From Pedobacter sp. Leaf216 (GTDB lineage Bacteria > Bacteroidota > Bacteroidia > Sphingobacteriales > Sphingobacteriaceae), in NCBI RefSeq assembly GCF_001421515.1, contig NZ_LMKM01000023.1:533209-597208 (forward strand): 64,000 nucleotides of DNA, written 5' to 3'. The first letter of the stretch is position 1; each line of letters starts with the position of its first letter. A program made the position numbers and the translations under genes. The notes below the pieces were generated by a model that made no database searches, was not told the DNA's origin, and saw only the letters and a program-made list of their open reading frames with translations. Of the stretch, positions 1 through 64,000 are shown one piece after another.

Positions 1-1280
1 TAAATATCTTCATGACTGGCAATAAACATAATCCTTGATGGTAAAAAAACACTTTCAGATAAAGTGAGGTAACCATCATGTTCCAAGAATTTTAATGCAG
101 AAATTGTTTTTAAAACACTAATATTAAATCGTTTACAAAAATCAGCAATATCAAAGGTAAAAGTCAAACCCTCTCCTGCACCAAATGCAAGCTGGAAATA
201 ATTACCAAGATAATGATAGGTTTTTCTGATCTCATCTGGTGATGGAAAGCTATCAAGATACCTTGATTCCAGCCCTAAAACATCAGCGTTATTGGCCAAT
301 AGTACAGCATAACTTCGCTTTTCATCCCTGCCTGCCCTACCTGCTTCCTGGTAGTATGCCTCTAAACTTTCGGGTAAGTCTAAATGCACTACAAAGCGCA
401 CATCAGCTTTATCAATGCCCATTCCAAAGGCATTTGTAGCCACCATTATCCGGGTTTTGTTATTCTTCCAATCCTCTTGTTTTGCGAAACGCACATCACG
501 TTCCAGTCCGGCATGATAAAAATCGGCTTTAATTTGGTTGCGGTTTATAAAATTCGATACTTCTGCGGTTTCCCTACGGTTACGAACATAAACAAGGCCT
601 GTACCTTTAACATTTTGGCAAATATCAATCAGTTTTTTATACTTATCTTCATTACCGAAAACCACATAACTTAAATTATCTCTTGCAAAACTTTTAACAA
701 AAATCTGTGGATCTTTCATTTCCAGTTTTTCTACAATATCCTTTCGTACAAAATCAGTTGCTGTGGCAGTAAGTGCCAAAACCGGAACATTGGGAAGAAT
801 TTCGCGCAGTTTAGCAATTTGCTGATAAGGTGGGCGGAAATCGTAACCCCATTGCGAGATACAATGTGCTTCATCAACCGCAATTAAGTTTACATTCATA
901 TACGAAATGCGAACACGCACTAAATCAGCCAGTAAACGCTCGGGCGATAAATAAAGAAATTTAATTTTTCCATAAATGCAATTGTCTAGTAAAATATCGA
1001 TTTCTCGTTTTCCCATCCCTGCATAAATGGCAATTGCTTCAATACCTTTTGCTTTCAGGTTTTCTACCTGATCTTTCATGAGCGCAATTAAGGGCGAAAC
1101 AACAATACAGATTCCTTCTTTAACCAAGGCAGGCACCTGAAAACAGATTGATTTACCACCACCGGTAGGCAACAATGCCAAACTGTCTTTCCCCTCTAAA
1201 ACCGAAGAAATAATATCTTCTTGTAAGGGTCTGAAAGCCTGGTGTCCCCAATATTTTTGTAAAATCTCTATTGCTGTCAT
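1..1280 (-). CDS. recQ: RecQ-family ATP-dependent DNA helicase (3' end cut by window edge)
   Basis: Superfamily 2 3'-5' DNA helicase acting in recombinational repair and fork restart. The frame is open from the ATG at 1280 to the left edge, about 426 residues. Visible motifs are Walker A TGGGKS (residues 39-44), a DEAH box in AVDEAHC (near residue 135), the TATAT segment of motif III and QEAGRAGRD (motif VI), which is diagnostic of RecQ. The Zn-binding, winged-helix and any HRDC regions lie outside the window. A possible TAGTTTTG promoter element sits on the minus strand at 1301-1294, just upstream. The family call is firm; the C-terminal layout cannot be judged. Confidence 0.93.
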   Translation of the reverse strand, partial: MTAIEILQKYWGHQAFRPLQEDIISSVLEGKDSLALLPTGGGKSICFQVPALVKEGICIVVSPLIALMKDQVENLKAKGIEAIAIYAGMGKREIDILLDNCIYGKIKFLYLSPERLLADLVRVRISYMNVNLIAVDEAHCISQWGYDFRPPYQQIAKLREILPNVPVLALTATATDFVRKDIVEKLEMKDPQIFVKSFARDNLSYVVFGNEDKYKKLIDICQNVKGTGLVYVRNRRETAEVSNFINRNQIKADFYHAGLERDVRFAKQEDWKNNKTRIMVATNAFGMGIDKADVRFVVHLDLPESLEAYYQEAGRAGRDEKRSYAVLLANNADVLGLESRYLDSFPSPDEIRKTYHYLGNYFQLAFGAGEGLTFTFDIADFCKRFNISVLKTISALKFLEHDGYLTLSESVFLPSRIMFIASHEDI

Positions 1281-1636
1281 AAATCGGCAGTATCAAAACT
1301 ATACATTTAATCCAAAATCGCCATTTATTATTGCCATAAATTGAAAAAATCATCTATAAAAGATTATAACTTTGTTAAACAAGACAGTTACATGTTACAA
1401 ATACAGTTTGAAAATCATATTCTCTACGGAGTTGCGTCACCCTGTCTCAATTTCCATCAACAAATAAGGGTCTGAAAGCATGATAACGCTCAGCACAGCC
1501 TGGATTAATAAAAAATAATGCTTTATAAAGATCTTTAGCTAATTATTAAAAGAAGTAAAAAATGCTCACAATATTGAGATAAATACATTTTAACAAAACG
1601 ACCATACAAATTATTCAAATAACTATCCCTTACATA
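1281..1636. other. intergenic region between recQ and the amidohydrolase gene
   Basis: AT-rich gap between divergent genes. The only signals seen are the minus-strand TAGTTTTG near recQ and a plus-strand TAACTTTG at 1367-1374, about 260 bases before the next start. No credible ORF or repeat is present. Confidence 0.6.
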
Positions 1637-4600
1637 ATGAAACATCTCTATTTTCTATCCGCTCTTTCCCTATTATTTTTGTATTCTACTGCCCAGGAAA
1701 AAAAGTGGGACATTGAAAAATACCAGGGAACGACAAAAAATTTCACCCTAAACACAGATGAAGGCACCTGGATGAACCTCGATGTAAGTGCCGACGGACA
1801 GGAGATTGTTTTTGATTTATTAGGTGATATTTACGTAATGCCGATTACCGGTGGTGGTGCAAAATTAATTAGTGGCGGTGCGGCCTGGGATGTTCAACCT
1901 CGTTTTAGCCCGAATGGAAAATATATTTCTTACACAAGCGATAAAAGCGGTGGAGATAACATCTGGATAATGAACCGCGATGGTTCTGGCAAAAAACAGG
2001 TAACTAAAGAAAGTTTCAGGTTATTAAATAATGCCACATGGATGCCCAATAGCGAATACGTAGTTGCCAGAAAGCATTTTACAGCAGGCCGTTCTTTAGG
2101 GGCCGGCGAAATGTGGATGTACAATATAAACGGTGGTGATGGTGTACAACTAACCAAACGTAAAAACGATCAGCAAGATGCGGGTGAGCCCAATGTTTCG
2201 CCAGATGGCAGGTATCTCTATTTTAGTGAAGATGTTAGTCCGGGGCCTAATTTCGAATACAGTAAAGATCCCAATGGTACCATTTATGCTATCCGCCAGC
2301 TGGATTTAACCACAGGTAGATTAATTACCCTTATTGATGAACAGGGAGGGGCGTGCAGACCACAGGTTTCTCCGGATGGAAACTTGATTGCATTTGTAAA
2401 AAGGGTTAGGTTAAAATCTACTTTATATGTACAAAACCTTAAAACAGGTGAAGAATGGCCTATAAATGAAGATTTATCGCACGATCAGCAAGAAACATGG
2501 GCTATTTTTGGCGTATATCCAAATTTCGCCTGGACGCCTGATAGTAAAAGCCTCGTTTTTTATGCAAAAGGTAAAATCAGGAAAACCGAAATCGGCACAT
2601 TGATCAACAGCACCATTCCTTTTCAGGCAAATACCATTCAAACCGTTCAAAAAGCCTTACATTTTGAGCAGCAGGTTTATAATAATGAGTTTTCGGCTAA
2701 GATGTTAAGGCAATTAACTACTTCGCCAGATGGAAAAGTTGTTGTTTTTAACGCTGCCGGATTTTTATACAAACAAGAATTACCAGCCGGAACACCAGAA
2801 AGGTTAACTAATGGATTGGATTTCGAATTTGAACCTGCTTTTAGTCCTGACGGAAAATACATAGTTTATACCACCTGGAGTGATGAACTGCGTGGAGCAA
2901 TAAAACGAACCGACCTAAAATCGGGAAAAACCATTACGTTAAGTGATGAAAAAGGCTTTTATTATTCGCCACAATACTCTACCAAAGGCGATAAAATAGT
3001 TTTTAGGAAAGGAAGCGGAAACGATGTTTTAGGCTATAATTATGGTCGTGGAACGGGTATTTTTATCATGCCAGCCACCGGTGGTGCCAAAACATTGGTT
3101 TTAGATAATGGAATCCGTCCGCAATTTAACAATACCGATACCCGGATTTACTTCCAAAGTTATGCAGATGGCAAAAAAGCTTTAAAAAGTATCGATTTGA
3201 ATGGTGCAAATGAAAGAACGCATTTTACCTCTCAATATGCCAATCAATTCGTCATCAGTCCGGATAATAAACGGTTAGCATTTAACGAATTGTTTAATGT
3301 TTACATTACGCCAATGATCAATATTGGTACTGCACAGGATGCATCTGCAGGTAATAAAGCTATACCAGTTACAAAAGTAACCACCGATGGCGGAACATAT
3401 ATTCAATGGAGTGCCGACAGTAAAAATTTACATTGGACGTTAGGACCAAAATATTTTACTGTTGATGTAAACAGTGCTTTTAATTTTGATGGCACTACCC
3501 CTAAAACTGAAGCTTCGGCTATAGACATCAATCTGGTATTAAAATCCGATATCCCAACGGGTATAGTGGCATTAAAAGGTGCCAGAATCATTTCAATGAA
3601 AGGTGATGAGGTGATTGAAAACGGAACTATTGTTACGGATGGAAATAAAATTATGGCAATCGGAAAATCTGATGCCGTAAATGTTCCGGCCAATGCCAAA
3701 GTAATTGATGTGAATGGCAAAACCATTATGCCGGGCATTGTAGATGTGCATGCGCATTTACGCACCAGTCCGGATGGAATTACCCCTCAAAACGATTGGA
3801 GTTATATGGCAAATTTAGCTTTTGGGGTAACCACTTCACACGATCCATCAAGCAATACAGAAATGGTATTTAGCCAAAGCGAAATGCTTAAAGCTGGTAG
3901 AATGGTTGGACCAAGAGTTTTTTCAACAGGATCAATTTTATATGGTGCAGATGGTGACTTTAAAGTGGTAATTAACAGTTTGGATGATGCTTTAGCCAAT
4001 TTGAGAAGATTAAAAGCGGTAGGTGCATTCTCAGTAAAATCTTACAACCAACCCCGCAGAGAGCAACGCCAACAAATTTTAGAAGCTGCGCGCCAGTTAA
4101 AAATGGAAGTGGTGCCAGAGGGTGGATCTACTTTTTTCACCAATATGAATATGGTTGCCGATGGCCATACCGGAATTGAACACAGCATTCCTGTTTTGCC
4201 GGTATATAAAGATGTTACTACGCTTTGGAACAATACTGAAGTTGGCTATACCCCTACTTTAATTGTAGCTTATGGTGGCCAATGGGGCGAAAATTATTGG
4301 TACGACAGAACCAATGTTTGGGAAAACGAAAAATTAATGACGTATACTCCGCGTTCCATAATAGATGCAAGGGCCAGGCGCAGAACCACTTCAGAATATA
4401 GCGATTATAACCACATCGACATTGCAAAAGCTACCAAACAAATTGCCGATGGCGGTACAAAAGTTAATTTGGGTGCACATGGGCAGATACAGGGCTTAGG
4501 TGCTCATTGGGAGTTGTGGATGTTGGTACAAGGTGGTTTCAGTCCGCTACAAGCCATTAGGGCTGCAACGTTAAATGGAGCAGGTTATTTAGGCATGAGT

Positions 4601-4864
4601 AAAGAAATTGGCTCACTAGAAGTTGGCAAACTTGCTGATATGGTAATCATGGATGCCAATCCTCTGGATGATATCAGAAATTCGGAGAAAATTAAATTTG
4701 TAATGATCAATGGCAGACTTTACGATAGTGCTACGTTAAATGAGGTAGGTACCAGAGAAAAATTAAGGGGTAAGTTATGGTTTGAAAATAGCAGGGGAAA
4801 TGGATATATTATTCCAAATGGAGAATCAGAAACCTGGACTTTTACTGTGCCACATTGTGATTAA
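1637..4864 (+). CDS. secreted amidohydrolase with N-terminal TolB-like beta-propeller
   Basis: A 1075-residue exported hydrolase. A signal peptide (residues 1-19, ending STAQ) is followed by repeated PD40/WD40-like blades such as SPDGRYLYFS and SPDGKYIVYT over about residues 40-620, then an amidohydrolase-1 metal-dependent domain (about 640-1050). His705-Ala-His707 is the HxH metal motif; Lys801, His844, His849 and His948 are candidate further ligands. Propeller plus amidohydrolase is a known Bacteroidota arrangement, thought to act on peptides or other cyclic amides, but the substrate is not evident. It appears monocistronic. Family is confident, substrate unknown. Confidence 0.88.
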   Translation: MKHLYFLSALSLLFLYSTAQEKKWDIEKYQGTTKNFTLNTDEGTWMNLDVSADGQEIVFDLLGDIYVMPITGGGAKLISGGAAWDVQPRFSPNGKYISYTSDKSGGDNIWIMNRDGSGKKQVTKESFRLLNNATWMPNSEYVVARKHFTAGRSLGAGEMWMYNINGGDGVQLTKRKNDQQDAGEPNVSPDGRYLYFSEDVSPGPNFEYSKDPNGTIYAIRQLDLTTGRLITLIDEQGGACRPQVSPDGNLIAFVKRVRLKSTLYVQNLKTGEEWPINEDLSHDQQETWAIFGVYPNFAWTPDSKSLVFYAKGKIRKTEIGTLINSTIPFQANTIQTVQKALHFEQQVYNNEFSAKMLRQLTTSPDGKVVVFNAAGFLYKQELPAGTPERLTNGLDFEFEPAFSPDGKYIVYTTWSDELRGAIKRTDLKSGKTITLSDEKGFYYSPQYSTKGDKIVFRKGSGNDVLGYNYGRGTGIFIMPATGGAKTLVLDNGIRPQFNNTDTRIYFQSYADGKKALKSIDLNGANERTHFTSQYANQFVISPDNKRLAFNELFNVYITPMINIGTAQDASAGNKAIPVTKVTTDGGTYIQWSADSKNLHWTLGPKYFTVDVNSAFNFDGTTPKTEASAIDINLVLKSDIPTGIVALKGARIISMKGDEVIENGTIVTDGNKIMAIGKSDAVNVPANAKVIDVNGKTIMPGIVDVHAHLRTSPDGITPQNDWSYMANLAFGVTTSHDPSSNTEMVFSQSEMLKAGRMVGPRVFSTGSILYGADGDFKVVINSLDDALANLRRLKAVGAFSVKSYNQPRREQRQQILEAARQLKMEVVPEGGSTFFTNMNMVADGHTGIEHSIPVLPVYKDVTTLWNNTEVGYTPTLIVAYGGQWGENYWYDRTNVWENEKLMTYTPRSIIDARARRRTTSEYSDYNHIDIAKATKQIADGGTKVNLGAHGQIQGLGAHWELWMLVQGGFSPLQAIRAATLNGAGYLGMSKEIGSLEVGKLADMVIMDANPLDDIRNSEKIKFVMINGRLYDSATLNEVGTREKLRGKLWFENSRGNGYIIPNGESETWTFTVPHCD

Positions 4865-4901
4865 TTTTTTTAGCATAATAACCTAATATTGAGTAAATTT
4901 G
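4865..4901 (+). promoter_or_regulatory. Bacteroidota promoter of the toxin-antitoxin pair
   Basis: TTTTTTTAG at 4865-4873, 20 bases, then TAAATTTG at 4894-4901, matching the TAnnTTTG -7 element. The antitoxin ATG follows after only 4 bases, so transcription should begin at or next to the start codon. Confidence 0.6.
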
Positions 4902-4905
4902 ATTT

Positions 4906-5127
4906 ATGGAAACAGTACTGATTCAGATTAATAACAATAAGGCATACCAACTCCTAAAAGATTTGGAGGATTTAAATATTGTAAAAGTTTTAAAGAAAAC
5001 GGTACTGACTGAGAAAAAAAAATCAGCCCATGATTTTATAGGGCTGATTTCAAAATCGGATATGGATCTCATTGATAAAGCCATTGAAGAAGATTGTGGA
5101 AATATCGACTTAGATGGCTGGAAATAG
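4906..5127 (+). CDS. antitoxin of a VapBC-like toxin-antitoxin pair
   Basis: A 73-residue acidic-tailed protein immediately upstream of a PIN-domain toxin and overlapping it by 14 bases, the usual antitoxin-first order. The N-terminal half (METVLIQINNNKAYQLLKDL) may form the DNA-binding or dimer part. The C-terminal half (SKSDMDLIDKAIEEDCGN) resembles toxin-wrapping tails. No classical AbrB, RHH or HTH motif is obvious, so the call rests on size, overlap and partner. It would neutralise the toxin and probably autorepress the promoter abutting its start codon. Confidence 0.8.
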   Translation: METVLIQINNNKAYQLLKDLEDLNIVKVLKKTVLTEKKKSAHDFIGLISKSDMDLIDKAIEEDCGNIDLDGWK

Positions 5128-5503
5128 GGTTTTATTGGATACCAATATCATATCAGCATTATTTAAAGGAGATATTACTGTTGCAAATCATATTGATAAA
5201 TCAGAAGTATACTTATCTTCTATTATCATTGGGGAACTTTGTTATGGTACTGAATATTCAACCAAAATCCAGCAGAATATTTCCAACATTAAACAGCTAA
5301 TTTCAGCTTACGAAGTTTTAATTATCGATGATGAAACAGCGCTTATTTATGGTAAAATTAAGGCAGATTTAAGAAGAAAAGGCACTCCGATCCCTGAAAA
5401 TGACATTTGGATCGCATCTACTGCAATACAACACAAGCTAAAGCTAAGCACAAGGGATAAACATTTCTTAAAAATCGAAGGGTTAAAAACGTTAGCTTGG
5501 TAA
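5114..5503 (+). CDS. PIN-domain ribonuclease toxin, VapC family
   Basis: 129 residues, the usual size of a VapC toxin. The PIN-domain acidic residues are visible: Asp9 in LLDTNIIS, Glu41 in GELCYG, Asp97 in ENDIWIAS and Asp115 in STRDKHF. VapC toxins are Mg-dependent endoribonucleases that cleave tRNA or rRNA when the antitoxin is lost. Translation starts inside the antitoxin gene (14-base overlap), implying translational coupling. All expected acidic residues are present, so it is probably active. The RNA target cannot be told from sequence. Confidence 0.9.
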   Translation: MAGNRVLLDTNIISALFKGDITVANHIDKSEVYLSSIIIGELCYGTEYSTKIQQNISNIKQLISAYEVLIIDDETALIYGKIKADLRRKGTPIPENDIWIASTAIQHKLKLSTRDKHFLKIEGLKTLAW

Positions 5504-5593
5504 GTCGAATAAATCTTTAAGCCTGCATTTATTTAATAAATAGGTAATCATTTAATATAAGTTAAACACCTCATCTATTTACAATTTGCTTAT

Positions 5594-5857
5594 ATGAAAC
5601 CCAACAAGCGCTATACCATTGCCTGTGTTATATTTTTAATACTTAGTATACTTGTATTTTCCTATAGCGGCTATTACATTCTGGGGATACAAACGGTAAA
5701 CTTATTCCTGGCACTGATTGCGATGGCTTTTATCACCTCTTTCATTGCGGTGATTAAAGATCGGAAATCTACGCCATCCTGGTTATTGCTGATCTTAAAT
5801 TCAATTATATTGATCTGCATCCTCTATTTCCTTACACATTTTAAAATGAAGATGTAA
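5594..5857 (+). CDS. small hypothetical membrane protein
   Basis: 87 residues with three predicted transmembrane segments (about 9-28, 33-53 and 62-82) separated by short charged loops, with a basic C-terminus. A near-consensus TACAATTTG lies about 6 bases upstream of the ATG. I do not recognise the family. It stands alone between the toxin-antitoxin pair and a convergent radical SAM gene. The hydrophobic pattern and the promoter-like motif support a real gene, but no function can be assigned. Confidence 0.55.
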   Translation: MKPNKRYTIACVIFLILSILVFSYSGYYILGIQTVNLFLALIAMAFITSFIAVIKDRKSTPSWLLLILNSIILICILYFLTHFKMKM

Positions 5858-5979
5858 GGCTGATTCCATCTTTAAATTATTGATCATCCTCCCCATACCG
5901 CAGCGGAATGGAGAGATAGACATACATAGATTTGTCGACTTCGTTGCAATCGCTCGAAATGAAGATTTATAATAAGAAT

Positions 5980-8181
5980 TTACAAAACCAATAAACCGTA
6001 TTCTCTCAAAGTATTAATAGGTTTTGAATACCAAAAAAGTTCGAAATTTTCCATTTCCTGTTCAAAATCTATTTTAACTTCTTGAAAAGTAAGCACCTTT
6101 TCATTATCTATCGAAACCTTATCTAAAATAGCATTCAGCCACTCTCCTTCTTTTTTATTGGTTTGTACCGTAAAAGTTTCCTTTTTATCGTGGAAGGTAA
6201 GCGATGCCATTTCCCAGGTATGGCCTTTTTTAGATTTTGTAAAGTAACTGGTGGCAGGCTTACCACCTATCCATACTACTTTTGCAGTTGGTTTGGTGTT
6301 AAACTGATCTCCGTTGTTTAAAGCTTTCTCAATAAAATCGGCAGGAATTTTTGTTCTAGGGATTTTGAAATCGAACCAATCCTGAAGTTCGTAATCAAAA
6401 CATATTCCATGCATGAAGTTAAAAAGTGATTTCTTTAAACCAAAGCTAAATTTATTATGATCAATACCTGTTTTATCGGTGTAGTTTATATCGTTATTGG
6501 CAAAAGAACCAATTGCTTCAGTATCCTTTACCACGCCAAATTTTTCCGGGTACATCCCCACCGGACTATGGGCCGTCATGGCAAATTGGTGCCAAAAACC
6601 CGATTGTAATATCCCAACTTCAAACAACTGGCGTACCATTTCTAAGCTATCAACTGTTTCCTGTATGGTTTGGGTAGGATAGCCATACATTAAATACGCA
6701 TGTACCATTATTCCTGCTTCAGTAAAATTACGGGTAACTTTTGCTACCTGCTCTACTGTTACGCCCTTATCAATTAGTTTTAACAGGCGATCTGATGCTA
6801 CTTCCAATCCACCAGAAACAGCAATACATCCCGATGCCTTTAATAATAAGCACAAATCTTGCGTAAAGCTTTTTTCAAAACGAATATTTGTCCACCAGGT
6901 TACAGCCAATTGTCTTCTGATGATTTCCAAGGCAACTTCGCGCATTAACGCGGGCGGTGCAGCTTCATCAACAAAATGGAAACCATTTTGTCCTGTTTTC
7001 GCATATAAATCCTCAATACGGTCTACAATTAATTTGGCTGCAACAGGTTCATAAACCTTAATATAATCAAGAGAAATGTCGCAAAAAGTACATTTACCCC
7101 AATAACAGCCATGCGCCATGGTAAGTTTATTCCATCGTCCATCGCTCCACATGCGGTGCATCGGGTTAACAATTTCGATTACTGAAATGTATTTATCCAA
7201 CAATAATCCTGTATAATCGGGTGTTCCTACATCAGCCTGCTTGTAATCGTTTCTGAAGGCATCATTGCGGTAAACAACTTTACCGTTTTCTAACAAGAAA
7301 GTTCTTTTATAAAAATGTGCTTCTGTTGGGAAAGGATGTGTGATATTATGGTATAAAAGTTCAATTGGTAATTCGCCATCATCTAAAGTGATGAAATCAA
7401 AAAATTCAAAAACCCTCGCATCCGATAGTGACCTTAACTCTGTATTTGGAAAACCACCACCCATAGAAATCTTAATCTCCGGATGGTTTGCCTTAATCCA
7501 TTGCGCGCAACGGAATGCGCTATACAAATTACCCGGAAAAGGAACAGAAATTAAAAATAATTTTGGCTGAACGGCCTCAATCTTTTCTTTCAAAACCGAA
7601 ATCAGAATTCGATCAATATATGTCGGCTCTTTTATCAAAGCACCATATAATTCATCAAACGAATTGGCACTTCTGCCTAAACGCTCTGCATAACGGCTAA
7701 AACCGAAATTTTCATCAATACATTCAACTATATAATCAGATATATCTTCGAGATAAAGTGTGGCAAGATGTTTGGCTTTATCTTGCGTACCCATGGCACC
7801 AAAAGCCCAATCCAATTCTTCTAAAGTTGAAAAACGAGAAGCTTGAGGAAGAAAATCATCACTACAGATCTGCAAAGCCAATGTTGGGTTTTTTCCTTGT
7901 AAAAAGGCAATTACAGCATCAATAGTTTTTAAATATTCATTTTTGAGTGCAAAAATCCTTTTCGAGTTATCGCTTTTTGGAAGAAGATTATCTTCTGTTT
8001 GGATAAATAAATCTTGCAGTCCTTTTTTAGAAAAAAGCCTTAAAATAACTTCAATTCCCAAATCTGCTTGTGTAGAACTGATATTTTTAGTGTTTAGAAA
8101 ACCTTTTATATACGCTGTTGCTGGATATGGAGTATTCAGTTGGGTAAATGGTGGCGTAATTGCAAGTATATCGGTTTTCAA
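5980..8181 (-). CDS. B12-binding-domain radical SAM protein
   Basis: 733 residues. The N-terminal third has a cobalamin-binding Rossmann-like region (LISVPFPGNLY and ISMGGGFPNTE), followed by a radical SAM core. The cluster motif is CYWGKCTFC near residues 358-366, a CX4CX2C spacing rather than the textbook CX3CX2C. Later GGLEVASDRLL and YLMYGYPTQT fit SAM-binding strands. Members of this superfamily do methylations and rearrangements on lipids, peptides or antibiotics. There is no biosynthetic neighbour to suggest a substrate. It appears monocistronic and convergent with the small membrane gene. Confidence 0.88.
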   Translation of the reverse strand: MKTDILAITPPFTQLNTPYPATAYIKGFLNTKNISSTQADLGIEVILRLFSKKGLQDLFIQTEDNLLPKSDNSKRIFALKNEYLKTIDAVIAFLQGKNPTLALQICSDDFLPQASRFSTLEELDWAFGAMGTQDKAKHLATLYLEDISDYIVECIDENFGFSRYAERLGRSANSFDELYGALIKEPTYIDRILISVLKEKIEAVQPKLFLISVPFPGNLYSAFRCAQWIKANHPEIKISMGGGFPNTELRSLSDARVFEFFDFITLDDGELPIELLYHNITHPFPTEAHFYKRTFLLENGKVVYRNDAFRNDYKQADVGTPDYTGLLLDKYISVIEIVNPMHRMWSDGRWNKLTMAHGCYWGKCTFCDISLDYIKVYEPVAAKLIVDRIEDLYAKTGQNGFHFVDEAAPPALMREVALEIIRRQLAVTWWTNIRFEKSFTQDLCLLLKASGCIAVSGGLEVASDRLLKLIDKGVTVEQVAKVTRNFTEAGIMVHAYLMYGYPTQTIQETVDSLEMVRQLFEVGILQSGFWHQFAMTAHSPVGMYPEKFGVVKDTEAIGSFANNDINYTDKTGIDHNKFSFGLKKSLFNFMHGICFDYELQDWFDFKIPRTKIPADFIEKALNNGDQFNTKPTAKVVWIGGKPATSYFTKSKKGHTWEMASLTFHDKKETFTVQTNKKEGEWLNAILDKVSIDNEKVLTFQEVKIDFEQEMENFELFWYSKPINTLREYGLLVL

Positions 8182-8378
8182 GAAGGATTGTTTTTTCTTG
8201 CAAAAGTACGGGAATTATTAATAGCGTAGTAACCCTATCCGGATTTTACATCTTGATCAAGGTCTATTATGCGTAAAAGATGCTAAAATAAATTCAGCGT
8301 GAATAATCGATGACGCAATTTTAAACTAAAACCGCTATGTAAACGTTTTAACAATACATCAACGCATTTTCTACCTGA

Positions 8379-9095
8379 ATGAAAGTTTTTTGTTTTTTCT
8401 TCCTGATGCTCTTCGTGCAAATCAGCTTTGCGCAAAAAGCATTTGTATTTCCTAAAATTAAAGCGCAAGGTACTTCTGCTGAACAATTTACACCTGCCAA
8501 CTGGACCGCTATTGATCGGGTTTATGGTGACCTTAACAATGATGCGACAGATGATTTAGCTTTGGTTTTTGAATTTAACAAACCAATAGATGAAACACGC
8601 GTTTATGGCGACAACAATACCGATATCATAAAAGAAACGCAAAAGCCGAGAATATTGGCCCTTTTTTTTAAAGATAAATCATCAGGAGCGTATCATTTAT
8701 CAACCCAGAACAATGACTTTATTCTTCGATCAGAAGAAGGAGGTAAATTAGGCGATCCACTACAACAAATTGCCATTAAAGATCAACAACTTTATCTGCG
8801 CTTTCAAGGTGGCTCTGAGTGGCGTTGGGAATTGGGCTATACTTTTAAATTCGAAAATAAAGACTGGTTTTTAACAAGTGCAATCAATCTTTATTTTAAC
8901 CAAAACAGCGGCGATATGACCGAAAGGATTTACGATTTCAAAACGCGTGAATTATTTACCACCGTTGGCAACCTGCACAGAAGAGATATTGCGAACCGGA
9001 GAACGAGTGAGGTTTTATACTTTTCTCAAATGAGGACTTTCAAAACCTTTAAAAAGCCATGGGCATGGGAAGTAATGCCTAATGTTTATTTGTAG
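8379..9095 (+). CDS. secreted hypothetical protein with FG-GAP/VCBS-like segment
   Basis: 238 residues with a signal peptide (about 1-18, ending SFAQ). The segment YGDLNNDATDDLALVFE resembles an FG-GAP/VCBS calcium-binding loop (DxNxDxxxD), followed by strand-rich sequence with many aromatic residues. It is likely a periplasmic or outer-membrane lipid-exposed protein. No catalytic motif is seen and I do not recognise a named family. It is divergent from the radical SAM gene and probably ends at the hairpin near 9100-9137. Confidence 0.75.
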   Translation: MKVFCFFFLMLFVQISFAQKAFVFPKIKAQGTSAEQFTPANWTAIDRVYGDLNNDATDDLALVFEFNKPIDETRVYGDNNTDIIKETQKPRILALFFKDKSSGAYHLSTQNNDFILRSEEGGKLGDPLQQIAIKDQQLYLRFQGGSEWRWELGYTFKFENKDWFLTSAINLYFNQNSGDMTERIYDFKTRELFTTVGNLHRRDIANRRTSEVLYFSQMRTFKTFKKPWAWEVMPNVYL

Positions 9096-9097
9096 TG

Positions 9098-9137
9098 AAA
9101 CTAACCTCACAAGCTTTAGAAACTTGCGGAGTTTATT
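9098..9137. terminator. candidate hairpin between convergent genes
   Basis: An imperfect stem pairs CCTCACAAG with CTTGCGGAG, flanked by AAACT and AGTTT, then TTTTAG. It lies between genes that end facing each other. The stem has bulges, so this is only a candidate. Confidence 0.4.
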
Positions 9138-9216
9138 TTAGCTTCCCTCTAAGAACCTCCAAACACTGATCACTTTCTTAACTTTCTACAGGTGAAGCAA
9201 TTATAAAATTTTACAG

Positions 9217-10407
9217 TTAAATATTTTGTGCGATTACAAAACCACTCGCCCAGGCCCATTGAAAATTATAACCGCCCAACCAACCTGTAACATCTAAACA
9301 TTCGCCACCAAAAAACAAATTTGGAATCTTTTTACTCTCGAGCGTTTTAGAAGAAATTTCGTTCGTATCTATCCCGCCACGCATTACTTCGGCTTTATCG
9401 TAACCTTTATCACCCGCAGGCTTAACTTTAAAATGATGAATGGTTTGCTCAATTAAATCAATTTCCGATTTTGTTAAGGCTGCAACAGGTTTATTTAAAG
9501 GCAAAAATTTACCTAAAGCATCGGTAAATTTCTTAGTATAAATCCTATTTAATAATGTAGATAATAAGGTTTTACCGTTATTTTTCCTTTCGTCATCCAA
9601 TAAGGAAACAATATTTTGATGAGGCAACAGGTTTAAATTAACTGTTTCTCCCCTTCTCCAAAAGGAAGATATCTGCAAAATTGCCGGGCCACTTAAGCCC
9701 CAATGGGTAAAAAGAATATTTTCTTCAAAAGAGATTTCATTATTGCTCACTTCGCAAAAAACAGAATTGCCGGAGAGCTGCGCAAACCATTCTTCATCTT
9801 TACCGGTAATGGTTAGCGGCACTAATGCTGGTGCAGTTTCTATAATTTTAAGCTCATGCTTTCTGGCAAATCGCAAAGCGAAATCAGTAGCACCCATTTT
9901 TGGGATCGGCAAACCACCAGTTGCAATTACCAGTTTTTCAGATTTTAAAATAATCGTTTTTCCATTTTTCTCATAGCTTATTTTAAAGCCTTCAGGAAGT
10001 ATTTCGATATCCTTAACGTCAGCATTACATCTTATTTCCTGTCCGAAATCTGCACAAATGGAAGTAAAAACTGCTACAACATCTTTAGCATTCTTATCAT
10101 CAGGAAATAATTGACCTAATGTTTTTTCTTTGCCTGTAATCCCGTAGGTTTCGAAAAAACCAATGGTATCCTCAACCGTCCATTGTGTAAAAGCCGATTT
10201 GATGAAATGCGGATTGGCCGATATAAACTGCTCAGCAGATGCAAATTGATTGGTATAATTGCACCTTCCCCCGCCCGAAATCAATATTTTAGCACCTGGC
10301 TTTTCATTTTTTTCCAGTACAATTACTTTTTTACCCAAATAGCCTGCCTGCACCGCACACATCAATCCGCAGGCACCTGCACCAATAATTATTGCATCAG
10401 CATTCAT
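9217..10407 (-). CDS. NAD(P)/FAD-dependent oxidoreductase, HI0933/BaiN-like
   Basis: 396 residues from the ATG at 10407; a TTG three bases earlier is also possible. The N-terminus has the dinucleotide motif IIIGAGACGLMCA (FAD ADP-binding), then SGGGRCNYTN, a signature of the HI0933/YhiN/BaiN flavoprotein family. The C-terminal FFGGECLDVTGWLGGYNFQW is the second family signature. Family members are flavoproteins; BaiN reduces C=C bonds in bile acid metabolism, but for most the substrate is unknown. It is divergent from purK with only a short shared promoter region. Confidence 0.93.
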   Translation of the reverse strand: MNADAIIIGAGACGLMCAVQAGYLGKKVIVLEKNEKPGAKILISGGGRCNYTNQFASAEQFISANPHFIKSAFTQWTVEDTIGFFETYGITGKEKTLGQLFPDDKNAKDVVAVFTSICADFGQEIRCNADVKDIEILPEGFKISYEKNGKTIILKSEKLVIATGGLPIPKMGATDFALRFARKHELKIIETAPALVPLTITGKDEEWFAQLSGNSVFCEVSNNEISFEENILFTHWGLSGPAILQISSFWRRGETVNLNLLPHQNIVSLLDDERKNNGKTLLSTLLNRIYTKKFTDALGKFLPLNKPVAALTKSEIDLIEQTIHHFKVKPAGDKGYDKAEVMRGGIDTNEISSKTLESKKIPNLFFGGECLDVTGWLGGYNFQWAWASGFVIAQNI

Positions 10408-10426
10408 CAATAAAATTTATTATGGT

Positions 10427-10434
10427 TACTTTTG
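10427..10434 (+). promoter_or_regulatory. TAnnTTTG promoter element of purK
   Basis: TACTTTTG 27 bases upstream of the purK ATG at 10462. This spacing argues against the in-frame TTG at 10432, which lies inside the element, as the start. The -33 region is weak. Confidence 0.5.
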
Positions 10435-10461
10435 CACAAAAGTAGCATTATTTTCAAGCGC

Positions 10462-11601
10462 ATGGCAAAACAGATTAGCGAATTAAAATTGGGTATTTTA
10501 GGTGGCGGACAATTGGGTAGAATGCTCATTCAGCAAGCCATAAATTACAACGTAACCACATTAGTTTTAGACCCGGATCCTGATGCCCCCTGCAAAAATA
10601 TTTCCAACTATTTTGAAAATGGTTCAATCACTGATTTTGATACCGTTTATAATTTCGGAAAGAAAGCAGATATTATTACCATTGAAATTGAAAAAGTAAA
10701 TATTGATGCCTTGGAGCAACTTGAAAAAGAAGGCAAAAAGGTTTTCCCACAATCGAGGGTAATCCGCTTAATACAGGATAAAGGCGTACAAAAACAATTT
10801 TTCAAAGAAAACGATATTCCTACATCTCCTTTTCAGATTGTAAATACTAAAGAAGATATGGAGAACAGTCTTTTCCATTTTCCATACATTTTAAAATTGC
10901 GAAAAGATGGTTACGATGGTAAAGGTGTAATGAAAATTAACAGTGCTGCTGATCTTGATAAAGCTTTTGATGCACCATGTATTATTGAAAAACTTGTTGA
11001 TTTTGACAAAGAGGTAGCGGTAATTGTGGCCCGTAATGCCAATGGTGATATGAAAACTTTCCCTATGGTAGAAATGGAATTCAATCCTGAAGCCAATCTT
11101 GTAGAATTTTTAATTTCTCCATCCACTTTTGCCGAAAGTTTGCAGCAAAAAGCAGAGAATATTGCTAAAAATATTGCCTCAGCCATGAACATTACCGGAA
11201 TTTTAGCCGTAGAAATGTTTATTTGTAAAGATGGTGAATTGTTGGTTAACGAAGTTGCTCCCCGCCCACACAACAGTGGCCACCAAACGATAGAAGGCAA
11301 TTATGTTTCTCAGTTCGAACAACATTTACGTTCTATATATAACCTGCCACTTGGCGATACCAGTAGCATTACCAATGCCATTATGATTAATTTACTTGGC
11401 GAGAAAGGTTTTGAAGGCGTAGCTAAATATGAAAATCTAGAAAAAATATTGGCAATAGATGGTGTTTATGTCCATTTATATGGTAAAAAATACACAAAAC
11501 CTTTCCGCAAAATGGGCCATGTAACCATAGTGGATATTGACAGGGAAAAAGCCATTGAAAAAGCACGCTTTGTACAAAAAACATTAAAAGTAGTGGCATA
11601 A
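10462..11601 (+). CDS. purK: 5-(carboxyamino)imidazole ribonucleotide synthase
   Basis: 379 residues from the ATG at 10462 (MAKQISELKLG). PurK uses ATP and bicarbonate to convert AIR to N5-CAIR in purine synthesis. The N-terminal GILGGGQLGRML nucleotide-binding fold and the ATP-grasp domain (YILKLRKDGYDGKG, then EVAPRPHNSGHQTIEG with the metal and substrate ligands) are intact and full length. purE follows 176 bases downstream on the same strand. The gap between the two carries inverted copies of a C/G-rich dispersed repeat. Confidence 0.96.
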   Translation: MAKQISELKLGILGGGQLGRMLIQQAINYNVTTLVLDPDPDAPCKNISNYFENGSITDFDTVYNFGKKADIITIEIEKVNIDALEQLEKEGKKVFPQSRVIRLIQDKGVQKQFFKENDIPTSPFQIVNTKEDMENSLFHFPYILKLRKDGYDGKGVMKINSAADLDKAFDAPCIIEKLVDFDKEVAVIVARNANGDMKTFPMVEMEFNPEANLVEFLISPSTFAESLQQKAENIAKNIASAMNITGILAVEMFICKDGELLVNEVAPRPHNSGHQTIEGNYVSQFEQHLRSIYNLPLGDTSSITNAIMINLLGEKGFEGVAKYENLEKILAIDGVYVHLYGKKYTKPFRKMGHVTIVDIDREKAIEKARFVQKTLKVVA

Positions 11602-11628
11602 GCCCCCTAGCCCCCTGAAGGGGGAACT
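11601..11628 (+). repeat. C/G-rich dispersed repeat, copy 1
   Basis: Begins AGCCCCCTAGCCCCCTGAAG and runs into GGGGGAACT. Its reverse complement nearly matches the sequence at 11795-11826 inside purE. The internal CCCCCT/AGGGGG pairing could fold as a hairpin after purK. Confidence 0.7.
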
Positions 11629-11777
11629 AATAGCAGGATGGAAAAACAAAAAGTTTAAAGAATAAAAATTAAACGATATACACGAACGTCTAGAACTCAA
11701 AGGCCCTGAAGGGGAAACCGATAACAAGGTGGCAATAGCATAAATAAATAACACGAGTAAAAAAAAAAACGATTGAT

Positions 11778-12308
11778 ATGAACGATGGAAATTCAAGTTC
11801 CCCTTTAGGGGCGGAGGGGTTTTTGGTAGGAATAATCATGGGTAGTAAATCAGATCTTCCTGTGATGCAAGATGCTGCCGATGTGCTTAAAGAATTTGGA
11901 ATAAACTATGAAATTACAGTAGTTTCTGCACACCGAACCCCAGAACGCATGTTCAACTATGCTAAAGAAGCACAAGGCCGTGGTTTAAAGGTAATTATTG
12001 CTGGTGCTGGTGGCGCAGCCCATTTACCAGGCATGGTTGCATCCATTACAACATTGCCAGTAATCGGAGTTCCGGTAAAATCATCAAACTCTATTGATGG
12101 TTGGGACAGTATTTTATCAATCTTACAAATGCCAAATGGCATTCCCGTTGCTACAGTAGCCTTAAATGCAGCTAAAAATGCAGGTTTACTGGCTACGCAG
12201 ATCTTAGCTACGGCTGACGAATCTTTAACGGTTAAAATGCAGGCTTATAAAGATGAGTTGAGAAGAAAAGTTGAGGAGAGTGCTCAAGAAATGAGTTCTC
12301 AGTTGTAA
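11778..12308 (+). CDS. purE: N5-carboxyaminoimidazole ribonucleotide mutase
   Basis: 176 residues. PurE moves the carboxyl group of N5-CAIR to give CAIR, directly after PurK. Family motifs are [38 protein letters not shown] and GVPVKSS, the expected class I set. The enzyme core begins at about residue 17 ([10 protein letters not shown]). The first 16 residues ([16 protein letters not shown]) are mostly encoded by a dispersed repeat (11795-11826), so the native 5' end seems to have been replaced. The ATG at 11838 lies inside the first beta strand and is an unlikely start. Confidence 0.95.
11795..11826 (+). repeat. C/G-rich dispersed repeat, copy 2, within the purE 5' coding end
   Basis: AAGTTCCCCTTTAGGGGCGG followed by AGGGGTTTTTGG. 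Near-inverse of the copy at 11601-11628. It is read in frame as about residues 7-16 of PurE. Confidence 0.7.
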
Positions 12309-12332
12309 GTTTTCAATTTACAATAATAAAAT

Positions 12333-12652
12333 ATGAAAATATTAAAGAAAATAATCAAAATCACATTGATTATATCATTTACTTCTTTAATACTTTCCGC
12401 TCTATTTTGATAGTTTATGGTGAAATTAATGAATTAAACATCAATAATTTCACCTCAATATTCATTTGGTATTCACTTTTATATACCATGTGGGCAATAT
12501 CTATATGTACACCTATTTTAATTATAATTTCTCTATCCAGAAAAATCAATAAAGAACCGGCATGGAGTTATGTTAAAGCAGAAGCAACTATATTATTAAT
12601 TGTAACTGGATCCCCGACGTTGTTAATTCTTTTTTATTACAAGCGATATTAA
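12333..12652 (+). pseudogene. small membrane protein gene with apparent single-base frameshift
   Basis: An ATG at 12333 opens a 25-residue reading (MKILKKIIKITLIISFTSLI then LSALF) that stops at TGA 12408-12410. The next frame, entered at TTG 12407, continues without ATG to 12652 with two more hydrophobic segments and ends LFYYKRY. Adding one T to the TTTT run at 12405-12408 would join both parts into one protein of about 106 residues with three membrane segments. Either the gene is broken, the read lost a base, or translation slips. The family is not recognised. Confidence 0.55.
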
Positions 12653-12680
12653 CTCAATACTCCAATCTCTCAACTCAGAA

Positions 12681-13244
12681 CTAATTCAAACTCGGATCAA
12701 CCGGGAAATTACTGATATGTGCATACTTAGGACCTAAATTTACAACCACATCCCGCCAAAGTTTTTCATCATCATTACTAAAAATAAGATCAGGATTAAA
12801 AGTATCGCTCACCATCCATGCATTCTCTTCAATTTCCCGATCCAGTTGTCCCTGGTCCCAACCAGAATAACCCATAAAAAATTTCACTTCATCAGTACTT
12901 ATTGCATTGGTATTTAAGAGAATTTTAAGGGTTTCAAAATTTCCACCCCAGTACAAACCATTGCCGATAGGTTCTCCGCTCTGTAGTTTATCAAAACTTC
13001 GATGTATAAAATGTAAGGTATCCGCAGCTACCGGGCCGCCAAAATAAATATAGTTTTTCGCATCCCATAAATCCTGAATTACGTCGTTAAGGATTAAATT
13101 TCCTACCTGGTTAAGAATATATCCTACAGTACCATCATTGCCATGTTCGGTTAATAATACTACAGATCTTTTAAAATTAGGATCGGCCATAAAAGGTTCT
13201 GAGATGAGCAGGCGGCCTGTTTTTGGTTTTATATTGTTTAGCAT
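12681..13244 (-). CDS. YqgE/AlgH family protein (DUF179)
   Basis: 187 residues, full length for the family. Signatures are GRLLISEPFMADPNFKRSV at the N-terminus, LLTEHGNDGTVGYILN, YFGGPVAADTLHFIH and FMGYSGWDQGQLDREI. The fold is known but the biochemical role of the family is not; some members have been linked to alginate or general regulation. It is cytoplasmic, with no signal or membrane segment. It is divergent from pdxH, whose promoter lies in the 46-base gap. Confidence 0.93.
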   Translation of the reverse strand: MLNNIKPKTGRLLISEPFMADPNFKRSVVLLTEHGNDGTVGYILNQVGNLILNDVIQDLWDAKNYIYFGGPVAADTLHFIHRSFDKLQSGEPIGNGLYWGGNFETLKILLNTNAISTDEVKFFMGYSGWDQGQLDREIEENAWMVSDTFNPDLIFSNDDEKLWRDVVVNLGPKYAHISNFPVDPSLN

Positions 13245-13255
13245 GATGATAATCG

Positions 13256-13286
13256 TTTGTTACACCGTAAAAGATGCCTATTTTTG
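13256..13286 (+). promoter_or_regulatory. pdxH promoter abutting the start codon
   Basis: TTTG at 13256-13259, a 19-base spacer, then TATTTTTG at 13279-13286: a full match to the Bacteroidota sigma-ABfr consensus. The ATG starts 4 bases later, predicting a leaderless or nearly leaderless transcript. Confidence 0.72.
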
Positions 13287-13290
13287 TTAA

Positions 13291-13941
13291 ATGCAAGTTA
13301 CAAATGAATTTCTACAAAACCTGCGCCAAGATTACAAAAGCGCTTCGCTAGATGAATCTGACGTTGATCAAGACCCTATTGCCCAGTTTAAAAAGTGGTT
13401 TCAGCATGCTGTTGATGCCCAGATATACGAACCGAATGTAATGACTTTGGCTACGGCTGATAAAGCTGGCCGACCAGATGCCCGCATCGTTTTACTTAAA
13501 GGTGTTGATACAGATGGCTTTAGATTTTTTACCAATTACCTGAGCGCAAAAGGAAAAGAACTAAAGCGAAATCCATATGCGGCTCTGGTATTTTTCTGGC
13601 CAGAATTAGAAAGACAGGTTAGAATTGAGGGAACAGTAGAAAAACTGGATAAAGAAACCTCAGAAACGTATTTTAACACCAGGCCAATTGCCAGTCAGAT
13701 TGGTGCAGTAGCTTCACCTCAAAGTCAGATTATTCCAAACAGAGGGTTTTTGGAAGAAAAATTTGAAGCGTTAAAAGCCAAAAGCAATGATGATGGTATA
13801 CCTAAACCTGCACACTGGGGTGGTTATATCGTAAAACCTACACGAATAGAATTTTGGCAAGGAAGAAGAAGCAGATTGCACGATAGGATAAATTTCGAAA
13901 AAGTTAAAGGAATCTGGACCAAAACCAGATTAGCTCCTTAA
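13291..13941 (+). CDS. pdxH: pyridoxamine 5'-phosphate oxidase
   Basis: 216 residues, standard length. The FMN-dependent enzyme oxidises PNP or PMP to pyridoxal 5'-phosphate. Motifs include ARIVLLKGVDTDGFRFFTNY (FMN binding), RQVRIEGTVEKL, SRPIASQIG-like TRPIASQIGAVASPQS, and the C-terminal WQGRRSRLHDRI that binds substrate. The ATG at 13291 fits both family length and the promoter 4 bases upstream. A strong terminator follows at 13956-13990, so it is a single-gene unit. Its product serves the PLP enzymes bioA and the class I aminotransferase in this window. Confidence 0.97.
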   Translation: MQVTNEFLQNLRQDYKSASLDESDVDQDPIAQFKKWFQHAVDAQIYEPNVMTLATADKAGRPDARIVLLKGVDTDGFRFFTNYLSAKGKELKRNPYAALVFFWPELERQVRIEGTVEKLDKETSETYFNTRPIASQIGAVASPQSQIIPNRGFLEEKFEALKAKSNDDGIPKPAHWGGYIVKPTRIEFWQGRRSRLHDRINFEKVKGIWTKTRLAP

Positions 13942-13955
13942 GGGGTTGATAAAAT

Positions 13956-13990
13956 AAATAGAGATCTGCTATCCAGCAAGATCTCTATTT
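13956..13990 (+). terminator. rho-independent terminator of pdxH
   Basis: An 11-bp perfect stem pairs AAATAGAGATC (13956-13966) with GATCTCTATTT (13980-13990), with extra GCT/AGC pairing inside the loop, ending in a T-rich tail. Confidence 0.8.
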
Positions 13991-14492
13991 TAACTAATCA
14001 TTAACTAACCTAAATTGACTAGGAAGTACCTTTATTAAAGCGTCTTCATTTTCTAAAAATGCCGACGGTTATTTTCTATATTTTAAAGCAATTTAATTCT
14101 GTTTTTGTTTTTCTTAATAGCTCAAAAACCCTTAAAAAAGACATTAAAATGAAGTAATATCCATGTATATCTACTTTCCGTCAATTCAATAAACACCTTA
14201 AAAATTTAACATTTTAGTCAATAAAATTTAAGTTTATTTTTTGTTAATCAGCATTTTAAAAGCTTATAAGGCAATAAAAAATTATTGTGTTAAAGGTCAT
14301 TTTCAACCTGTAATCTTCGTTCCCGACATGATAGAAAATTGATGATGAAAATTTTTAAATTAAATTAAAAATTAATACAAAAACATTCAAAAATCATCAT
14401 CATAGCAGTTACTCAAGCTTGAATTTTTAATTATAATGATTGATGGAACTCAGCTTCAAATAAGTAAATTCGCTTTTTAAATCCTTTAAAAG
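13991..14492. other. AT-rich intergenic region upstream of the acyl-CoA dehydrogenase-type gene
   Basis: About 500 very AT-rich bases without a plausible ORF. A degenerate promoter element, TAAATTCG at 14465-14472 with TTG at 14440-14442, is the only regulatory candidate I see for the next gene. Confidence 0.5.
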
Positions 14493-15386
14493 ATGAAACA
14501 AATTGCAGTTATCGGATCTGGTACAATGGGAAATGGCATAGCCCATACTTTTGCACAATTCAATTACCAGGTAAACCTGATTGATATCAATCAAACTGCA
14601 CTGGATAAGGCTTTACAAACCATTACAAAAAATCTAGACAGGCAGGTTACTAAAGGAACCTTAACCGAAGCGCAAAAAGCAGCAACAATTGATAACATTA
14701 CAACATATACATCAATAAAAGATGGCCTTCAAAATGCTGATTTAATTGTAGAAGCAGCCACCGAGAATGTAGATTTAAAATTAAATATTTTTAAAGAATT
14801 AGATCAATTTGCTCCCGCTCATGCCATTCTTGCGTCCAATACGTCTTCTATTTCCATCACTCAAATTGCTGCTGTAACCAATCGGGGCGATAAAGTAATC
14901 GGGATGCATTTTATGAATCCCGTTCCGGTGATGAAACTGGTAGAAGTAATCCGTGGTTATGCCACAAGCGATGAAACAACGAATACCATCATGTCGCTAT
15001 CACAAAGCTTGGAAAAAGTTCCTGTAGAAGTAAATGATTATCCTGGTTTTGTAGCCAACCGCATTTTAATGCCGATGATTAACGAAGCCATTTATACTTT
15101 ATATGAAGGTGTTGCCGGGGTTTATGAAATTGATACGGTGATGAAACTTGGAATGGCACACCCAATGGGACCGCTTCAATTGGCAGATTTTATTGGTTTA
15201 GATGTTTGCTTAGCAATTTTAAAAGTTTTGAACGATGGTTTTGGTAATCCTAAATATGCGCCATGCCCTTTACTGGTAAATATGGTAGCTGCTGGCAAAA
15301 AAGGTGCTAAAACCGGCGAAGGCTTTTATAAATATACGGTCGGCTCAAAAGATCTGGTGGTTTCTGATAAATTTAAAAAATCCTAA
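14493..15386 (+). CDS. 3-hydroxyacyl-CoA (3-hydroxybutyryl-CoA) dehydrogenase
   Basis: 297 residues. NAD-dependent oxidation of 3-hydroxyacyl-CoA in fatty acid or butyrate-type metabolism. The N-terminal VIGSGTMGNGIAHTFAQ is the Rossmann NAD motif. GMHFMNPVPVMKLVEVI holds the catalytic His, ANRILMPMINEAIY the conserved Asn, and MGPLQLADFIGLDVCL the C-terminal dimer domain. The length matches single-function HBD/PaaH-type enzymes rather than FadB fusions. No other beta-oxidation gene is adjacent; ruvB follows 31 bases downstream but has its own promoter motif. Confidence 0.94.
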   Translation: MKQIAVIGSGTMGNGIAHTFAQFNYQVNLIDINQTALDKALQTITKNLDRQVTKGTLTEAQKAATIDNITTYTSIKDGLQNADLIVEAATENVDLKLNIFKELDQFAPAHAILASNTSSISITQIAAVTNRGDKVIGMHFMNPVPVMKLVEVIRGYATSDETTNTIMSLSQSLEKVPVEVNDYPGFVANRILMPMINEAIYTLYEGVAGVYEIDTVMKLGMAHPMGPLQLADFIGLDVCLAILKVLNDGFGNPKYAPCPLLVNMVAAGKKGAKTGEGFYKYTVGSKDLVVSDKFKKS

Positions 15387-15405
15387 TTTTTTTAGCATTT
15401 AATTT

Positions 15406-15413
15406 TATATTTG
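15406..15413 (+). promoter_or_regulatory. TAnnTTTG element directly upstream of ruvB
   Basis: TATATTTG ending 4 bases before the ruvB ATG at 15418. The -33 region is only T-rich, so the upstream gene may also contribute transcription. Confidence 0.5.
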
Positions 15414-15417
15414 CTGT

Positions 15418-16440
15418 ATGAATGAGAATCTGGATCCTGAAGCAAGCAACCTTACCCCTACCGATCGTGATATTGAAAGGGTTTTAAGGCCACAGGCTTT
15501 TGAAGATTTTACCGGACAGGAAAAAGTGATGGAAAACCTGAAGATTTTTGTTCAGGCGGCAAAACTTCGTGGCGAAGCTTTAGATCATGTGCTTTTACAT
15601 GGCCCTCCGGGATTAGGTAAAACTACACTTTCTCATATTATTGCCAATGAAATGGCAACTGGTATTAAGGTAACTTCGGGTCCTGTTTTAGATAAACCCG
15701 GCGATTTGGCTGGTTTGTTAACCGGGCTTGATGAAGGTGATATTCTATTTATAGACGAAATTCACCGCCTATCTCCTTTGGTTGAAGAATACCTCTATTC
15801 GGCCATGGAAGATTTTAAGATCGATATTATGCTCGAAACCGGACCAAATGCCCGCTCAGTTCAAATATCGCTCAATCCTTTTACATTAGTTGGTGCCACC
15901 ACCCGATCTGGATTATTAACTGCACCTTTGAGGGCCCGTTTTGGGATCAATGCCAGGTTAGCTTATTATGATGCCAAATTACTGACTACGATTGTTCTAC
16001 GTTCTTCGGAGATATTAAAAACCCCAATCAGTGATGAAGGAGCTTACGAAATTGCCCGCCGTAGCCGTGGTACACCCCGTATAGCCAACGCACTTTTACG
16101 GAGAACGAGGGATTTTGCCCAAATTAAAGGAAACGGAAATATTGATACCGAAATAGCCCGCTATGCTTTAGATGCCTTGAATGTAGATGAACACGGCCTC
16201 GATGAAATGGACAACAGAATTCTGGTAACCATTATCGATAAATTTAAAGGTGGCCCGGTGGGATTAAAAACCATTGCAACTGCTGTTGGAGAAGATGAAG
16301 GCACTATTGAAGAGGTTTATGAGCCATTTTTGATTCAGGAAGGATACATTATGCGCACTTCAAGAGGAAGAGAAGTTACCGAGGCTGCCTATAAACATTT
16401 GAAAAAGAATTTCCCAGGGCAAACCGGAAAGTTGTTTTAA
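15418..16440 (+). CDS. ruvB: Holliday junction branch migration helicase RuvB
   Basis: 340 residues, standard length. The AAA+ motor works with RuvA and RuvC on Holliday junctions. Walker [10 protein letters not shown] (residues 62-70), Walker [11 protein letters not shown] (about 109-118), sensor 1 GATTRSG and the arginine-finger region TAPLRARFG are intact. The C-terminal winged helix ends with [17 protein letters not shown]. ruvA and ruvC are not in the window, so the ruv genes are dispersed here. Confidence 0.98.
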
Positions 16441-16449
16441 CATCAATAT

Positions 16450-16565
16450 TTTTCCCACAGATTAACTCAGATAAAAAACACAGATCATCAAAGATAGAAC
16501 ATGTAGGATACTGATAAAAAAATATTTTCAATCTGCGGCCCTGATCTGCTAAATCTGTGGGAAAA
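16450..16565. repeat. inverted repeat of the CCACAGATT dispersed family
   Basis: TTTTCCCACAGATT (16450-16463) and AATCTGTGGGAAAA (16552-16565) are a perfect 14-bp inverted repeat enclosing about 88 bases with internal CACAGATC and GATCTG. It lies between the converging ends of ruvB and the GxxExxY gene. It belongs to the same family as copies at 48707-48850 and 49295-49360. Confidence 0.75.
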
Positions 16566-16579
16566 GTGCCACAAGGTAT

Positions 16580-16962
16580 TTAAAGATCTAATCGGTTAGC
16601 TTTTCTGAAAATACTATCCGCGATATTATCCGTATTAAAATTGACTAATATACCTAATTTATAATCTGACAACTTTAAATAAGTTAGCAATTGCTTATGA
16701 TGAACGTTCATAATAAACTCCACTGATTTCAGTTCAATAACTACCTTATTTTCTACCAAAAGATCTAATCTATATCCAACATCGACTGTAATTTCCTCAT
16801 AGTGCATAGGTAATGAAACCTGCCTTTTCACAAGTAATGCAGCCTTTTCTATTTCATATTTTAAGGCAGCTTCATAAGCAGATTCGAGTAAGCCTGGTCC
16901 AAGTGCATTATAAACTCTAAAAATACTTCCCCGAATGATGTATGATATTTCATTTCCGTCAT
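16580..16962 (-). pseudogene. GxxExxY family protein, 1-base deletion near the start
   Basis: The long frame encodes a near-complete GxxExxY protein, including NALGPGLLESAYEAALKYE and the nuclease-like LDLLVENKVVIELKS. It has no ATG, GTG or TTG at the family's usual start. An ATG at 16962 reads M-T-E and is then out of frame. Adding one A to the AAA run at 16953-16955 would restore M-T-E-N-E-I-S-Y, a typical family start, and a protein of about 126 residues. The rest is intact, so loss is recent, or the base is a sequencing error. The family's function is unknown; the fold resembles PD-(D/E)XK nucleases. Confidence 0.72.
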
Positions 16963-17085
16963 TATCTAAATATAATAATTTAATCTAAAAAGGAATATAT
17001 TAAATCCCGGAACAGAAAACCTGTTTAACAGATTTAAAAAAACATTAAGGCAACTTTTATGTTCAATAATTACAAATCAAACATT

Positions 17086-18594
17086 ATGAATATTGAATTA
17101 CGTAAGCTAACGCTCGAAGATTACGCAGACCTTAAAGAATCTATGCTCCAGGCATACGACAGCATGGGTGGTTCCATCTGGCCAAAATCAAGTATCGCAA
17201 AATTAGTTAATATTTTTCCTGAAGGACAGCTTTGTATTGCTGTTGATGATAAAGTTGTAGCCTGTTCGTTAGCCATTATTGTTGAATATGATGAATATGG
17301 CGACAGGCACACCTATAAACTCATCACTGGCGATTACTCGTTTTCTACACACGATCCGAACGGAGATACACTTTATGGCATCGAAATTTTCGTTCACCCT
17401 GAGTTTCGCGGTTTGCGTTTAGGAAGAAGGTTATATGAAGCCCGGAAAGAACTCTGCGAAAGCCTGAATTTAAAAAGTATTATTGCCGGAGGTAGAATTC
17501 CAGGTTACCACGAATATGCTGAAAAACTTAGTCCGCGACAATATATCGATAAAGTTAAATCCAAAGAAATTTACGATCCCACGCTAACTTTCCAAATTTC
17601 CAATGACTTTCACGTAAGAAAGGTATTGAAAAACTATTTACCCGGCGATAAAGAATCAAAAGAATATGCCACCCTAATTGAGTGGAACAATATTTATTAC
17701 CAGGGTATAGATGCTTCAGCACGATCAGCAATGACTATCCGGTTAGGATTGGTGCAATGGGAAATGCGTTTATTCCCTAACATGGAAGCATTTTATGAGC
17801 AGGTAGAATTTTTTGTTGATGCGTTGAGCGGTTACAAATCAGATTTTGTAATGTTTCCGGAGCTATTTAACACGCCATTACTACAACCTTACAATCACTT
17901 ACCAGAAATTGAGGCCATGCGCAAACTCGCCGAAAAAACTGAAGAGATTGTGCAAAAAATGCATGAATATTCACTGAGTTACAATACAAATATCATTACA
18001 GGTAGTATGCCACTTATTGAGGATGGCAAGCTTTATAATGCAACCTACCTTTGCCACCGCACCGGCAAAATAGATGAGTACAGAAAAATCCACATTACGC
18101 CAAATGAACAGAAATATTATGGCATGATTGGAGGCGATAAAGTACAGGTTTTTGATACCGACTGTGGTAAGGTGGGTATTTTAATCTGTTATGATGTAGA
18201 ATTTCCGGAGTTAAGCCGCATTTATGCCGATCAAGGCATGCAGATTCTGTTTGTTCCGTTTTTAACTGATACACAGAACGGTTATACTCGCGTTCGCCAT
18301 TGTGCACAGGCAAGAGCGATTGAAAATGAATGCTACGTGGCCATTGCAGGTTGTGTGGGTAATTTACCAAAGGTAAATAATATGGATATTCAATTTGCGC
18401 AATCTGCCGTATTTACACCTTCCGATTTTGCATTTCCAACCAATGCAATAAAAGCAGAAGCTACGCCCAACACAGAAATGGTGCTGGTAGTGGATGTCGA
18501 TTTGCACTTACTGGACGAACTTCATCATTACGGAACAGTAAAAGTGCTTAAAGACCGCCGAAAAGATCTTTACCAGGTTAAACTTTTAAAATAA
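17086..18594 (+). CDS. bifunctional GNAT N-acetyltransferase / carbon-nitrogen hydrolase
   Basis: A fusion of an N-terminal GNAT domain (about residues 1-200; HPEFRGLRLGRRLYEARKEL is the acetyl-CoA loop) and a C-terminal nitrilase-superfamily domain (about 215-500). The nitrilase triad is Glu259 (FPELFN), Lys334 (YRKIHI) and Cys368 (LICYDVEFPEL). Such fusions are known but poorly characterised; the substrate is probably an amine or amide. I prefer the ATG at 17086 (MNIELRK), which begins like a GNAT domain, over the ATG at 17059. Numbering uses that start. It ends just before a bidirectional terminator. Confidence 0.93.
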   Translation: MNIELRKLTLEDYADLKESMLQAYDSMGGSIWPKSSIAKLVNIFPEGQLCIAVDDKVVACSLAIIVEYDEYGDRHTYKLITGDYSFSTHDPNGDTLYGIEIFVHPEFRGLRLGRRLYEARKELCESLNLKSIIAGGRIPGYHEYAEKLSPRQYIDKVKSKEIYDPTLTFQISNDFHVRKVLKNYLPGDKESKEYATLIEWNNIYYQGIDASARSAMTIRLGLVQWEMRLFPNMEAFYEQVEFFVDALSGYKSDFVMFPELFNTPLLQPYNHLPEIEAMRKLAEKTEEIVQKMHEYSLSYNTNIITGSMPLIEDGKLYNATYLCHRTGKIDEYRKIHITPNEQKYYGMIGGDKVQVFDTDCGKVGILICYDVEFPELSRIYADQGMQILFVPFLTDTQNGYTRVRHCAQARAIENECYVAIAGCVGNLPKVNNMDIQFAQSAVFTPSDFAFPTNAIKAEATPNTEMVLVVDVDLHLLDELHHYGTVKVLKDRRKDLYQVKLLK

Positions 18595-18604
18595 CAAGCC
18601 ATAA

Positions 18605-18637
18605 AAAATGCCGGTCAAATTAATGAGCCGGCATTTT
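18605..18637. terminator. bidirectional terminator
   Basis: A 10-bp perfect stem pairs AAAATGCCGG (18605-18614) with CCGGCATTTT (18628-18637). It lies between the ends of two converging genes, with A and T tracts on both sides. Confidence 0.8.
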
Positions 18638-18657
18638 CATTTTAAATCTAAAGCTAA

Positions 18658-18864
18658 TTATTTTCTCATCACAAACCAGATAATCAGACCAATAATAACT
18701 GCTATTGGCAATACCCATTTTAAGGCTTGTCCCGCACCGTTTTCGTCTTTTTCCGTTACAGCAGGCTTTGCTGGTCCTGGATCTTGTTTATGACTTTCGT
18801 AATCTTTTTCAATCGGTTTAGGAGCTTCTCCTGATTCCGTATGTTGCGGATCTATATTTTCCAT
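18658..18864 (-). CDS. small tail-anchored membrane protein, hypothetical
   Basis: 68 residues. The first 45 are hydrophilic and rich in Glu, Lys and Pro (HTESGEAPKPIEKDYESHKQ). The last 20 form one transmembrane helix (VLPIAVIIGLIIWFVMRK) with a positive C-terminal end, so the protein is probably tail-anchored in the inner membrane. I do not recognise a family. The position directly against a strong bidirectional terminator supports a real gene. Confidence 0.65.
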   Translation of the reverse strand: MENIDPQHTESGEAPKPIEKDYESHKQDPGPAKPAVTEKDENGAGQALKWVLPIAVIIGLIIWFVMRK

Positions 18865-18986
18865 AGCTAATACTCTAAAAGTTCTCCATTCCAGTTGTTA
18901 TGCCATTCTGGATGAACCATAATCAATTAATTTAGTTTCAGTATTTAGAACAAGCGATTAATGAAAATGTTTTAAATCCTAAGCCT

Positions 18987-18994
18987 TATCTTTG
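18987..18994 (+). promoter_or_regulatory. TAnnTTTG promoter element of queG
   Basis: TATCTTTG ending 7 bases before the GTG start of queG. The frame has a TAG at 18999-19001, directly before the GTG, so translation cannot start further upstream. Confidence 0.6.
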
Positions 18995-19001
18995 CAGTTA
19001 G

Positions 19002-19937
19002 GTGTATAACAATTCTGCAAAATATAGCCAATTGATCAAAGATGAAGCCTTGCGTTTGGGCTTTATGGCCTGTGGCATTTCGAAAGCTGAATTTCTTGAA
19101 GAAGAAGCACCGAGACTTGAAAACTGGCTGAACCAAAACCGACATGGCGAAATGAAGTACATGGAAAATTACTTCGATAAACGCCTCGATCCAAGGTTAC
19201 TGGTAGATGGGGCAAAATCGGTAATTTCCTTATCATTAAACTATTACACCAACGAAAAGCAATCAGATCCGGATGCACCGAAAATATCAAAATATGCTTA
19301 CGGACAAGATTATCATACTGTAATTAAAGAGAAACTGAAAGAACTCACCCATTTTATTGAAGTAAACATTGGAGAGGTTTCTGGAAGGGCCTTTGTAGAT
19401 TCTGCACCGGTTTTAGACCGTGCCTGGGCAAAAAAATCGGGTATTGGCTGGATTGGTAAAAATTCCAACTTAATCAGTAAAACCGATGGTTCATTTTTTT
19501 TCCTTGCTGAATTAATTGTTGACCTTGAATTGGATTATGATCATCCTTACCAGGCTGATTATTGTGGAAGCTGCACCCGCTGTTTGGATGCCTGCCCTAC
19601 TGATGCAATTATTGCCCCGCAAGTTGTTGACGGTACGAAATGTATTTCTTACCTCACCATTGAGCTTAAAAATGAGATTCCGAATGAATTTAAGGAGAAG
19701 ATGAGCAATTGGATGTTCGGGTGCGATATTTGTCAGGATGTTTGCCCATGGAACCGGTTTTCAAAAGTTCATAACGAAAACGCCTTTAAACCTGAAAATG
19801 GATTACTGGATTTGAATGCAAATGATTTAACAGAAATTACAGATGATGTTTTCAAAAAAGTGTTTAAGGGATCAGCTGTGAAACGCACCAAATTTGCAGG
19901 ATTGAAAAGAAATATTGATTTTTTGAAGCCAGAATAA
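19002..19937 (+). CDS. queG: epoxyqueuosine reductase
   Basis: 311 residues, start GTG at 19002. QueG reduces epoxyqueuosine to queuosine in tRNA, using cobalamin and two [4Fe-4S] clusters. The ferredoxin-like motifs are [16 protein letters not shown] (about residues 188-203) and [11 protein letters not shown] (about 240-250). The N-terminal DUF1730 region includes YGQDYH and [16 protein letters not shown] is forced by the in-frame TAG next to it, and no ATG precedes conserved sequence (the first is in GFMACG). QueA, the preceding enzyme, is encoded at 55889. Confidence 0.96.
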
Positions 19938-19967
19938 TTGCATTTTATTCACGTAATACTAAAAATG

Positions 19968-20330
19968 TCGTCATGCTGAATTCATTTCAGCATCTATAAT
20001 AAGTTTAATAGTCCTGCGATCAATTTCAAATAGCTGATTTCGCGAAGAACTGTCTTCTTTCCCGCACATGCGGGAATCTTAATGCATCATGCTAAGGCTT
20101 TACGATTCCCAATCGATTTGGGAATGACGTCAGCGGATGTATTATTTTACTTCGATATTTTTATATAAAGATTAACGTTTATTTATTTAATTTCTATAAA
20201 CAATTAACAAAAACTAATTTCGCTAAGAAGGGTCGTCTTTCCCGCGCATGCGGGAATCTTAATGCATGATGATAAGGCTTTACGATTCCCAATCGAGTTG
20301 GGAATGACGTCAGCGGATGTAAATATCTAC
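19968..20330. repeat. duplicated 100-bp palindromic repeat unit
   Basis: Two near-identical units at about 20038-20141 and 20218-20321. Each holds CCCGC(A/G)CATGCGGGAATC, then TTCCCAATCGA(T/G)TTGGGAA, then TGACGTCAGCGGATGT. Both inner motifs are palindromic. A separate hairpin, ATGCTGAATTCATTTCAGCAT near 19974-19994, could end queG transcription. No ORF is present between 19938 and 20484. Confidence 0.75.
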
Positions 20331-20484
20331 TAAACTTCAAATGCTTTTATAAAACCTTTATTCTCTTTGAATGACGATAGAATAAGTGTTTCCTAAATAT
20401 GAGATTTTGAAACAAATAACTATAGCTAGGAAGTCGAATTTACTAAGCAAATCGCCTAGGAAAACTCAACTTCCTCAAATCATT

Positions 20485-22344
20485 CTAATTTACAGAGAAA
20501 CTATTATCGCTTTTTACTTTATCTGGCGTGTGTGGATTGCCCATTAACACTTTTGATAACTTTTTAGTGGTTTTTATTTCAATTTTAACCTGTTGATTTC
20601 CTTTTTCCCAAACACCAATAGTACTGTGGTTATTTTCTGTAGATCCATCTTTATAAGTTAAAGTTAAATCGATTGGCAAAGGCTTTATGCTTTTATTTTC
20701 GATTATAATTGTATAACCATCAGAAGTTTTATCGACTGATTTTATGGCCATATCGGTTACACCGCCCTCAAAAAACCAGGCTTTCCAAAACCAATTCAGG
20801 TTTTTTCCACTACCCTCGTTTATACTGTTGAAAAAATCGTACGGCATTGGGTGTTTGCCATTCCAGTTTTTAATATAAGTATGCAAAGCTTTGGTGAATA
20901 ATTCATCACCCAGATAATCTTTAACAAAAAGATAAGCCAAGCCAGGTTTTGGATAAGAGTTGGTAAATGATCCCGATCCTTTTAAATCAGGAGTTAAGGT
21001 CATAATTGGTGTATCATCTTTGCCTCCAGATGAGGATGCTGTAGGTTGAACGCCATATTCATCAACAATAGTAGAATCGATCATTGGCGAGATCAACCAC
21101 TCACCTATTGTTGCCCAACCTTCGTCCATCCATCCATATTTGGTTTCATTTATACCCATATAGAAAGGAAACATGGTATGAAAAATTTCATGATCTGTTA
21201 AGGTAATCGCATCTACGCGATTATCTACTGGATTATCATTTACCATCATTGGATATTCCATTTGGTCTAACCCATCAAATATAGTTTCGTGGTTATAAGG
21301 AAAAGGCCATTTCGGAAAGGTGTAACTCATTGATTCTACTGTTTTACGGGCAAAATCGATTACTTCATAATAATCTTTATGTTTTGGATTAAAAACAGCA
21401 TCAACACGGGTTCTTCTTTTCGTTTTTGGATCAACAACCAAACTGCTCGATTTCCATAAATAATGGTCGCTAAGAGCAAATACAAAATCCGTTACATTTT
21501 TCGCTTCGAACTTAAAGGTGTTGAAAGTATTGGGCTGCGTTACTTTTTTATCTGCCAGGTCTTTATCCGTGATTACATCTACCACAGCATCATTTTTTTC
21601 GGCAGAAAGCATTCTCGAAACAATATCTTTCTGGAATACTTCTGCAGGATTTTTCAAATCTCCGGTAGCCCAAACTCCATATCCACCGGGTACCGTTATC
21701 GAAGCATTAAATTGATCAAAATCATTGTAAAACTCTTCGGCACCGGTATAAGGAAATTTGTTCCATCCATCAACATCATCATAAACTGCAATACGGGGAA
21801 AAAAGTAGGCAACAAAATGTGAACCTTCATCTACCTGACCGGTACGCATATGCGAACCCTTGTTAAGGGTATAATTGTAATCTATTGAAAAACTAATGGT
21901 TTTACCAGGCAATACTGCTGCAACGTTAACAGTCATAGTGGTTCCATCTATTTTAAAATCGGTTATTGCTTTGCCGTTGGCAAGCAATTTTTCTATCGCA
22001 ACACCTTCACCAAGATCAGATTCTGCAAATTTTGATTTCCGAGGTGTTCCCTTTTTGTAGAGATTCGGATAAAGTTTAAAACAGATCTCTTTAAGTGTAT
22101 CAGGACTGTAATTGGTATAGGTTACCTGCACTTTACCCTTCAACAACCTGCTGGTAGGATTAAAATTTAAATTCAGATCGTACTTAGAGCTATTTTGCCA
22201 ATAGTTTTTGCCAGGTTTGCCATTGGCACTTCTGGTTTCCTTTTGATAGGTTTTCTGAAATTCAGTTGCTATAGGCAACGTTGTTTGCGCGTTTAAACAG
22301 AACGCACTTAATATTAATAAACTAAATATTGGTAAGGATTTCAT
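20485..22344 (-). CDS. secreted M1-family metallopeptidase
   Basis: 619 residues from the ATG at 22344 (MKSLPIFSLLILSAFCLNAQ, a signal peptide); an ATG four codons earlier at 22356 is also possible. The zinc motif HEIFH (near residue 385) with the downstream Glu in WMDEGWAT defines a gluzincin peptidase. The M1 exopeptidase GxMEN motif is replaced by DQMEYPMM. The C-terminal part is strand-rich. It probably trims peptides in the periplasm or at the cell surface. It is preceded by a short palindromic gap and stands alone. Confidence 0.9.
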   Translation of the reverse strand: MKSLPIFSLLILSAFCLNAQTTLPIATEFQKTYQKETRSANGKPGKNYWQNSSKYDLNLNFNPTSRLLKGKVQVTYTNYSPDTLKEICFKLYPNLYKKGTPRKSKFAESDLGEGVAIEKLLANGKAITDFKIDGTTMTVNVAAVLPGKTISFSIDYNYTLNKGSHMRTGQVDEGSHFVAYFFPRIAVYDDVDGWNKFPYTGAEEFYNDFDQFNASITVPGGYGVWATGDLKNPAEVFQKDIVSRMLSAEKNDAVVDVITDKDLADKKVTQPNTFNTFKFEAKNVTDFVFALSDHYLWKSSSLVVDPKTKRRTRVDAVFNPKHKDYYEVIDFARKTVESMSYTFPKWPFPYNHETIFDGLDQMEYPMMVNDNPVDNRVDAITLTDHEIFHTMFPFYMGINETKYGWMDEGWATIGEWLISPMIDSTIVDEYGVQPTASSSGGKDDTPIMTLTPDLKGSGSFTNSYPKPGLAYLFVKDYLGDELFTKALHTYIKNWNGKHPMPYDFFNSINEGSGKNLNWFWKAWFFEGGVTDMAIKSVDKTSDGYTIIIENKSIKPLPIDLTLTYKDGSTENNHSTIGVWEKGNQQVKIEIKTTKKLSKVLMGNPHTPDKVKSDNSFSVN

Positions 22345-22444
22345 TTTTCTTAGCATAGCGCTTAACGCATGGCGCCTGGCGGTTAATTTATATAAGTAAA
22401 CATTAACAGTAACCGATTAAGCAGCTTAACAGTTAATCAAATAT

Positions 22445-23398
22445 TTATTTACCAAACTTCATTTTCAATTGTTCCAACATATCCGTATTAATCGGCTCTG
22501 CGGGTTTTTCTTTTTTGGGTTGAGGTTTAGGCTGGTATGGAGGTTTATTTACAGGTGCAGGATTTTGTGGTTTTGCAGCTCTGTTTTCGTATTTCTTGGC
22601 ATTGAATTTTGCCCATTCTTCGTCTAATTTCTTCTTCGTATATAAAGGGAAATCACCATTTTTCATCCATGCATAATAACTTGGCTCTACACTAAATACC
22701 TGATGAGTGGTTTTGCCCTTATGCTTTCCAAAATTAAAACACACCTGATCGTTATCATCGTAAACCAAACGGCCGGCAAAATCTACCGGCTTATTAATAT
22801 TGGTAAAAATATGCAAGGCATCCACATCATTTACAACCGGAATACTTTTAACACCTTGTTTGCTTTCAAATTCTGTTTCTTTGTACATTTCCAACTGGCC
22901 GAGTAAAACTTTATAAGTTGCAATTACATCAGCTTCTGCAGCGTGGGCATTAATTAAATCTTCCTGGCAATAAAACTTATAGGCCGCTTTTAAAGTACGT
23001 TGTTCCATCTGGTGGAAAATGTTCTGTACATCAACAAATTTGCGGTTGGCCATATCAAAATCCACTTCAGCCCTTAAAAATTCTTCTAAAAGCATCGGGA
23101 TATCGAATTTATTGGAATTATAGCCCGCCAGATCACTTTCGCCAATAAATTCGGCAATTTCTACCGCTAAAGCTTTAAATGTTGGCTCATTGGCAATGTC
23201 TTCATCATAAATACCGTGAATTAACGAAGTTTGCAAAGGAATCGGCATTTCAGGATTTACACGCCAGGTTTTAACAATTTCAGAACCATCCGGCATGGCT
23301 TTTAAAATCGCAATTTCTACAATTCTATCTGCTCCAACATTTATTCCAGTAGCTTCTAAATCAAAAAATGCTAAAGGGCGCTTTAAATTTAATTTCAT
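22445..23398 (-). CDS. DEDDh 3'-5' exonuclease, DNA polymerase III epsilon-like
   Basis: 317 residues. The N-terminal exonuclease domain shows Asp13 and Glu15 in FFDLEATG, GYNSNKFDIPML (second Asp), and HAAEADVIAT (His and last Asp, about 152-157). A C-terminal domain (VCFNFGKHKGKTTHQVF) resembles the region found in exonuclease X-like proteins. The last 50 residues are a Pro/Lys-rich linker (KPPYQPKPQPKKEKP) and a short tail. It may act in proofreading or repair but is not clearly DnaQ itself. Confidence 0.9.
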   Translation of the reverse strand: MKLNLKRPLAFFDLEATGINVGADRIVEIAILKAMPDGSEIVKTWRVNPEMPIPLQTSLIHGIYDEDIANEPTFKALAVEIAEFIGESDLAGYNSNKFDIPMLLEEFLRAEVDFDMANRKFVDVQNIFHQMEQRTLKAAYKFYCQEDLINAHAAEADVIATYKVLLGQLEMYKETEFESKQGVKSIPVVNDVDALHIFTNINKPVDFAGRLVYDDNDQVCFNFGKHKGKTTHQVFSVEPSYYAWMKNGDFPLYTKKKLDEEWAKFNAKKYENRAAKPQNPAPVNKPPYQPKPQPKKEKPAEPINTDMLEQLKMKFGK

Positions 23399-23582
23399 TT
23401 CTTATGATGTGAGATTGGCGACATTAGATTTGTATCGGAATGTCAAATTCATTTTTTTCAAAAGTGCTAAAAAGGTTTCATTAGTTCTCTAAAACAACTT
23501 TATTAATTTCTAAATTTAATTGTCAAATTATTTCTGAATGTTAGTTTGTAGGGTTAAATTGCACCAATTTATTATCGCTCAA

Positions 23583-25556
23583 ATGAATAAAACCTTAACC
23601 TTACTGTTTCTCTTATTTTTATCGCTGGCTGCTCAGGCACAAAATTTTAACTACGGAGCCATTACTTACGACGATTACGAATTCGACAGGAAAAAATTAG
23701 ATAGTAACGCCAATGCCATAGTGCTAAAAGAATTCGGCACGGCTTCCATCCAAAGGGATGACAATACAGGAAGTATGGAACTGATTTTTGAACACCACGT
23801 AAAAATCAAAATATATAATAAAGAAGGTTTTAAAGAAGCCAATATTATTATTCCTACGTATAAAGACGATACCCGCGAAGAAACTATCAGCGAGTTAAAA
23901 GCTTCTACATTTAATTATATCCAAAATAATTTTGTAGAAACGGTGATGGATAAAAAAGCTGTTTTTACCGAAAACCGCTCTAAATATACCAGGCTTACCA
24001 AATTTACCCTTCCCAACCTTAAAGAAGGTTCTATTATCGAATATAGTTATAAACTGAGGTCGCCAAATATGTTTAACTTTAAAACCTGGGAGTTCCAAAG
24101 TGATATACCCAAGGTAGTGAGCGAATACCTGGTTTACATACCCGGAATTTACAATTACAATGTTTCTTTAAGGGGATTTCAGAAACTTACTGATCAAAAA
24201 GTAGAATTGAGCAAGGAATGTCTGCGTTTATCTGGCACGGCAATAGATTGTTCGAAAATTACTTACCTGATGAAAGATATTCCTGCATTTATTGAGGAAG
24301 ATAACATGACGGCGCCCAGCAATTTTAAATCTGCCATTTATTTTGAGCTTTCTGATGTTCAGAGTTTAAATGGAAGCAAAACTTCTTATACCAAAACATG
24401 GAAAGATGTTGATTATGAATTATCAACTGATAAATCATTAGGGGCGCAGATGAAAAGAAAAGATGTTTTTAAAGATCTTATCCCGGTAATTACGAAGGGA
24501 AGCAATGATGATCTGGAGAAAGCAAAAGCCATATTTAATTACATTAAGAAGCAGATTAAGTGGGATAATTATTACGGAAAATACGCTGTAGACAATATTA
24601 AAAAAGCACTCGAAAACCGATCTGGTAATGTTGCGGATATCAATCTGAATTTAATCGCAGCCCTCTCAGCAGCCAATTTAGATGCCGAAGCGGTGATTCT
24701 CTCTACCCGCGACAATGGAACTGTAAACAAACTTTATCCGGTAATAAGTGATTTTAATTACCTTGTTGCTAAAGTAAATATCGGGGATAAAAGTTACCTT
24801 TTAGATGCCACTGAGCCACTCCTGCCTTTTGGTTTACTGCCATTGAGGTGTATTAATGATCAGGGCAGGGTAATTAACCTGAAAAAACCTTCTTACTGGA
24901 TCGATTTAACAGCAAGTCAGAAAACTGTTAGCAGTTACATTCTGATCGGGAAAATGACGCCAGAAGGAAAAATTCTAGGTACTTTGACTACCCATACACT
25001 GGGATATGCAGCATACAATAAAAGAAAAGATATTTTGCGCTATAATTCTGTAGATGAATATGTAGAAAAGTTAGACGAGCGCTTAACAAGAATTAAAATA
25101 CTTGAACATAGTATAATAAATATTGATAGTGTAGAACATCCGCTTACAGAAAAATACGAAGTAGAATTTACGGTAACTGATGGCTCAAACACCAATCAAT
25201 TCTATTTAAGTCCGTTTTTTATTAATACCATTTCTAAAAATCCATTTAATTTAAATGAGCGCACCTACCCTGTTGATTTAGGCGCGGCATCAGACGAACG
25301 CATCATTATCAATGTTACTTTACCAGAAAAATACCAGCTGATAGAAAAACCAAAAGATATGGCCATTGGCTTACCAAATGCCGGCGGAAAATATATACTA
25401 AATACGAATTTAGAAGACAATACCATTTCTATGAACCAGGTTTTGCAATTTAACAATGCAATTTACCAACCAGAAGAATATCTGTTTTTGAAAGAATTTT
25501 ACAGCAAAATTATTCAGAACCAGAAGACAGAATTTTTATTAAAAAAGGCAAATTAA
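23583..25556 (+). CDS. DUF3857 protein with degenerate transglutaminase-like domain
   Basis: 657 residues from the ATG at 23583 (MNKTLTLLFLLFLSLAAQAQ, a signal peptide). It has an N-terminal DUF3857 domain and a central transglutaminase-like domain. The usual Cys of the transglutaminase core (GDCKA in the next gene) is replaced in SGNVADIN, and the His position is DFNYLV, although LDATE remains. It is therefore probably not catalytic. It ends directly against the next gene (stop at 25554-25556, ATG at 25557), so the two are co-transcribed and likely work together in the periplasm. Confidence 0.88.
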   Translation: MNKTLTLLFLLFLSLAAQAQNFNYGAITYDDYEFDRKKLDSNANAIVLKEFGTASIQRDDNTGSMELIFEHHVKIKIYNKEGFKEANIIIPTYKDDTREETISELKASTFNYIQNNFVETVMDKKAVFTENRSKYTRLTKFTLPNLKEGSIIEYSYKLRSPNMFNFKTWEFQSDIPKVVSEYLVYIPGIYNYNVSLRGFQKLTDQKVELSKECLRLSGTAIDCSKITYLMKDIPAFIEEDNMTAPSNFKSAIYFELSDVQSLNGSKTSYTKTWKDVDYELSTDKSLGAQMKRKDVFKDLIPVITKGSNDDLEKAKAIFNYIKKQIKWDNYYGKYAVDNIKKALENRSGNVADINLNLIAALSAANLDAEAVILSTRDNGTVNKLYPVISDFNYLVAKVNIGDKSYLLDATEPLLPFGLLPLRCINDQGRVINLKKPSYWIDLTASQKTVSSYILIGKMTPEGKILGTLTTHTLGYAAYNKRKDILRYNSVDEYVEKLDERLTRIKILEHSIINIDSVEHPLTEKYEVEFTVTDGSNTNQFYLSPFFINTISKNPFNLNERTYPVDLGAASDERIIINVTLPEKYQLIEKPKDMAIGLPNAGGKYILNTNLEDNTISMNQVLQFNNAIYQPEEYLFLKEFYSKIIQNQKTEFLLKKAN

Positions 25557-27461
25557 ATGAAATTTTTATTCAGTGCGGCTTTCCTGCTTTTGGTATCGGT
25601 TTCTGGCTTTGCGCAAGATAATTATGATGTCGATTTAATTCCTGCCAATTTACGCAACCGGGCTAATGCCTGTATCCGAAATGAGGAAACTACCGTTGAT
25701 ATGCGTTCTCCGGATAATGTAATGCTGAACGTTAAAAAGGCAATTACAGTTTTTAATCAAAATGGCGATGAGGAAGCGCGTTTAGTGCTTTATTACGATA
25801 GAAACATAGCAATTAAAGGGATAAAAGGTGAAGTTTACAATAGCGTAGGCAAGCTCACCAATAAATTCTCCCAAAACGATTTTTCTGATATGAGTGCTGC
25901 TGATGGATTTTCGCTTTTTGTTGATAGCCGTGTAAAACACTATCTGCCAGCTGTAAACCAATATCCCTACACCGTCGTTTACAATTACGAAATCAGAAAC
26001 AAACAAAACCTCATTATACCCGATTGGAACCCAAAACCGGCAGATGATGTTTCCGTTGAAAAGAGCACTTATAATTTTATTTGTAAACCTGCAGACCAGG
26101 TAAGAATAAAAACGCAGAATTATAGCGGAACTCCTGAGGTTACAACTGATGAAAAGCAAAAAAAAACCATTTGGAAAGCAAATAACATATTAGCAGTTAG
26201 AACTGAACCTTATAGCCCATCACACGAAACGTATAACACGAGTATACAGATTGCCCCTCAGGATTTTTATTACTACAACCATAAAGGCACTTATACCAAT
26301 TGGCAGGAACTGGGCAAATGGATTTATGATGATTTGTTAAGAGAACGCAAATCGCTGCCGCCTACCACAATACAAACCATAAAGGACCTGGTTAAGAACG
26401 AAAAAACTGAAAAAGATAAAGCCCGCAAAATTTATCAGTACCTACAGGATAAAACGCGATACATTAGCGTTCAGATTGGTATTGGTGGTTTTCAGCCTAT
26501 TGCTGCCGGCGAAGTAGACCAACTTGGTTATGGAGATTGTAAGGCATTGGTAAATTACATGCAAAGTTTACTTAATGCGGCAGATATAGATTCTTATTAT
26601 TGCGTGGTAGAAGCTGGCTCAGAGAAGAAAAGCATGGACCCCAAATATGCCAGTATGGTACAAGGGAATCACATTATTTTATGCATGCCGTTAAAAGGCG
26701 ATACCACCTGGTTGGAATGCACCAGTCAGAAAATTCCCTTTGGCTTTTTAAGCGACTTTACCGATGATAGATTGGTACTGGCCTGTACCGCAGATGGCGG
26801 AAAATTATTGCATACCCCAAAATTAACCACTGCCGAAAATCTGCAAACACGCAATGCCGACTTAACTATACAAAAAGATGGAAGTATTGCCGGACAAATG
26901 AAAACGGTTTATGCAGGTTCTCAATACGATAACCAGGAATCACTGATCGGAAAATCCATAACGGAACAACATAAGTTGTTAAAAGAAACTTACAACATTG
27001 ATAATATTGATTTTGAAACGGTTTCTTTGGCGCAGAAAAAAGAAATAAACCCAAAATTGATAGAGGATATTTCCATCAACATCAGGAATTACGCACCTGT
27101 AAACGGTAATAAAATGTTTTTGCAGCCCAATGTTTTCAATGTTAAAAGATCAATACCTGAAATGAGGAACAGAACTTTACCTGTTTACATTAACCGTGGC
27201 TACACTGATGAAGATACCATTATTTATACCCTTCCTGATAATGTAAATACCGCATTAATTACACCGCAGGATAAACATTTTAAGAGTGTATTTGGTGAAT
27301 ATGTTTGCAAAGCAGCTGTTAACGGAAATAAACTAACCTATTACCGCAAACTGGTTTTAAATGATGGCACATTCCCTCCTGATCAGTATACTGAATTTTC
27401 GAAATTTATTAACGATGTTAATGCCTCAGATTATTTAAAATTAGCACTTAGCTTGAAATAA
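25557..27461 (+). CDS. DUF3857 and transglutaminase-like secreted protein
   Basis: 634 residues with a signal peptide (about 1-19, SGFAQ). It has a DUF3857 domain, then a transglutaminase-like core with Cys in GYGDCKALVNY, His in QGNHIILCMP and the third position as WLECTS (Glu rather than Asp). Unlike its upstream neighbour it keeps Cys and His. Such tandem DUF3857 genes are frequent in Bacteroidota. Their substrates are unknown; cell-envelope protein or peptide processing is a guess. Confidence 0.88.
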   Translation: MKFLFSAAFLLLVSVSGFAQDNYDVDLIPANLRNRANACIRNEETTVDMRSPDNVMLNVKKAITVFNQNGDEEARLVLYYDRNIAIKGIKGEVYNSVGKLTNKFSQNDFSDMSAADGFSLFVDSRVKHYLPAVNQYPYTVVYNYEIRNKQNLIIPDWNPKPADDVSVEKSTYNFICKPADQVRIKTQNYSGTPEVTTDEKQKKTIWKANNILAVRTEPYSPSHETYNTSIQIAPQDFYYYNHKGTYTNWQELGKWIYDDLLRERKSLPPTTIQTIKDLVKNEKTEKDKARKIYQYLQDKTRYISVQIGIGGFQPIAAGEVDQLGYGDCKALVNYMQSLLNAADIDSYYCVVEAGSEKKSMDPKYASMVQGNHIILCMPLKGDTTWLECTSQKIPFGFLSDFTDDRLVLACTADGGKLLHTPKLTTAENLQTRNADLTIQKDGSIAGQMKTVYAGSQYDNQESLIGKSITEQHKLLKETYNIDNIDFETVSLAQKKEINPKLIEDISINIRNYAPVNGNKMFLQPNVFNVKRSIPEMRNRTLPVYINRGYTDEDTIIYTLPDNVNTALITPQDKHFKSVFGEYVCKAAVNGNKLTYYRKLVLNDGTFPPDQYTEFSKFINDVNASDYLKLALSLK

Positions 27462-27523
27462 TTACTACTTTAAAAAAAACACAAGAAACACATTTGTGCT
27501 ATTTTTGTGGGAGGAAAATGGGT

Positions 27524-27646
27524 TTAGCTTAAAAAAATGATCCCTAATCCGATTCCAATAATCATAATTAGGTACATTAGGATTTCTGTAGAGGCAAATC
27601 TTTTGTATTTGGTCCAGAATGAATAATCATTTTCTTCGTTTGCCAT
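27524..27646 (-). CDS. 40-residue single-span membrane protein
   Basis: An ATG at 27646 opens a 40-codon frame: a charged head (MANEENDYSFWTKYKRF) then one transmembrane helix (ILMYLIMIIGIGLGIIFLS), stop at 27524-27526. It sits between the DUF3857 pair and the SDR gene and has the sharp polar-then-hydrophobic layout of genuine small membrane proteins. The function is unknown. It may be missed by gene finders with a length cut-off. Confidence 0.6.
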   Translation of the reverse strand: MANEENDYSFWTKYKRFASTEILMYLIMIIGIGLGIIFLS

Positions 27647-27682
27647 TTTTATATTCTATTCTGCAAAAATAAGCAAATAGAT

Positions 27683-29131
27683 TTAATTACCCGGTTTATA
27701 AGTTGTAATCTCTTTAGCCATACCTTTAAAAAGCACAATGTGAAATGGCCACATGGCATACCAGTACATCCTGCCCCATAAGCCCTTAGGCCTGAAAGTT
27801 GCGATTTGCGATAAAAATGATTTGCCGTGAAATTCTACCAGTTTAAGCTCCAGCCATGCTTCGCCAGGTACTTTCATTTCGGCATATAACAATAACCTTT
27901 TACTTTTTCTATCTGCCAGCAATACCCGCCAAAAATCCAGCACATCACCTGCCTGAAGATCAATGTTACTAGTTCTTCCCCTCCGCGTGCCAACGCCACC
28001 GAACATTTTATCCAAAAACCCGCGCAATTGCCAAAGCCAATCCATAAAATACCATCCCCTGCTGCCGCCAATGCTCCAAATATTCTCGAAAACTTCTTCA
28101 GCTTTGCGCTCAAATGGCACTTTTACTTTATACTGCAACGTTCCGTTTTGGGGAACCTTAATCTGGTCCATAAAATTAGAGTTCAGGTAACCACGGTTTA
28201 AAGCATCTTTCCAGCTGGAAACGATAGAATTCTGATCGATTTTTTCGAAGGCCAGGTGCAGGGATTCTGCGTATGTTAAACATTTCCGTGGTACCACTTG
28301 CTCAATGCGGTTATCCTTACACACTACTTCATTCTTCATGCTATCAACCAAACTCCTCGCCAGTGAATAAGGTACTGGGGTAATCATGTTTAACCATAAC
28401 GAAGATAATCTCGGTGTTAAAACCGGAACAGTGATAATCCATCTTTTCAGTCCGCGTTCCCTGGCATAACCTAAAAGCATTTCACGATAAGTAAGAATAT
28501 CAGGTCCACCAATATCAAAGGTTTGATTATAAGCTTTATCATTGTGCAATACCCCTATTAGATACGCCAAAACATCGCGGATACCAATTGGCTGACAACG
28601 GGTTTCTACCCACTTGGGCGTAATCATGAAAGGTATTTTTTCAGTTAAATCCCTAATAATTTCGAATGAAGCACTACCAGAACCAATAATAATGGCCGCC
28701 CTTAAAATGGTACAGGCCTTTCCTGATGATTTAAGTTCTTCTTCTACGGCGAGTCTCGAACCCAGGTGTTTAGATAAATGTTCGTCGTTCGCTATACCCG
28801 TTAAATAAATAATCTGCTTACAGTTTGTTTTCTGAATGGCTGCTGAAAAATTCTCAGAAGAAGCTTTTTCCATATCAGAAAAACCAGTTTGACTGGATGA
28901 CATAGAATGTACCAGGTAATAGGCTGCATCAATATCTTCAGGAATTTCATTTAACGTATCTGCTTGGAGTAAATCGCCGGTAATAATTTTAACATGATCA
29001 CTCAATTCAGATTCAGCAATAAACCTACGCTTATCGCGCACCATACAAACAATTTCATGCGATTCCTCGAGCAGCAAAGGAATTAGCCTTGTACCGATGT
29101 AACCATTTGCACCGGTTAATAGAATTTTCAT
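27683..29131 (-). CDS. SDR family oxidoreductase with C-terminal DUF2867 domain
   Basis: 482 residues. The N-terminal half is an atypical SDR/NmrA-like NAD(P)-binding domain (TGANGYIGTRLIPLL at residues 6-20, then YYLVHSMSS and YLTGIAND). The C-terminal half, from about residue 330, matches DUF2867 (FENIWSIGGSRGWYFMDWLW and FWRVLLADRKSKRLLLYAEM). The two-domain build is as in the YbjT family. The substrate is unknown; nucleotide-sugar or quinone substrates are possible. It is divergent from the L,D-transpeptidase gene. Confidence 0.92.
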   Translation of the reverse strand: MKILLTGANGYIGTRLIPLLLEESHEIVCMVRDKRRFIAESELSDHVKIITGDLLQADTLNEIPEDIDAAYYLVHSMSSSQTGFSDMEKASSENFSAAIQKTNCKQIIYLTGIANDEHLSKHLGSRLAVEEELKSSGKACTILRAAIIIGSGSASFEIIRDLTEKIPFMITPKWVETRCQPIGIRDVLAYLIGVLHNDKAYNQTFDIGGPDILTYREMLLGYARERGLKRWIITVPVLTPRLSSLWLNMITPVPYSLARSLVDSMKNEVVCKDNRIEQVVPRKCLTYAESLHLAFEKIDQNSIVSSWKDALNRGYLNSNFMDQIKVPQNGTLQYKVKVPFERKAEEVFENIWSIGGSRGWYFMDWLWQLRGFLDKMFGGVGTRRGRTSNIDLQAGDVLDFWRVLLADRKSKRLLLYAEMKVPGEAWLELKLVEFHGKSFLSQIATFRPKGLWGRMYWYAMWPFHIVLFKGMAKEITTYKPGN

Positions 29132-29343
29132 AACGCCTGGTTTTCCTATGATAACACGGAAAGAAATGCTTTGTTAGAATAAATAACGGAATAAAGCTAA
29201 AATCATATTCCAAAAAGCTATACTATTAAAGCTAAGTCATTAAATTGTAAAAACAATTTGTATTTTTAGCACTACAAACCAACTTGGGCAACATAATGCC
29301 CAATCGAACGTATAAATTACTCAATATCAATAAACCATACTGA

Positions 29344-30129
29344 ATGAAGAAATACACCCTGGGCATTGCTGCGATTTTATTAGTGGGTATGAGCATTGTC
29401 GGAACAAGTTGGAAAGCCGTGGAGCATCCAAACACTCAACAAGAAGCAGTTAAAAATATTGCTGCAGACAGTATTTACAATCAATACATTTTAAATATAT
29501 ACCATGAAGTTCATCTGGATTCGGCAGGGTTAAGTGAACAGGTTTTTGAAAAGGCACTTACCGGATTTTACAACATGAAATATTCGGGCTTAGTGAGTGC
29601 CAGGTCCATTTTAACCATTGCCGATTTTGATCAGGAAAGCTGCAAAAAACGTTTGTACATTATCGATCTGGAAAATAAAAAACTCCTGTTAAACACTTGG
29701 GTAGCTCATGGGCTGAATAGCGGTGGAGATAAACCTTCATCATTTTCGAACAACATCAATTCCAACCAAAGCAGCTTGGGATTTTATCTAACTGGAGAAA
29801 TTTATTATGGCAAACATGGCCGTTCGCTCAAATTAGATGGTATGGATCAGGGTTTTAACAGCAACGCCAGAGAGCGGGCCATTGTGGTACATGGTGCAAG
29901 TTATGTGAGTCAGCAAAGTATTGATCAGTTGGGCAGACTGGGCCGAAGCCAGGGGTGTCCGGCAGTGCCTGCTAAACTGGCCGATAAGGTAATCAATACG
30001 ATATCAGATCATACGGTACTCTTCATTAATAAATCAGATCAGCAATATAATTCGGCATTTTTAAATGAAACACTTGCAGCCAGCGTAGCCTTAAACAAGG
30101 AACAGATTTTTGCTGCACAGATGGATTAA
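29344..30129 (+). CDS. murein L,D-transpeptidase catalytic domain protein (YkuD_2 type)
   Basis: 261 residues with an N-terminal hydrophobic signal (YTLGIAAILLVGMSIVGTSW). The catalytic region VVHGASYVS, then GRSQGCPAVP, carries the His and the Cys of the YkuD-like SxGC motif. This family resembles L,D-transpeptidases that crosslink or anchor proteins to peptidoglycan; for YkuD_2 members the reaction is inferred. The stop overlaps the convergent next gene by 4 bases. TATTTTTA at 29261-29268 may be its promoter. Confidence 0.9.
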   Translation: MKKYTLGIAAILLVGMSIVGTSWKAVEHPNTQQEAVKNIAADSIYNQYILNIYHEVHLDSAGLSEQVFEKALTGFYNMKYSGLVSARSILTIADFDQESCKKRLYIIDLENKKLLLNTWVAHGLNSGGDKPSSFSNNINSNQSSLGFYLTGEIYYGKHGRSLKLDGMDQGFNSNARERAIVVHGASYVSQQSIDQLGRLGRSQGCPAVPAKLADKVINTISDHTVLFINKSDQQYNSAFLNETLAASVALNKEQIFAAQMD

Positions 30130-30569
30130 TAAGTTTTAATGTTTCTGAAATTAAGGTTTTTGGGTAAAATGGCAATAAAAAGCGATTTGCTGCCTGCAAG
30201 TAAATCCCAAACCCAGCGGTTGCTATCTACCGATTTCTCTCCGCAATCTACCACTTCGGCACGCGTGAGCAGTTTTTTAACCAGATTCTGAATCCATTTT
30301 ATGCGAACTATGCGGTTAAACGATAAGCCAAGGTAATCGCAATATACATGCACCAATATCTCTACAATGAGCGAATTATTTGAGATAGCCAGTTCTTTAC
30401 CAAAATGTTGTGCGTAATCGGCTTTAATTGTATCCACCATCAGTTCAAAGCGTGTGTTTGCCTTACCATCAAGGTAGTCCCAAAGTGATGCATTACTGTA
30501 CACACGGATGAGCTGAGGTTCAATACCGACTTTAATATTATAACCTGCTAATTCGTAAACTTTATCCAT
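30126..30569 (-). CDS. hypothetical protein, 147 residues
   Basis: A soluble, mixed alpha/beta protein without signal, membrane or recognisable motif, starting MDKVYELAGYNIKVGIEPQL. It converges on the L,D-transpeptidase gene and overlaps its end by 4 bases (30126-30129). The composition is like that of its neighbours. I do not recognise a family. Confidence 0.6.
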   Translation of the reverse strand: MDKVYELAGYNIKVGIEPQLIRVYSNASLWDYLDGKANTRFELMVDTIKADYAQHFGKELAISNNSLIVEILVHVYCDYLGLSFNRIVRIKWIQNLVKKLLTRAEVVDCGEKSVDSNRWVWDLLAGSKSLFIAILPKNLNFRNIKTY

Positions 30570-30773
30570 TCATTTAATAAACAATTGTTGCTGTTAGATT
30601 GATCTACTACCGATTTGTTAGTCAATTCGATATAAAAATTTACACCACCAATCCTGTACAAAGTTACCTGATAATTGTTTTTGAAAACGAAAGGCAACTG
30701 ACATTGTGAGTAATTTTTTTAAGCCGTTGATAATTTTTTAATCATCTTTGGGGTTGAAAAGATAAGCCCATTC

Positions 30774-32627
30774 ATGAAGATTGTAATTGCAGAAAAGCCC
30801 TCTGTTGGCCGCGAACTTGCAAAAGTTTTTGGCGCCACCACCAGAAAAGATGGATACATTGAAGGTAAAGGATATTCTTTTACCTGGGCATTTGGGCATT
30901 TATTACAATTGGCACCCCCACAGGATTATGGCTTTATAGGCTGGAGAAAACAGCATTTACCCATGCTTCCGCAAAAATTTAAGCTCGCCATTAGAAAAAT
31001 AAAAACTAAAGATGGCTTTGTGGAAGATCCTGCCGTTAGGAAGCAACTCGATACCATTAAAAAACTTTTTGATGAAGCTTCGGAGATTATTGTAGCAACG
31101 GATGCGGGGCGTGAGGGTGAATTAATTTTCAGGTACATTTACTACTATTTAAAATGTAAAAAACCTTTTAAACGGCTCTGGATTTCCTCGCAAACGGATG
31201 AAGCGATAAAAGATGGTTTCAGGAATTTAAAACCAGGAACAGATTATGATACTCTGTTTAATTCCGCCCATTGCAGATCAGAATCTGATTGGCTAGTGGG
31301 GATGAATGCCACCCAGGCTTTAAGTATTTCGGCCGGAAACAGAACCGTATTATCCCTAGGGAGAGTACAAACACCCACCCTGGCCATGATCTGTGCGCGC
31401 TTTTTGGAAATCAAAAACTTTAAACCACAAACCTATTACCAGATCAGCATTATGCTGATTAAAGATGAGCAGGTTTTTAAAGCCATATCTACCTCAAATT
31501 ATAAAGATAAAGAAGAAGTAGAAAAACTATTTGCCCTGGTAGAAGATGTAGCCTCAGGTTTTGCTACGGGAGGAAATATTACGGCAGTAGAGGCCAAACC
31601 TAGAAAAGAACCACCACCTTTATTGCACGATTTAAGTAGTTTACAGCAAGAAGCCAATAAGAAAAAAGGCTATACTGCCGATCAAACCCTTAACATATTG
31701 CAGAATTTATATGAAAGCAAACTGGTTTCTTATCCACGTACCGGATCGCGCTATATTGGTGATGATGTTTATGCCGGCGTACCAGATTTGATTTCGAAGT
31801 TTACAACGCATCCTGATTTTGGAAAACAGGCACAGTTTCTGCAAACAGTGGCCTTAAATAAACGAAGCGTTAACGCCAAAAAAGTTACCGATCACCATGC
31901 GGTTTTACCTACAGGAGAACAGGCTTATGGCTTGAACGCAGATAAACAAGCGGTTTATGATATGGTTGTGGGCAGAATGATAGAAGCTTTCCACCAGGAA
32001 TGCCTTAAGGAACTGACAAAAATCACCATTCAATCAGGACTTATATTTATTGCCAACGGAACGGTTATCCGATCAGCAGGCTGGCGCGCAGTATTTAATG
32101 ACCCGGAAGACGATAAAAAAGATGAAGACAATGCAGCTTTGCCAAAGGTTGCTGTTGGGGAGTTGCTTCCAATAACAGAAAAGACTTTGTTGGAGAAGCA
32201 AACAAAACCCAAATCGATGTACAATGAAGCATCGTTGTTAAAAGCCCTCGAAACCTGCGGTAAGGAAATTGAAGATGAAGAGTTGCGTTACGCAATGAAA
32301 GATAGTGGCTTGGGTACTCCTGCTACCCGAGCATCCATCATTGAAACGCTAATTACAAGAGAGTATATTACAAGGGAAAAACGGAACCTCGTACCCACAA
32401 ATAAAGGTTTGGCTGTTTATGAAGTGGTTAAAGATAAACAGATTGCACAGGCAGAACTTACCGGACAATGGGAAAAAAGGCTCGAAGAAATCCGTTCAGG
32501 TTCATCGGTAAAAGATTTCAAATCGGAAATTACTGAATATACCAAAACCATTACTCATGAACTTTTAATTGCAGGTGCAAGTATATCTGGCAAGCTTGAA
32601 GAAGAAAAGAAACTGGAAAAGGTTTAA
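30774..32627 (+). CDS. topB: DNA topoisomerase III (type IA)
   Basis: 617 residues. The TOPRIM domain starts MKIVIAEKPSVGRELAKVFG and holds DAGREGELIFRY. The cleavage domain has the catalytic Tyr320 in SYPRTGSRYIGDD. Such enzymes decatenate DNA, often with RecQ helicases (recQ is at the left edge of this window). The protein ends at EEEKKLEKV without Cys-rich zinc ribbons, so it is the short form. A near-consensus CATCTTTG lies upstream. Confidence 0.94.
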   Translation: MKIVIAEKPSVGRELAKVFGATTRKDGYIEGKGYSFTWAFGHLLQLAPPQDYGFIGWRKQHLPMLPQKFKLAIRKIKTKDGFVEDPAVRKQLDTIKKLFDEASEIIVATDAGREGELIFRYIYYYLKCKKPFKRLWISSQTDEAIKDGFRNLKPGTDYDTLFNSAHCRSESDWLVGMNATQALSISAGNRTVLSLGRVQTPTLAMICARFLEIKNFKPQTYYQISIMLIKDEQVFKAISTSNYKDKEEVEKLFALVEDVASGFATGGNITAVEAKPRKEPPPLLHDLSSLQQEANKKKGYTADQTLNILQNLYESKLVSYPRTGSRYIGDDVYAGVPDLISKFTTHPDFGKQAQFLQTVALNKRSVNAKKVTDHHAVLPTGEQAYGLNADKQAVYDMVVGRMIEAFHQECLKELTKITIQSGLIFIANGTVIRSAGWRAVFNDPEDDKKDEDNAALPKVAVGELLPITEKTLLEKQTKPKSMYNEASLLKALETCGKEIEDEELRYAMKDSGLGTPATRASIIETLITREYITREKRNLVPTNKGLAVYEVVKDKQIAQAELTGQWEKRLEEIRSGSSVKDFKSEITEYTKTITHELLIAGASISGKLEEEKKLEKV

Positions 32628-32705
32628 TTATATTTTAGGATTAGGCTTTAAAACCAAAGCTGCTATTAAAAATTTGCACTGTAGGATGCTGCAAATAGTG
32701 TTTAA

Positions 32706-34619
32706 TTATAAATCCATAAATTCCCAGGCACTGTGGTAAGCATTAAGGTTTTCGGTGTACTCGATAAACCCTGCATAAAATTTAGATTTCGACAAGGTAG
32801 AACTGTCGCCAATTACCACTAACTTTTTCCTTGCCCTCGTCATCGCAACATTCATTCTCCGTGTATCTGATAAAAAGCCGATGCTGCCCTCCGCATTACT
32901 CCTGGTTAAACTGATGTAAACCACATCGCGCTCCTGCCCCTGAAAACTATCGATTGTATTTACCGAAATCTGATTCAGGTATGGATTCAAAATTTCACTT
33001 TCCTGTACCAAAGCATTCAAAATCTGCACCTGCTGTTTGTATGGCGAAATAATGGCGATCGAAGGAAAACCGGTTTGTAGTGGATCACTGATTAAACGTT
33101 CTGCTAAATGTGTTAAATGCTTAACTAAAAATGCGGCTTCATCAGAGTTGGTGGTACTTGTACCATCTAATTTTTCATCGTAACTGCAACCGGCGGTATC
33201 AATAAACTGAATGGCTTTTTCGCCGGGAAACAAAACACGATCTGCAACCGAATGGTGCGCTCTTAATGCGTTATTGTAAAATACTGATGAGGAATAACCC
33301 ATAATATTGGTATTCATCCGATATTGCTCCTCAAGTAAAACCACCGATTCTGGATGAAGCTTTACAATTTTTTCCAGTAAAGTATTACTTAATCCATTTT
33401 TAGCGGCCTCGTTTGATTTAATGGTTGGCGAAAGTTGAAAATGATCACCAGCCAATACTACTTTTTGTGCTTTTAAAATAGGAATCCAGCAGGCAGGTTC
33501 CAAAGCCTGGCCGGCCTCATCAATTACAATGGTATTGTATTTCAAATTCCGAACAGTATAATGGTTTGCGCCAACCAATGTTGCCGTAATAATCTGCGCT
33601 TTTGTAAACAGATTATCCATGATGTACTGTTCGGTTTTTTCTACTTCTTTTCCAATTTTGTGTGCTTCATCAAAAAGGGCTTTACGTTGTTCCCGTTCCG
33701 CCCTGCCAAAACTCCTTTTGTACTTATGGGCCATATTTTTATATTCATTGGCCTGTTTTTTAAGGGCTTTAATGGTTTTCATTTCCGGATGATCGGCCAT
33801 TTGATGATCGAGCGTGGCAGCCAGTAACTTTTCCGAAACCCTGGCAGGATTACCCACTCTTATCACATTTAAACCTGCTAAAGCCAGTTTTTCAGTCAAT
33901 AAATCAACAGCCGTATTGCTCGGTGCCACCACCAGTATTTTCTGATTACTGTGTTTTGCCAACGATTTTATGGCATGAACAAGCGTAGTGGTTTTTCCGG
34001 TTCCGGGCGGACCATGCACCACTGCTAAATGATCTGCAGCAATAATTTTGTTAACCGCCAATTGCTGCGAATCATTTAAAGTATTTGGGATGATAAACTT
34101 TTCTTCTCCTTGAAAAGATGGTTTTTCACCCTTCGTCAATATTTTGATTAATTTATTCTCCGAATCATTTTCTGCCAAATGCGTTGCCTGTTTAAGTGCA
34201 TTTTGCATCTCATCGTAACTGTTATTATCAAAAAGTAAATCAACACCAAGCTTTCCATCCTTTGTCCAATCAGGTAATTCATCTACCCTAAAGTTGATTT
34301 TCATCCTGCTCGCACTTTGATGGGTTATAATCCCCTCAACACGGTCTTCTTTTGCATCGTGATTGGAAAATAGCACAACGGCAGAACCAAAACGAAACTG
34401 ATGAGAAAAATCCTGATGGGTTGTTCGCTCCAACTCTACCGTTAAGTAATCGCCCCGGCCAATTTCCGTATTTCTGATCGCTATCGGGTACCAGGTTAAA
34501 CCTAAAGCTCTGCGATCTGCGGCTGAAGTATTTTCAGTAAGTTTTAAGTACGATTGCAGGTCTTCTTCACGCTCTATGTTGAGCAAATCCTGAAGTTTTT
34601 TAAAATATTCTTTAGGCAA
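32706..34619 (-). CDS. Upf1/IGHMBP2-like superfamily 1 DNA/RNA helicase
   Basis: 637 residues. The N-terminal OB-like region is followed by Walker A GPPGTGKTT (about residue 203), DEAGQALEP (motif II), and motifs QLSPTIKSNEAAK, LLEEQYRMN, SVNTIDSFQGQERDVVYISL and MTRARKKLVVIGD. This matches bacterial helicases related to eukaryotic Upf1/IGHMBP2 (SF1B, 5'-3'). The role in bacteria is not established. It is followed on the same strand by the upstream kinase/DUF3037 pair, with a gap of about 87 bases. Confidence 0.92.
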   Translation of the reverse strand: MPKEYFKKLQDLLNIEREEDLQSYLKLTENTSAADRRALGLTWYPIAIRNTEIGRGDYLTVELERTTHQDFSHQFRFGSAVVLFSNHDAKEDRVEGIITHQSASRMKINFRVDELPDWTKDGKLGVDLLFDNNSYDEMQNALKQATHLAENDSENKLIKILTKGEKPSFQGEEKFIIPNTLNDSQQLAVNKIIAADHLAVVHGPPGTGKTTTLVHAIKSLAKHSNQKILVVAPSNTAVDLLTEKLALAGLNVIRVGNPARVSEKLLAATLDHQMADHPEMKTIKALKKQANEYKNMAHKYKRSFGRAEREQRKALFDEAHKIGKEVEKTEQYIMDNLFTKAQIITATLVGANHYTVRNLKYNTIVIDEAGQALEPACWIPILKAQKVVLAGDHFQLSPTIKSNEAAKNGLSNTLLEKIVKLHPESVVLLEEQYRMNTNIMGYSSSVFYNNALRAHHSVADRVLFPGEKAIQFIDTAGCSYDEKLDGTSTTNSDEAAFLVKHLTHLAERLISDPLQTGFPSIAIISPYKQQVQILNALVQESEILNPYLNQISVNTIDSFQGQERDVVYISLTRSNAEGSIGFLSDTRRMNVAMTRARKKLVVIGDSSTLSKSKFYAGFIEYTENLNAYHSAWEFMDL

Positions 34620-34706
34620 GGAATAAGGGGTTTATTGTTATTTTGGTAAAAGGTAAATTGATTAACTGTTTAATGGTATAAACTGGTTAATTGTTGTTGA
34701 AAATGA

Positions 34707-35090
34707 TTAAAGAACCAGCTCCTGGTGTAACCGCAACATGGTTGTTTCAGCATCATCGCAAAAACCGGGATGCACTTTTGAGCATTGTACAACAGTACTT
34801 CGGGTTGCGGTGAGCCATCTGAACCGCGAAGCCTGATCGTATTGACCGATAGGCCCAGATCCCTTTGCAGCAGTACTGATCCTTTCGAATGCAGCTAGAT
34901 TTTCTTTCAGTTCCACTAAATCAACAGCAGCAGAAAATGCTTTTACCCTGGCTTCATCCAAAACAAAAACACTTTTTAGAAACTTCTGCTTAGCACAAAA
35001 TAAAATTATACCCACATTTATAAATTCCTCGCGTTCTACCCTCGGCATCACGCGGATTACAGCATACTCAAATAAGAATTTCCCTTGCAT
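34707..35090 (-). CDS. DUF3037 family protein
   Basis: 127 residues. The start MQGKFLFEYAVIRVMPRVER and the GIILFCAKQKFL segment match DUF3037. The gene start lies inside the 3' end of the HipA-like kinase gene (23-base overlap), so the two are translated together. Function is unknown; the tight coupling suggests the DUF3037 protein is a partner or substrate of the kinase. Confidence 0.88.
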   Translation of the reverse strand: MQGKFLFEYAVIRVMPRVEREEFINVGIILFCAKQKFLKSVFVLDEARVKAFSAAVDLVELKENLAAFERISTAAKGSGPIGQYDQASRFRWLTATRSTVVQCSKVHPGFCDDAETTMLRLHQELVL

Positions 35091-35859
35091 GCTGCGCTTC
35101 TTTTAAAAATATATCCGAATGTGATAACCGCTCTGTTAAAAAATAGGTATAGGCTTTTCGATGTTCATCTTTGGTTTCGAAATTTGTTTCGCCTTCCAAC
35201 CAGTCATCAGGAATTAATTTAATTACGGCCTCAATTTTCTCTGCGGTTAGCATTTTAGTAAACGCTTCGTGTACGCTTTCCAATTCGGTGGCCCAGGGCA
35301 GCAGTACATGATCTTTAACCAAAAAGAAAGGTTTAACGGCCTGTTCTTTCCAGTTTTGCCATGAATGATGGAAATATAGCGCTGCTCCATGATCAATTAA
35401 CCAAAGTTCTTTATGCCAAACCAGCATATTGGTATTTCGGCAGGTGCGGTCCATATTGGTTAAAAAGCAATCTAACCAAACAATCTGCGAGGCAAGTGTA
35501 GCATCAACAGTGGTAACCGTTGGATCGAAAGTAATTGCTCCTGATAAATAATGTAATGCCAGATTAAGGCCAACACTCGCTTTTAGTAAATCCTGAATTT
35601 CTTCATCCGGTTCGGTTCGTCCAAAAGCTTCATCTAAGTTGGCGAAAACCAATTCTGGTACCCGTAAACCAAGTAAGCGGGCAATTTCACCACCAATTAA
35701 CTCGGCAATTAAAGCCCTTGTACCCTGGCCTGCTCCCCTAAATTTAAGTACATATAAAAAATTATCATCGGCCTCTGCAATAGCTGGCATAGAGCCACCC
35801 TCACGCAAAGGCGTAACATACCGGGTTACATTTACTGTTCTGAGTTGTAAATCGTTCAT
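35068..35859 (-). CDS. HipA-like kinase, paired with DUF3037
   Basis: 263 residues, shorter than HipA (about 440). The core is kept: Lys39 in VLKFRGAGQG as ATP-binding Lys, catalytic loop NMDRTCRNTN with Asp137 and Asn142/144, and Asp156 in LIDHGAALYF in place of DFG. The N-terminal HipB-interacting part of HipA is absent and no HipB-like gene is adjacent, so it is not a standard HipBA module. The 23-base overlap with a DUF3037 gene makes these a two-gene unit. The phosphorylated target is unknown. Confidence 0.87.
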   Translation of the reverse strand: MNDLQLRTVNVTRYVTPLREGGSMPAIAEADDNFLYVLKFRGAGQGTRALIAELIGGEIARLLGLRVPELVFANLDEAFGRTEPDEEIQDLLKASVGLNLALHYLSGAITFDPTVTTVDATLASQIVWLDCFLTNMDRTCRNTNMLVWHKELWLIDHGAALYFHHSWQNWKEQAVKPFFLVKDHVLLPWATELESVHEAFTKMLTAEKIEAVIKLIPDDWLEGETNFETKDEHRKAYTYFLTERLSHSDIFLKEAQHAREILI

Positions 35860-35999
35860 ATTTGCAATTAGAATCGCCGTTTACATTGGGCACAATTCTA
35901 AACTTGCAGCAAATTTAGCAGAATTCCGACAATAAAACCGTCAAAGTTTAGTCGTAAAGCATGTGATGGAATTATGTAGGTAGATGTTTATCAGCTTCT

Positions 36000-36125
36000 G
36001 AAAAAGCATAAATAAATCAGTCCATTGCGAGAAGGCTTTTTCAGCTGACGAAGCAATCTTTCTAGCAAGAATTACCAGCATTAGAGATTGCTTCGGGGTT
36101 CCTCCTCAGCAATGACGAGGATAAT
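36000..36125. repeat. dispersed intergenic repeat (GCGAGAAGGCTTTTTCAGC family)
   Basis: ATTGCGAGAAGGCTTTTTCA at 36025 onward, then GCTGACGAAGCAATCT, is the inverse of sequence at 49037-49078 and 49234-49275. A second half, GATTGCTTCGGGGTTCCTCC then TCAGCAATGACGAGG, is the matching inverted arm. No ORF. Confidence 0.65.
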
Positions 36126-36152
36126 AAAAAACCCTATTCTATTTAAAATCGC

Positions 36153-36341
36153 CTAGTCGTGCCCTAAATATGCATTTCCGGCAGGCGTCATTGCCGACGA
36201 CCATTGTACCGATTCGCGGTTGATTGTGATTAATCCCATACTTTCTAATTCCTCATACTCATCTTCCATCCCACCTAAAACCGAAGAACTAACCTGTTGA
36301 TTAATAACCTCTAATAGAGATATAATTTCTGATCTTTCCAT
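36153..36341 (-). CDS. small hypothetical protein
   Basis: 62 residues, acidic (EDEYEELESMGLITI), no membrane segment. The layout resembles small winged-helix or C-terminal domains (SAMTPAGNAYLGHD), but I cannot name a family. It stands alone; start and stop are clear and it does not overlap a better ORF. Confidence 0.5.
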   Translation of the reverse strand: MERSEIISLLEVINQQVSSSVLGGMEDEYEELESMGLITINRESVQWSSAMTPAGNAYLGHD

Positions 36342-36453
36342 AACAATAAGTGATTAGGTTTATTTAAACTAACATAAATATACTTAAAATGTTTATTGCT
36401 TAACTAAACATTTTAAAGGGTTTAAGGTTTGTACATATACAGCAATTAAATCA

Positions 36454-36834
36454 ATGGAACTACATATCTATTACCTCTTCGTTATGGCATTACCGGTAGC
36501 CTGCATTGCGTGGACGGTTACAAAAGAAGAAATATTCAGAGAGGCACGCGAATTTTGTGTAGACCGGTCAAAAAACTGCAACAAACTGGTTAAACGTAAG
36601 TTTTTTTATGTTTTTACCTGCGAGTACTGTTTCAGTCATTACGTTACCGCACTTTTGCTGATCATTACCAAATTCACATTAATTTACCCCGATTGGCGTG
36701 GTTATATTATTTCTTTCTTTTCCATCATATGGATTGCCAATGTTTACATGAGCTTATATAATATCATTAGGATTGACCTTAAAAAGGAAAAAATTAAAGT
36801 TGCAAAAGAAGAGTCGGAGCTGAATAACGATTAA
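36454..36834 (+). CDS. membrane protein with CxxC loop, hypothetical
   Basis: 126 residues, three predicted membrane segments (about 4-21, 62-80, 84-104) and a Lys/Glu-rich tail. A Cys-rich loop before the second helix contains CEYCFSHY, a CxxC that could bind metal or form a disulfide. Unknown family. It is followed on the same strand by the KTSC and Fpg/Nei-like genes, 46 bases downstream. Confidence 0.65.
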   Translation: MELHIYYLFVMALPVACIAWTVTKEEIFREAREFCVDRSKNCNKLVKRKFFYVFTCEYCFSHYVTALLLIITKFTLIYPDWRGYIISFFSIIWIANVYMSLYNIIRIDLKKEKIKVAKEESELNND

Positions 36835-36880
36835 AACCATTCTTAACAGGAGCTGTTTTTAACGCATAAACTTAAAGGTT

Positions 36881-37084
36881 ATGCCATCATCGGTAATTAA
36901 ACATTTCAGTTATGATTCAGCTAAAAGATTACTAAAGGTAGTTTTCGTTACCGATATGGTATACCTGTATAAAAATGTTCCCGAAAAGATTTATAAGATG
37001 TTAAAAGCCTCCGGATCAAAAGGGCGCTATTTTAACAGCTACATAAAAGATAAATATAAATTTCAGAAATTAGAAAACGAATAA
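36881..37084 (+). CDS. KTSC domain protein
   Basis: 67 residues covering one KTSC domain: SSVIKHFSYDSAKRLLKVVF then YLYKNVPEKIYKMLKASGSKG. The domain is linked to nucleic-acid enzymes such as lysyl-tRNA synthetases and is often encoded alone; its role is not known. It ends one base before the next gene's ATG and is likely co-transcribed with it. Confidence 0.88.
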   Translation: MPSSVIKHFSYDSAKRLLKVVFVTDMVYLYKNVPEKIYKMLKASGSKGRYFNSYIKDKYKFQKLENE

Positions 37085-37085
37085 C

Positions 37086-37823
37086 ATGCCCGAAGGCCCA
37101 TCTATTATCATATTAAGAGAATTAATTGAAGAGCTACATTTGAGCAAGCCAGAAGTACTGGAGGTAGCGGGCAATGCAAAAAATTTCGACAAAGACAGGC
37201 TTCTACACAAAAAGATCCAAAGCTTTAAGAGCTGGGGCAAGCATTTCCTGATCTGTTTTGATGATTTTACCGTCCGCATCCATTTCATGCTTTTTGGAAG
37301 CTATTTAATTAATCAAAGTAAGAAAATACCACTTAAGCTAGGACTTATTTTTAAAAAAGATGAACTTAACTTTTATACCTGCAAAGTAGATCTATTAGAA
37401 GGAAACGTTAACCAACATTACAATTGGGAAAATGATGTTATGGCCGATGAATGGAACTGCATTGCAGCCATTAAAAAATTAAAAAATATGCCCGAAGCCC
37501 TGGTTTGTGATGTTTTACTGGATCAACAAATTTTTAGTGGAGTGGGTAATATTATTAAAAATGAAGTTTTATACCGTACCCGAATCCATCCTTTAACTAA
37601 AATTGCCAACTTAACACCTGCAAAACTAAAAGCCCTTGTTAATGAAGCCAGAAATTACAGTTTCGATTTCTTGAAGTGGAAAAAAGAAAACACCTTAAGT
37701 AAACACTGGGAGGCGTATAACCAGAAAGAATGTCCGCTTAAGCATGTGATTGATAAAAAAGAATTGGGCAAAACCCATAGGCAAACTTATTACTGCACCA
37801 AATGCCAAAAATTATACAACTGA
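37086..37823 (+). CDS. Fpg/Nei-family DNA glycosylase
   Basis: 245 residues. The N-terminal Pro2-Glu3 (MPEGPS) is the catalytic start of this base-excision family. The helix-two-turn-helix GVGNIIKNEVLYRTRIHP is present. The C-terminal zinc finger has C216-x3-H220 and C237-x2-C240, that is three Cys and one His rather than four Cys. The substrate (oxidised purine or pyrimidine) cannot be told; I call it Nei-like. It is close behind the KTSC gene. Confidence 0.9.
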   Translation: MPEGPSIIILRELIEELHLSKPEVLEVAGNAKNFDKDRLLHKKIQSFKSWGKHFLICFDDFTVRIHFMLFGSYLINQSKKIPLKLGLIFKKDELNFYTCKVDLLEGNVNQHYNWENDVMADEWNCIAAIKKLKNMPEALVCDVLLDQQIFSGVGNIIKNEVLYRTRIHPLTKIANLTPAKLKALVNEARNYSFDFLKWKKENTLSKHWEAYNQKECPLKHVIDKKELGKTHRQTYYCTKCQKLYN

Positions 37824-37856
37824 TAAATGAGGCTGCTGCAGTAGTTAATATGTTAG

Positions 37857-38045
37857 TTATGTTTTCTCAAATAACGTCTTGTAATTCTCAAACCACTCAG
37901 CATCGGGCTTAAAAATATTTGCAGATAAGGAATGAAAATTGGATTTACTGAAAATTATTTTATTATTCCAATTCTTAAGTGAAATACATAAACCGCTAAA
38001 AATTAATAGCTTATTCTCTTTATTAACAAAAACCCAAACAACCAA
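37857..38045 (-). CDS. doubtful small ORF
   Basis: 62 residues from a TTG start, directly after an in-frame TAG, with no ATG. The protein has no motif, though its C-terminal half (DAEWFENYKTLFEKT) looks protein-like. It could be the remnant of a longer gene. Kept at low confidence. Confidence 0.3.
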   Translation of the reverse strand: MVVWVFVNKENKLLIFSGLCISLKNWNNKIIFSKSNFHSLSANIFKPDAEWFENYKTLFEKT

Positions 38046-38076
38046 CTATAATCTTAAAGTAAAAGAAATGTTAATC

Positions 38077-38109
38077 TTTTAGGAATTTTGTAAACTAGTC
38101 CTATATTTG
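38077..38109 (+). promoter_or_regulatory. orphan promoter upstream of a short hairpin
   Basis: TTTTAG at 38077-38082, 19 bases, then TATATTTG at 38102-38109. No plus-strand ORF follows, only a terminator hairpin about 25 bases later. Confidence 0.5.
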
Positions 38110-38113
38110 TCCT

Positions 38114-38170
38114 CGAGAGCGTTAATTTAGATACGGGTATACGACTTAGGTTGTATGCCCGTTTTTTGTT
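38114..38170 (+). ncRNA. candidate tiny RNA between orphan promoter and terminator
   Basis: A transcript started by the promoter at 38077-38109 would run to the hairpin at 38133-38167 and be about 55 nt. It would be antisense to the last codons of idi. Evidence is only promoter and terminator spacing; it may simply be the idi terminator read from the other side. Confidence 0.3.
38133..38167. terminator. hairpin terminator at the end of the carotenoid operon
   Basis: ACGGGTATAC (38133-38142) pairs with GTATGCCCGT (38153-38162) with one G-T pair, followed on the plus strand by TTTTTT. The right arm overlaps the idi stop codon. Confidence 0.7.
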
Positions 38171-38688
38171 TTAGCAGTTGAGGCATGCTTCACAACCTCA
38201 TTTAAACAGATTCTCAGCCACGGTGTATACGCTTCAGGATTATGTTCGATATCCTTAGCCAAAGCTTCTAAATCCATATATTTAAAGGTTTCCACTTCAT
38301 CAGGGTTAATAACGGGCAAATCATTGCTCAACCCAAAAAAAACATGGTCTACCTCATGCTCAGTTAAACCATCTGCAAATTCGGCACGGTAAGTAAATTT
38401 AAAAAGGTAACTGATATCACAGTCCATCCCCATCTCCTCTTTTAATCTTCTTTTAGCGGCTTGTAAATTGCTTTCGCCAATCCGGGGGTGACTGCAGCAG
38501 GTGTTGGTCCATAAACCACCCGAATGGTATTTACTTAGGGCCCTTTGCTGCAATAGCAACTCGCGGTTGCTGTTAAAAATAAAAACTGAAAAGGCCCTGT
38601 GCAATAAACCCTTTTGATGCGCTTCCAATTTGTCCATCTGTCCTTTGGGCACATCTTCCTCATTTACAAGAATAACTTGTTCTTCCAT
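38146..38688 (-). CDS. idi: isopentenyl-diphosphate delta-isomerase, type I
   Basis: 180 residues. The Nudix-fold enzyme interconverts IPP and DMAPP for isoprenoid synthesis. Catalytic Cys is in TNTCCSHP, the metal and Glu site in LKEEMGMDC, and EHEVDHVFFG holds the second catalytic Glu. It starts immediately after the crtB stop (TAA then ATG), so it is translationally coupled and would supply precursors for carotenoid synthesis. Last gene of the carH-crtB-idi unit. Confidence 0.96.
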   Translation of the reverse strand: MEEQVILVNEEDVPKGQMDKLEAHQKGLLHRAFSVFIFNSNRELLLQQRALSKYHSGGLWTNTCCSHPRIGESNLQAAKRRLKEEMGMDCDISYLFKFTYRAEFADGLTEHEVDHVFFGLSNDLPVINPDEVETFKYMDLEALAKDIEHNPEAYTPWLRICLNEVVKHASTAKTKNGHTT

Positions 38689-39525
38689 TTAAATTGCATT
38701 TAACTTATTTCGGATAAGCGAATCGAACATTAAACCAACCTTTCGAGTGTTGGAAATCCTGATCCTTTCCGTCATAATTTTTTCGGCACTTAACCGCTTT
38801 ATTTTAACAAATAATTTTCTATAGTATACGTAAGATAAGTATACGCCGTTTTTAGAGGCCGCAGGCAACATTTTAATTCCTTTTAAGGCATAAGCAAATT
38901 CTTGCTCAATCTCATCTTCAATTTCCTTTTTTTGGCGATCGCAGAATACAGCTAAATTTACATTTGGAAAGTAAGTGCGGTTTAACCCCTGGTGGTCGGC
39001 TTTAACATCACGAAGAAAATTTACCTTTTGAAAGGCCGAACCGAGTTTCATTGCATAAGGCTTTAACCGTTCATATTCTGCCGGGTCGCCATTTGCAAAC
39101 ACCTTTAAGCACATTAAGCCCACCACCTCTGCCGAGCCTAAAATGTATTCGTTGTACAGTTCGGGCGTGTATTGCTGGTCAGAGAGATCCATTTCCATAC
39201 TTTTAAAAAAGCAATTAATTAACTCATGATCAACCTGATATTGATTGATAGTGCGTTGAAAAGAGTTAAGGATTGGATTTAAACTGATGCCCAGATCGAT
39301 GGCTTCAAAAGTATCATGCTTAAATTTATCAAGTAAAAATTTCTTATCAAAGTGATGAAAACTATCCACAATTTCGTCTGCCAACCGTACAAAGCCATAA
39401 ATAGCATGAATGGGCAAACGCAGTTCTTTACCCAAAAAATAAATACCCAGCGAAAAACTTGTGCTATACTTTTTGGTGGTTAGCCTGCTACAATCGGCCG
39501 ATAATTGATCAAAGATTTCTTTCAT
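38689..39525 (-). CDS. crtB: phytoene/squalene synthase family protein
   Basis: 278 residues from the ATG at 39525 (MKEIFDQLSADCSRLTTKKY), which begins as these proteins usually do and lies 4 bases after the carH-like stop; ATG 39561 and TTG 39564 upstream would overlap that gene. The two Asp-rich motifs are Asp50-EIV-Asp54 and Asp173-VKA-Asp177. The enzyme joins two GGPP to phytoene, the first carotenoid step. Other crt genes (crtI, crtY, crtZ) are not in this window. Confidence 0.93.
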   Translation of the reverse strand: MKEIFDQLSADCSRLTTKKYSTSFSLGIYFLGKELRLPIHAIYGFVRLADEIVDSFHHFDKKFLLDKFKHDTFEAIDLGISLNPILNSFQRTINQYQVDHELINCFFKSMEMDLSDQQYTPELYNEYILGSAEVVGLMCLKVFANGDPAEYERLKPYAMKLGSAFQKVNFLRDVKADHQGLNRTYFPNVNLAVFCDRQKKEIEDEIEQEFAYALKGIKMLPAASKNGVYLSYVYYRKLFVKIKRLSAEKIMTERIRISNTRKVGLMFDSLIRNKLNAI

Positions 39526-39529
39526 GTAA

Positions 39530-40414
39530 CTAGGGATATTGGAGTAATTTTTCAAATTCATCAAGGGTTTTAAACCAATTGATGTGACCGATATTTTTTA
39601 ATTTACCGATTACCTGGCCGTTTCCGGCGAGATGAATTTTAGCGGATGAGCATAGGGATGATAATTGATCTATATATTTTTGTGATGTGGTTTCTGATCT
39701 GGATTTTACCATAAAAAGTAAAACATGATCCACATTTAATGTTGAGAATACTTTTTCAATTGAATCTAAAGGAACTTTACTTCCTAAAAAAATAACCTGA
39801 TGATGGTGCATTTTAAGCATATAATTTGCAAAAAGTAACCCGATATCGTGGTCTTCATCCTCAGGTAAAAAAAGAAGCCAGGTACCACTCGACGATTTTG
39901 CCAGTGGGAGATTATTAATGTGGGTAAATATTTTCTGCCGGATGATGTTCGATAAAAAATGTTCGTGTGCAGGGCAAATATCGTCTTTGCGCCACATCAA
40001 TCCCAACCTTACCAGTAAAGGATAAATTATTTTGCGGTAACAATCAGAGAGTCCGAATTGGGCTATCCCATCATCAAGTAAACGATTAAAAGATAATTCA
40101 TCAAAAGCTAAGCCATGACTGATGAGTTGGGAAATATAATATTCCAGATGCTCATCATCCGACGGGTAAGAAAAATGTTCGTTTAAAAGTTGGTCAACAT
40201 CCTGCTCGGAAAGACTACAGATTTTAGAAATTTTTAAACCGCTTTTATTTAAACTAGCGATATTTAACAGTTTTTTAAGCTGTTTATCATCATATAAGCG
40301 GGTATTGCCCTCCGATCGTGAAGGCGTTAAGGCATTATAACGTTGCTCCCAGATCCTGATGGTATGAGAATGAATGCCCGAAAGCTGTTCAAGATCTGAA
40401 ATGGAATAATTCAT
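39530..40414 (-). CDS. MerR-family, B12-binding CarH/LitR-like regulator
   Basis: 294 residues. Residues 1-70 are a MerR winged helix (ISDLEQLSGIHSHTIRIWEQ and RYNALTPSRSEGNTRLYDD). Residues 80-290 match a cobalamin-binding light sensor: Trp141-x9-Glu151-His152, and E187-D-H189-D-I-G192 for the lower axial His. In Thermus CarH the residue after that Trp is His132, which caps cobalt after photolysis; here it is Arg142. It is upstream of crtB and idi, as expected for a repressor of carotenoid genes released by light. Confidence 0.9.
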   Translation of the reverse strand: MNYSISDLEQLSGIHSHTIRIWEQRYNALTPSRSEGNTRLYDDKQLKKLLNIASLNKSGLKISKICSLSEQDVDQLLNEHFSYPSDDEHLEYYISQLISHGLAFDELSFNRLLDDGIAQFGLSDCYRKIIYPLLVRLGLMWRKDDICPAHEHFLSNIIRQKIFTHINNLPLAKSSSGTWLLFLPEDEDHDIGLLFANYMLKMHHHQVIFLGSKVPLDSIEKVFSTLNVDHVLLFMVKSRSETTSQKYIDQLSSLCSSAKIHLAGNGQVIGKLKNIGHINWFKTLDEFEKLLQYP

Positions 40415-40417
40415 TAT

Positions 40418-40451
40418 TTTGTTTAAATATATTCAATAAAATATAAACAAA
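40418..40451. promoter_or_regulatory. candidate CarH-like operator and promoter
   Basis: TTTGTTTA (40418-40425) and TAAACAAA (40444-40451) form a perfect 8-bp inverted repeat with 18 bases between, ending 3 bases before the regulator's ATG. On the minus strand TTTG (40451-40448) and TATATTTA (40431-40424) look like promoter elements with a 16-base spacer. Placement suits autoregulation. Confidence 0.5.
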
Positions 40452-40668
40452 AAGAATACTGGAAAGTTTTTTCAACAAGTGCACCTAAATGTTTTGCCAG
40501 ATTTTGTCTAATAATGATGTGTTATGGAGACCGTTATTGCCAGGCTTAAAGCAATTTTAAAGCGAAGGCTAGTTGCTATCGCTTTAAAATTACGTAGTTA
40601 ACTTAAATAGCCTTTAAACAATGGCATAGCTATATATCGACAAATAAATCTGCCATTACTAAAAAAAA

Positions 40669-41547
40669 TTATTCGAAATATGATTTATAATCTTCAACAA
40701 ATTCGGAGAACTTTCTTGGCAATTTACCGGTAACATCCTTAACTGTGTCGGTTACAATAGCCGCTTCACCGCGTGCATAATGTGCATAATCTTCTATTAA
40801 ACCTTCGGCCTGCCATTCGGGAAAACCAAAATGAAGTAAGGCCGATAACATCTCCTGATCAGCAACATTAACATAATTAATTTGTTTTTGCAGTACTTTT
40901 GAAAGCACTTCTGCTATTTTATTATGACTAATGGCTTCAGGTCCGGTAATATTAAAAATTTCACTCTCCTTGTTGCGCGTAATCAATCTTTCAACTGCAA
41001 TAGCGGCAATATCCCGAACATCAACCAAACTAATTTTTGCATCGCCGGCTGTGGCAAAAAATTGCTGCTGGTATTTTATGGCATCGGCAAAGCCAAGTAA
41101 TCCCTGCATAAACAAATTGGGCCTTAAAAAACTGTATTGCAAACCAGTACTTTTTATCTTCTCTTCTACAACCGCATGGTAGCGAAGAAAGCGCACAGGA
41201 GAATTTAATTCTGCCGCAAACTGTGATAGCTTAACTATATGTTTTACACCACTTTTAACAGCTGCATCTACAAAATTGCATTGTAAATGCTCGGCTTCAT
41301 CAGACGAGTTACTTAACAAAAAAACATTTTCTATTCCTTTTAAGGCGTTTAAAATGCTTTGCTGATCGTTAAAATCGCCAACTATCAGCTTCACACCTTT
41401 TAAATGTTTTAGAGCTTCTGCTTTATCTAACGACCTTACCAAGGCACTGAAAGGAATTTCTTTAGCTGCCAATTGTTTTGCCAATTCCAAACCTACACTT
41501 CCCGTTGCTCCGGTGATCAGTATAGAAGGGTTTATTAAATCTGTCAT
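40669..41547 (-). CDS. NmrA-like SDR NAD(P)-binding protein
   Basis: 292 residues. The NAD(P) motif is TGATGSVGLELAKQL (residues 13-27), with LVRSLDKAEALKHLKGVKL and GVKHIVKLSQFAA. It resembles NmrA/QOR2-type quinone or redox-sensing reductases. The substrate is not evident. Alone, with a gap of about 250 bases before the carH-like gene. Confidence 0.88.
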   Translation of the reverse strand: MTDLINPSILITGATGSVGLELAKQLAAKEIPFSALVRSLDKAEALKHLKGVKLIVGDFNDQQSILNALKGIENVFLLSNSSDEAEHLQCNFVDAAVKSGVKHIVKLSQFAAELNSPVRFLRYHAVVEEKIKSTGLQYSFLRPNLFMQGLLGFADAIKYQQQFFATAGDAKISLVDVRDIAAIAVERLITRNKESEIFNITGPEAISHNKIAEVLSKVLQKQINYVNVADQEMLSALLHFGFPEWQAEGLIEDYAHYARGEAAIVTDTVKDVTGKLPRKFSEFVEDYKSYFE

Positions 41548-41619
41548 GTTTTTATATTTAATTACACCACAAATTTCAACCCTTGCATAGGAATAAAATT
41601 GTAAGAAAACGAAAACCCG

Positions 41620-41895
41620 TTAAAAAGCTTTTTCGGTTAATAGCACCCCTTTTTCGCCATTACCGGTTTCGATGGTATGCACGTGTTTATACGAATGGCT
41701 AAAAAAATCGTATCCATGTTCCATCTGTTTAATGGCTACTGTATTTAATGGATAATTAAAATTGGTTTGCATGCACAACAAGTTTCCATTGGCCAACAAA
41801 AGAAAGTCGCAGTCGTAACCCCGCTCTTGTAATTCAATTACTTTTTTTGTGATGGAAACATTCAATCTATTGGTGGTTCGGGCAATATTTTTCAT
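41620..41895 (-). CDS. small hypothetical protein
   Basis: 91 residues, soluble, no signal peptide. ERGYDCDFLLLANGNLLC and KHVHTIETGNGEKGVLLTE recall a small Bacteroidota family sometimes named phosphoribosylpyrophosphate synthetase in databases, but no PRPP motif is present, so that name should not be trusted. Lies between the SDR gene and the LytTR cluster. Confidence 0.6.
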   Translation of the reverse strand: MKNIARTTNRLNVSITKKVIELQERGYDCDFLLLANGNLLCMQTNFNYPLNTVAIKQMEHGYDFFSHSYKHVHTIETGNGEKGVLLTEKAF

Positions 41896-42173
41896 GGGAC
41901 ACTGGTTTAGGTATGATTTAAAGGTTATTCAATGTAGGTATTAATAATTACGAATCAAAATGCAATATATTGTAATACAAGCGTTTAAATCAGTTTGTTT
42001 TGTTCATTTTTTGTCGAAGATATACCTAAGTGTCGCTGATGCAGTTATTTAGCATACAAATCATATTTGTATCATATTCTTTACCAATGCAACTAAAAAT
42101 CAATACAAAGCGGAATTTAATTTCATTATTTAAAATGCAAGCCATAATTTCGTGAATCTTAACATCACACCTA

Positions 42174-42914
42174 ATGAAATTAAAATGTATCGTAATTGAC
42201 GACGATATCCATGCCGTAAACGGTATAAAATCTTATATTAACAACCTCTCAAACATCCAGCTAATCAAATCTTATACCGATCCGATACTGGCACTTAATG
42301 AGATTACAGCTGGAAATGCGGTTGATATTGTTTTTATGGATGTAGATATGCCAATGATTTCGGGCATTGAATTATCAAAGGCAATCAGGCATAAAACAGA
42401 TAAACTCATATTTACCACATCGCACTCCAAATACGCTTACGAAGCTTTTGAGATGTATGCAAGTGCCTATCTGCTAAAACCTTACACATTTGCCCGCCTG
42501 GCCGAAACCATTAACAGACTTTTTCCACATAACCCGGGCACGCAAAGCGTAAGCATTAAGCCAGAAGATGATTATTTTTTTGTGAGGAATAAAAGCGAAA
42601 AAAACAACTTAATTAAAGTAAGGTATACAGATATTGTTGCAATAGAAAGTCTGCAGAATTACGTACGCATATTTACTTTAAACGAAACCATTGTTTCTTA
42701 CATCGCATTATCTGAAATTAAAATAATATTAAAAGACTACCATAATTTTGCACAGGCTCACCGCTCATTCATTGTTGCTAAAAATTACATTGAAAAGGTA
42801 GAAGGCAATAGCTTAAAAATGATTAATAACCTCACCATAAATATTGGCAATAGCTATCGTGAGAGCATACAGGAGTACATTAAAGAAAAAACGATTAAAA
42901 CAAATCGTTCTTAA
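42174..42914 (+). CDS. LytTR-family response regulator
   Basis: 246 residues. Receiver domain (residues 1-125) with acidic pocket Asp9-Asp10-Asp11, phospho-acceptor Asp56 (VFMDVDMP) and Lys in YLLKPY. The C-terminal LytTR DNA-binding domain (about 140-240) has IVAIESLQNYVRIFT and HRSFIVAKNYIEKVEG. Normally phosphorylated by a LytS-type kinase, which is encoded next door. Paralogue of the gene at 44260. Confidence 0.94.
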   Translation: MKLKCIVIDDDIHAVNGIKSYINNLSNIQLIKSYTDPILALNEITAGNAVDIVFMDVDMPMISGIELSKAIRHKTDKLIFTTSHSKYAYEAFEMYASAYLLKPYTFARLAETINRLFPHNPGTQSVSIKPEDDYFFVRNKSEKNNLIKVRYTDIVAIESLQNYVRIFTLNETIVSYIALSEIKIILKDYHNFAQAHRSFIVAKNYIEKVEGNSLKMINNLTINIGNSYRESIQEYIKEKTIKTNRS

Positions 42915-43007
42915 AACTAAATTTTTAGTATTTTCGTTATCAGAACATTAAAACATATGTTTTTTTGTTAACCATATTTTATAGCCGTTCCCCTATTTAC
43001 TAGCCAA

Positions 43008-44096
43008 ATGAGTCGTATTATCGAAAAAGAGCATCAAAAAAAACGCAGCATCCTGGAATGGATTGCCAGCAAAAAACTTCACATCATCATTTGGATCATC
43101 TTTATTTTTTACGAATCCATCATTGTTGGTTTAATAAATGGAAAATTTGGTCAGCTTGCTTCCTATATCCTTTATTATTCGCTCAATATTATTACTTTTT
43201 ATGTACATGCACATGTTGTGCTTTCAATAGGTTTACAAAAGCCAAAGCAAACGGCCTGGAAACTTCCTTTGCTCCTTGTTTTGGAAATTATAGGATATTT
43301 AATTTTAACCATCATCCTTGATTATACCATTATCCACCACACTAATTACACCGGAACAAGAAAGATTACCCTTGATTTACAGTATTTTACACCATCGCTT
43401 TACCGCTGTATTTACTTCATGTGCTTTTCTACAGGTTATTATTTTTTAATGCGATACATCAACGAAAGAAAAAAAACCGAAGAATTAGAAAAACAGCGCT
43501 TAAACAACCTGATACAAATTGCCAGATCGGAAAATGCGTTTTTAAAAGCACAGATCCAGCCTCATTTACTGTTTAATACGTTAGATTTTATCTATCAAAA
43601 CGCAAGAGAATCTTCTCCAACGGCTGCAGAAGCCATCCATTCACTTTCCGAAATGATGCGTTATTCTGTAGACAGCAACAAAGACAGGGAATTTATTTTA
43701 TTGGATGAGGAAATTAATCAGGTAGAAAATTTAATCAATCTACACCAGCTCCGCAAAGATCATGGTGTACAGCTTCGATTTTGGTATGAGAATGAAATCC
43801 GCGGTATAAAAATTATCCCTATGGTACTGATTACCTTGGTTGAGAATATGTTTAAACATGGCGAGTTGCTTAAAGAATCGCACCCGGCAGAAATTTCATT
43901 GAAAGTAGATCAGGGAGAACTGATTATAGAAACAGCTAACCTTATTAAAACCTTAAAAAATACTTCAGGTTTAAATGCAGGGATGGAAAATATCAGAAAA
44001 CGTTTAGAATACACCTATGGAAGCAATGCAACGTTTAAATATTTTAGTAATACGGAGCATTACTTTAAAGTTTTATTAACAATTAAGCTCTCATAA
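43008..44096 (+). CDS. LytS-type membrane sensor histidine kinase
   Basis: 362 residues. Four predicted membrane helices (about 26-44, 48-68, 86-107, 130-150), no large external domain, then the His_kinase domain with phospho-acceptor His186 in AQIQPHLLFNTLDF, followed by an ATPase N-box (TLVENMFKHGE) and NIRKRLEYTYG. It lies between two LytTR regulators and may serve both. The signal is unknown. Confidence 0.93.
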   Translation: MSRIIEKEHQKKRSILEWIASKKLHIIIWIIFIFYESIIVGLINGKFGQLASYILYYSLNIITFYVHAHVVLSIGLQKPKQTAWKLPLLLVLEIIGYLILTIILDYTIIHHTNYTGTRKITLDLQYFTPSLYRCIYFMCFSTGYYFLMRYINERKKTEELEKQRLNNLIQIARSENAFLKAQIQPHLLFNTLDFIYQNARESSPTAAEAIHSLSEMMRYSVDSNKDREFILLDEEINQVENLINLHQLRKDHGVQLRFWYENEIRGIKIIPMVLITLVENMFKHGELLKESHPAEISLKVDQGELIIETANLIKTLKNTSGLNAGMENIRKRLEYTYGSNATFKYFSNTEHYFKVLLTIKLS

Positions 44097-44259
44097 AACA
44101 AATAATTTTAACATCTTTCTTTCAAAATATTAAATTCTTCATCGAATTTTAAATAAAAAGATAATTTTCCTTGCCGAAAATACAAAAATCCGTTTCGAAC
44201 TTGTTTTTTTTTCTTTTTATAGGCCGAAATAGTAATTTGCATTAACTAAACCTATAAAA

Positions 44260-45018
44260 ATGTCAATAAGTTGCATCGCTATCGATGATGATCCGCATGC
44301 GCTGGAAAGTTTAATCGCATATATGGATAAGTTGCCAGACTTAAAACTTGTTCAATTTTTTACCGAACCGCTCCAGGCATTAGCTGAAATATCTGTTTCC
44401 AACCCTGTCGACATCATTTTTATGGATGTAGAGATGCCATCAATCTCAGGTATCGAACTTGCCGGTTTATTGAGACAAAAAACAAAACACCTGGTTTTTA
44501 CCACAGCACACCCCCGGTATGCCATTGATGCCTTTAAGGTTGATGCTGATGCTTACCTGCTTAAACCATATTCTATATTACATTTTGCTAAAACGATAAA
44601 CAATTTATATCCTACAGGAAAAAATACACCAAATCTTTTTTCAGTTTTTGATGAACATTTCTTTTATATCCCTTTACAGGAAGAAAACGGCGATTTAGTA
44701 AGGATAGACTTAAATGAATTAATTGCTGTTGAGGATTTTGAAGTGGATATTAAATTTAAAACGACCAAAAATACCTTTTTAAGTTCTAAATCGAATTTTA
44801 TTAAACTGCTTAACATGTTTAAAAAGCATGAAGCATTTATTCAAATCAGCGATAATGTGATCATTTCCAAACAACACATAAAAAGTGTTTTAGGAGATAA
44901 CATTTTACTTTCCTGCGAAACCGCTTATACGGTTTCTGAGGCTTATAAAGAGCGTTTTGAAATCTTTATTAAAAATAATCTGCTAACCGACAGGCCCAAA
45001 CCCGGGGCTATACAATAA
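44260..45018 (+). CDS. LytTR-family response regulator, second paralogue
   Basis: 252 residues. Receiver with Asp56 (IFMDVEMPSISGIEL), Lys in YLLKPYS, and a C-terminal LytTR-like domain (about 150-245) with NELIAVEDFEVDIKFKT and EAFIQISDNVIISKQHI. It is clearly related to the regulator at 42174 (both have acidic ends and similar spacing), but its DNA-binding half is diverged, suggesting different targets or duties. Confidence 0.92.
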   Translation: MSISCIAIDDDPHALESLIAYMDKLPDLKLVQFFTEPLQALAEISVSNPVDIIFMDVEMPSISGIELAGLLRQKTKHLVFTTAHPRYAIDAFKVDADAYLLKPYSILHFAKTINNLYPTGKNTPNLFSVFDEHFFYIPLQEENGDLVRIDLNELIAVEDFEVDIKFKTTKNTFLSSKSNFIKLLNMFKKHEAFIQISDNVIISKQHIKSVLGDNILLSCETAYTVSEAYKERFEIFIKNNLLTDRPKPGAIQ

Positions 45019-45130
45019 ACGAATTTACCATCCAACACCTACGGTTTTAGGCTTTTTTATCTCCTTTAAAACATTAACGTTAATTTTTTGTATTAGGATA
45101 GTCTATTTTATTACTAAATGATTATCCGTT

Positions 45131-45493
45131 TTGAAAAGAGTGTTGGTTGTAGATGATGATCCCGATGTATTAGAGGTTTTTCAAGAAGTGCTGGAAACTG
45201 AAAATTATAAAGTTTTCCCTTTATTATCACCGAGATACATATTTAAAACCATTAAAGATTTTAATCCTGATCTGATTATTCTAGATATTATGTTGAATGG
45301 AATGGATGGACGTGCTGTTTTTAAAGAGTTGAGGCTAAATCCTGATACAGAAAATATACCTGTTATTTTAGCTTCAGCCAGATATGATGAAAACTATATC
45401 ACCTCCCAAAAGTACCATCCCAATGATTACCTGGAAAAACCATTTAACATGGTCGATTTATTAAATAAAGTAAATGCTTTAACAGAAAATTAA
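45131..45493 (+). CDS. single-domain response regulator
   Basis: 120 residues, CheY-like, starting at TTG 45131 (no in-frame ATG precedes VLVVDDDP). Asp8-Asp9-Asp10, phospho-acceptor Asp52 (IILDIMLNGMDG) and Lys in YLEKPFN are present. There is no output domain, so it would act by protein contact or phosphotransfer. Upstream of the beta-barrel gene by 10 bases, probably one unit. Confidence 0.9.
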   Translation: MKRVLVVDDDPDVLEVFQEVLETENYKVFPLLSPRYIFKTIKDFNPDLIILDIMLNGMDGRAVFKELRLNPDTENIPVILASARYDENYITSQKYHPNDYLEKPFNMVDLLNKVNALTEN

Positions 45494-45503
45494 AATATCA
45501 GAT

Positions 45504-46133
45504 ATGAAATTAAAATTACTAACACCAATTGTATTACTGTACGCAGCAATATCATTCAAAGCAAATGCACAAGGCAGACCAGATAAACTTTACTCAATGA
45601 GTGGAATTGGATTTGCATTCCCTGTAGGTGAAACTTCAGATTACTTTAAGCCAAAATTTTCTACTTCTTTAGGTTTAAACCTGGGTTTAGGCGATGGTGG
45701 TTTATTTTTATACCCTAAAGTTAGCTTGCATGCCTTTACCTTTAACCAAATTACGCCAGATGAAGGTTACACCTACACCCTTCAAAAAGGACGGGCTACC
45801 ACTTACTTATTAAATGTTGCATTGGGCTATCGTAAAATTGTAAACAAATGGGCCTTTTATGGTTTTGCAGGTGCAGGAGGCGGATTTATCCTTACTCCAC
45901 AAGCTGCCGTAAACAGTACAACTTTACAGGTTACTCAAGATAATAAATCAAACAGTTTAGGCATTGCCGAAGGCGGCGGAGGTATAGAGTATAATATTGG
46001 AGGTGCCAACTTATTTGTGGAAGCCAGCTACATGTACGGTTTCAGCAAAATCCAGAACAGGGCTTTCAATACCGTTCCAATCAATATCGGAATTAAACCT
46101 AACCTGAGTAAACTTTTAAATAAACTTAAATAA
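45504..46133 (+). CDS. outer membrane beta-barrel protein
   Basis: 209 residues with a signal peptide (about 1-22, KANAQ). Regular alternating strands rich in Gly, Tyr and Phe (GIGFAFPVGETSDYFK, LGLNLGLGDGGLFLYPKV, WAFYGFAGAGGGFIL) fit an eight-stranded small barrel. Function unknown. It directly follows the receiver-only regulator. Confidence 0.85.
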   Translation: MKLKLLTPIVLLYAAISFKANAQGRPDKLYSMSGIGFAFPVGETSDYFKPKFSTSLGLNLGLGDGGLFLYPKVSLHAFTFNQITPDEGYTYTLQKGRATTYLLNVALGYRKIVNKWAFYGFAGAGGGFILTPQAAVNSTTLQVTQDNKSNSLGIAEGGGGIEYNIGGANLFVEASYMYGFSKIQNRAFNTVPINIGIKPNLSKLLNKLK

Positions 46134-46154
46134 TATTTGCATACAAAATGCGCG

Positions 46155-46187
46155 AGCGGTTACGTTAAATATGTAATCGCTTTTTTT
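46155..46187 (+). terminator. terminator after the beta-barrel gene
   Basis: AGCGGTTAC (46155-46163) pairs with GTAATCGCT (46173-46181) with one G-T pair, followed by a run of seven T. Confidence 0.8.
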
Positions 46188-46234
46188 GTGCTAAAGAAAT
46201 AATCAAAATTATTTTTATACTAATTATTTTAGCA

Positions 46235-46242
46235 TAGATTTG
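46235..46242 (+). promoter_or_regulatory. TAnnTTTG element of the exonuclease gene
   Basis: TAGATTTG 17 bases upstream of the ATG at 46260; the -33 region is T-rich only. Confidence 0.45.
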
Positions 46243-46259
46243 TATTTCAAATTGATTTA

Positions 46260-47633
46260 ATGTTATACGCAGTTGTAGATATAGAAACCACTGGTGGTCA
46301 TGCCTCAGCAAATGGCATTACCGAAGTTGCCATTAATATTCACGATGGCAATCAAATCGTAGAATCATTTACTACACTAATTAATCCAAGGCAATCTATC
46401 CCTCCGTATATCACAGCACTTACAGGCATTGATGACGACATGCTTAAAGATGCACCTGTATTTGAAGATGTGGCATTACAGATTTACCAACTATTAAGCG
46501 ATAAGGTATTTGTAGCACACAATGTTAATTTTGATTATTCTTTTTTAAAACACCACTTGGCTGCTTCAGGATTTGATTTACAATGCAGAAAACTTTGCAC
46601 GGTAAGGTTGAGCAGAAAATTAATTCCTGGCAAAACATCTTACAGCTTAGGTAAATTGTGTACCGCGCTCCAAATACCGATACAAAACCGGCACCGTGCA
46701 GCGGGCGATGCGGATGCAACAAGTATTCTTTTCAACTTATTATTGGATAACGACCTGGATGGTGTAATTGCCGAAATGCTAAAGAAAACCTCAAAAGAGC
46801 AGGTTTTACCGCCGCATTTGGATAAAGCCTGCATTTTAAGATTGCCAAACCAACCCGGTGTATACTATTTTAAAGATAGTAAAGGTAAAATCATATATGT
46901 GGGCAAAGCAAAAAACCTTAAAAAACGAGTTACAAGTCATTTTACAGGAAACACTCCAAATAGGCAACGTCAAGACTTTTTACGCACAATACATCATGTA
47001 GATTTTGTGATTTGCGGTACCGAACTGATGGCTTTAATTTTGGAGGCCAACGAGATTAAACGTTTGTGGCCCGAAAATAACCGCGCCATGAAACGTTATG
47101 AACATAAATATGATTTATACGTTTTTGAAGACCAAAACGGCTATTTACGCCTGGCCATTGATAAACATAAAAAGAATAACAATGCCCTGCAAAGTTTTAA
47201 CAGTTTACTGGAAGGCTATAATTTTTTAAATCAACTGGTTGATAAATACCAGCTTTGCGCCAAACTTTGCTATCTCCAAAAAACCGCAACCAAATGTTAC
47301 GCCCATGAAAACGGACAATGTTTCGGTGCCTGCAGCGGGATAGAAACGGTAGCTGTTTACAATAAAAAGTTAAATGCAGCACTTCAGGATATTCAACAAC
47401 AACAACCCAGCTTTGCATTGGTTGATGATGGCAGAAAAGATGAAGAATTTAGCTGTTTACTTGTAGAAAATGGTAAATTTTACGGAATGGGGTACTTTAC
47501 TGATAAAAATTACCTTTCCGATGGCCTTGCTCCTGTTAAAAATGATTTGGCAACCTATCAATCTAACAGTTATATTTTGAATTTGATCTTAAATCATGCG
47601 GAGCAACACCCACAGAAATTGTATAAACTGTAA
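46260..47633 (+). CDS. DnaQ-like exonuclease fused to a UvrC-type GIY-YIG domain
   Basis: 457 residues. Residues 1-165 are a DEDDh exonuclease (Asp7, Glu9, Asp92, His145, Asp150). Residues 195-275 are a GIY-YIG nuclease domain as in UvrC/Cho (PGVYYFKDSKGKIIYVGKAK). The final part contains CYLQKTATKCYAHENGQCFG. Such fusions occur in several phyla and are thought to act in DNA repair. YjbR/MmcQ gene follows 17 bases downstream. Confidence 0.92.
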   Translation: MLYAVVDIETTGGHASANGITEVAINIHDGNQIVESFTTLINPRQSIPPYITALTGIDDDMLKDAPVFEDVALQIYQLLSDKVFVAHNVNFDYSFLKHHLAASGFDLQCRKLCTVRLSRKLIPGKTSYSLGKLCTALQIPIQNRHRAAGDADATSILFNLLLDNDLDGVIAEMLKKTSKEQVLPPHLDKACILRLPNQPGVYYFKDSKGKIIYVGKAKNLKKRVTSHFTGNTPNRQRQDFLRTIHHVDFVICGTELMALILEANEIKRLWPENNRAMKRYEHKYDLYVFEDQNGYLRLAIDKHKKNNNALQSFNSLLEGYNFLNQLVDKYQLCAKLCYLQKTATKCYAHENGQCFGACSGIETVAVYNKKLNAALQDIQQQQPSFALVDDGRKDEEFSCLLVENGKFYGMGYFTDKNYLSDGLAPVKNDLATYQSNSYILNLILNHAEQHPQKLYKL

Positions 47634-47650
47634 ACTACTTATCCAACAAA

Positions 47651-47992
47651 ATGGAAGCACAAACTTTTATAAGCCATTGTCTATCTTTTGAAGAAGTGAT
47701 TGAAGTGCCGCATTTTGAAAAACGATCTTTCCAGATAAATAAAAAAATCTTTGCCACATTAGATGTTAAGCAAAATAAAGCCACATTTAAATTATCGGCA
47801 ATCGATCAATCGGTTTTTTATGATTTTAATCCAATCAGCATACAGCGAGCTACGGGTGCCTGGGGCAAACAAGGATGGACCATTTTTAATCTAACAGAGC
47901 TTAAAGATGAAATGATTATAGATGCGCTCACCCTTTCATACTGCAACGTTGCACCAAAAAAGCTTTCTGAGAAATATAAAAATCAAATATAA
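47651..47992 (+). CDS. MmcQ/YjbR family protein
   Basis: 113 residues, the family's usual size. EVPHFEKRSFQINKKIFATL and GWTIFNLTEL match the CyaY-like YjbR fold, thought to be DNA-binding; its role is unknown. Lies 17 bases after the nuclease gene and may be co-transcribed with it. Confidence 0.9.
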   Translation: MEAQTFISHCLSFEEVIEVPHFEKRSFQINKKIFATLDVKQNKATFKLSAIDQSVFYDFNPISIQRATGAWGKQGWTIFNLTELKDEMIIDALTLSYCNVAPKKLSEKYKNQI

Positions 47993-48267
47993 TTCTTAAC
48001 CTCGTGAGCTGAAATGCACTTAAATGCCTTACATGGTAAAATATCGGGATAGCTTTACTTACCAGAAGTGATAAAAAATAATCTAATAACACGATGCATT
48101 ATATAACGCAACATTACCATAATGCTTTAACTATTTAAAGAATAGGAGAAAAATAAGCTAATCAAAATAACTTAGATTGTCTCAAACAGCCCTGTAAATT
48201 TTCTTTTTTGGCAAGTACAACTCTCCCATCGCTTTGCTATCTTTACCTATAACAAATATAAAACCTT

Positions 48268-48684
48268 ATGACAAAATCACTTTGGATCAATCTTCCAGTA
48301 AAGAACATCAGTAAATCAAAAGAATTTTTTACACAATTGGGCTTTACGCTTAACCTGCAGTACGGTGTACGCGATGATTCGGCCTGTTTTTTAGTTGGTG
48401 AAAGCAATTTAGCCATCATGCTTTTTGAAGAATCTTTATACGAAGGTTTTGCCGGAACTGGCATTGCTGATCAACGCGACGGTGCAGAAGTTTTATTCTC
48501 TTTTGATGCCGAAAGTCCGGAAGAGGTGGATGAGCTTGCCAAGAAAGTAGTTGCTGCCGGTGGTACGCTATACGGCGAACCAGGTTACAAAGATGGATGG
48601 ATGTATGGCTGTGGCTTTATTGATCTGGATGGACAGAGATGGAGCATTTTGTATATGGACATGACTAAAATGCCATTAGGCTAA
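48268..48684 (+). CDS. VOC-family (glyoxalase-like) protein
   Basis: 138 residues, one vicinal-oxygen-chelate module: SLWINLPVKNISKSKEFFTQ, AIMLFEESLYEGFAG and GYKDGWMYGCGFIDLDGQRW. Such proteins bind a divalent metal or act as resistance or lyase enzymes; the reaction is not evident. TATCTTTA about 22 bases upstream of the ATG may be the promoter. Confidence 0.92.
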   Translation: MTKSLWINLPVKNISKSKEFFTQLGFTLNLQYGVRDDSACFLVGESNLAIMLFEESLYEGFAGTGIADQRDGAEVLFSFDAESPEEVDELAKKVVAAGGTLYGEPGYKDGWMYGCGFIDLDGQRWSILYMDMTKMPLG

Positions 48685-48706
48685 AATAATGAGTTGAGTG
48701 GTTTAT

Positions 48707-48850
48707 TTAACCACACATTAAATGGATGGACTCAGATAAAGATCCGTGTTTATCTGTGTGCATCTGTGGTTATTAATAAAGCCTAATTATAGTTTAACCA
48801 CAGATTAAAGGGATGGACACAGATAAAGATCCGTGTTTATCTGTGGGAAA
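48707..48850. repeat. two tandem copies of the CCACAGATT repeat
   Basis: Copy 1 (48707-48773) runs from TTTAACCACACATTAAATGG to GTGCATCTGTGGTTATT; copy 2 (48793-48850) from TTTAACCACAGATTAAAGGG to TTTATCTGTGGGAAAAA. Both hold AGATAAAGATCCGTGTTTAT. A third copy is at 49295-49360 and a related element at 16450-16565. Confidence 0.75.
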
Positions 48851-48891
48851 AAATGCTTTTTTGTTACCTCAGCGTAATCTAAGGACAAACC

Positions 48892-49285
48892 TATCGGTTG
48901 GTGCCGCACCGACCGAAAAGTTGTTCAGCCTCCGCATTGGGATTACTTCGTACCTCGCAATAACGACCGCTTTATAATATTGGTCGGTAAAACATCGACC
49001 AGTAGAGCAAAGTATACGCTAGTAGCGATCGTTGTAAGATTGCTTCGTCGGCTGAAAAAGCCTTCTCGCAATGACGATAATTTAAACTTATCGGTTGGTG
49101 TCTCACCGACCGAAACTTTGTTCAGCCTCCCAATTGAGATTACTTTGTACCTCGCATTAACGACCGCTTTATAATATTGGTCGGTAAAACATCGACCAGT
49201 AGAGCAAAGTATACGCTAATAGCGATCGTTGTAAGATTGCTTCGTCGGCTGAAAAAGCCTTTTCGCAATGACGATAATCTGAGGA
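48892..49285. repeat. 197-bp tandem repeat, two units
   Basis: Units start at 48892 and 49089 with TATCGGTTGGTG and end near 49088 and 49285 with CAATGACGATAA. They are nearly identical and hold inverted motifs (TTGGTCGGTAAAACATCGAC) and the GCTTCGTCGGCTGAAAAAGC arm shared with 36000-36125. No real gene is present. Confidence 0.8.
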
Positions 49286-49294
49286 AATTAATCC

Positions 49295-49360
49295 TTTTAA
49301 TTGAAAAGGATGCACACAGGATTAAAAATCCGTGTTTATCTGTGTGCATCTGTGGTTAAA
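49295..49360. repeat. third copy of the CCACAGATT repeat
   Basis: Contains GGATGCACACAGGATTAAAA then ATCCGTGTTTATCTGTGTGC and ATCTGTGGTTAAAA. Lies between the 197-bp tandem array and the end of bioA. Confidence 0.65.
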
Positions 49361-49440
49361 ATGATTTATTAAGAACCTAAATAGCGTCTTGTTAAAACCA
49401 CACCCTTAATATTCAGTTTGAAAGCCTGTTTATTAACAAA

Positions 49441-50742
49441 TTAAACTTCATCCAAAGCTGTTTTTATAGCTTCGTATATATAATCCAAATCTTCATCACT
49501 GATCACATATGGAGGAAGAATATAAATAATATTGCCAAGTGGCCTCAGTATAATTCCTTTGTCTAAGAAATAAGAATACAGTAAATTACGGAGGTTACTT
49601 AAATATGAGGTTTCATTTCCTGTTTCCCACTCAATTGCGATGATCGTTCCAGTTTGCCTAACAGCTTTAACTTTTACATGTGATTCAATTTCTTGGAGAA
49701 AAACAGCATGTTTGGCTTCTACACGTTTGATATTTTCGAGGGTTTCGCTTTTTAATAAAATATCCAAACTCGCTAAAGATGCAACGCAAGCAATTGGGTT
49801 GGCTGTAAATGAATGGCCATGATAAAGTGTTTTCAGTTTGTCGTCACTTAAAAAAGCTTCAAAAATTTCATTTGTGCAGGTGGTTACGCCTAAAGGCATG
49901 GTTCCGCCGGTTAAACCTTTGCTTAAACAGATGATATCGGGTTTATGATCTAACTTATCGCAGGCAAAATAAGTTCCGGTCCGCCCGAAACCTGTCATTA
50001 CTTCATCGGCGATCGCCAGAATTTCTGCTTTTTTGCAAGCGGCCAAAAGCTGATCTAAATACTTGGCTTCATACATCAACATACCACCAGAACCTAAAAT
50101 AAGCGGCTCGAAAATGAAACAAGCAGTATCTGTTAAATTTGAGATATACGATGTCAGCGCTGAGATGTTATCCTCGTTCGGAAGATCAATAAATTCTACA
50201 TCAAATAACAAGCTATTAAAAGCATCAGTAAAAATACTCCGCCCACTAACCGACATTGCCCCGAAAGTATCGCCATGATAGGCATTTTTAAATGCCAGTA
50301 TTTTAGTTTTTGGTTTCCCTTTGTTATCCCAATATTGCAAACACATTTTTAGGGCTACCTCTACTGCGGTAGAACCATTATCGGTATAAAAAACCTTTTC
50401 CTGCTTTCCCGGTAAAATAGGTAAAAGCCTTTCGGCCAATAATACAGCAGGTTCGTGCGTAAAACCAGCAAAAATAACATGTTCTAATACATTGAGCTGT
50501 TCAGCAACTTTTTGAGCAATATAAGGATGAGAGTGACCATGTATATTTACCCACCATGATGAAACCGCATCGATATATTTTTTTCCGTTTTCATCAAAAA
50601 CATAAACACCTTCTCCCCTAACAATCGGGATATGCGGCAATGCATTTTTCATTTGGGTATATGGATGCCAGATTACTTTTTGATCGCGATCAGTTAAATT
50701 AGGTTGAGCGTTTGCAGTTTGCAGTTCGGAGGTATCTGACAT
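49441..50742 (-). CDS. bioA: adenosylmethionine-8-amino-7-oxononanoate aminotransferase
   Basis: 433 residues. PLP-dependent transaminase giving 7,8-diaminononanoate in biotin synthesis, with SAM as amino donor. Signatures are IWHPYTQMKN, SSWWVNIHGHSHP, FTHEPAVLLAERLL, YHGDTFGAMSVSG and the PLP lysine near residue 275 in CLSKGLTGG. Full length. Last gene of a CDF-NUDIX-bioA unit (7-base gap from the NUDIX gene). No other biotin gene is nearby. Confidence 0.96.
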   Translation of the reverse strand: MSDTSELQTANAQPNLTDRDQKVIWHPYTQMKNALPHIPIVRGEGVYVFDENGKKYIDAVSSWWVNIHGHSHPYIAQKVAEQLNVLEHVIFAGFTHEPAVLLAERLLPILPGKQEKVFYTDNGSTAVEVALKMCLQYWDNKGKPKTKILAFKNAYHGDTFGAMSVSGRSIFTDAFNSLLFDVEFIDLPNEDNISALTSYISNLTDTACFIFEPLILGSGGMLMYEAKYLDQLLAACKKAEILAIADEVMTGFGRTGTYFACDKLDHKPDIICLSKGLTGGTMPLGVTTCTNEIFEAFLSDDKLKTLYHGHSFTANPIACVASLASLDILLKSETLENIKRVEAKHAVFLQEIESHVKVKAVRQTGTIIAIEWETGNETSYLSNLRNLLYSYFLDKGIILRPLGNIIYILPPYVISDEDLDYIYEAIKTALDEV

Positions 50743-50748
50743 AAATAA

Positions 50749-51201
50749 TTATAATTTGACTTTATATTGTTCTTTTAAAAGTTGAGCCACGGTTTTATCG
50801 GTTTTGAAAGTGATGTCTTCGATATTTAAATCCTGAATTTTCACCCACCTAAAAGCCTGCAGAATTTCGCCCTCGCCATCAAAATCATAAATAACATCTT
50901 TAAATGCCAGCTGTAAAGGTGCTTTTTCTTTCACTAAATAATATACACTAATTACCTGACTATCATTAAATGAAGATTTTTCGTAGAAATCCGTTGTATA
51001 AAAATGAGATAACACCTCAATTTCTGCATCACATTCTTCTACAAATTCACGCTTTAATCCATCAATTAATCCTTCACCAAGTTCTAAACCCCCGCCCGGA
51101 AATTTACTGAAACGGAATCCGTATTCTTCTTCGTCGCTAATCAAAACCTCATCATCGGTATTAATTAACAAACCATAAACCCTTACATTAAAGTAGCTCA
51201 T
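50749..51201 (-). CDS. NUDIX hydrolase
   Basis: 150 residues. The Nudix box GGGLELGEGLIDGLKREFVE then ECDAEI matches GX5EX7REUXEEXGU. Preceded by YGLLINTDDEVLISDEEEYG. Probably a nucleotide or related diphosphate pyrophosphatase; substrate unknown. Overlaps the upstream CDF gene by 14 bases, so it is translationally coupled. Confidence 0.92.
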   Translation of the reverse strand: MSYFNVRVYGLLINTDDEVLISDEEEYGFRFSKFPGGGLELGEGLIDGLKREFVEECDAEIEVLSHFYTTDFYEKSSFNDSQVISVYYLVKEKAPLQLAFKDVIYDFDGEGEILQAFRWVKIQDLNIEDITFKTDKTVAQLLKEQYKVKL

Positions 51202-52174
51202 TTTCGAAATGTTTTTTATTTTTAATTACTATTTCTGGTGTCCACACAATTTCTTTTTTAAAAGCTTCAAACCTAACTGCACAGGCACTCATGTGGCAAT
51301 AATTGCAACACTCGGGCAAACATGGGTCAGCGTGAATGAAGAGTTCGGCCTTACGGAAACCATTCTTGTTGATCAGTTCATCAATTTGGGAAATCTCTTT
51401 ATGTACTTCGTTCAAATTGAAATAATAGGGTAAAGTTACATGGCAATCGATATGAAATTCAGGTCCGTATTGCTGAGTACGTAAATTATGTACATCAATC
51501 CAGGGATTATGCCTGTTTTTTTGCAATACTTCAACCACCTCCTCTACAAGTGTTAAATCGCTTTCATCCATCAAACCTCCCACAGAGCCACGGGTGAGTT
51601 TATAACCAGAATATACAATGTAAAAGCCCACTAAAACAGATAGTAAGCTATCTAGCCAAATAATATTTGTAAGTTGGATCAGAATTAACCCCGCAACAAT
51701 TGCTGCACTCGTGTAAGTATCTGTCAATAAATGCTTTCCATCGGCCTGCAGCGTAACAGAATGTTCATTTTTACCTACATTAATCAGATAAAGGCCAGCA
51801 ACAAGATTAATCAAGCCCGTAATGCCAATAATCAGCGTTCCAGTTAGTAGTTCGCTAACTGCATGTGGATAGATAATGTTGTATGAAGATTTAAAAATAA
51901 TAACCACACCAGCTATTAAAATCAGAATTCCTTCTACAAATGCAGAGAAAAACTCAACTTTTCCATGTCCATAAGGATGGTTTTCATCGCGTGGCTGTGT
52001 GCTTAAATAAATACTGTAAAAGGCAAAACTTCCTGCAATTACGTTTACAATACTTTCTGCTGCATCGGTCAATATCGCATTTGAACCTGTGATGAAGTAA
52101 GCAACAAATTTGGCCAGCATCAATACAACACTCAGCAACAGAGAAATGATTATGGCCTTCTTTTTTACCGACAC
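51188..52174 (-). CDS. cation diffusion facilitator family transporter
   Basis: 328 residues from a GTG start. Six membrane helices with the family metal sites in LTDAAESIVN and ADGKHLLTDTY. The cytoplasmic C-terminal domain contains HADPCLPECCNYCHMSACAV, a Cys cluster that may sense or bind metal. Exports divalent metal, probably Zn or similar. First gene of the unit with the NUDIX and bioA genes; divergent from the aminotransferase gene. Confidence 0.92.
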   Translation of the reverse strand: MSVKKKAIIISLLLSVVLMLAKFVAYFITGSNAILTDAAESIVNVIAGSFAFYSIYLSTQPRDENHPYGHGKVEFFSAFVEGILILIAGVVIIFKSSYNIIYPHAVSELLTGTLIIGITGLINLVAGLYLINVGKNEHSVTLQADGKHLLTDTYTSAAIVAGLILIQLTNIIWLDSLLSVLVGFYIVYSGYKLTRGSVGGLMDESDLTLVEEVVEVLQKNRHNPWIDVHNLRTQQYGPEFHIDCHVTLPYYFNLNEVHKEISQIDELINKNGFRKAELFIHADPCLPECCNYCHMSACAVRFEAFKKEIVWTPEIVIKNKKHFENELL

Positions 52175-52232
52175 AAGAGGATTTTTTTCAAAAATACGCT
52201 TATCGGATAAATTAAATGATAAAAACTATCTC

Positions 52233-52269
52233 TTTTTTAGTGCAGAATAATATTTGGTTTATATATTTG
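52233..52269 (+). promoter_or_regulatory. promoter of the class I aminotransferase
   Basis: TTTTTTAG (52233-52240), 21 bases, then TATATTTG (52262-52269), 18 bases before the ATG at 52288. Confidence 0.6.
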
Positions 52270-52287
52270 CGCTCAAAGTAATTAACC

Positions 52288-53484
52288 ATGAGCACCTTAT
52301 CGAAAAGAATCAACAGTTTATCAGAATCTGCAACCCTTAAAATGACCAAACTTGGCCGCGAACTAGCGTCTAAGGGCATTAACATCATTAGTTTAAGTGT
52401 TGGCGAACCCGATTTTAATACACCTGATCACGTAAAAAATGCTGCTAAAAAAGCATTAGACGAAAATTACACGCGTTACTCGCCGGTACCAGGCTATCCT
52501 GATTTGCGCCAGGCAATCGTTAATAAGCTAAAAACAGAAAACAACCTTGATTATGATATTTCTCAGATCGTGGTTTCAACAGGTGCAAAACAATCCCTAT
52601 CAAATGTTATTTTAACGCTAATTGATCCTGAAGATGAAGTAATTATCCCTACTCCTTATTGGGTTTCTTACTCTGAAATGGTGACTCTTGCTGAAGGAAA
52701 ATCTGTTTTTATTGATACTGATATTGAGAGCAATTTCAAAATCACGCCAGCTCAATTAGAAGCAGCCATTACACCGAAATCAAAACTTTTTATGTTTTCT
52801 TCTCCATGTAATCCAACTGGTTCAGTTTACAGCAAAGAAGAATTGGCAGCATTGGTTGCAGTTTTTGAAAAACATCCTGATATCTATATCTTGTCTGACG
52901 AGATTTATGAGCACATCAACTTTGTTGATCAGCATGAATCTATTGCGCAATTCGACAGCATTAAAGACCGCGTAATTATTGTTAACGGTTTTTCTAAAGC
53001 TTTCGCAATGACGGGTTGGAGATTAGGTTATATTGCTGCAAACAAAGAAATTGCAGCTGCAAACGATAAATTACAAGGACAAACTACTTCAGGAACATGC
53101 TCTATTGCACAAAGGGCCGGGATTGTTGCCTATGAGCAAGGCTTGGCAAGCGTTTTGGAAATGAAAGAAGCATTTTTACGTCGTAGAGAATTGGTTTACA
53201 ATCTACTGAACGAAATTCCTGGAGTAAAAACAAACCTTCCTGATGGTGCTTTTTACTTCTTCCCTGAAATCAGTTCATTTTTTGGTAAAAAAGATGCTGA
53301 TGGAAATGTAATTAAAGACTCTTCAGACCTTGCTTTATATTTATTAAATGTTGGTCACGTAGCAACAGTAGGTGGCGATTCTTTCGGTAATAACAACTAT
53401 ATCCGCTTATCTTATGCAGCATCAGACGAGAGTTTGGTAGAAGCATTAAGAAGAATTAAAGAAGCTTTAGGCAAATTATCATAA
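52288..53484 (+). CDS. class I PLP-dependent aminotransferase (aspartate-type)
   Basis: 398 residues. LSVGEPDFNTPDHVK, YSPVPGYPDLRQAI, the strand SSPCNPTGSVYSKEE and the PLP lysine Lys237 in IIVNGFSKAFAMTGWRLGYI are the family motifs, with the C-terminal NNYIRLSYAASDESL holding the substrate-carboxylate Arg. Probably transfers the amino group of aspartate, glutamate or similar substrates. A terminator follows at 53521-53558. Confidence 0.94.
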   Translation: MSTLSKRINSLSESATLKMTKLGRELASKGINIISLSVGEPDFNTPDHVKNAAKKALDENYTRYSPVPGYPDLRQAIVNKLKTENNLDYDISQIVVSTGAKQSLSNVILTLIDPEDEVIIPTPYWVSYSEMVTLAEGKSVFIDTDIESNFKITPAQLEAAITPKSKLFMFSSPCNPTGSVYSKEELAALVAVFEKHPDIYILSDEIYEHINFVDQHESIAQFDSIKDRVIIVNGFSKAFAMTGWRLGYIAANKEIAAANDKLQGQTTSGTCSIAQRAGIVAYEQGLASVLEMKEAFLRRRELVYNLLNEIPGVKTNLPDGAFYFFPEISSFFGKKDADGNVIKDSSDLALYLLNVGHVATVGGDSFGNNNYIRLSYAASDESLVEALRRIKEALGKLS

Positions 53485-53520
53485 TCGGTTCGCCGTTAGC
53501 GGTTTTCAGTTAATTTATAA

Positions 53521-53558
53521 AAAAATCCTCCGTTAATTATATTTAGCGGGGGATTTTT
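53521..53558 (+). terminator. terminator of the aminotransferase gene
   Basis: AAAAATCCTCCG (53521-53532) pairs with CGGGGGATTTTT (53547-53558) with one G-T pair, ending in a T-run. Confidence 0.8.
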
Positions 53559-54444
53559 ATTTACTTTTCAATACCAGTCGTCACCCTCAATTTGTACCAA
53601 ATCATCGTCTTTGTTTGTAACAAGGATGAATGAGAAAGGCGATTTTATCGCAAAAACCAATATCCTCATTACAAATGTAAATCCTGCGCGTACTATTAAA
53701 GTTTATGCTATAACAAGGTTTGATAACTGAAAACTAACTTCTATTGCAACGGATTTAATTTCTAATGTTTGCCCTCTTGTTGACCAAACCCGAATATTTT
53801 TGATGATTTGGAAATGAAAGGTAGCATTTCATCGGAGAATCTAGTCCTTCTTTCCGTTACAAGTCCTCGCTGCGCTGTGGGCTTTACACTTCAATAAGGT
53901 TTATAAACTACGGTAACTGAAAATAACAACCGGTAACCATATCATTGAGATATCATCGTCCTCGTTTGTAACGAGGATGAAAGTGAAAGGCGATTTTATC
54001 GCCAAAACCAATCGTACTCTTAAAGTTTATGCTATAACGAGTGCGAACTGCAGCTAAAAACTGAGAACTAACTTTTATTGCAACGGATATAATTTCTAAT
54101 GTTTGACCTCTTGTCGACCAAACCTGAATATTTTTGATGATTTGGAAACGAAAGGCAGCATTTCATGGGAGAATATAGTCCTTCTTTCCGTTACAAGTCC
54201 TCGCTGCGCTGTGGGCTTTACACTTCAATAAGGTTTATAATCTACGGTAACTGAAACTAACAACCGGTAACCATATCATCGAGATATCATCGTCCTCGTT
54301 TGTAACGAGGATGAAAGAGAAAGGCGATTTTATCGCCATATTTTCATTACAAATGTAAATATCAAGCGTACTATTAAAGTTTATGCTAATAAGGTTTGCT
54401 AACTGAAAACTAATAACTGAAAACTGCCAACTAATAACTGAAAA
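53559..54444. repeat. imperfect 340-bp tandem repeat array
   Basis: ATCGTC(C/T)T(C/T)GTTTGTAAC(G/A)AGGATGAA occurs at 53604, 53955 and 54289, followed by AGGCGATTTTATCGCC-type palindromes. Between them, a 240-bp block with TTCCGTTACAAGTCCTCGCT then GCGCTGTGGGCTTTACACTT occurs twice (about 53726 and 54058). No gene is seen in this 0.9-kb tract. Confidence 0.75.
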
Positions 54445-55689
54445 CTAACTTCTAATCGCTTCCACAGGATCTAATCTCGATGCCGAATACGCAGGCCAAA
54501 AACCTGATATTGTTCCAATAATAATCGAAATGCCAATACCTAAAGCTATGTTATTTAAGCCCAAAATAATATGAAAATCTGTTATAGCACCAATACCCAG
54601 TGCGAGTAAAAAGACGAGCAAAAGCCCCAATAGGCCTCCTAAAATACAAAGTGAAATGGACTCAAAAATAAACTGAAGTAAAATAAAGTAGTTTTTTGCA
54701 CCAAGTGATTTTTGAATCCCAATAATATTGGTACGCTCTTTAACCGATACAAACATAATGTTGGCAATACTAAATCCACCTACCAAAATAGAGAATCCTC
54801 CGATTACCCAACCCGCAATATTTACCATTTTAAACATCGAATCCAATTGGTTAGAAATAATGGTTGTTTTATTCAGTGCAAAATCCTCTTCCTGTCCAGG
54901 CCTGATTCTGTGAATGGAGCGCATTAAACCTTTCAATTCGCTTTCTACTTCCTCTAAACTCACATTATCTTTACCCCGTACGGTAATCTGCGGACCGTAG
55001 CGTTCATTTTGAATATCTAAAACACCTTTTGCAAATGAAATTGGAATATTAACATTTTTATCAAGCGAAGTACCCAACATATCTTCCCCCTCTTTTTTGA
55101 AAACGCCAACTACGGTTAGTCGTCGCCCCAAAATCTGAACCTGCTTTCCAACAGCTTTATCTCCGTCAAAAAGCCCATCGGCAATGTCAGAACCTAAAAT
55201 ACAAACTGGTGAACCATTTTTACTTTCATTTTCGGTAAAATACCGGCCATCTTGTAGTTCGAAATTCCATGTTTTATTAAAATCGTGAGATGCTGCCCAA
55301 ACCGAAATACCTTCAACAGAGCTACTTCTGTATTTAATTGTTCTATCATTGGTTGATATTTCGAAGGTAACTCCTTGTGCATTCTCGATTCTTTCTCTAA
55401 GTGCTTCAAAATCACGTAATGAGGGCTGAGGGCGGTTCATGTATTTCCACCAAGGGTAATTGTCTCCAAAACTCCAGGGCCATTTTTGAACATAGATGGT
55501 ATTAGAACCTAATTTATCTACACTTGCCTGCAATTTACCACGAAAAGTATCTACTGCAGAAAATACAGCGATAATGGTAAAAATACCAATAGTTATTGCC
55601 AGTAGCGATAACATGGTACGCAGTTTATTCTGGCGCAACGCATCAAATGCAAAACGGAAACTCTCGCCTATTAGCCTAAAGATTATCAT
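54445..55689 (-). CDS. MacB/LolC-like ABC transporter permease
   Basis: 414 residues. An N-terminal helix (TMLSLLAITIGIFTIIAVFS) and a large periplasmic MacB_PCD domain (about 50-270) are followed by three C-terminal helices forming the FtsX domain (SIANIMFVSVKERTNIIGIQ, ending SRLDPVEAIRS). It would form an efflux or lipoprotein-export pump with an ATPase; the likely partner is encoded at 59041 on the same strand but separated by other genes. Substrate unknown. Confidence 0.92.
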   Translation of the reverse strand: MIIFRLIGESFRFAFDALRQNKLRTMLSLLAITIGIFTIIAVFSAVDTFRGKLQASVDKLGSNTIYVQKWPWSFGDNYPWWKYMNRPQPSLRDFEALRERIENAQGVTFEISTNDRTIKYRSSSVEGISVWAASHDFNKTWNFELQDGRYFTENESKNGSPVCILGSDIADGLFDGDKAVGKQVQILGRRLTVVGVFKKEGEDMLGTSLDKNVNIPISFAKGVLDIQNERYGPQITVRGKDNVSLEEVESELKGLMRSIHRIRPGQEEDFALNKTTIISNQLDSMFKMVNIAGWVIGGFSILVGGFSIANIMFVSVKERTNIIGIQKSLGAKNYFILLQFIFESISLCILGGLLGLLLVFLLALGIGAITDFHIILGLNNIALGIGISIIIGTISGFWPAYSASRLDPVEAIRS

Positions 55690-55858
55690 AATTATGGTTT
55701 AGATGCACAGCCATTAAAAAGGTTACACGATCATCAAAACTAATTAATTTTACAGCTATAAAAGCATTTAAACAAGGTATTATTTGATTTAAAATGAGGT
55801 AAAACATAATATACCTAAAATGCGTTTGATAAAATACGGAAAAGAAAAATTAAATTCG

Positions 55859-55866
55859 TATTTTTG
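55859..55866 (+). promoter_or_regulatory. TAnnTTTG element of queA
   Basis: TATTTTTG 22 bases upstream of the preferred ATG at 55889; the in-frame ATG at 55820 lies before it and is therefore less likely. Confidence 0.5.
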
Positions 55867-55888
55867 CACCTCAAAAAATTCATCAAGA

Positions 55889-56938
55889 ATGAAATTATCA
55901 CAATTCAAATTCAACTTACCAGAATCATTAGTTGCCAACAATCCGGCAGAACAACGCGACGAAGCTCGCCTAATGGTTTTACACAAAGACAGCGGTAAAA
56001 TTGAGCATAAAATTTTCAAAGACGTTTTAGGTTATTTTGATGACAAGGACGTAATGATATTAAATAACACCAAAGTTTTCCCTGCCCGTTTATATGGCAA
56101 TAAAGAGAAAACTGGTGCCACAATCGAAGTTTTTTTATTACGCGAATTAAACAAGGAATTACGTTTATGGGATGTTTTAGTAGATCCGGCACGTAAAATC
56201 CGCGTAGGAAATAAATTATATTTTGGTGACGACGATTTATTGGTTGCTGAAGTTGTGGATAACACTACATCACGCGGCCGTACCATCCGTTTCTTATTTG
56301 AAGGTACCGACGAAGAGTTTAGAAAAAACGTTGAGATTTTAGGCGAAACACCACTTCCTAAATACATTAAACGTAAAGCTACTGCTGAAGATAAAGAACG
56401 TTACCAAACCATTTTCGCAAAACATGAAGGTGCAGTTGCTGCTCCAACTGCAGGTTTGCACTTTAGTCGCGAATTAATGAAACGCCTTGAACTTAAAGGT
56501 ATTGAGTTTGCTGAAGTAACATTACATGTTGGTTTAGGCACATTCAGAACGGTTGAGGTGGAAGACTTAACCAAGCACAAAATGGATTCTGAGCAATTTA
56601 TCATCGAGCCGAAAGATGCTGGTATTGTAAACAAAGCTTTAGAAGAAAAAAGAAAAATCTGCGCAGTGGGTACTACTTCAATGCGTGCTATCGAATCTGC
56701 AGTTTCTGCAAACAGAACATTAAAAGCAGCTAACGACTGGACAAGTAAGTTTATCTTCCCTCCATACGATTTCAGTATTGCAAATTCAATGATTACCAAT
56801 TTCCACACTCCAGAATCTACTTTATTGATGATGGTTAGTGCATTTGGTGGTTACGAAAATGTAATGAATGCTTACGAAGTTGCAGTAAAAGAAAAGTATA
56901 AATTTTATAGCTATGGCGATGCCATGCTGATTATATAA
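55889..56938 (+). CDS. queA: S-adenosylmethionine:tRNA ribosyltransferase-isomerase
   Basis: 349 residues from the ATG at 55889 ([20 protein letters not shown]). Transfers ribose from SAM to preQ1-tRNA to make epoxyqueuosine. Signatures are the start above, [57 protein letters not shown] and [18 protein letters not shown]. Full length. QueG, the next enzyme, is at 19002. Followed 58 bases later by ispD. Confidence 0.97.
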
Positions 56939-56996
56939 GTTTCGCGGTTGGCGTTTAGCAGTTTAGTGCTAAACGCCATACCCTAAACGCTCAAAC

Positions 56997-57662
56997 ATGA
57001 AATACTACGCTATAATTGTAGCAGGCGGTTCTGGAAATCGGATGCAAACGGAAACCCCAAAACAATTTCTACTGCTAAAAAACCTTCCGGTTTTAATGCA
57101 CACCATAAAAGCTTTTGCGCAAAGCGATACTCAACCTAAAATTTTATTGGTTTTAAATAAAGATCAGCAGGGATATTGGGGCAGATTATGCGAAGAATTT
57201 AATTTTTATGTTCCACATCAGCTTATCGACGGCGGAACAGAACGTTTTCATTCGGTAAAAAATGCCATTCATGCCATCGAAGAGGAAAGTTATGTAGCCA
57301 TACATGATGCCGTTCGTCCACTGGTTTCAAAATCATTAATTGATAGCTGTTTTAGTGCGGCACAAACACAAGGAAATGTAATTGCAGCTGTTCAATCGAG
57401 TGATAGTGTTCGCATGCTTAGAAACGATAAAACATCAGCTTTAAAGCGCGATGAAATTTACCTGGTACAAACACCTCAAACTTTTAGTCTTAACATCCTT
57501 AAAGAAGCTTATAATCAGGATTTCGATAGTCGTTTTACCGATGATGCCAGCGTGGTAGACTCAATCGGACAGGAGATCAACATTATTGAAGGAGAAAGGG
57601 GTAATATTAAAATTACCTATCCCATAGACCTTGAACTTGCAGAGTTGCTGTTGAAAAAATAA
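56997..57662 (+). CDS. ispD: 2-C-methyl-D-erythritol 4-phosphate cytidylyltransferase
   Basis: 221 residues. CTP-dependent step of the MEP isoprenoid pathway. Signatures are IIVAGGSGNRMQTETPKQFL, IHDAVRPLVSKSLID and VQTPQTFSLNILKEAY, with DDASVVDSIGQEI. Full length. The MEP pathway feeds idi and crtB in this window. Terminator at 57672-57698. Confidence 0.96.
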   Translation: MKYYAIIVAGGSGNRMQTETPKQFLLLKNLPVLMHTIKAFAQSDTQPKILLVLNKDQQGYWGRLCEEFNFYVPHQLIDGGTERFHSVKNAIHAIEEESYVAIHDAVRPLVSKSLIDSCFSAAQTQGNVIAAVQSSDSVRMLRNDKTSALKRDEIYLVQTPQTFSLNILKEAYNQDFDSRFTDDASVVDSIGQEINIIEGERGNIKITYPIDLELAELLLKK

Positions 57663-57671
57663 AAACATAAA

Positions 57672-57698
57672 AAAGGAGTTTCGTTATGAAACTCCTTT
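57672..57698. terminator. terminator after ispD
   Basis: AAAGGAGTTTC (57672-57682) and GAAACTCCTTT (57688-57698) form an 11-bp perfect stem with a 5-base loop. Confidence 0.8.
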
Positions 57699-57758
57699 AA
57701 TAATACATCCATTTTAAACTATATCGCTAAAAATGGATGACGGCGCGATATATCTATC

Positions 57759-57917
57759 TTATGCTGCCCTGCCGATAACTTTAAGCAGAATTGCAATTAC
57801 TGCGATTACCAATAAAACGTGGATGATTCCGCCTACTTCGCCGAAGCCGTGAAACACAAATCCTATTACCCATAGTATTACCAATACTACTGCGACTAAA
57901 TACAATAAATTTCCCAT
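57759..57917 (-). CDS. lmo0937-like small membrane protein
   Basis: 52 residues from the ATG at 57917: two membrane helices (MGNLLYLVAVVLVILWVIGF and IIHVLLVIAVIAILLKVI) with HGFGEVGG between them. This matches the lmo0937 family of short envelope proteins, widespread and often stress-induced. Function unknown. It is convergent with ispD. Confidence 0.85.
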   Translation of the reverse strand: MGNLLYLVAVVLVILWVIGFVFHGFGEVGGIIHVLLVIAVIAILLKVIGRAA

Positions 57918-58053
57918 AGTGTTAATTTTTTTAGCAATGTTATATTAATGATCTATTAACACACATGTTTTAGGTTTTGTTTAAAAAATGTAAAGATTTT
58001 ATAAGTTATTGTTATAAATGCACTGTGAATGAGCGTTATGAAATTACAGCACA

Positions 58054-58086
58054 TAAAAAAAACCTTCCAGTTGAGCTGAAAGGTTT
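58054..58086 (-). terminator. terminator after the DUF2795 gene (minus strand)
   Basis: AAACCTT (58060-58066) pairs with AAGGTTT (58080-58086) plus internal CAG/CTG pairing; on the minus strand it is followed by a run of T (the A-run at 58054-58062). Confidence 0.7.
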
Positions 58087-58102
58087 CTTATCATTTTTAA
58101 TT

Positions 58103-58324
58103 TTAGTATTCATCCTCATTAAAGAAGAAATCTTCTTTAGTTGGATAATCAGGCCAGATTTCCTCAATTGTTTCATAAGGTTCGCCATCATCTTCTAATG
58201 CCTGTAAGTTTTCAATTACTTCTACTGGGGCACCAGAACGGATACCATAATCAATTAATTCGTCTTTAGTTGCAGGCCATGGTGCGTCTTCCAAGTGCGA
58301 TGCTAATTCTAATGTCCAATACAT
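58103..58324 (-). CDS. DUF2795 domain protein
   Basis: 73 residues. MYWTLELASHLEDAPWPATK and ELIDYGIRSGAPVEVIENLQ match DUF2795, a short helical family; the tail is acidic (EDFFFNEDEY). Role unknown. A terminator follows at 58054-58086. Confidence 0.9.
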   Translation of the reverse strand: MYWTLELASHLEDAPWPATKDELIDYGIRSGAPVEVIENLQALEDDGEPYETIEEIWPDYPTKEDFFFNEDEY

Positions 58325-58409
58325 ATCGTCAATTCAATTAAATTCTTGTTCTTATTATTGCGCAAAGTATATTAAAATTTTTGAGCAAAACAAACTTATT
58401 TTTCCACTA

Positions 58410-58958
58410 TTAAACACGCGGAATCCAAATGTTTTCTTCTGTCTTATAATACATGGTCAGTTTTCGTGCCAAAACGAATAAATAATCGCTTAAGCGGTTC
58501 AGGTAAACTGTTACATGCTCATCTACAAAGCTATTTTCTGCAAGCTCAACTGTCAGTCGTTCTGCCCTTCTACAAACACATCTTGCAATATGGCAGTATG
58601 AAACGACAGTATTTCCGCCAGGCAAAACGAAATGCTTTAAATCTGGTAAGGTTTCATTTATGAGATCCATCTCATTTTCAAGCAGGGTAATATCATGATC
58701 ATGAAGATCAGGAATTTTCATTTTCGACTTTTCGGGATCCGCAGCAAGTGATGCACCTACTGTAAAAAGCCTGTCTTGAATTTCTTTTAACAACTGCTGA
58801 TCATGCAATTCAATATCCTGGCACATGATTAAACCTATATACGAATTTAATTCATCTACAGTTCCATAAGCTTCGATACGCAAATGGTACTTAGGCACAC
58901 GCGTACCGCCAATAAGTGAGGTTTGGCCTTTATCGCCTGTTTTTGTGTAGATTTTCAT
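58410..58958 (-). CDS. PduO-type cob(I)alamin adenosyltransferase
   Basis: 182 residues. Makes adenosylcobalamin from cob(I)alamin and ATP. Signatures are KIYTKTGDKGQTSLIGGTRV at the N-terminus (ATP-binding), AYGTVDELNSYIGL and CHIARCVCRRAERLTVEL. Full length for the PduO/MMAB class. It would supply the cofactor sensed by CarH-like regulators such as the one at 39530. Confidence 0.95.
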   Translation of the reverse strand: MKIYTKTGDKGQTSLIGGTRVPKYHLRIEAYGTVDELNSYIGLIMCQDIELHDQQLLKEIQDRLFTVGASLAADPEKSKMKIPDLHDHDITLLENEMDLINETLPDLKHFVLPGGNTVVSYCHIARCVCRRAERLTVELAENSFVDEHVTVYLNRLSDYLFVLARKLTMYYKTEENIWIPRV

Positions 58959-59040
58959 TTAGAAAGGTTTAAAAAGAAGGTTTAAGGTATTGAGGTTTAA
59001 AAAGCTTTAAACCTTACACCTTCAGCCTTACACCTTAGTG

Positions 59041-59799
59041 CTAATTAATTTTTTCCCAGTCGCTGCCATTGTCTTTCAATGCCTGCAAGCGTGGAGATAC
59101 ATTTTTAATGTCGGTATTTAAGTAATCGTTTTCAATCAATCCATCACGCATACGTACAATTCGGTGTGCATGCTGGGCTATATCTTCCTCGTGTGTTACT
59201 AAAATAATGGTGTTGCCCTTACTGTGGATTTCTTCAAGCAAACCCATAATTTCTACTGATGTTTTGGTATCAAGGTTACCTGTTGGCTCATCGGCAAGTA
59301 TAATGGAGGGGTTATTGATTAAAGCTCTTGCTACAGCTACACGCTGCCGCTGCCCACCTGATAATTCGTTTGGTTTGTGATCCATACGGTTACCCAAACC
59401 AACATTTTCCAGGGCTTTGGCAGCCCTTGCATCCCGGTCTTTTTTGCTGGTTCCGGCATAAATTAGTGGTAAGGCAACATTATCTAAAGATGTGGAGCGT
59501 GGTAATAAATTAAACGTTTGGAAAACGAAACCAATTTCCTGGTTGCGCACTTCAGCCAAAGCATCATCGCTCATGTGGCTTACATTTGTTCCATTTAATA
59601 TATACGTTCCGCTTGAAGGTGTATCCAAACAACCTAAAATATTCATTAAGGTTGATTTTCCTGAACCGGATGGCCCCATCAATGCTACAAATTCACCTTT
59701 ATTGATATCTAACGAAACTGATTTTAAAGCATGAATCACTTCAGATCCTATAACATATTTACGGCCGATTTCTTTTATAGTAATGAGTGGTTTCTCCAT
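59041..59799 (-). CDS. ABC transporter ATP-binding protein, MacB/LolD-like
   Basis: 252 residues. Walker [11 protein letters not shown]-loop [13 protein letters not shown] signature [15 protein letters not shown], Walker [13 protein letters not shown] and the H-loop THE. The LolD/MacB subgroup pairs with FtsX/MacB permeases such as the one at 54445. It is a stand-alone ATPase gene here. Substrate unknown. Confidence 0.93.
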
Positions 59800-59914
59800 G
59801 TTTTTTCTTTTTTAGACAAGCGTTAAGGGCTAGATGTTACAAGAGGGATTAAAATTAAGCATAAATGTTAATCTTAAAAGATGCTGAAGTAAATTCAACA
59901 TAACGATTATAGCA

Positions 59915-60205
59915 TTATTTTTCAATAATTTTTGGCACCATAAAAAATTGTTCGGTATGTTTTGCGGCATTTTTTAAACCATCGGCAGTAGAAATTTCTT
60001 GTTTAACCACGTCCTCACGCCAAACATTTACCGATTCGTTCATATATACCAAAGGCTTAACATTTGAAGTGTCTAACTCATTTAATTTTTCCATGAAAGA
60101 TAAAATTTTATTCATTTCAGGAATTAAAGTATCCACTTCTTTATCATCAATATGAATTCGGGCCAGGTCGGCTATTTTATGGATGGTTTTTGCGTCTAAA
60201 TTCAT
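59915..60205 (-). CDS. gatC: Asp-tRNA(Asn)/Glu-tRNA(Gln) amidotransferase subunit C
   Basis: 96 residues. TIHKIADLARIHIDDKEVDT, MNKILSFMEKLNELDT and the C-terminal TAEHTEQFFMVPKI-like KHTEQFFMVPKIIE match GatC, the linker subunit of GatCAB. gatA and gatB are elsewhere. It starts 2 bases after the plsC stop, so the two are coupled. Confidence 0.95.
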   Translation of the reverse strand: MNLDAKTIHKIADLARIHIDDKEVDTLIPEMNKILSFMEKLNELDTSNVKPLVYMNESVNVWREDVVKQEISTADGLKNAAKHTEQFFMVPKIIEK

Positions 60206-60207
60206 AT

Positions 60208-60933
60208 TTATACTAATTTACTGTCAATCAATTTAAAAACCTTTTCTTTTAATACATCAGAATCAATATCAGTCAAGGTTGAGGTATTAATTGGTTTGTG
60301 GACGTAAATATCGCAAATTCCGGGCTTACTTCCATACTTTGCACCATCATCCCAGTTAATTTTCCAAACATCGGTGATACTAACGGGTACAAGCGGAATA
60401 TTTTTATCAATGGCCAGGCGGAACGGGCCATTTTTAAATTCGCCTAGTTTTGGAGGATAATGATCGTCTATTTTACCTTCCGGAAAAATGACAAGGCTCA
60501 TGCCCTTTTCTAAATTTTCGCCTGCTTTTTTAAAAGCTCTAAAGGCAGAAATTTTGCTATCACGGTTTACGGAAATATCAATGGTTCTAAAAAAAACGCC
60601 TAAAACAGGATTATTCAGCAACTCATCTTTCCCCATAAAATGAAATTTGCCATGCCCCATGATACAGAAAATCATGATATCCAAGTTGGAAGTATGATTG
60701 GCACAATAGATATAAGTTTGTTTTGTATTTAGAGGCTCTTCATATTGATACCGGAAAAATACACCTGAAAAAAAACTACACAGAAAGCTATTGGCTTTTC
60801 TGCAAAAATTGAGGATACCATAATATTTCTCATTACGTGATGTAATGTAGTATAGAGGATAAAACAGAGCGAAAAAAAAGAGTATCCAGAATAAAAACCA
60901 AACCCGGTGTACTTGCCTCAGAAAGTGAATCAT
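60208..60933 (-). CDS. plsC: 1-acyl-sn-glycerol-3-phosphate acyltransferase
   Basis: 241 residues from the ATG at 60933 (MIHFLRQVHRVWFLFWILFF), preferred over the TTG at 60990 because the promoter ends 7 bases upstream. Catalytic HX4D is His80-TSNL-Asp85 (CANHTSNLD), with FPEGKID as the substrate motif. An N-terminal helix anchors it in the membrane. Makes phosphatidic acid for phospholipids. Confidence 0.94.
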   Translation of the reverse strand: MIHFLRQVHRVWFLFWILFFFALFYPLYYITSRNEKYYGILNFCRKANSFLCSFFSGVFFRYQYEEPLNTKQTYIYCANHTSNLDIMIFCIMGHGKFHFMGKDELLNNPVLGVFFRTIDISVNRDSKISAFRAFKKAGENLEKGMSLVIFPEGKIDDHYPPKLGEFKNGPFRLAIDKNIPLVPVSITDVWKINWDDGAKYGSKPGICDIYVHKPINTSTLTDIDSDVLKEKVFKLIDSKLV

Positions 60934-60940
60934 AGATAAC

Positions 60941-60970
60941 CAAAAATATAAAATAGTTTCATATTTCAAA
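60941..60970 (-). promoter_or_regulatory. plsC-gatC promoter
   Basis: On the minus strand TTTG (60970-60967), 18 bases, then TATTTTTG (60948-60941), ending 7 bases before the plsC ATG at 60933. Confidence 0.65.
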
Positions 60971-61191
60971 CTACTGATTGCATTCGGCAAAGTTGTGGTT
61001 GTATTACATCAACACCAGGAAAAAATAGTTGACGGAACGCTAACCGGTCATTGTTCAAAGATCTCTCCGCTACGGTCGAGATGACGACTATAACATAAAC
61101 CGTAGGTCATACCGGTGTTTAAAAAAATCTTCCCATTAAAATTAGTACGATTTATGATTTGCTTGTATTTTATTTTTAATTTCGTGCCATT

Positions 61192-62190
61192 ATGAAAGAA
61201 ACAGTGGTGAGCGGCATCCGCTCAACAGGAAAATTACATTTGGGTAATTATTATGGTGCGGTTAAAAACTTCGTTCAAATGCAGAACGATTACAATTGCT
61301 ACTTTTTTATTGCCGATTTACACTCATTAACTACACACCCTACCCCTGCCGACTTGCACGGAAACATTAAACACGTTTTGGTTGAATATTTGGCAAGTGG
61401 AATAGATCCAGAAAACAGCACCATATATATACAAAGTGATGTTCCTGAAATTGCTGAGCTTTACTTATATTTAAATATGAATGCCTATATGGGCGAGCTT
61501 GAGCGCAGTACTTCTTTTAAAGATAAAGTTCGTGCAAACCCTGATAACGTTAATGCTGGTTTACTCACCTACCCGGTATTAATGGCTGCTGATATTTTGA
61601 TCCATAAGGCTACAAAAGTACCTGTAGGGAAAGACCAGGAGCAGCATTTGGAAATGGCCCGTACTTTCGGAAACCGTTTCAACAGATTATACAATACCGA
61701 ATATTTTCCTGAGCCATACGCATTTAGCTATAGCGACAAGCTGGTTAAAGTACCTGGTTTAGATGGTAAAGGTAAAATGGGTAAATCAGAAGGCGAAGCA
61801 AATGCCGTTTACCTTTCGGATGATCCTGAAACAATCCGTAAAAAAGTAATGAGAGCTGTGAGCGATGGCGGTCCGACAGAGGAAAACCAGGTAAAACCTG
61901 AACCTATTCAAAACCTTTTTGATTTAATGAAAGTGGTTTCGAGTGCTGATACCCATGCCCATTTTGAAGATTTGTACAGCAAAATGCAGATCCGTTATGG
62001 CGATTTTAAAAAGCAACTGGCAGAAGATATGATTATTGCTACAACGCCAATGCGCGAGCGTATTCAGGACATTGCCAAAGATGATTCGTATTTAAGGCAA
62101 GTTGCTAAACACGGTGCATTAAAAGCCCGGGAAAGTGCACAGAAAACCATCAGGGAAGTTCGCAGTTTAATCGGGTTTAAAAGTTTTTAA
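61192..62190 (+). CDS. trpS: tryptophanyl-tRNA synthetase
   Basis: 332 residues, class I synthetase. HIGH-like motif in GKLHLGNYYG and the KMSKS-like GKMGKSEG (near residue 196), with LMAADILIHKATKVPVGKDQ. Full length. A degenerate TAATTTCG promoter element lies just upstream. Confidence 0.97.
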   Translation: MKETVVSGIRSTGKLHLGNYYGAVKNFVQMQNDYNCYFFIADLHSLTTHPTPADLHGNIKHVLVEYLASGIDPENSTIYIQSDVPEIAELYLYLNMNAYMGELERSTSFKDKVRANPDNVNAGLLTYPVLMAADILIHKATKVPVGKDQEQHLEMARTFGNRFNRLYNTEYFPEPYAFSYSDKLVKVPGLDGKGKMGKSEGEANAVYLSDDPETIRKKVMRAVSDGGPTEENQVKPEPIQNLFDLMKVVSSADTHAHFEDLYSKMQIRYGDFKKQLAEDMIIATTPMRERIQDIAKDDSYLRQVAKHGALKARESAQKTIREVRSLIGFKSF

Positions 62191-62282
62191 TTATTTTAAT
62201 AGATTTGAGAAGTGGACATTAGATTGAGACAATACATTTCTCATCTCACATCACACATCTCAAAATCTCATAGCTAAAGGAA

Positions 62283-62897
62283 ATGCACATAGCAATTGTA
62301 GGAAATATAGGTGCCGGTAAAACCACTTTAACAGGTTTATTGGCTAAAAATTATGGATGGGAAGCTTTATACGAAGCTGTGGACAATAACCCATATCTGG
62401 AAGATTTTTACAGCGACATGAAACGCTGGAGCTTTAATCTTCAGATTTATTTCCTGAATAGCCGTTTTCAGCAAATTACAGACATTGAGGTAAATAAACG
62501 TAATGTGATCCAAGACAGGACCATTTATGAGGATGCACATATTTTTGCAGAAAACCTGCACGATATGGCTTTGATGACCACCCGCGACCACGACAATTAC
62601 CGTGCGATTTTTGACAACATTACTTCTTTTATTAAACCGCCTGATTTATTGGTTTACCTGCGCGCATCAGTACCTACCCTGGTAAACAACATTCAGCGCC
62701 GTGGCCGGGAGTATGAAGCGGGTATCCGTATAGATTACCTTTCTAAGCTGAACGAAAAATACGAAGCATGGATAAAGGGATATAACCTCGGTAAATTATT
62801 AATTTTAGATAAAGACAAATTGGATTTCACGAATAATCCGGAAGATCTGGGTACTGTAATCCAATCCATAGAGGCTGAGATTAACGGTTTATTTTAG
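62283..62897 (+). CDS. deoxynucleoside kinase
   Basis: 204 residues. P-loop GNIGAGKTTLT (residues 7-17), RSFER-like DRTIYEDAHIF, the YLRAS segment and QRRGREYEAGI in place of the LID. Phosphorylates deoxynucleosides (often dA/dG) in salvage. First gene of a likely unit with the small membrane gene and kdsB. Confidence 0.93.
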   Translation: MHIAIVGNIGAGKTTLTGLLAKNYGWEALYEAVDNNPYLEDFYSDMKRWSFNLQIYFLNSRFQQITDIEVNKRNVIQDRTIYEDAHIFAENLHDMALMTTRDHDNYRAIFDNITSFIKPPDLLVYLRASVPTLVNNIQRRGREYEAGIRIDYLSKLNEKYEAWIKGYNLGKLLILDKDKLDFTNNPEDLGTVIQSIEAEINGLF

Positions 62898-62960
62898 CTT
62901 CGAGCTTAATAAAGAATGTTGGAACAGCGATAAATGGTTTGAAAATTTAATGTGATCAAT

Positions 62961-63164
62961 ATGAAAAAAGATTTCGAACACGAAAATCCTGAAAACTGGA
63001 AGTGGGGTACTTTTTATTTCAACAGAAAAGATTCCAGATTAATTGTTCCTAAACGTGTTAAATTACTCGGCTGGACATTCAATTTCGCGCATCCAATAGC
63101 TTACATCATTATCGCTGTAATTTTCCTCTTTGTTTTTTATCAATTTTATCGAAATAACATATGA
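62961..63164 (+). CDS. small membrane protein, DUF5808-like
   Basis: 67 residues from the ATG at 62961 (a GTG at 62952 is also possible). ENWKWGTFYFNRKDSRLIVP resembles the DUF5808 signature, and one C-terminal helix (AYIIIAVIFLFVFYQFY). Function unknown. Overlaps kdsB by 4 bases. Confidence 0.7.
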   Translation: MKKDFEHENPENWKWGTFYFNRKDSRLIVPKRVKLLGWTFNFAHPIAYIIIAVIFLFVFYQFYRNNI

Positions 63165-63949
63165 TCGATGAAAAATCAGGTTCATTTGTAAAAGATCCTA
63201 AAATTATCGGCATTATCCCGGCGAGATATGCCTCTACCCGTTTTCCTGGAAAACCTTTGGTTGATATTGCCGGAAAAAGCATGATTCAACGGGTATATGA
63301 GCAAGCAACTAAAGCTGAAAGTTTATCAAAAGTGGTTATTGCCACTGATGATGAGCGGATTTCGGATGAAGTGAAAAGGTTTGGCGGCGAATTCATTTTT
63401 ACCTCTTCCCATCATCAAAGTGGTACCGATCGGTGTGCTGAAGTAATTGAGCAGCTGCCAGGTTTTGATATTGTGATTAATATCCAGGGGGACGAACCTT
63501 TTATCGAACCTGCGCAGATTGAATTGCTGGCGAGTTGCTTTGCGGAAGAAAAAGTTCAGCTTGCTACTTTAATTAAATCTATCCAAAGCCAGGAAAGTGT
63601 GTATAATCCTAACAGTCCGAAAGTAGTGATTGATGTTAATGGCCGTGCAATGTACTTTAGCCGTAGCCCGATCCCTTTTATCAGAAATGGAGAACCGGGT
63701 GTGTGGGCAGAAAAGCATCAGTTTTACAAGCATATCGGTATTTATGGTTACCGTACCGAATCATTAAAGGCCATTACGAAACTTCCTCCATCCTCTTTAG
63801 AGATTGCTGAAAGCTTAGAGCAATTGCGCTGGATTGAAAACGGGTTCTATATCCAAACTAAAGTGACTGATTTAGAAACGGTTGCAATTGATACACCAGA
63901 GGATTTATTGAAGCTTAATAAATTACTTAAGGCACTGAAATTGGAATAA
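63161..63949 (+). CDS. kdsB: 3-deoxy-manno-octulosonate cytidylyltransferase
   Basis: 262 residues. Activates Kdo as CMP-Kdo for lipopolysaccharide core. Signatures are IIPARYASTRFPGKPLVDIAG, IVINIQGDEPFIEPAQIEL, YFSRSPIPFIRNG and EIAESLEQLRWIENG. Starts inside the previous gene's stop (ATGA overlap), so it is translationally coupled. Confidence 0.97.
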   Translation: MIDEKSGSFVKDPKIIGIIPARYASTRFPGKPLVDIAGKSMIQRVYEQATKAESLSKVVIATDDERISDEVKRFGGEFIFTSSHHQSGTDRCAEVIEQLPGFDIVINIQGDEPFIEPAQIELLASCFAEEKVQLATLIKSIQSQESVYNPNSPKVVIDVNGRAMYFSRSPIPFIRNGEPGVWAEKHQFYKHIGIYGYRTESLKAITKLPPSSLEIAESLEQLRWIENGFYIQTKVTDLETVAIDTPEDLLKLNKLLKALKLE

Positions 63950-64000
63950 TTGGTTTTTTTAAGCAAACACCAACCCTAACCACTATCCCCTAAGCTACTT

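Follow-up and report, generated by a model that had tools for sequence, protein, structure and literature searches.

A CarH-like MerR regulator without the photolysis histidine at a carotenoid locus of Pedobacter sp. Leaf216, and a probable inverted operator shared among Bacteroidia

The locus described here raises the question whether a CarH-like regulator can still serve as a B12-type photoreceptor when it lacks the histidine (His132) that caps cobalt after photolysis in CarH of Thermus thermophilus (TtCarH), and which genes it would then control. The regulator gene (merR) lies on a 64,000-nucleotide stretch of the Pedobacter sp. Leaf216 genome (the window), on the minus strand at 39530..40414, and encodes from an ATG start a protein of 294 aa with Arg142 (codon CGC, 39989..39991, minus strand, by translation and alignment) at the TtCarH His132 position. 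Our analysis, which is based on sequence comparisons and a structural model, favours with a probability of roughly two in three a light-released B12-type repressor that would work without bis-His ligation, sit AdoCbl-bound in the dark on an inverted operator, and govern merR together with a phytoene synthase gene (crtB) and an isopentenyl-diphosphate isomerase gene (idi).

The merR translation contains G138, W141, R142, E151, H152 and H189, in exact agreement with the numbering of Trp141, Arg142, Glu151, His152 and His189 in a preliminary description of this DNA. Profile matches and the model place an HTH domain at residues 3-65, a four-helix bundle at about 86-167 and a Rossmann-type domain at about 178-294. 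Two Pfam domains exceeded their cut-offs, namely MerR_1 (54.8 bits, cut-off 21.6) and B12-binding_2 (27.4 bits, cut-off 23), PF02310 B12-binding remained below threshold (16.4 vs 32.1 bits required), and the NCBIfam CarH equivalog NF052513 scored 82.1 bits against a cut-off of 400 bits, which was passed by none of 395 phylum genomes and which a Thermus control did not reach either. By sequence, TtCarH chains were the top relatives of solved structure (E about 1e-13), and the nearest named loci by protein belong to Pedobacter species with up to 82% identity. Specifically, the Wx9EH motif is present (W141, E151, H152), as is ExHx2G with the lower-ligand His (E187-x-H189-x2-G192), while F234-M-V and G264-N stand in place of the SxV/T-x22-27-GG half of the B12 motif. 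The same F234-M-V and GN occur in all 62 rows covering these positions in subfamily A, to which the window's protein belongs. From the SignatureFinder signature of light-responsive cobalamin proteins three of four elements are kept (G138xxW141, E151-H152, G211xxxP215), and the fourth, GxxH, reads D186xxH189, with Asp186 replacing the glycine. Because SxV/T and GG are lost and the GxxH glycine is Asp, we use the label CarH-like and not CarH proper.

An AlphaFold2 model of the merR product built with 35 homologs (mean pLDDT 89.1, pTM 0.76) had TtCarH as its top Foldseek match (5c8e_G, E 4.4e-15), and in a second structural aligner TtCarH (Z 18.5) was tied with CtMerR of Chloracidobacterium thermophilum (8jbt, Z 19.2, 2.7 A over 217 residues; 8jbs, Z 18.6). 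Model residues 75-294 fit both CtMerR and TtCarH with Z 18-19 and rmsd 2.2-2.9 A, that is, both subdomains were modelled. Profiles, motifs and structural alignment thus agree with the CarH/LitR-type architecture and the Trp-x9-Glu-His and Glu-x-His-x2-Gly motifs that had been proposed from the sequence. The protein shares with TtCarH/LitR (PDB 5C8D-F, 8C31-37) the MerR HTH, the four-helix bundle, the Rossmann B12 domain, Wx9EH and ExHxxG, and differs from it by the absence of His132, the loss of SxV/T and GG, and a charge-swapped dimer pair. The TtCarH head-to-tail dimer is reported to be held by the pair Arg176-Asp201 (PMC10442372). The residues aligned with these two are D188 and K213, and an acidic residue at 188 (D/E) together with a basic one at 213 (K/R) was found in 60 of the 63 subfamily-A proteins, the 39 other homologs mostly having neither; we infer that D188-K213 may form a swapped salt bridge relative to TtCarH.

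The meaning of Arg142 depends on what relatives carry at this position. Our first alignment comprised 102 distinct homologs, of which 63 belong to subfamily A and 39 do not. Most come from Pedobacter/Mucilaginibacter and further families of the Bacteroidia, and Pedobacter is heavily sampled. Its 103 rows agree with the earlier placement of Arg142, since the R142 column coincides with the His after Trp in TtCarH. The 102 homologs have R (53), Q (31), L (8), S (5), G (2), M (2) or F (1) there and never H, and G138, W141, E151, H152, H189 and G211 are invariant in all of them (102/102). Gln was also found at 142 in two orthologs that are 81% identical to the window's protein (L005 and L007). When this alignment was widened by the best CarH-model matches from 395 genomes sampled from the phylum and by ten plasmid records, the set grew to 140 distinct rows; four of them without the core (L185, L190, L191 and L198) were dropped before the count. 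Among the 136 relatives keeping W, E-H and the lower H, only three have His at the 132 position, two of them Thermus and one (L159) from the same phylum but from another class than Bacteroidia; the count for Bacteroidia rows keeping the core is 0/122. Arg142 is therefore no anomaly, since none of the 122 Bacteroidia rows has His and close orthologs vary, and the idea that the missing photolysis histidine marks a special loss had to be given up. Judged from these alignments, position 142 is variable, His is the exception and the His-less state is the rule in Bacteroidia. Variation at the His132 position is already published, and the missing His alone is nothing new. Arg142 was also rejected as a new ligand or conserved functional residue, as Gln, Leu and Ser occur in subfamily-A relatives. 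Another His at the upper ligand position, the check that the preliminary description had proposed against itself, did not turn up, as no alternative conserved His near the upper face was found in the 102-homolog alignment; position 150 was discarded as a substitute because it is His or Gln and not conserved. Two of the rows without the core are possible B12-independent members: L190 (Persicobacter) reads EN instead of EH and lacks the lower His, and in L185 Ser replaces the lower His.

Published precedents bear directly on whether such proteins can respond to light. CtMerR, which has Arg at the 132 position, is described as binding AdoCbl, being photolysed and changing from a dark tetramer to a light monomer, with a reoriented Glu holding a water-mediated place near the cobalt in the light state, and Gln and Tyr are reported at the His132 position in photocobilins (PMC11796333). 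The TtCarH variant H132A photolyses and yet mostly stays tetrameric in one study, an observation that speaks against our reading, while an earlier study saw disassembly (PMC10442372). Because of the reports on CtMerR and on H132A photolysis, the absence of His132 does not in itself abolish photoreception. The earlier suggestion of a light response "by another route" is in keeping with the photoresponsive, Arg-containing CtMerR (PMC11796333), but Arg is no peculiarity of the window's protein. The latter resembles CtMerR (PDB 8JBS, 8JBT) in Arg at the His132 position and in the retained Trp, Glu-His and lower His; it differs in that the two are 18% identical over the aligned part and that CtMerR keeps GxxH and the full light signature, where the window's protein has Asp186. 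One could also imagine a ligand swap, in which a cysteine of subfamily A would cap cobalt after photolysis instead of His132. Of the 63 subfamily-A proteins, 62 have a Cys147, one helical turn before E151, and the 39 others all lack it; this residue opens the model helix 148-167 that carries E151. We consider such a cap very improbable, since homologs outside subfamily A are without Cys147 yet share the operator described below, and CtMerR is reported to need no protein cap (PMC11796333).

A further alternative is that AdoCbl is no longer required by the domain, light being relayed by a second photoreceptor, such as a LOV protein of the kind known for Pseudomonas class II LitR, or by a CarS-like antirepressor. 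The loss of SxV/T and GG from the B12 motif and 16 PAS_9 matches in the genome would fit this, and class II LitR (PplR/PmlR) with its short LOV protein has a regulon (phrB, folE, cryB, SDR) that resembles the operator neighbours in Bacteroidia (PMC9758184). The likeness extends to the kind of genes in the regulon (photolyase, GTP cyclohydrolase I, SDR) and to palindromic paired sites, there TGTACA-N12-TGTACA; the differences are the lack of a Rossmann part in class II, its LOV partner, and a spacing of 12 vs 18-19 here (PMC9758184). Class II LitR is said to keep only the four-helix bundle, and both subdomains were modelled here. W, E, H and H are moreover invariant among the 102 homologs, and no LOV-type NCRFLQ motif was found in a partial test of the window, four PAS loci and two other stretches. 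The B12-independent paralog CarA is described as being without Wx9EH (PMC8156234), a motif that is present in the merR product. On this evidence we regard a B12-independent domain as unlikely, and continue with the light-released B12-type repressor as the preferred reading.

The genes that such a repressor would control lie immediately downstream. The crtB-type phytoene synthase (38689..39561, minus strand; SQS_PSY, 130.8 bits) shares 32 bp with merR, and the type 1 isopentenyl-diphosphate isomerase gene idi (38146..38688, minus strand; PRK03759, 174.9 bits, cut-off 127) starts at the base next after the crtB end; for these reasons we consider that merR heads a merR-crtB-idi unit. The preliminary description was correct in that merR heads crtB and idi, but idi lies outside the region 38689-40451 to which it was assigned, and the carotenoid output has to be narrowed, because crtI, a lycopene cyclase and a crtZ-type hydroxylase are encoded elsewhere in the genome, on contig C12, which groups crtI, a hyp-lycopene cyclase gene pair, an ECF sigma gene and the crtZ-type hydroxylase gene. 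The output is accordingly the phytoene-synthase step and isoprenoid supply, not the whole pathway. In many relatives crtB adjoins crtI, and other subfamily-A loci have the order merR-crtI-crtB-hyp-idi, often followed by a lycopene cyclase gene (e.g. L070, L071, L087, L109 and L110). We infer from these gene orders that the operon may have been split in the window's lineage with regulation kept on the committed step. The regulator was also considered to act in trans on the crtI/lycopene-cyclase locus, and this was dismissed, since no exact operator was found at that locus. The genome has a second SQS_PSY gene, for squalene or phytoene synthase (an internal stretch was scanned). TtCarH likewise adjoins a phytoene synthase gene, and in addition a photolyase gene. 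A second type of MerR homolog adjoins photolyases in other Pedobacter genomes (e.g. L099), in contrast to the photolyase cluster by sucA/sucB on contig C2 of the window's genome (L140:8877-10363), where no MerR homolog was found.

Our analysis also revealed a probable operator directly upstream of merR, TTTGTTTA-N18-TAAACAAA, composed of two inverted CarH-type 11-bp elements at 40418..40451 (given without strand) and matching exactly the consensus TTTGTYTA-N18/19-TARACAAA. This 34-bp site, TTTGTTTATATTTTATTGAATATATTTAAACAAA, ends 3 bp from the merR start codon and is the sole exact copy in the 5.68-Mb genome, whether N18 or N17-20 is allowed. With up to two mismatches the genome has 45 operator sites vs 57 control sites, and weak matches are thus uninformative, since they are no commoner than the control; two one-mismatch sites were rejected as targets, as one lies within an ORF and the other straddles the start of a small ORF. 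Of the 63 subfamily-A loci, 56 have a relaxed form of the operator in the 120 bp upstream, with N18 at 35 loci and N19 at 21, and it stands 0-6 bp (median 3) from the start codon. Several of the seven loci without it are near-matches or have doubtful starts. The CarH 11-bp element is given as nAnnTnnACAn, and known operators are described as tandem direct repeats (PMC8156234, PMC9304148). Both arms fit this element in 53 of the 56 subfamily-A sites, and unlike the tandem elements of TtCarH those at merR are inverted and separated by N18. The same contrast holds for the direct 11-bp repeats of Myxococcales CarH, which otherwise offers parallels in a carH gene within a carotenoid operon, an operator overlapping the promoter and a plastic operator design (PMC9304148). 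Within the site we noted a promoter-like TTG-N16-TATATTTA (40424..40450, minus strand), which suggests that repression at merR would occur by promoter occlusion. Compared with the Bacteroidetes -33/-7 promoter consensus, its spacing is one below the usual range.

The operator is not confined to this locus. Among the genomes of the genus, an exact operator was found in 53 of 64 counted as type A, in 17 of 41 with only other homologs and in 1 of 14 without a homolog; the 11 type-A genomes without an exact site and the one homolog-less genome with a site count against our reading. Outside the genus, 43 class-level genomes have a homolog (E <= 1e-8), and 24 of these carry the exact operator, which was absent from all 36 genomes that have none; the figures for a control read backwards are 6/43 and 5/36 (Fisher p 7e-9 for co-occurrence in the 79 class genomes, a value that ignores kinship between genomes). 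In the class sample, 143 of 395 Bacteroidia genomes had the operator vs 39 of 395 for the read-backwards control, and 12 of 39 class-level sites were, by eye, within 1 kb of a homolog. In the literature searched, which excluded most subscription journals, we found no paper on a Bacteroidota CarH operator and no account of an inverted operator in the company of light genes in Bacteroidia.

This company was inspected at 48 distinct sites, 20 chosen for their distance from any homolog and the others class-sample loci (30, with two repeats dropped). A light-response gene (ECF sigma, photolyase, crt, homolog, PTPS/folE or rhodopsin) was found within 1.5 kb of 29 of the 48, and of 23 when the comparison was restricted to reference proteins that had been selected in advance from the window's genome. 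The latter is the only figure free of circularity, because the references for rhodopsin, DUF4397, PTPS, folE, DPRP, SDR and flavin reductase were taken from the inspected sites themselves. At nine sites there was a DUF4397 protein, accompanied at one of them by an ECF sigma gene; another nine had nothing recognised, and none of the 48 lay inside an ORF. Of 30 control sites, 13 were inside an ORF and none had a light gene within 1.5 kb. These neighbours also bear on the possibility of a dark sensor of AdoCbl supply, in which repression would track the cofactor level and light would have no role in vivo. AdoCbl-dependent DNA binding alone would give such behaviour, and a PduO-type ATP:cobalamin adenosyltransferase gene (58410..58958, minus strand; PF01923, 208.9 bits) lies 18 kb off within the window, outside the merR operon, which indicates that AdoCbl can be made in the window's genome. 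However, AdoCbl in such a site is reported to be photolysed even with Arg (PMC11796333), and the operator neighbours are photolyase, crt, ECF sigma, pterin and rhodopsin genes, not B12 genes. A dark sensor thus seems quite improbable to us, and nothing at this locus speaks for the earlier proposal that the protein "senses B12 in the dark", the genes that accompany the operator across Bacteroidia being those of the light response.

Pfam confirmed PTPS, GTP cyclohydrolase I and two rhodopsins beside operator sites. In the two Bacteroidia genomes concerned, an exact inverted operator stands directly upstream of bacteriorhodopsin-like PF01036 genes (L215:2247-3022 and L236:1501-2343), and at L215 it ends one base before the rhodopsin ATG, a geometry like that at merR. 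This suggests that rhodopsin may be under light control of a B12-type repressor at these two loci. The operator was also observed 1-64 bp upstream of genes for secreted DUF4397 proteins (L203, L206, L207, L208, L210, L227, L228 and L234), several of which bear a type IX secretion tail; we know of no link of DUF4397 proteins to light. An ECF sigma gene beside crtI (L139:10496-11059) has relatives that adjoin regulator and operator in many Bacteroidia, and as a guess it might have a CarQ/LitS-like role.

Taken together, we propose the following mechanism for the light-released repressor. In the dark, AdoCbl, for which the encoded adenosyltransferase would be a source, would lie at the junction of four-helix bundle and Rossmann domain; W141 would stack on its adenosine, E151 and H152 would cap it and H189 would be the lower ligand. 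The bound cofactor would drive head-to-tail pairing through the charge-swapped interface, in which D188-K213 would take the place of TtCarH R176-D201, and the resulting assembly would sit on the inverted operator and cover the merR-crtB-idi promoter. Light would break the Co-C bond. In the absence of a capping histidine, the light state would probably be aquo/hydroxo-Co(III)-His189 with a reoriented E151, in line with what is published for CtMerR (PMC11796333). This state would suffice to loosen the assembly and free the promoter, leading to more phytoene synthase, isomerase and repressor itself. The half-lost B12 motif, the scores of PF02310 and NF052513 below their cut-offs and Asp186 count as evidence against this reading.

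Beyond the window, we lean slightly towards a broader interpretation, in which CarH-like repressors without bis-His ligation would be the photoreceptors of a Bacteroidia-wide light regulon, with one inverted operator through which B12 photochemistry would reach ECF sigma, photolyase, carotenoid, pterin (PTPS-folE), DUF4397 and, in two of the genomes examined, rhodopsin genes. The His132 switch of TtCarH would then be a local elaboration, and the regulon of the window's lineage would have shrunk to merR-crtB-idi. For Chryseobacterium lacus, also of the Bacteroidota, light-induced carotenoid synthesis is described in the absence of any recognised regulator (PMC7064467). Should CarH-type repressors indeed function throughout the class with no bis-His light state, what is accepted as the trigger of TtCarH disassembly would not be general. 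A defined operator before genes for sigma factors, photolyases, carotenoids, pterins and rhodopsins would also open light control in Bacteroidota, non-phototrophic soil species included, to direct testing.
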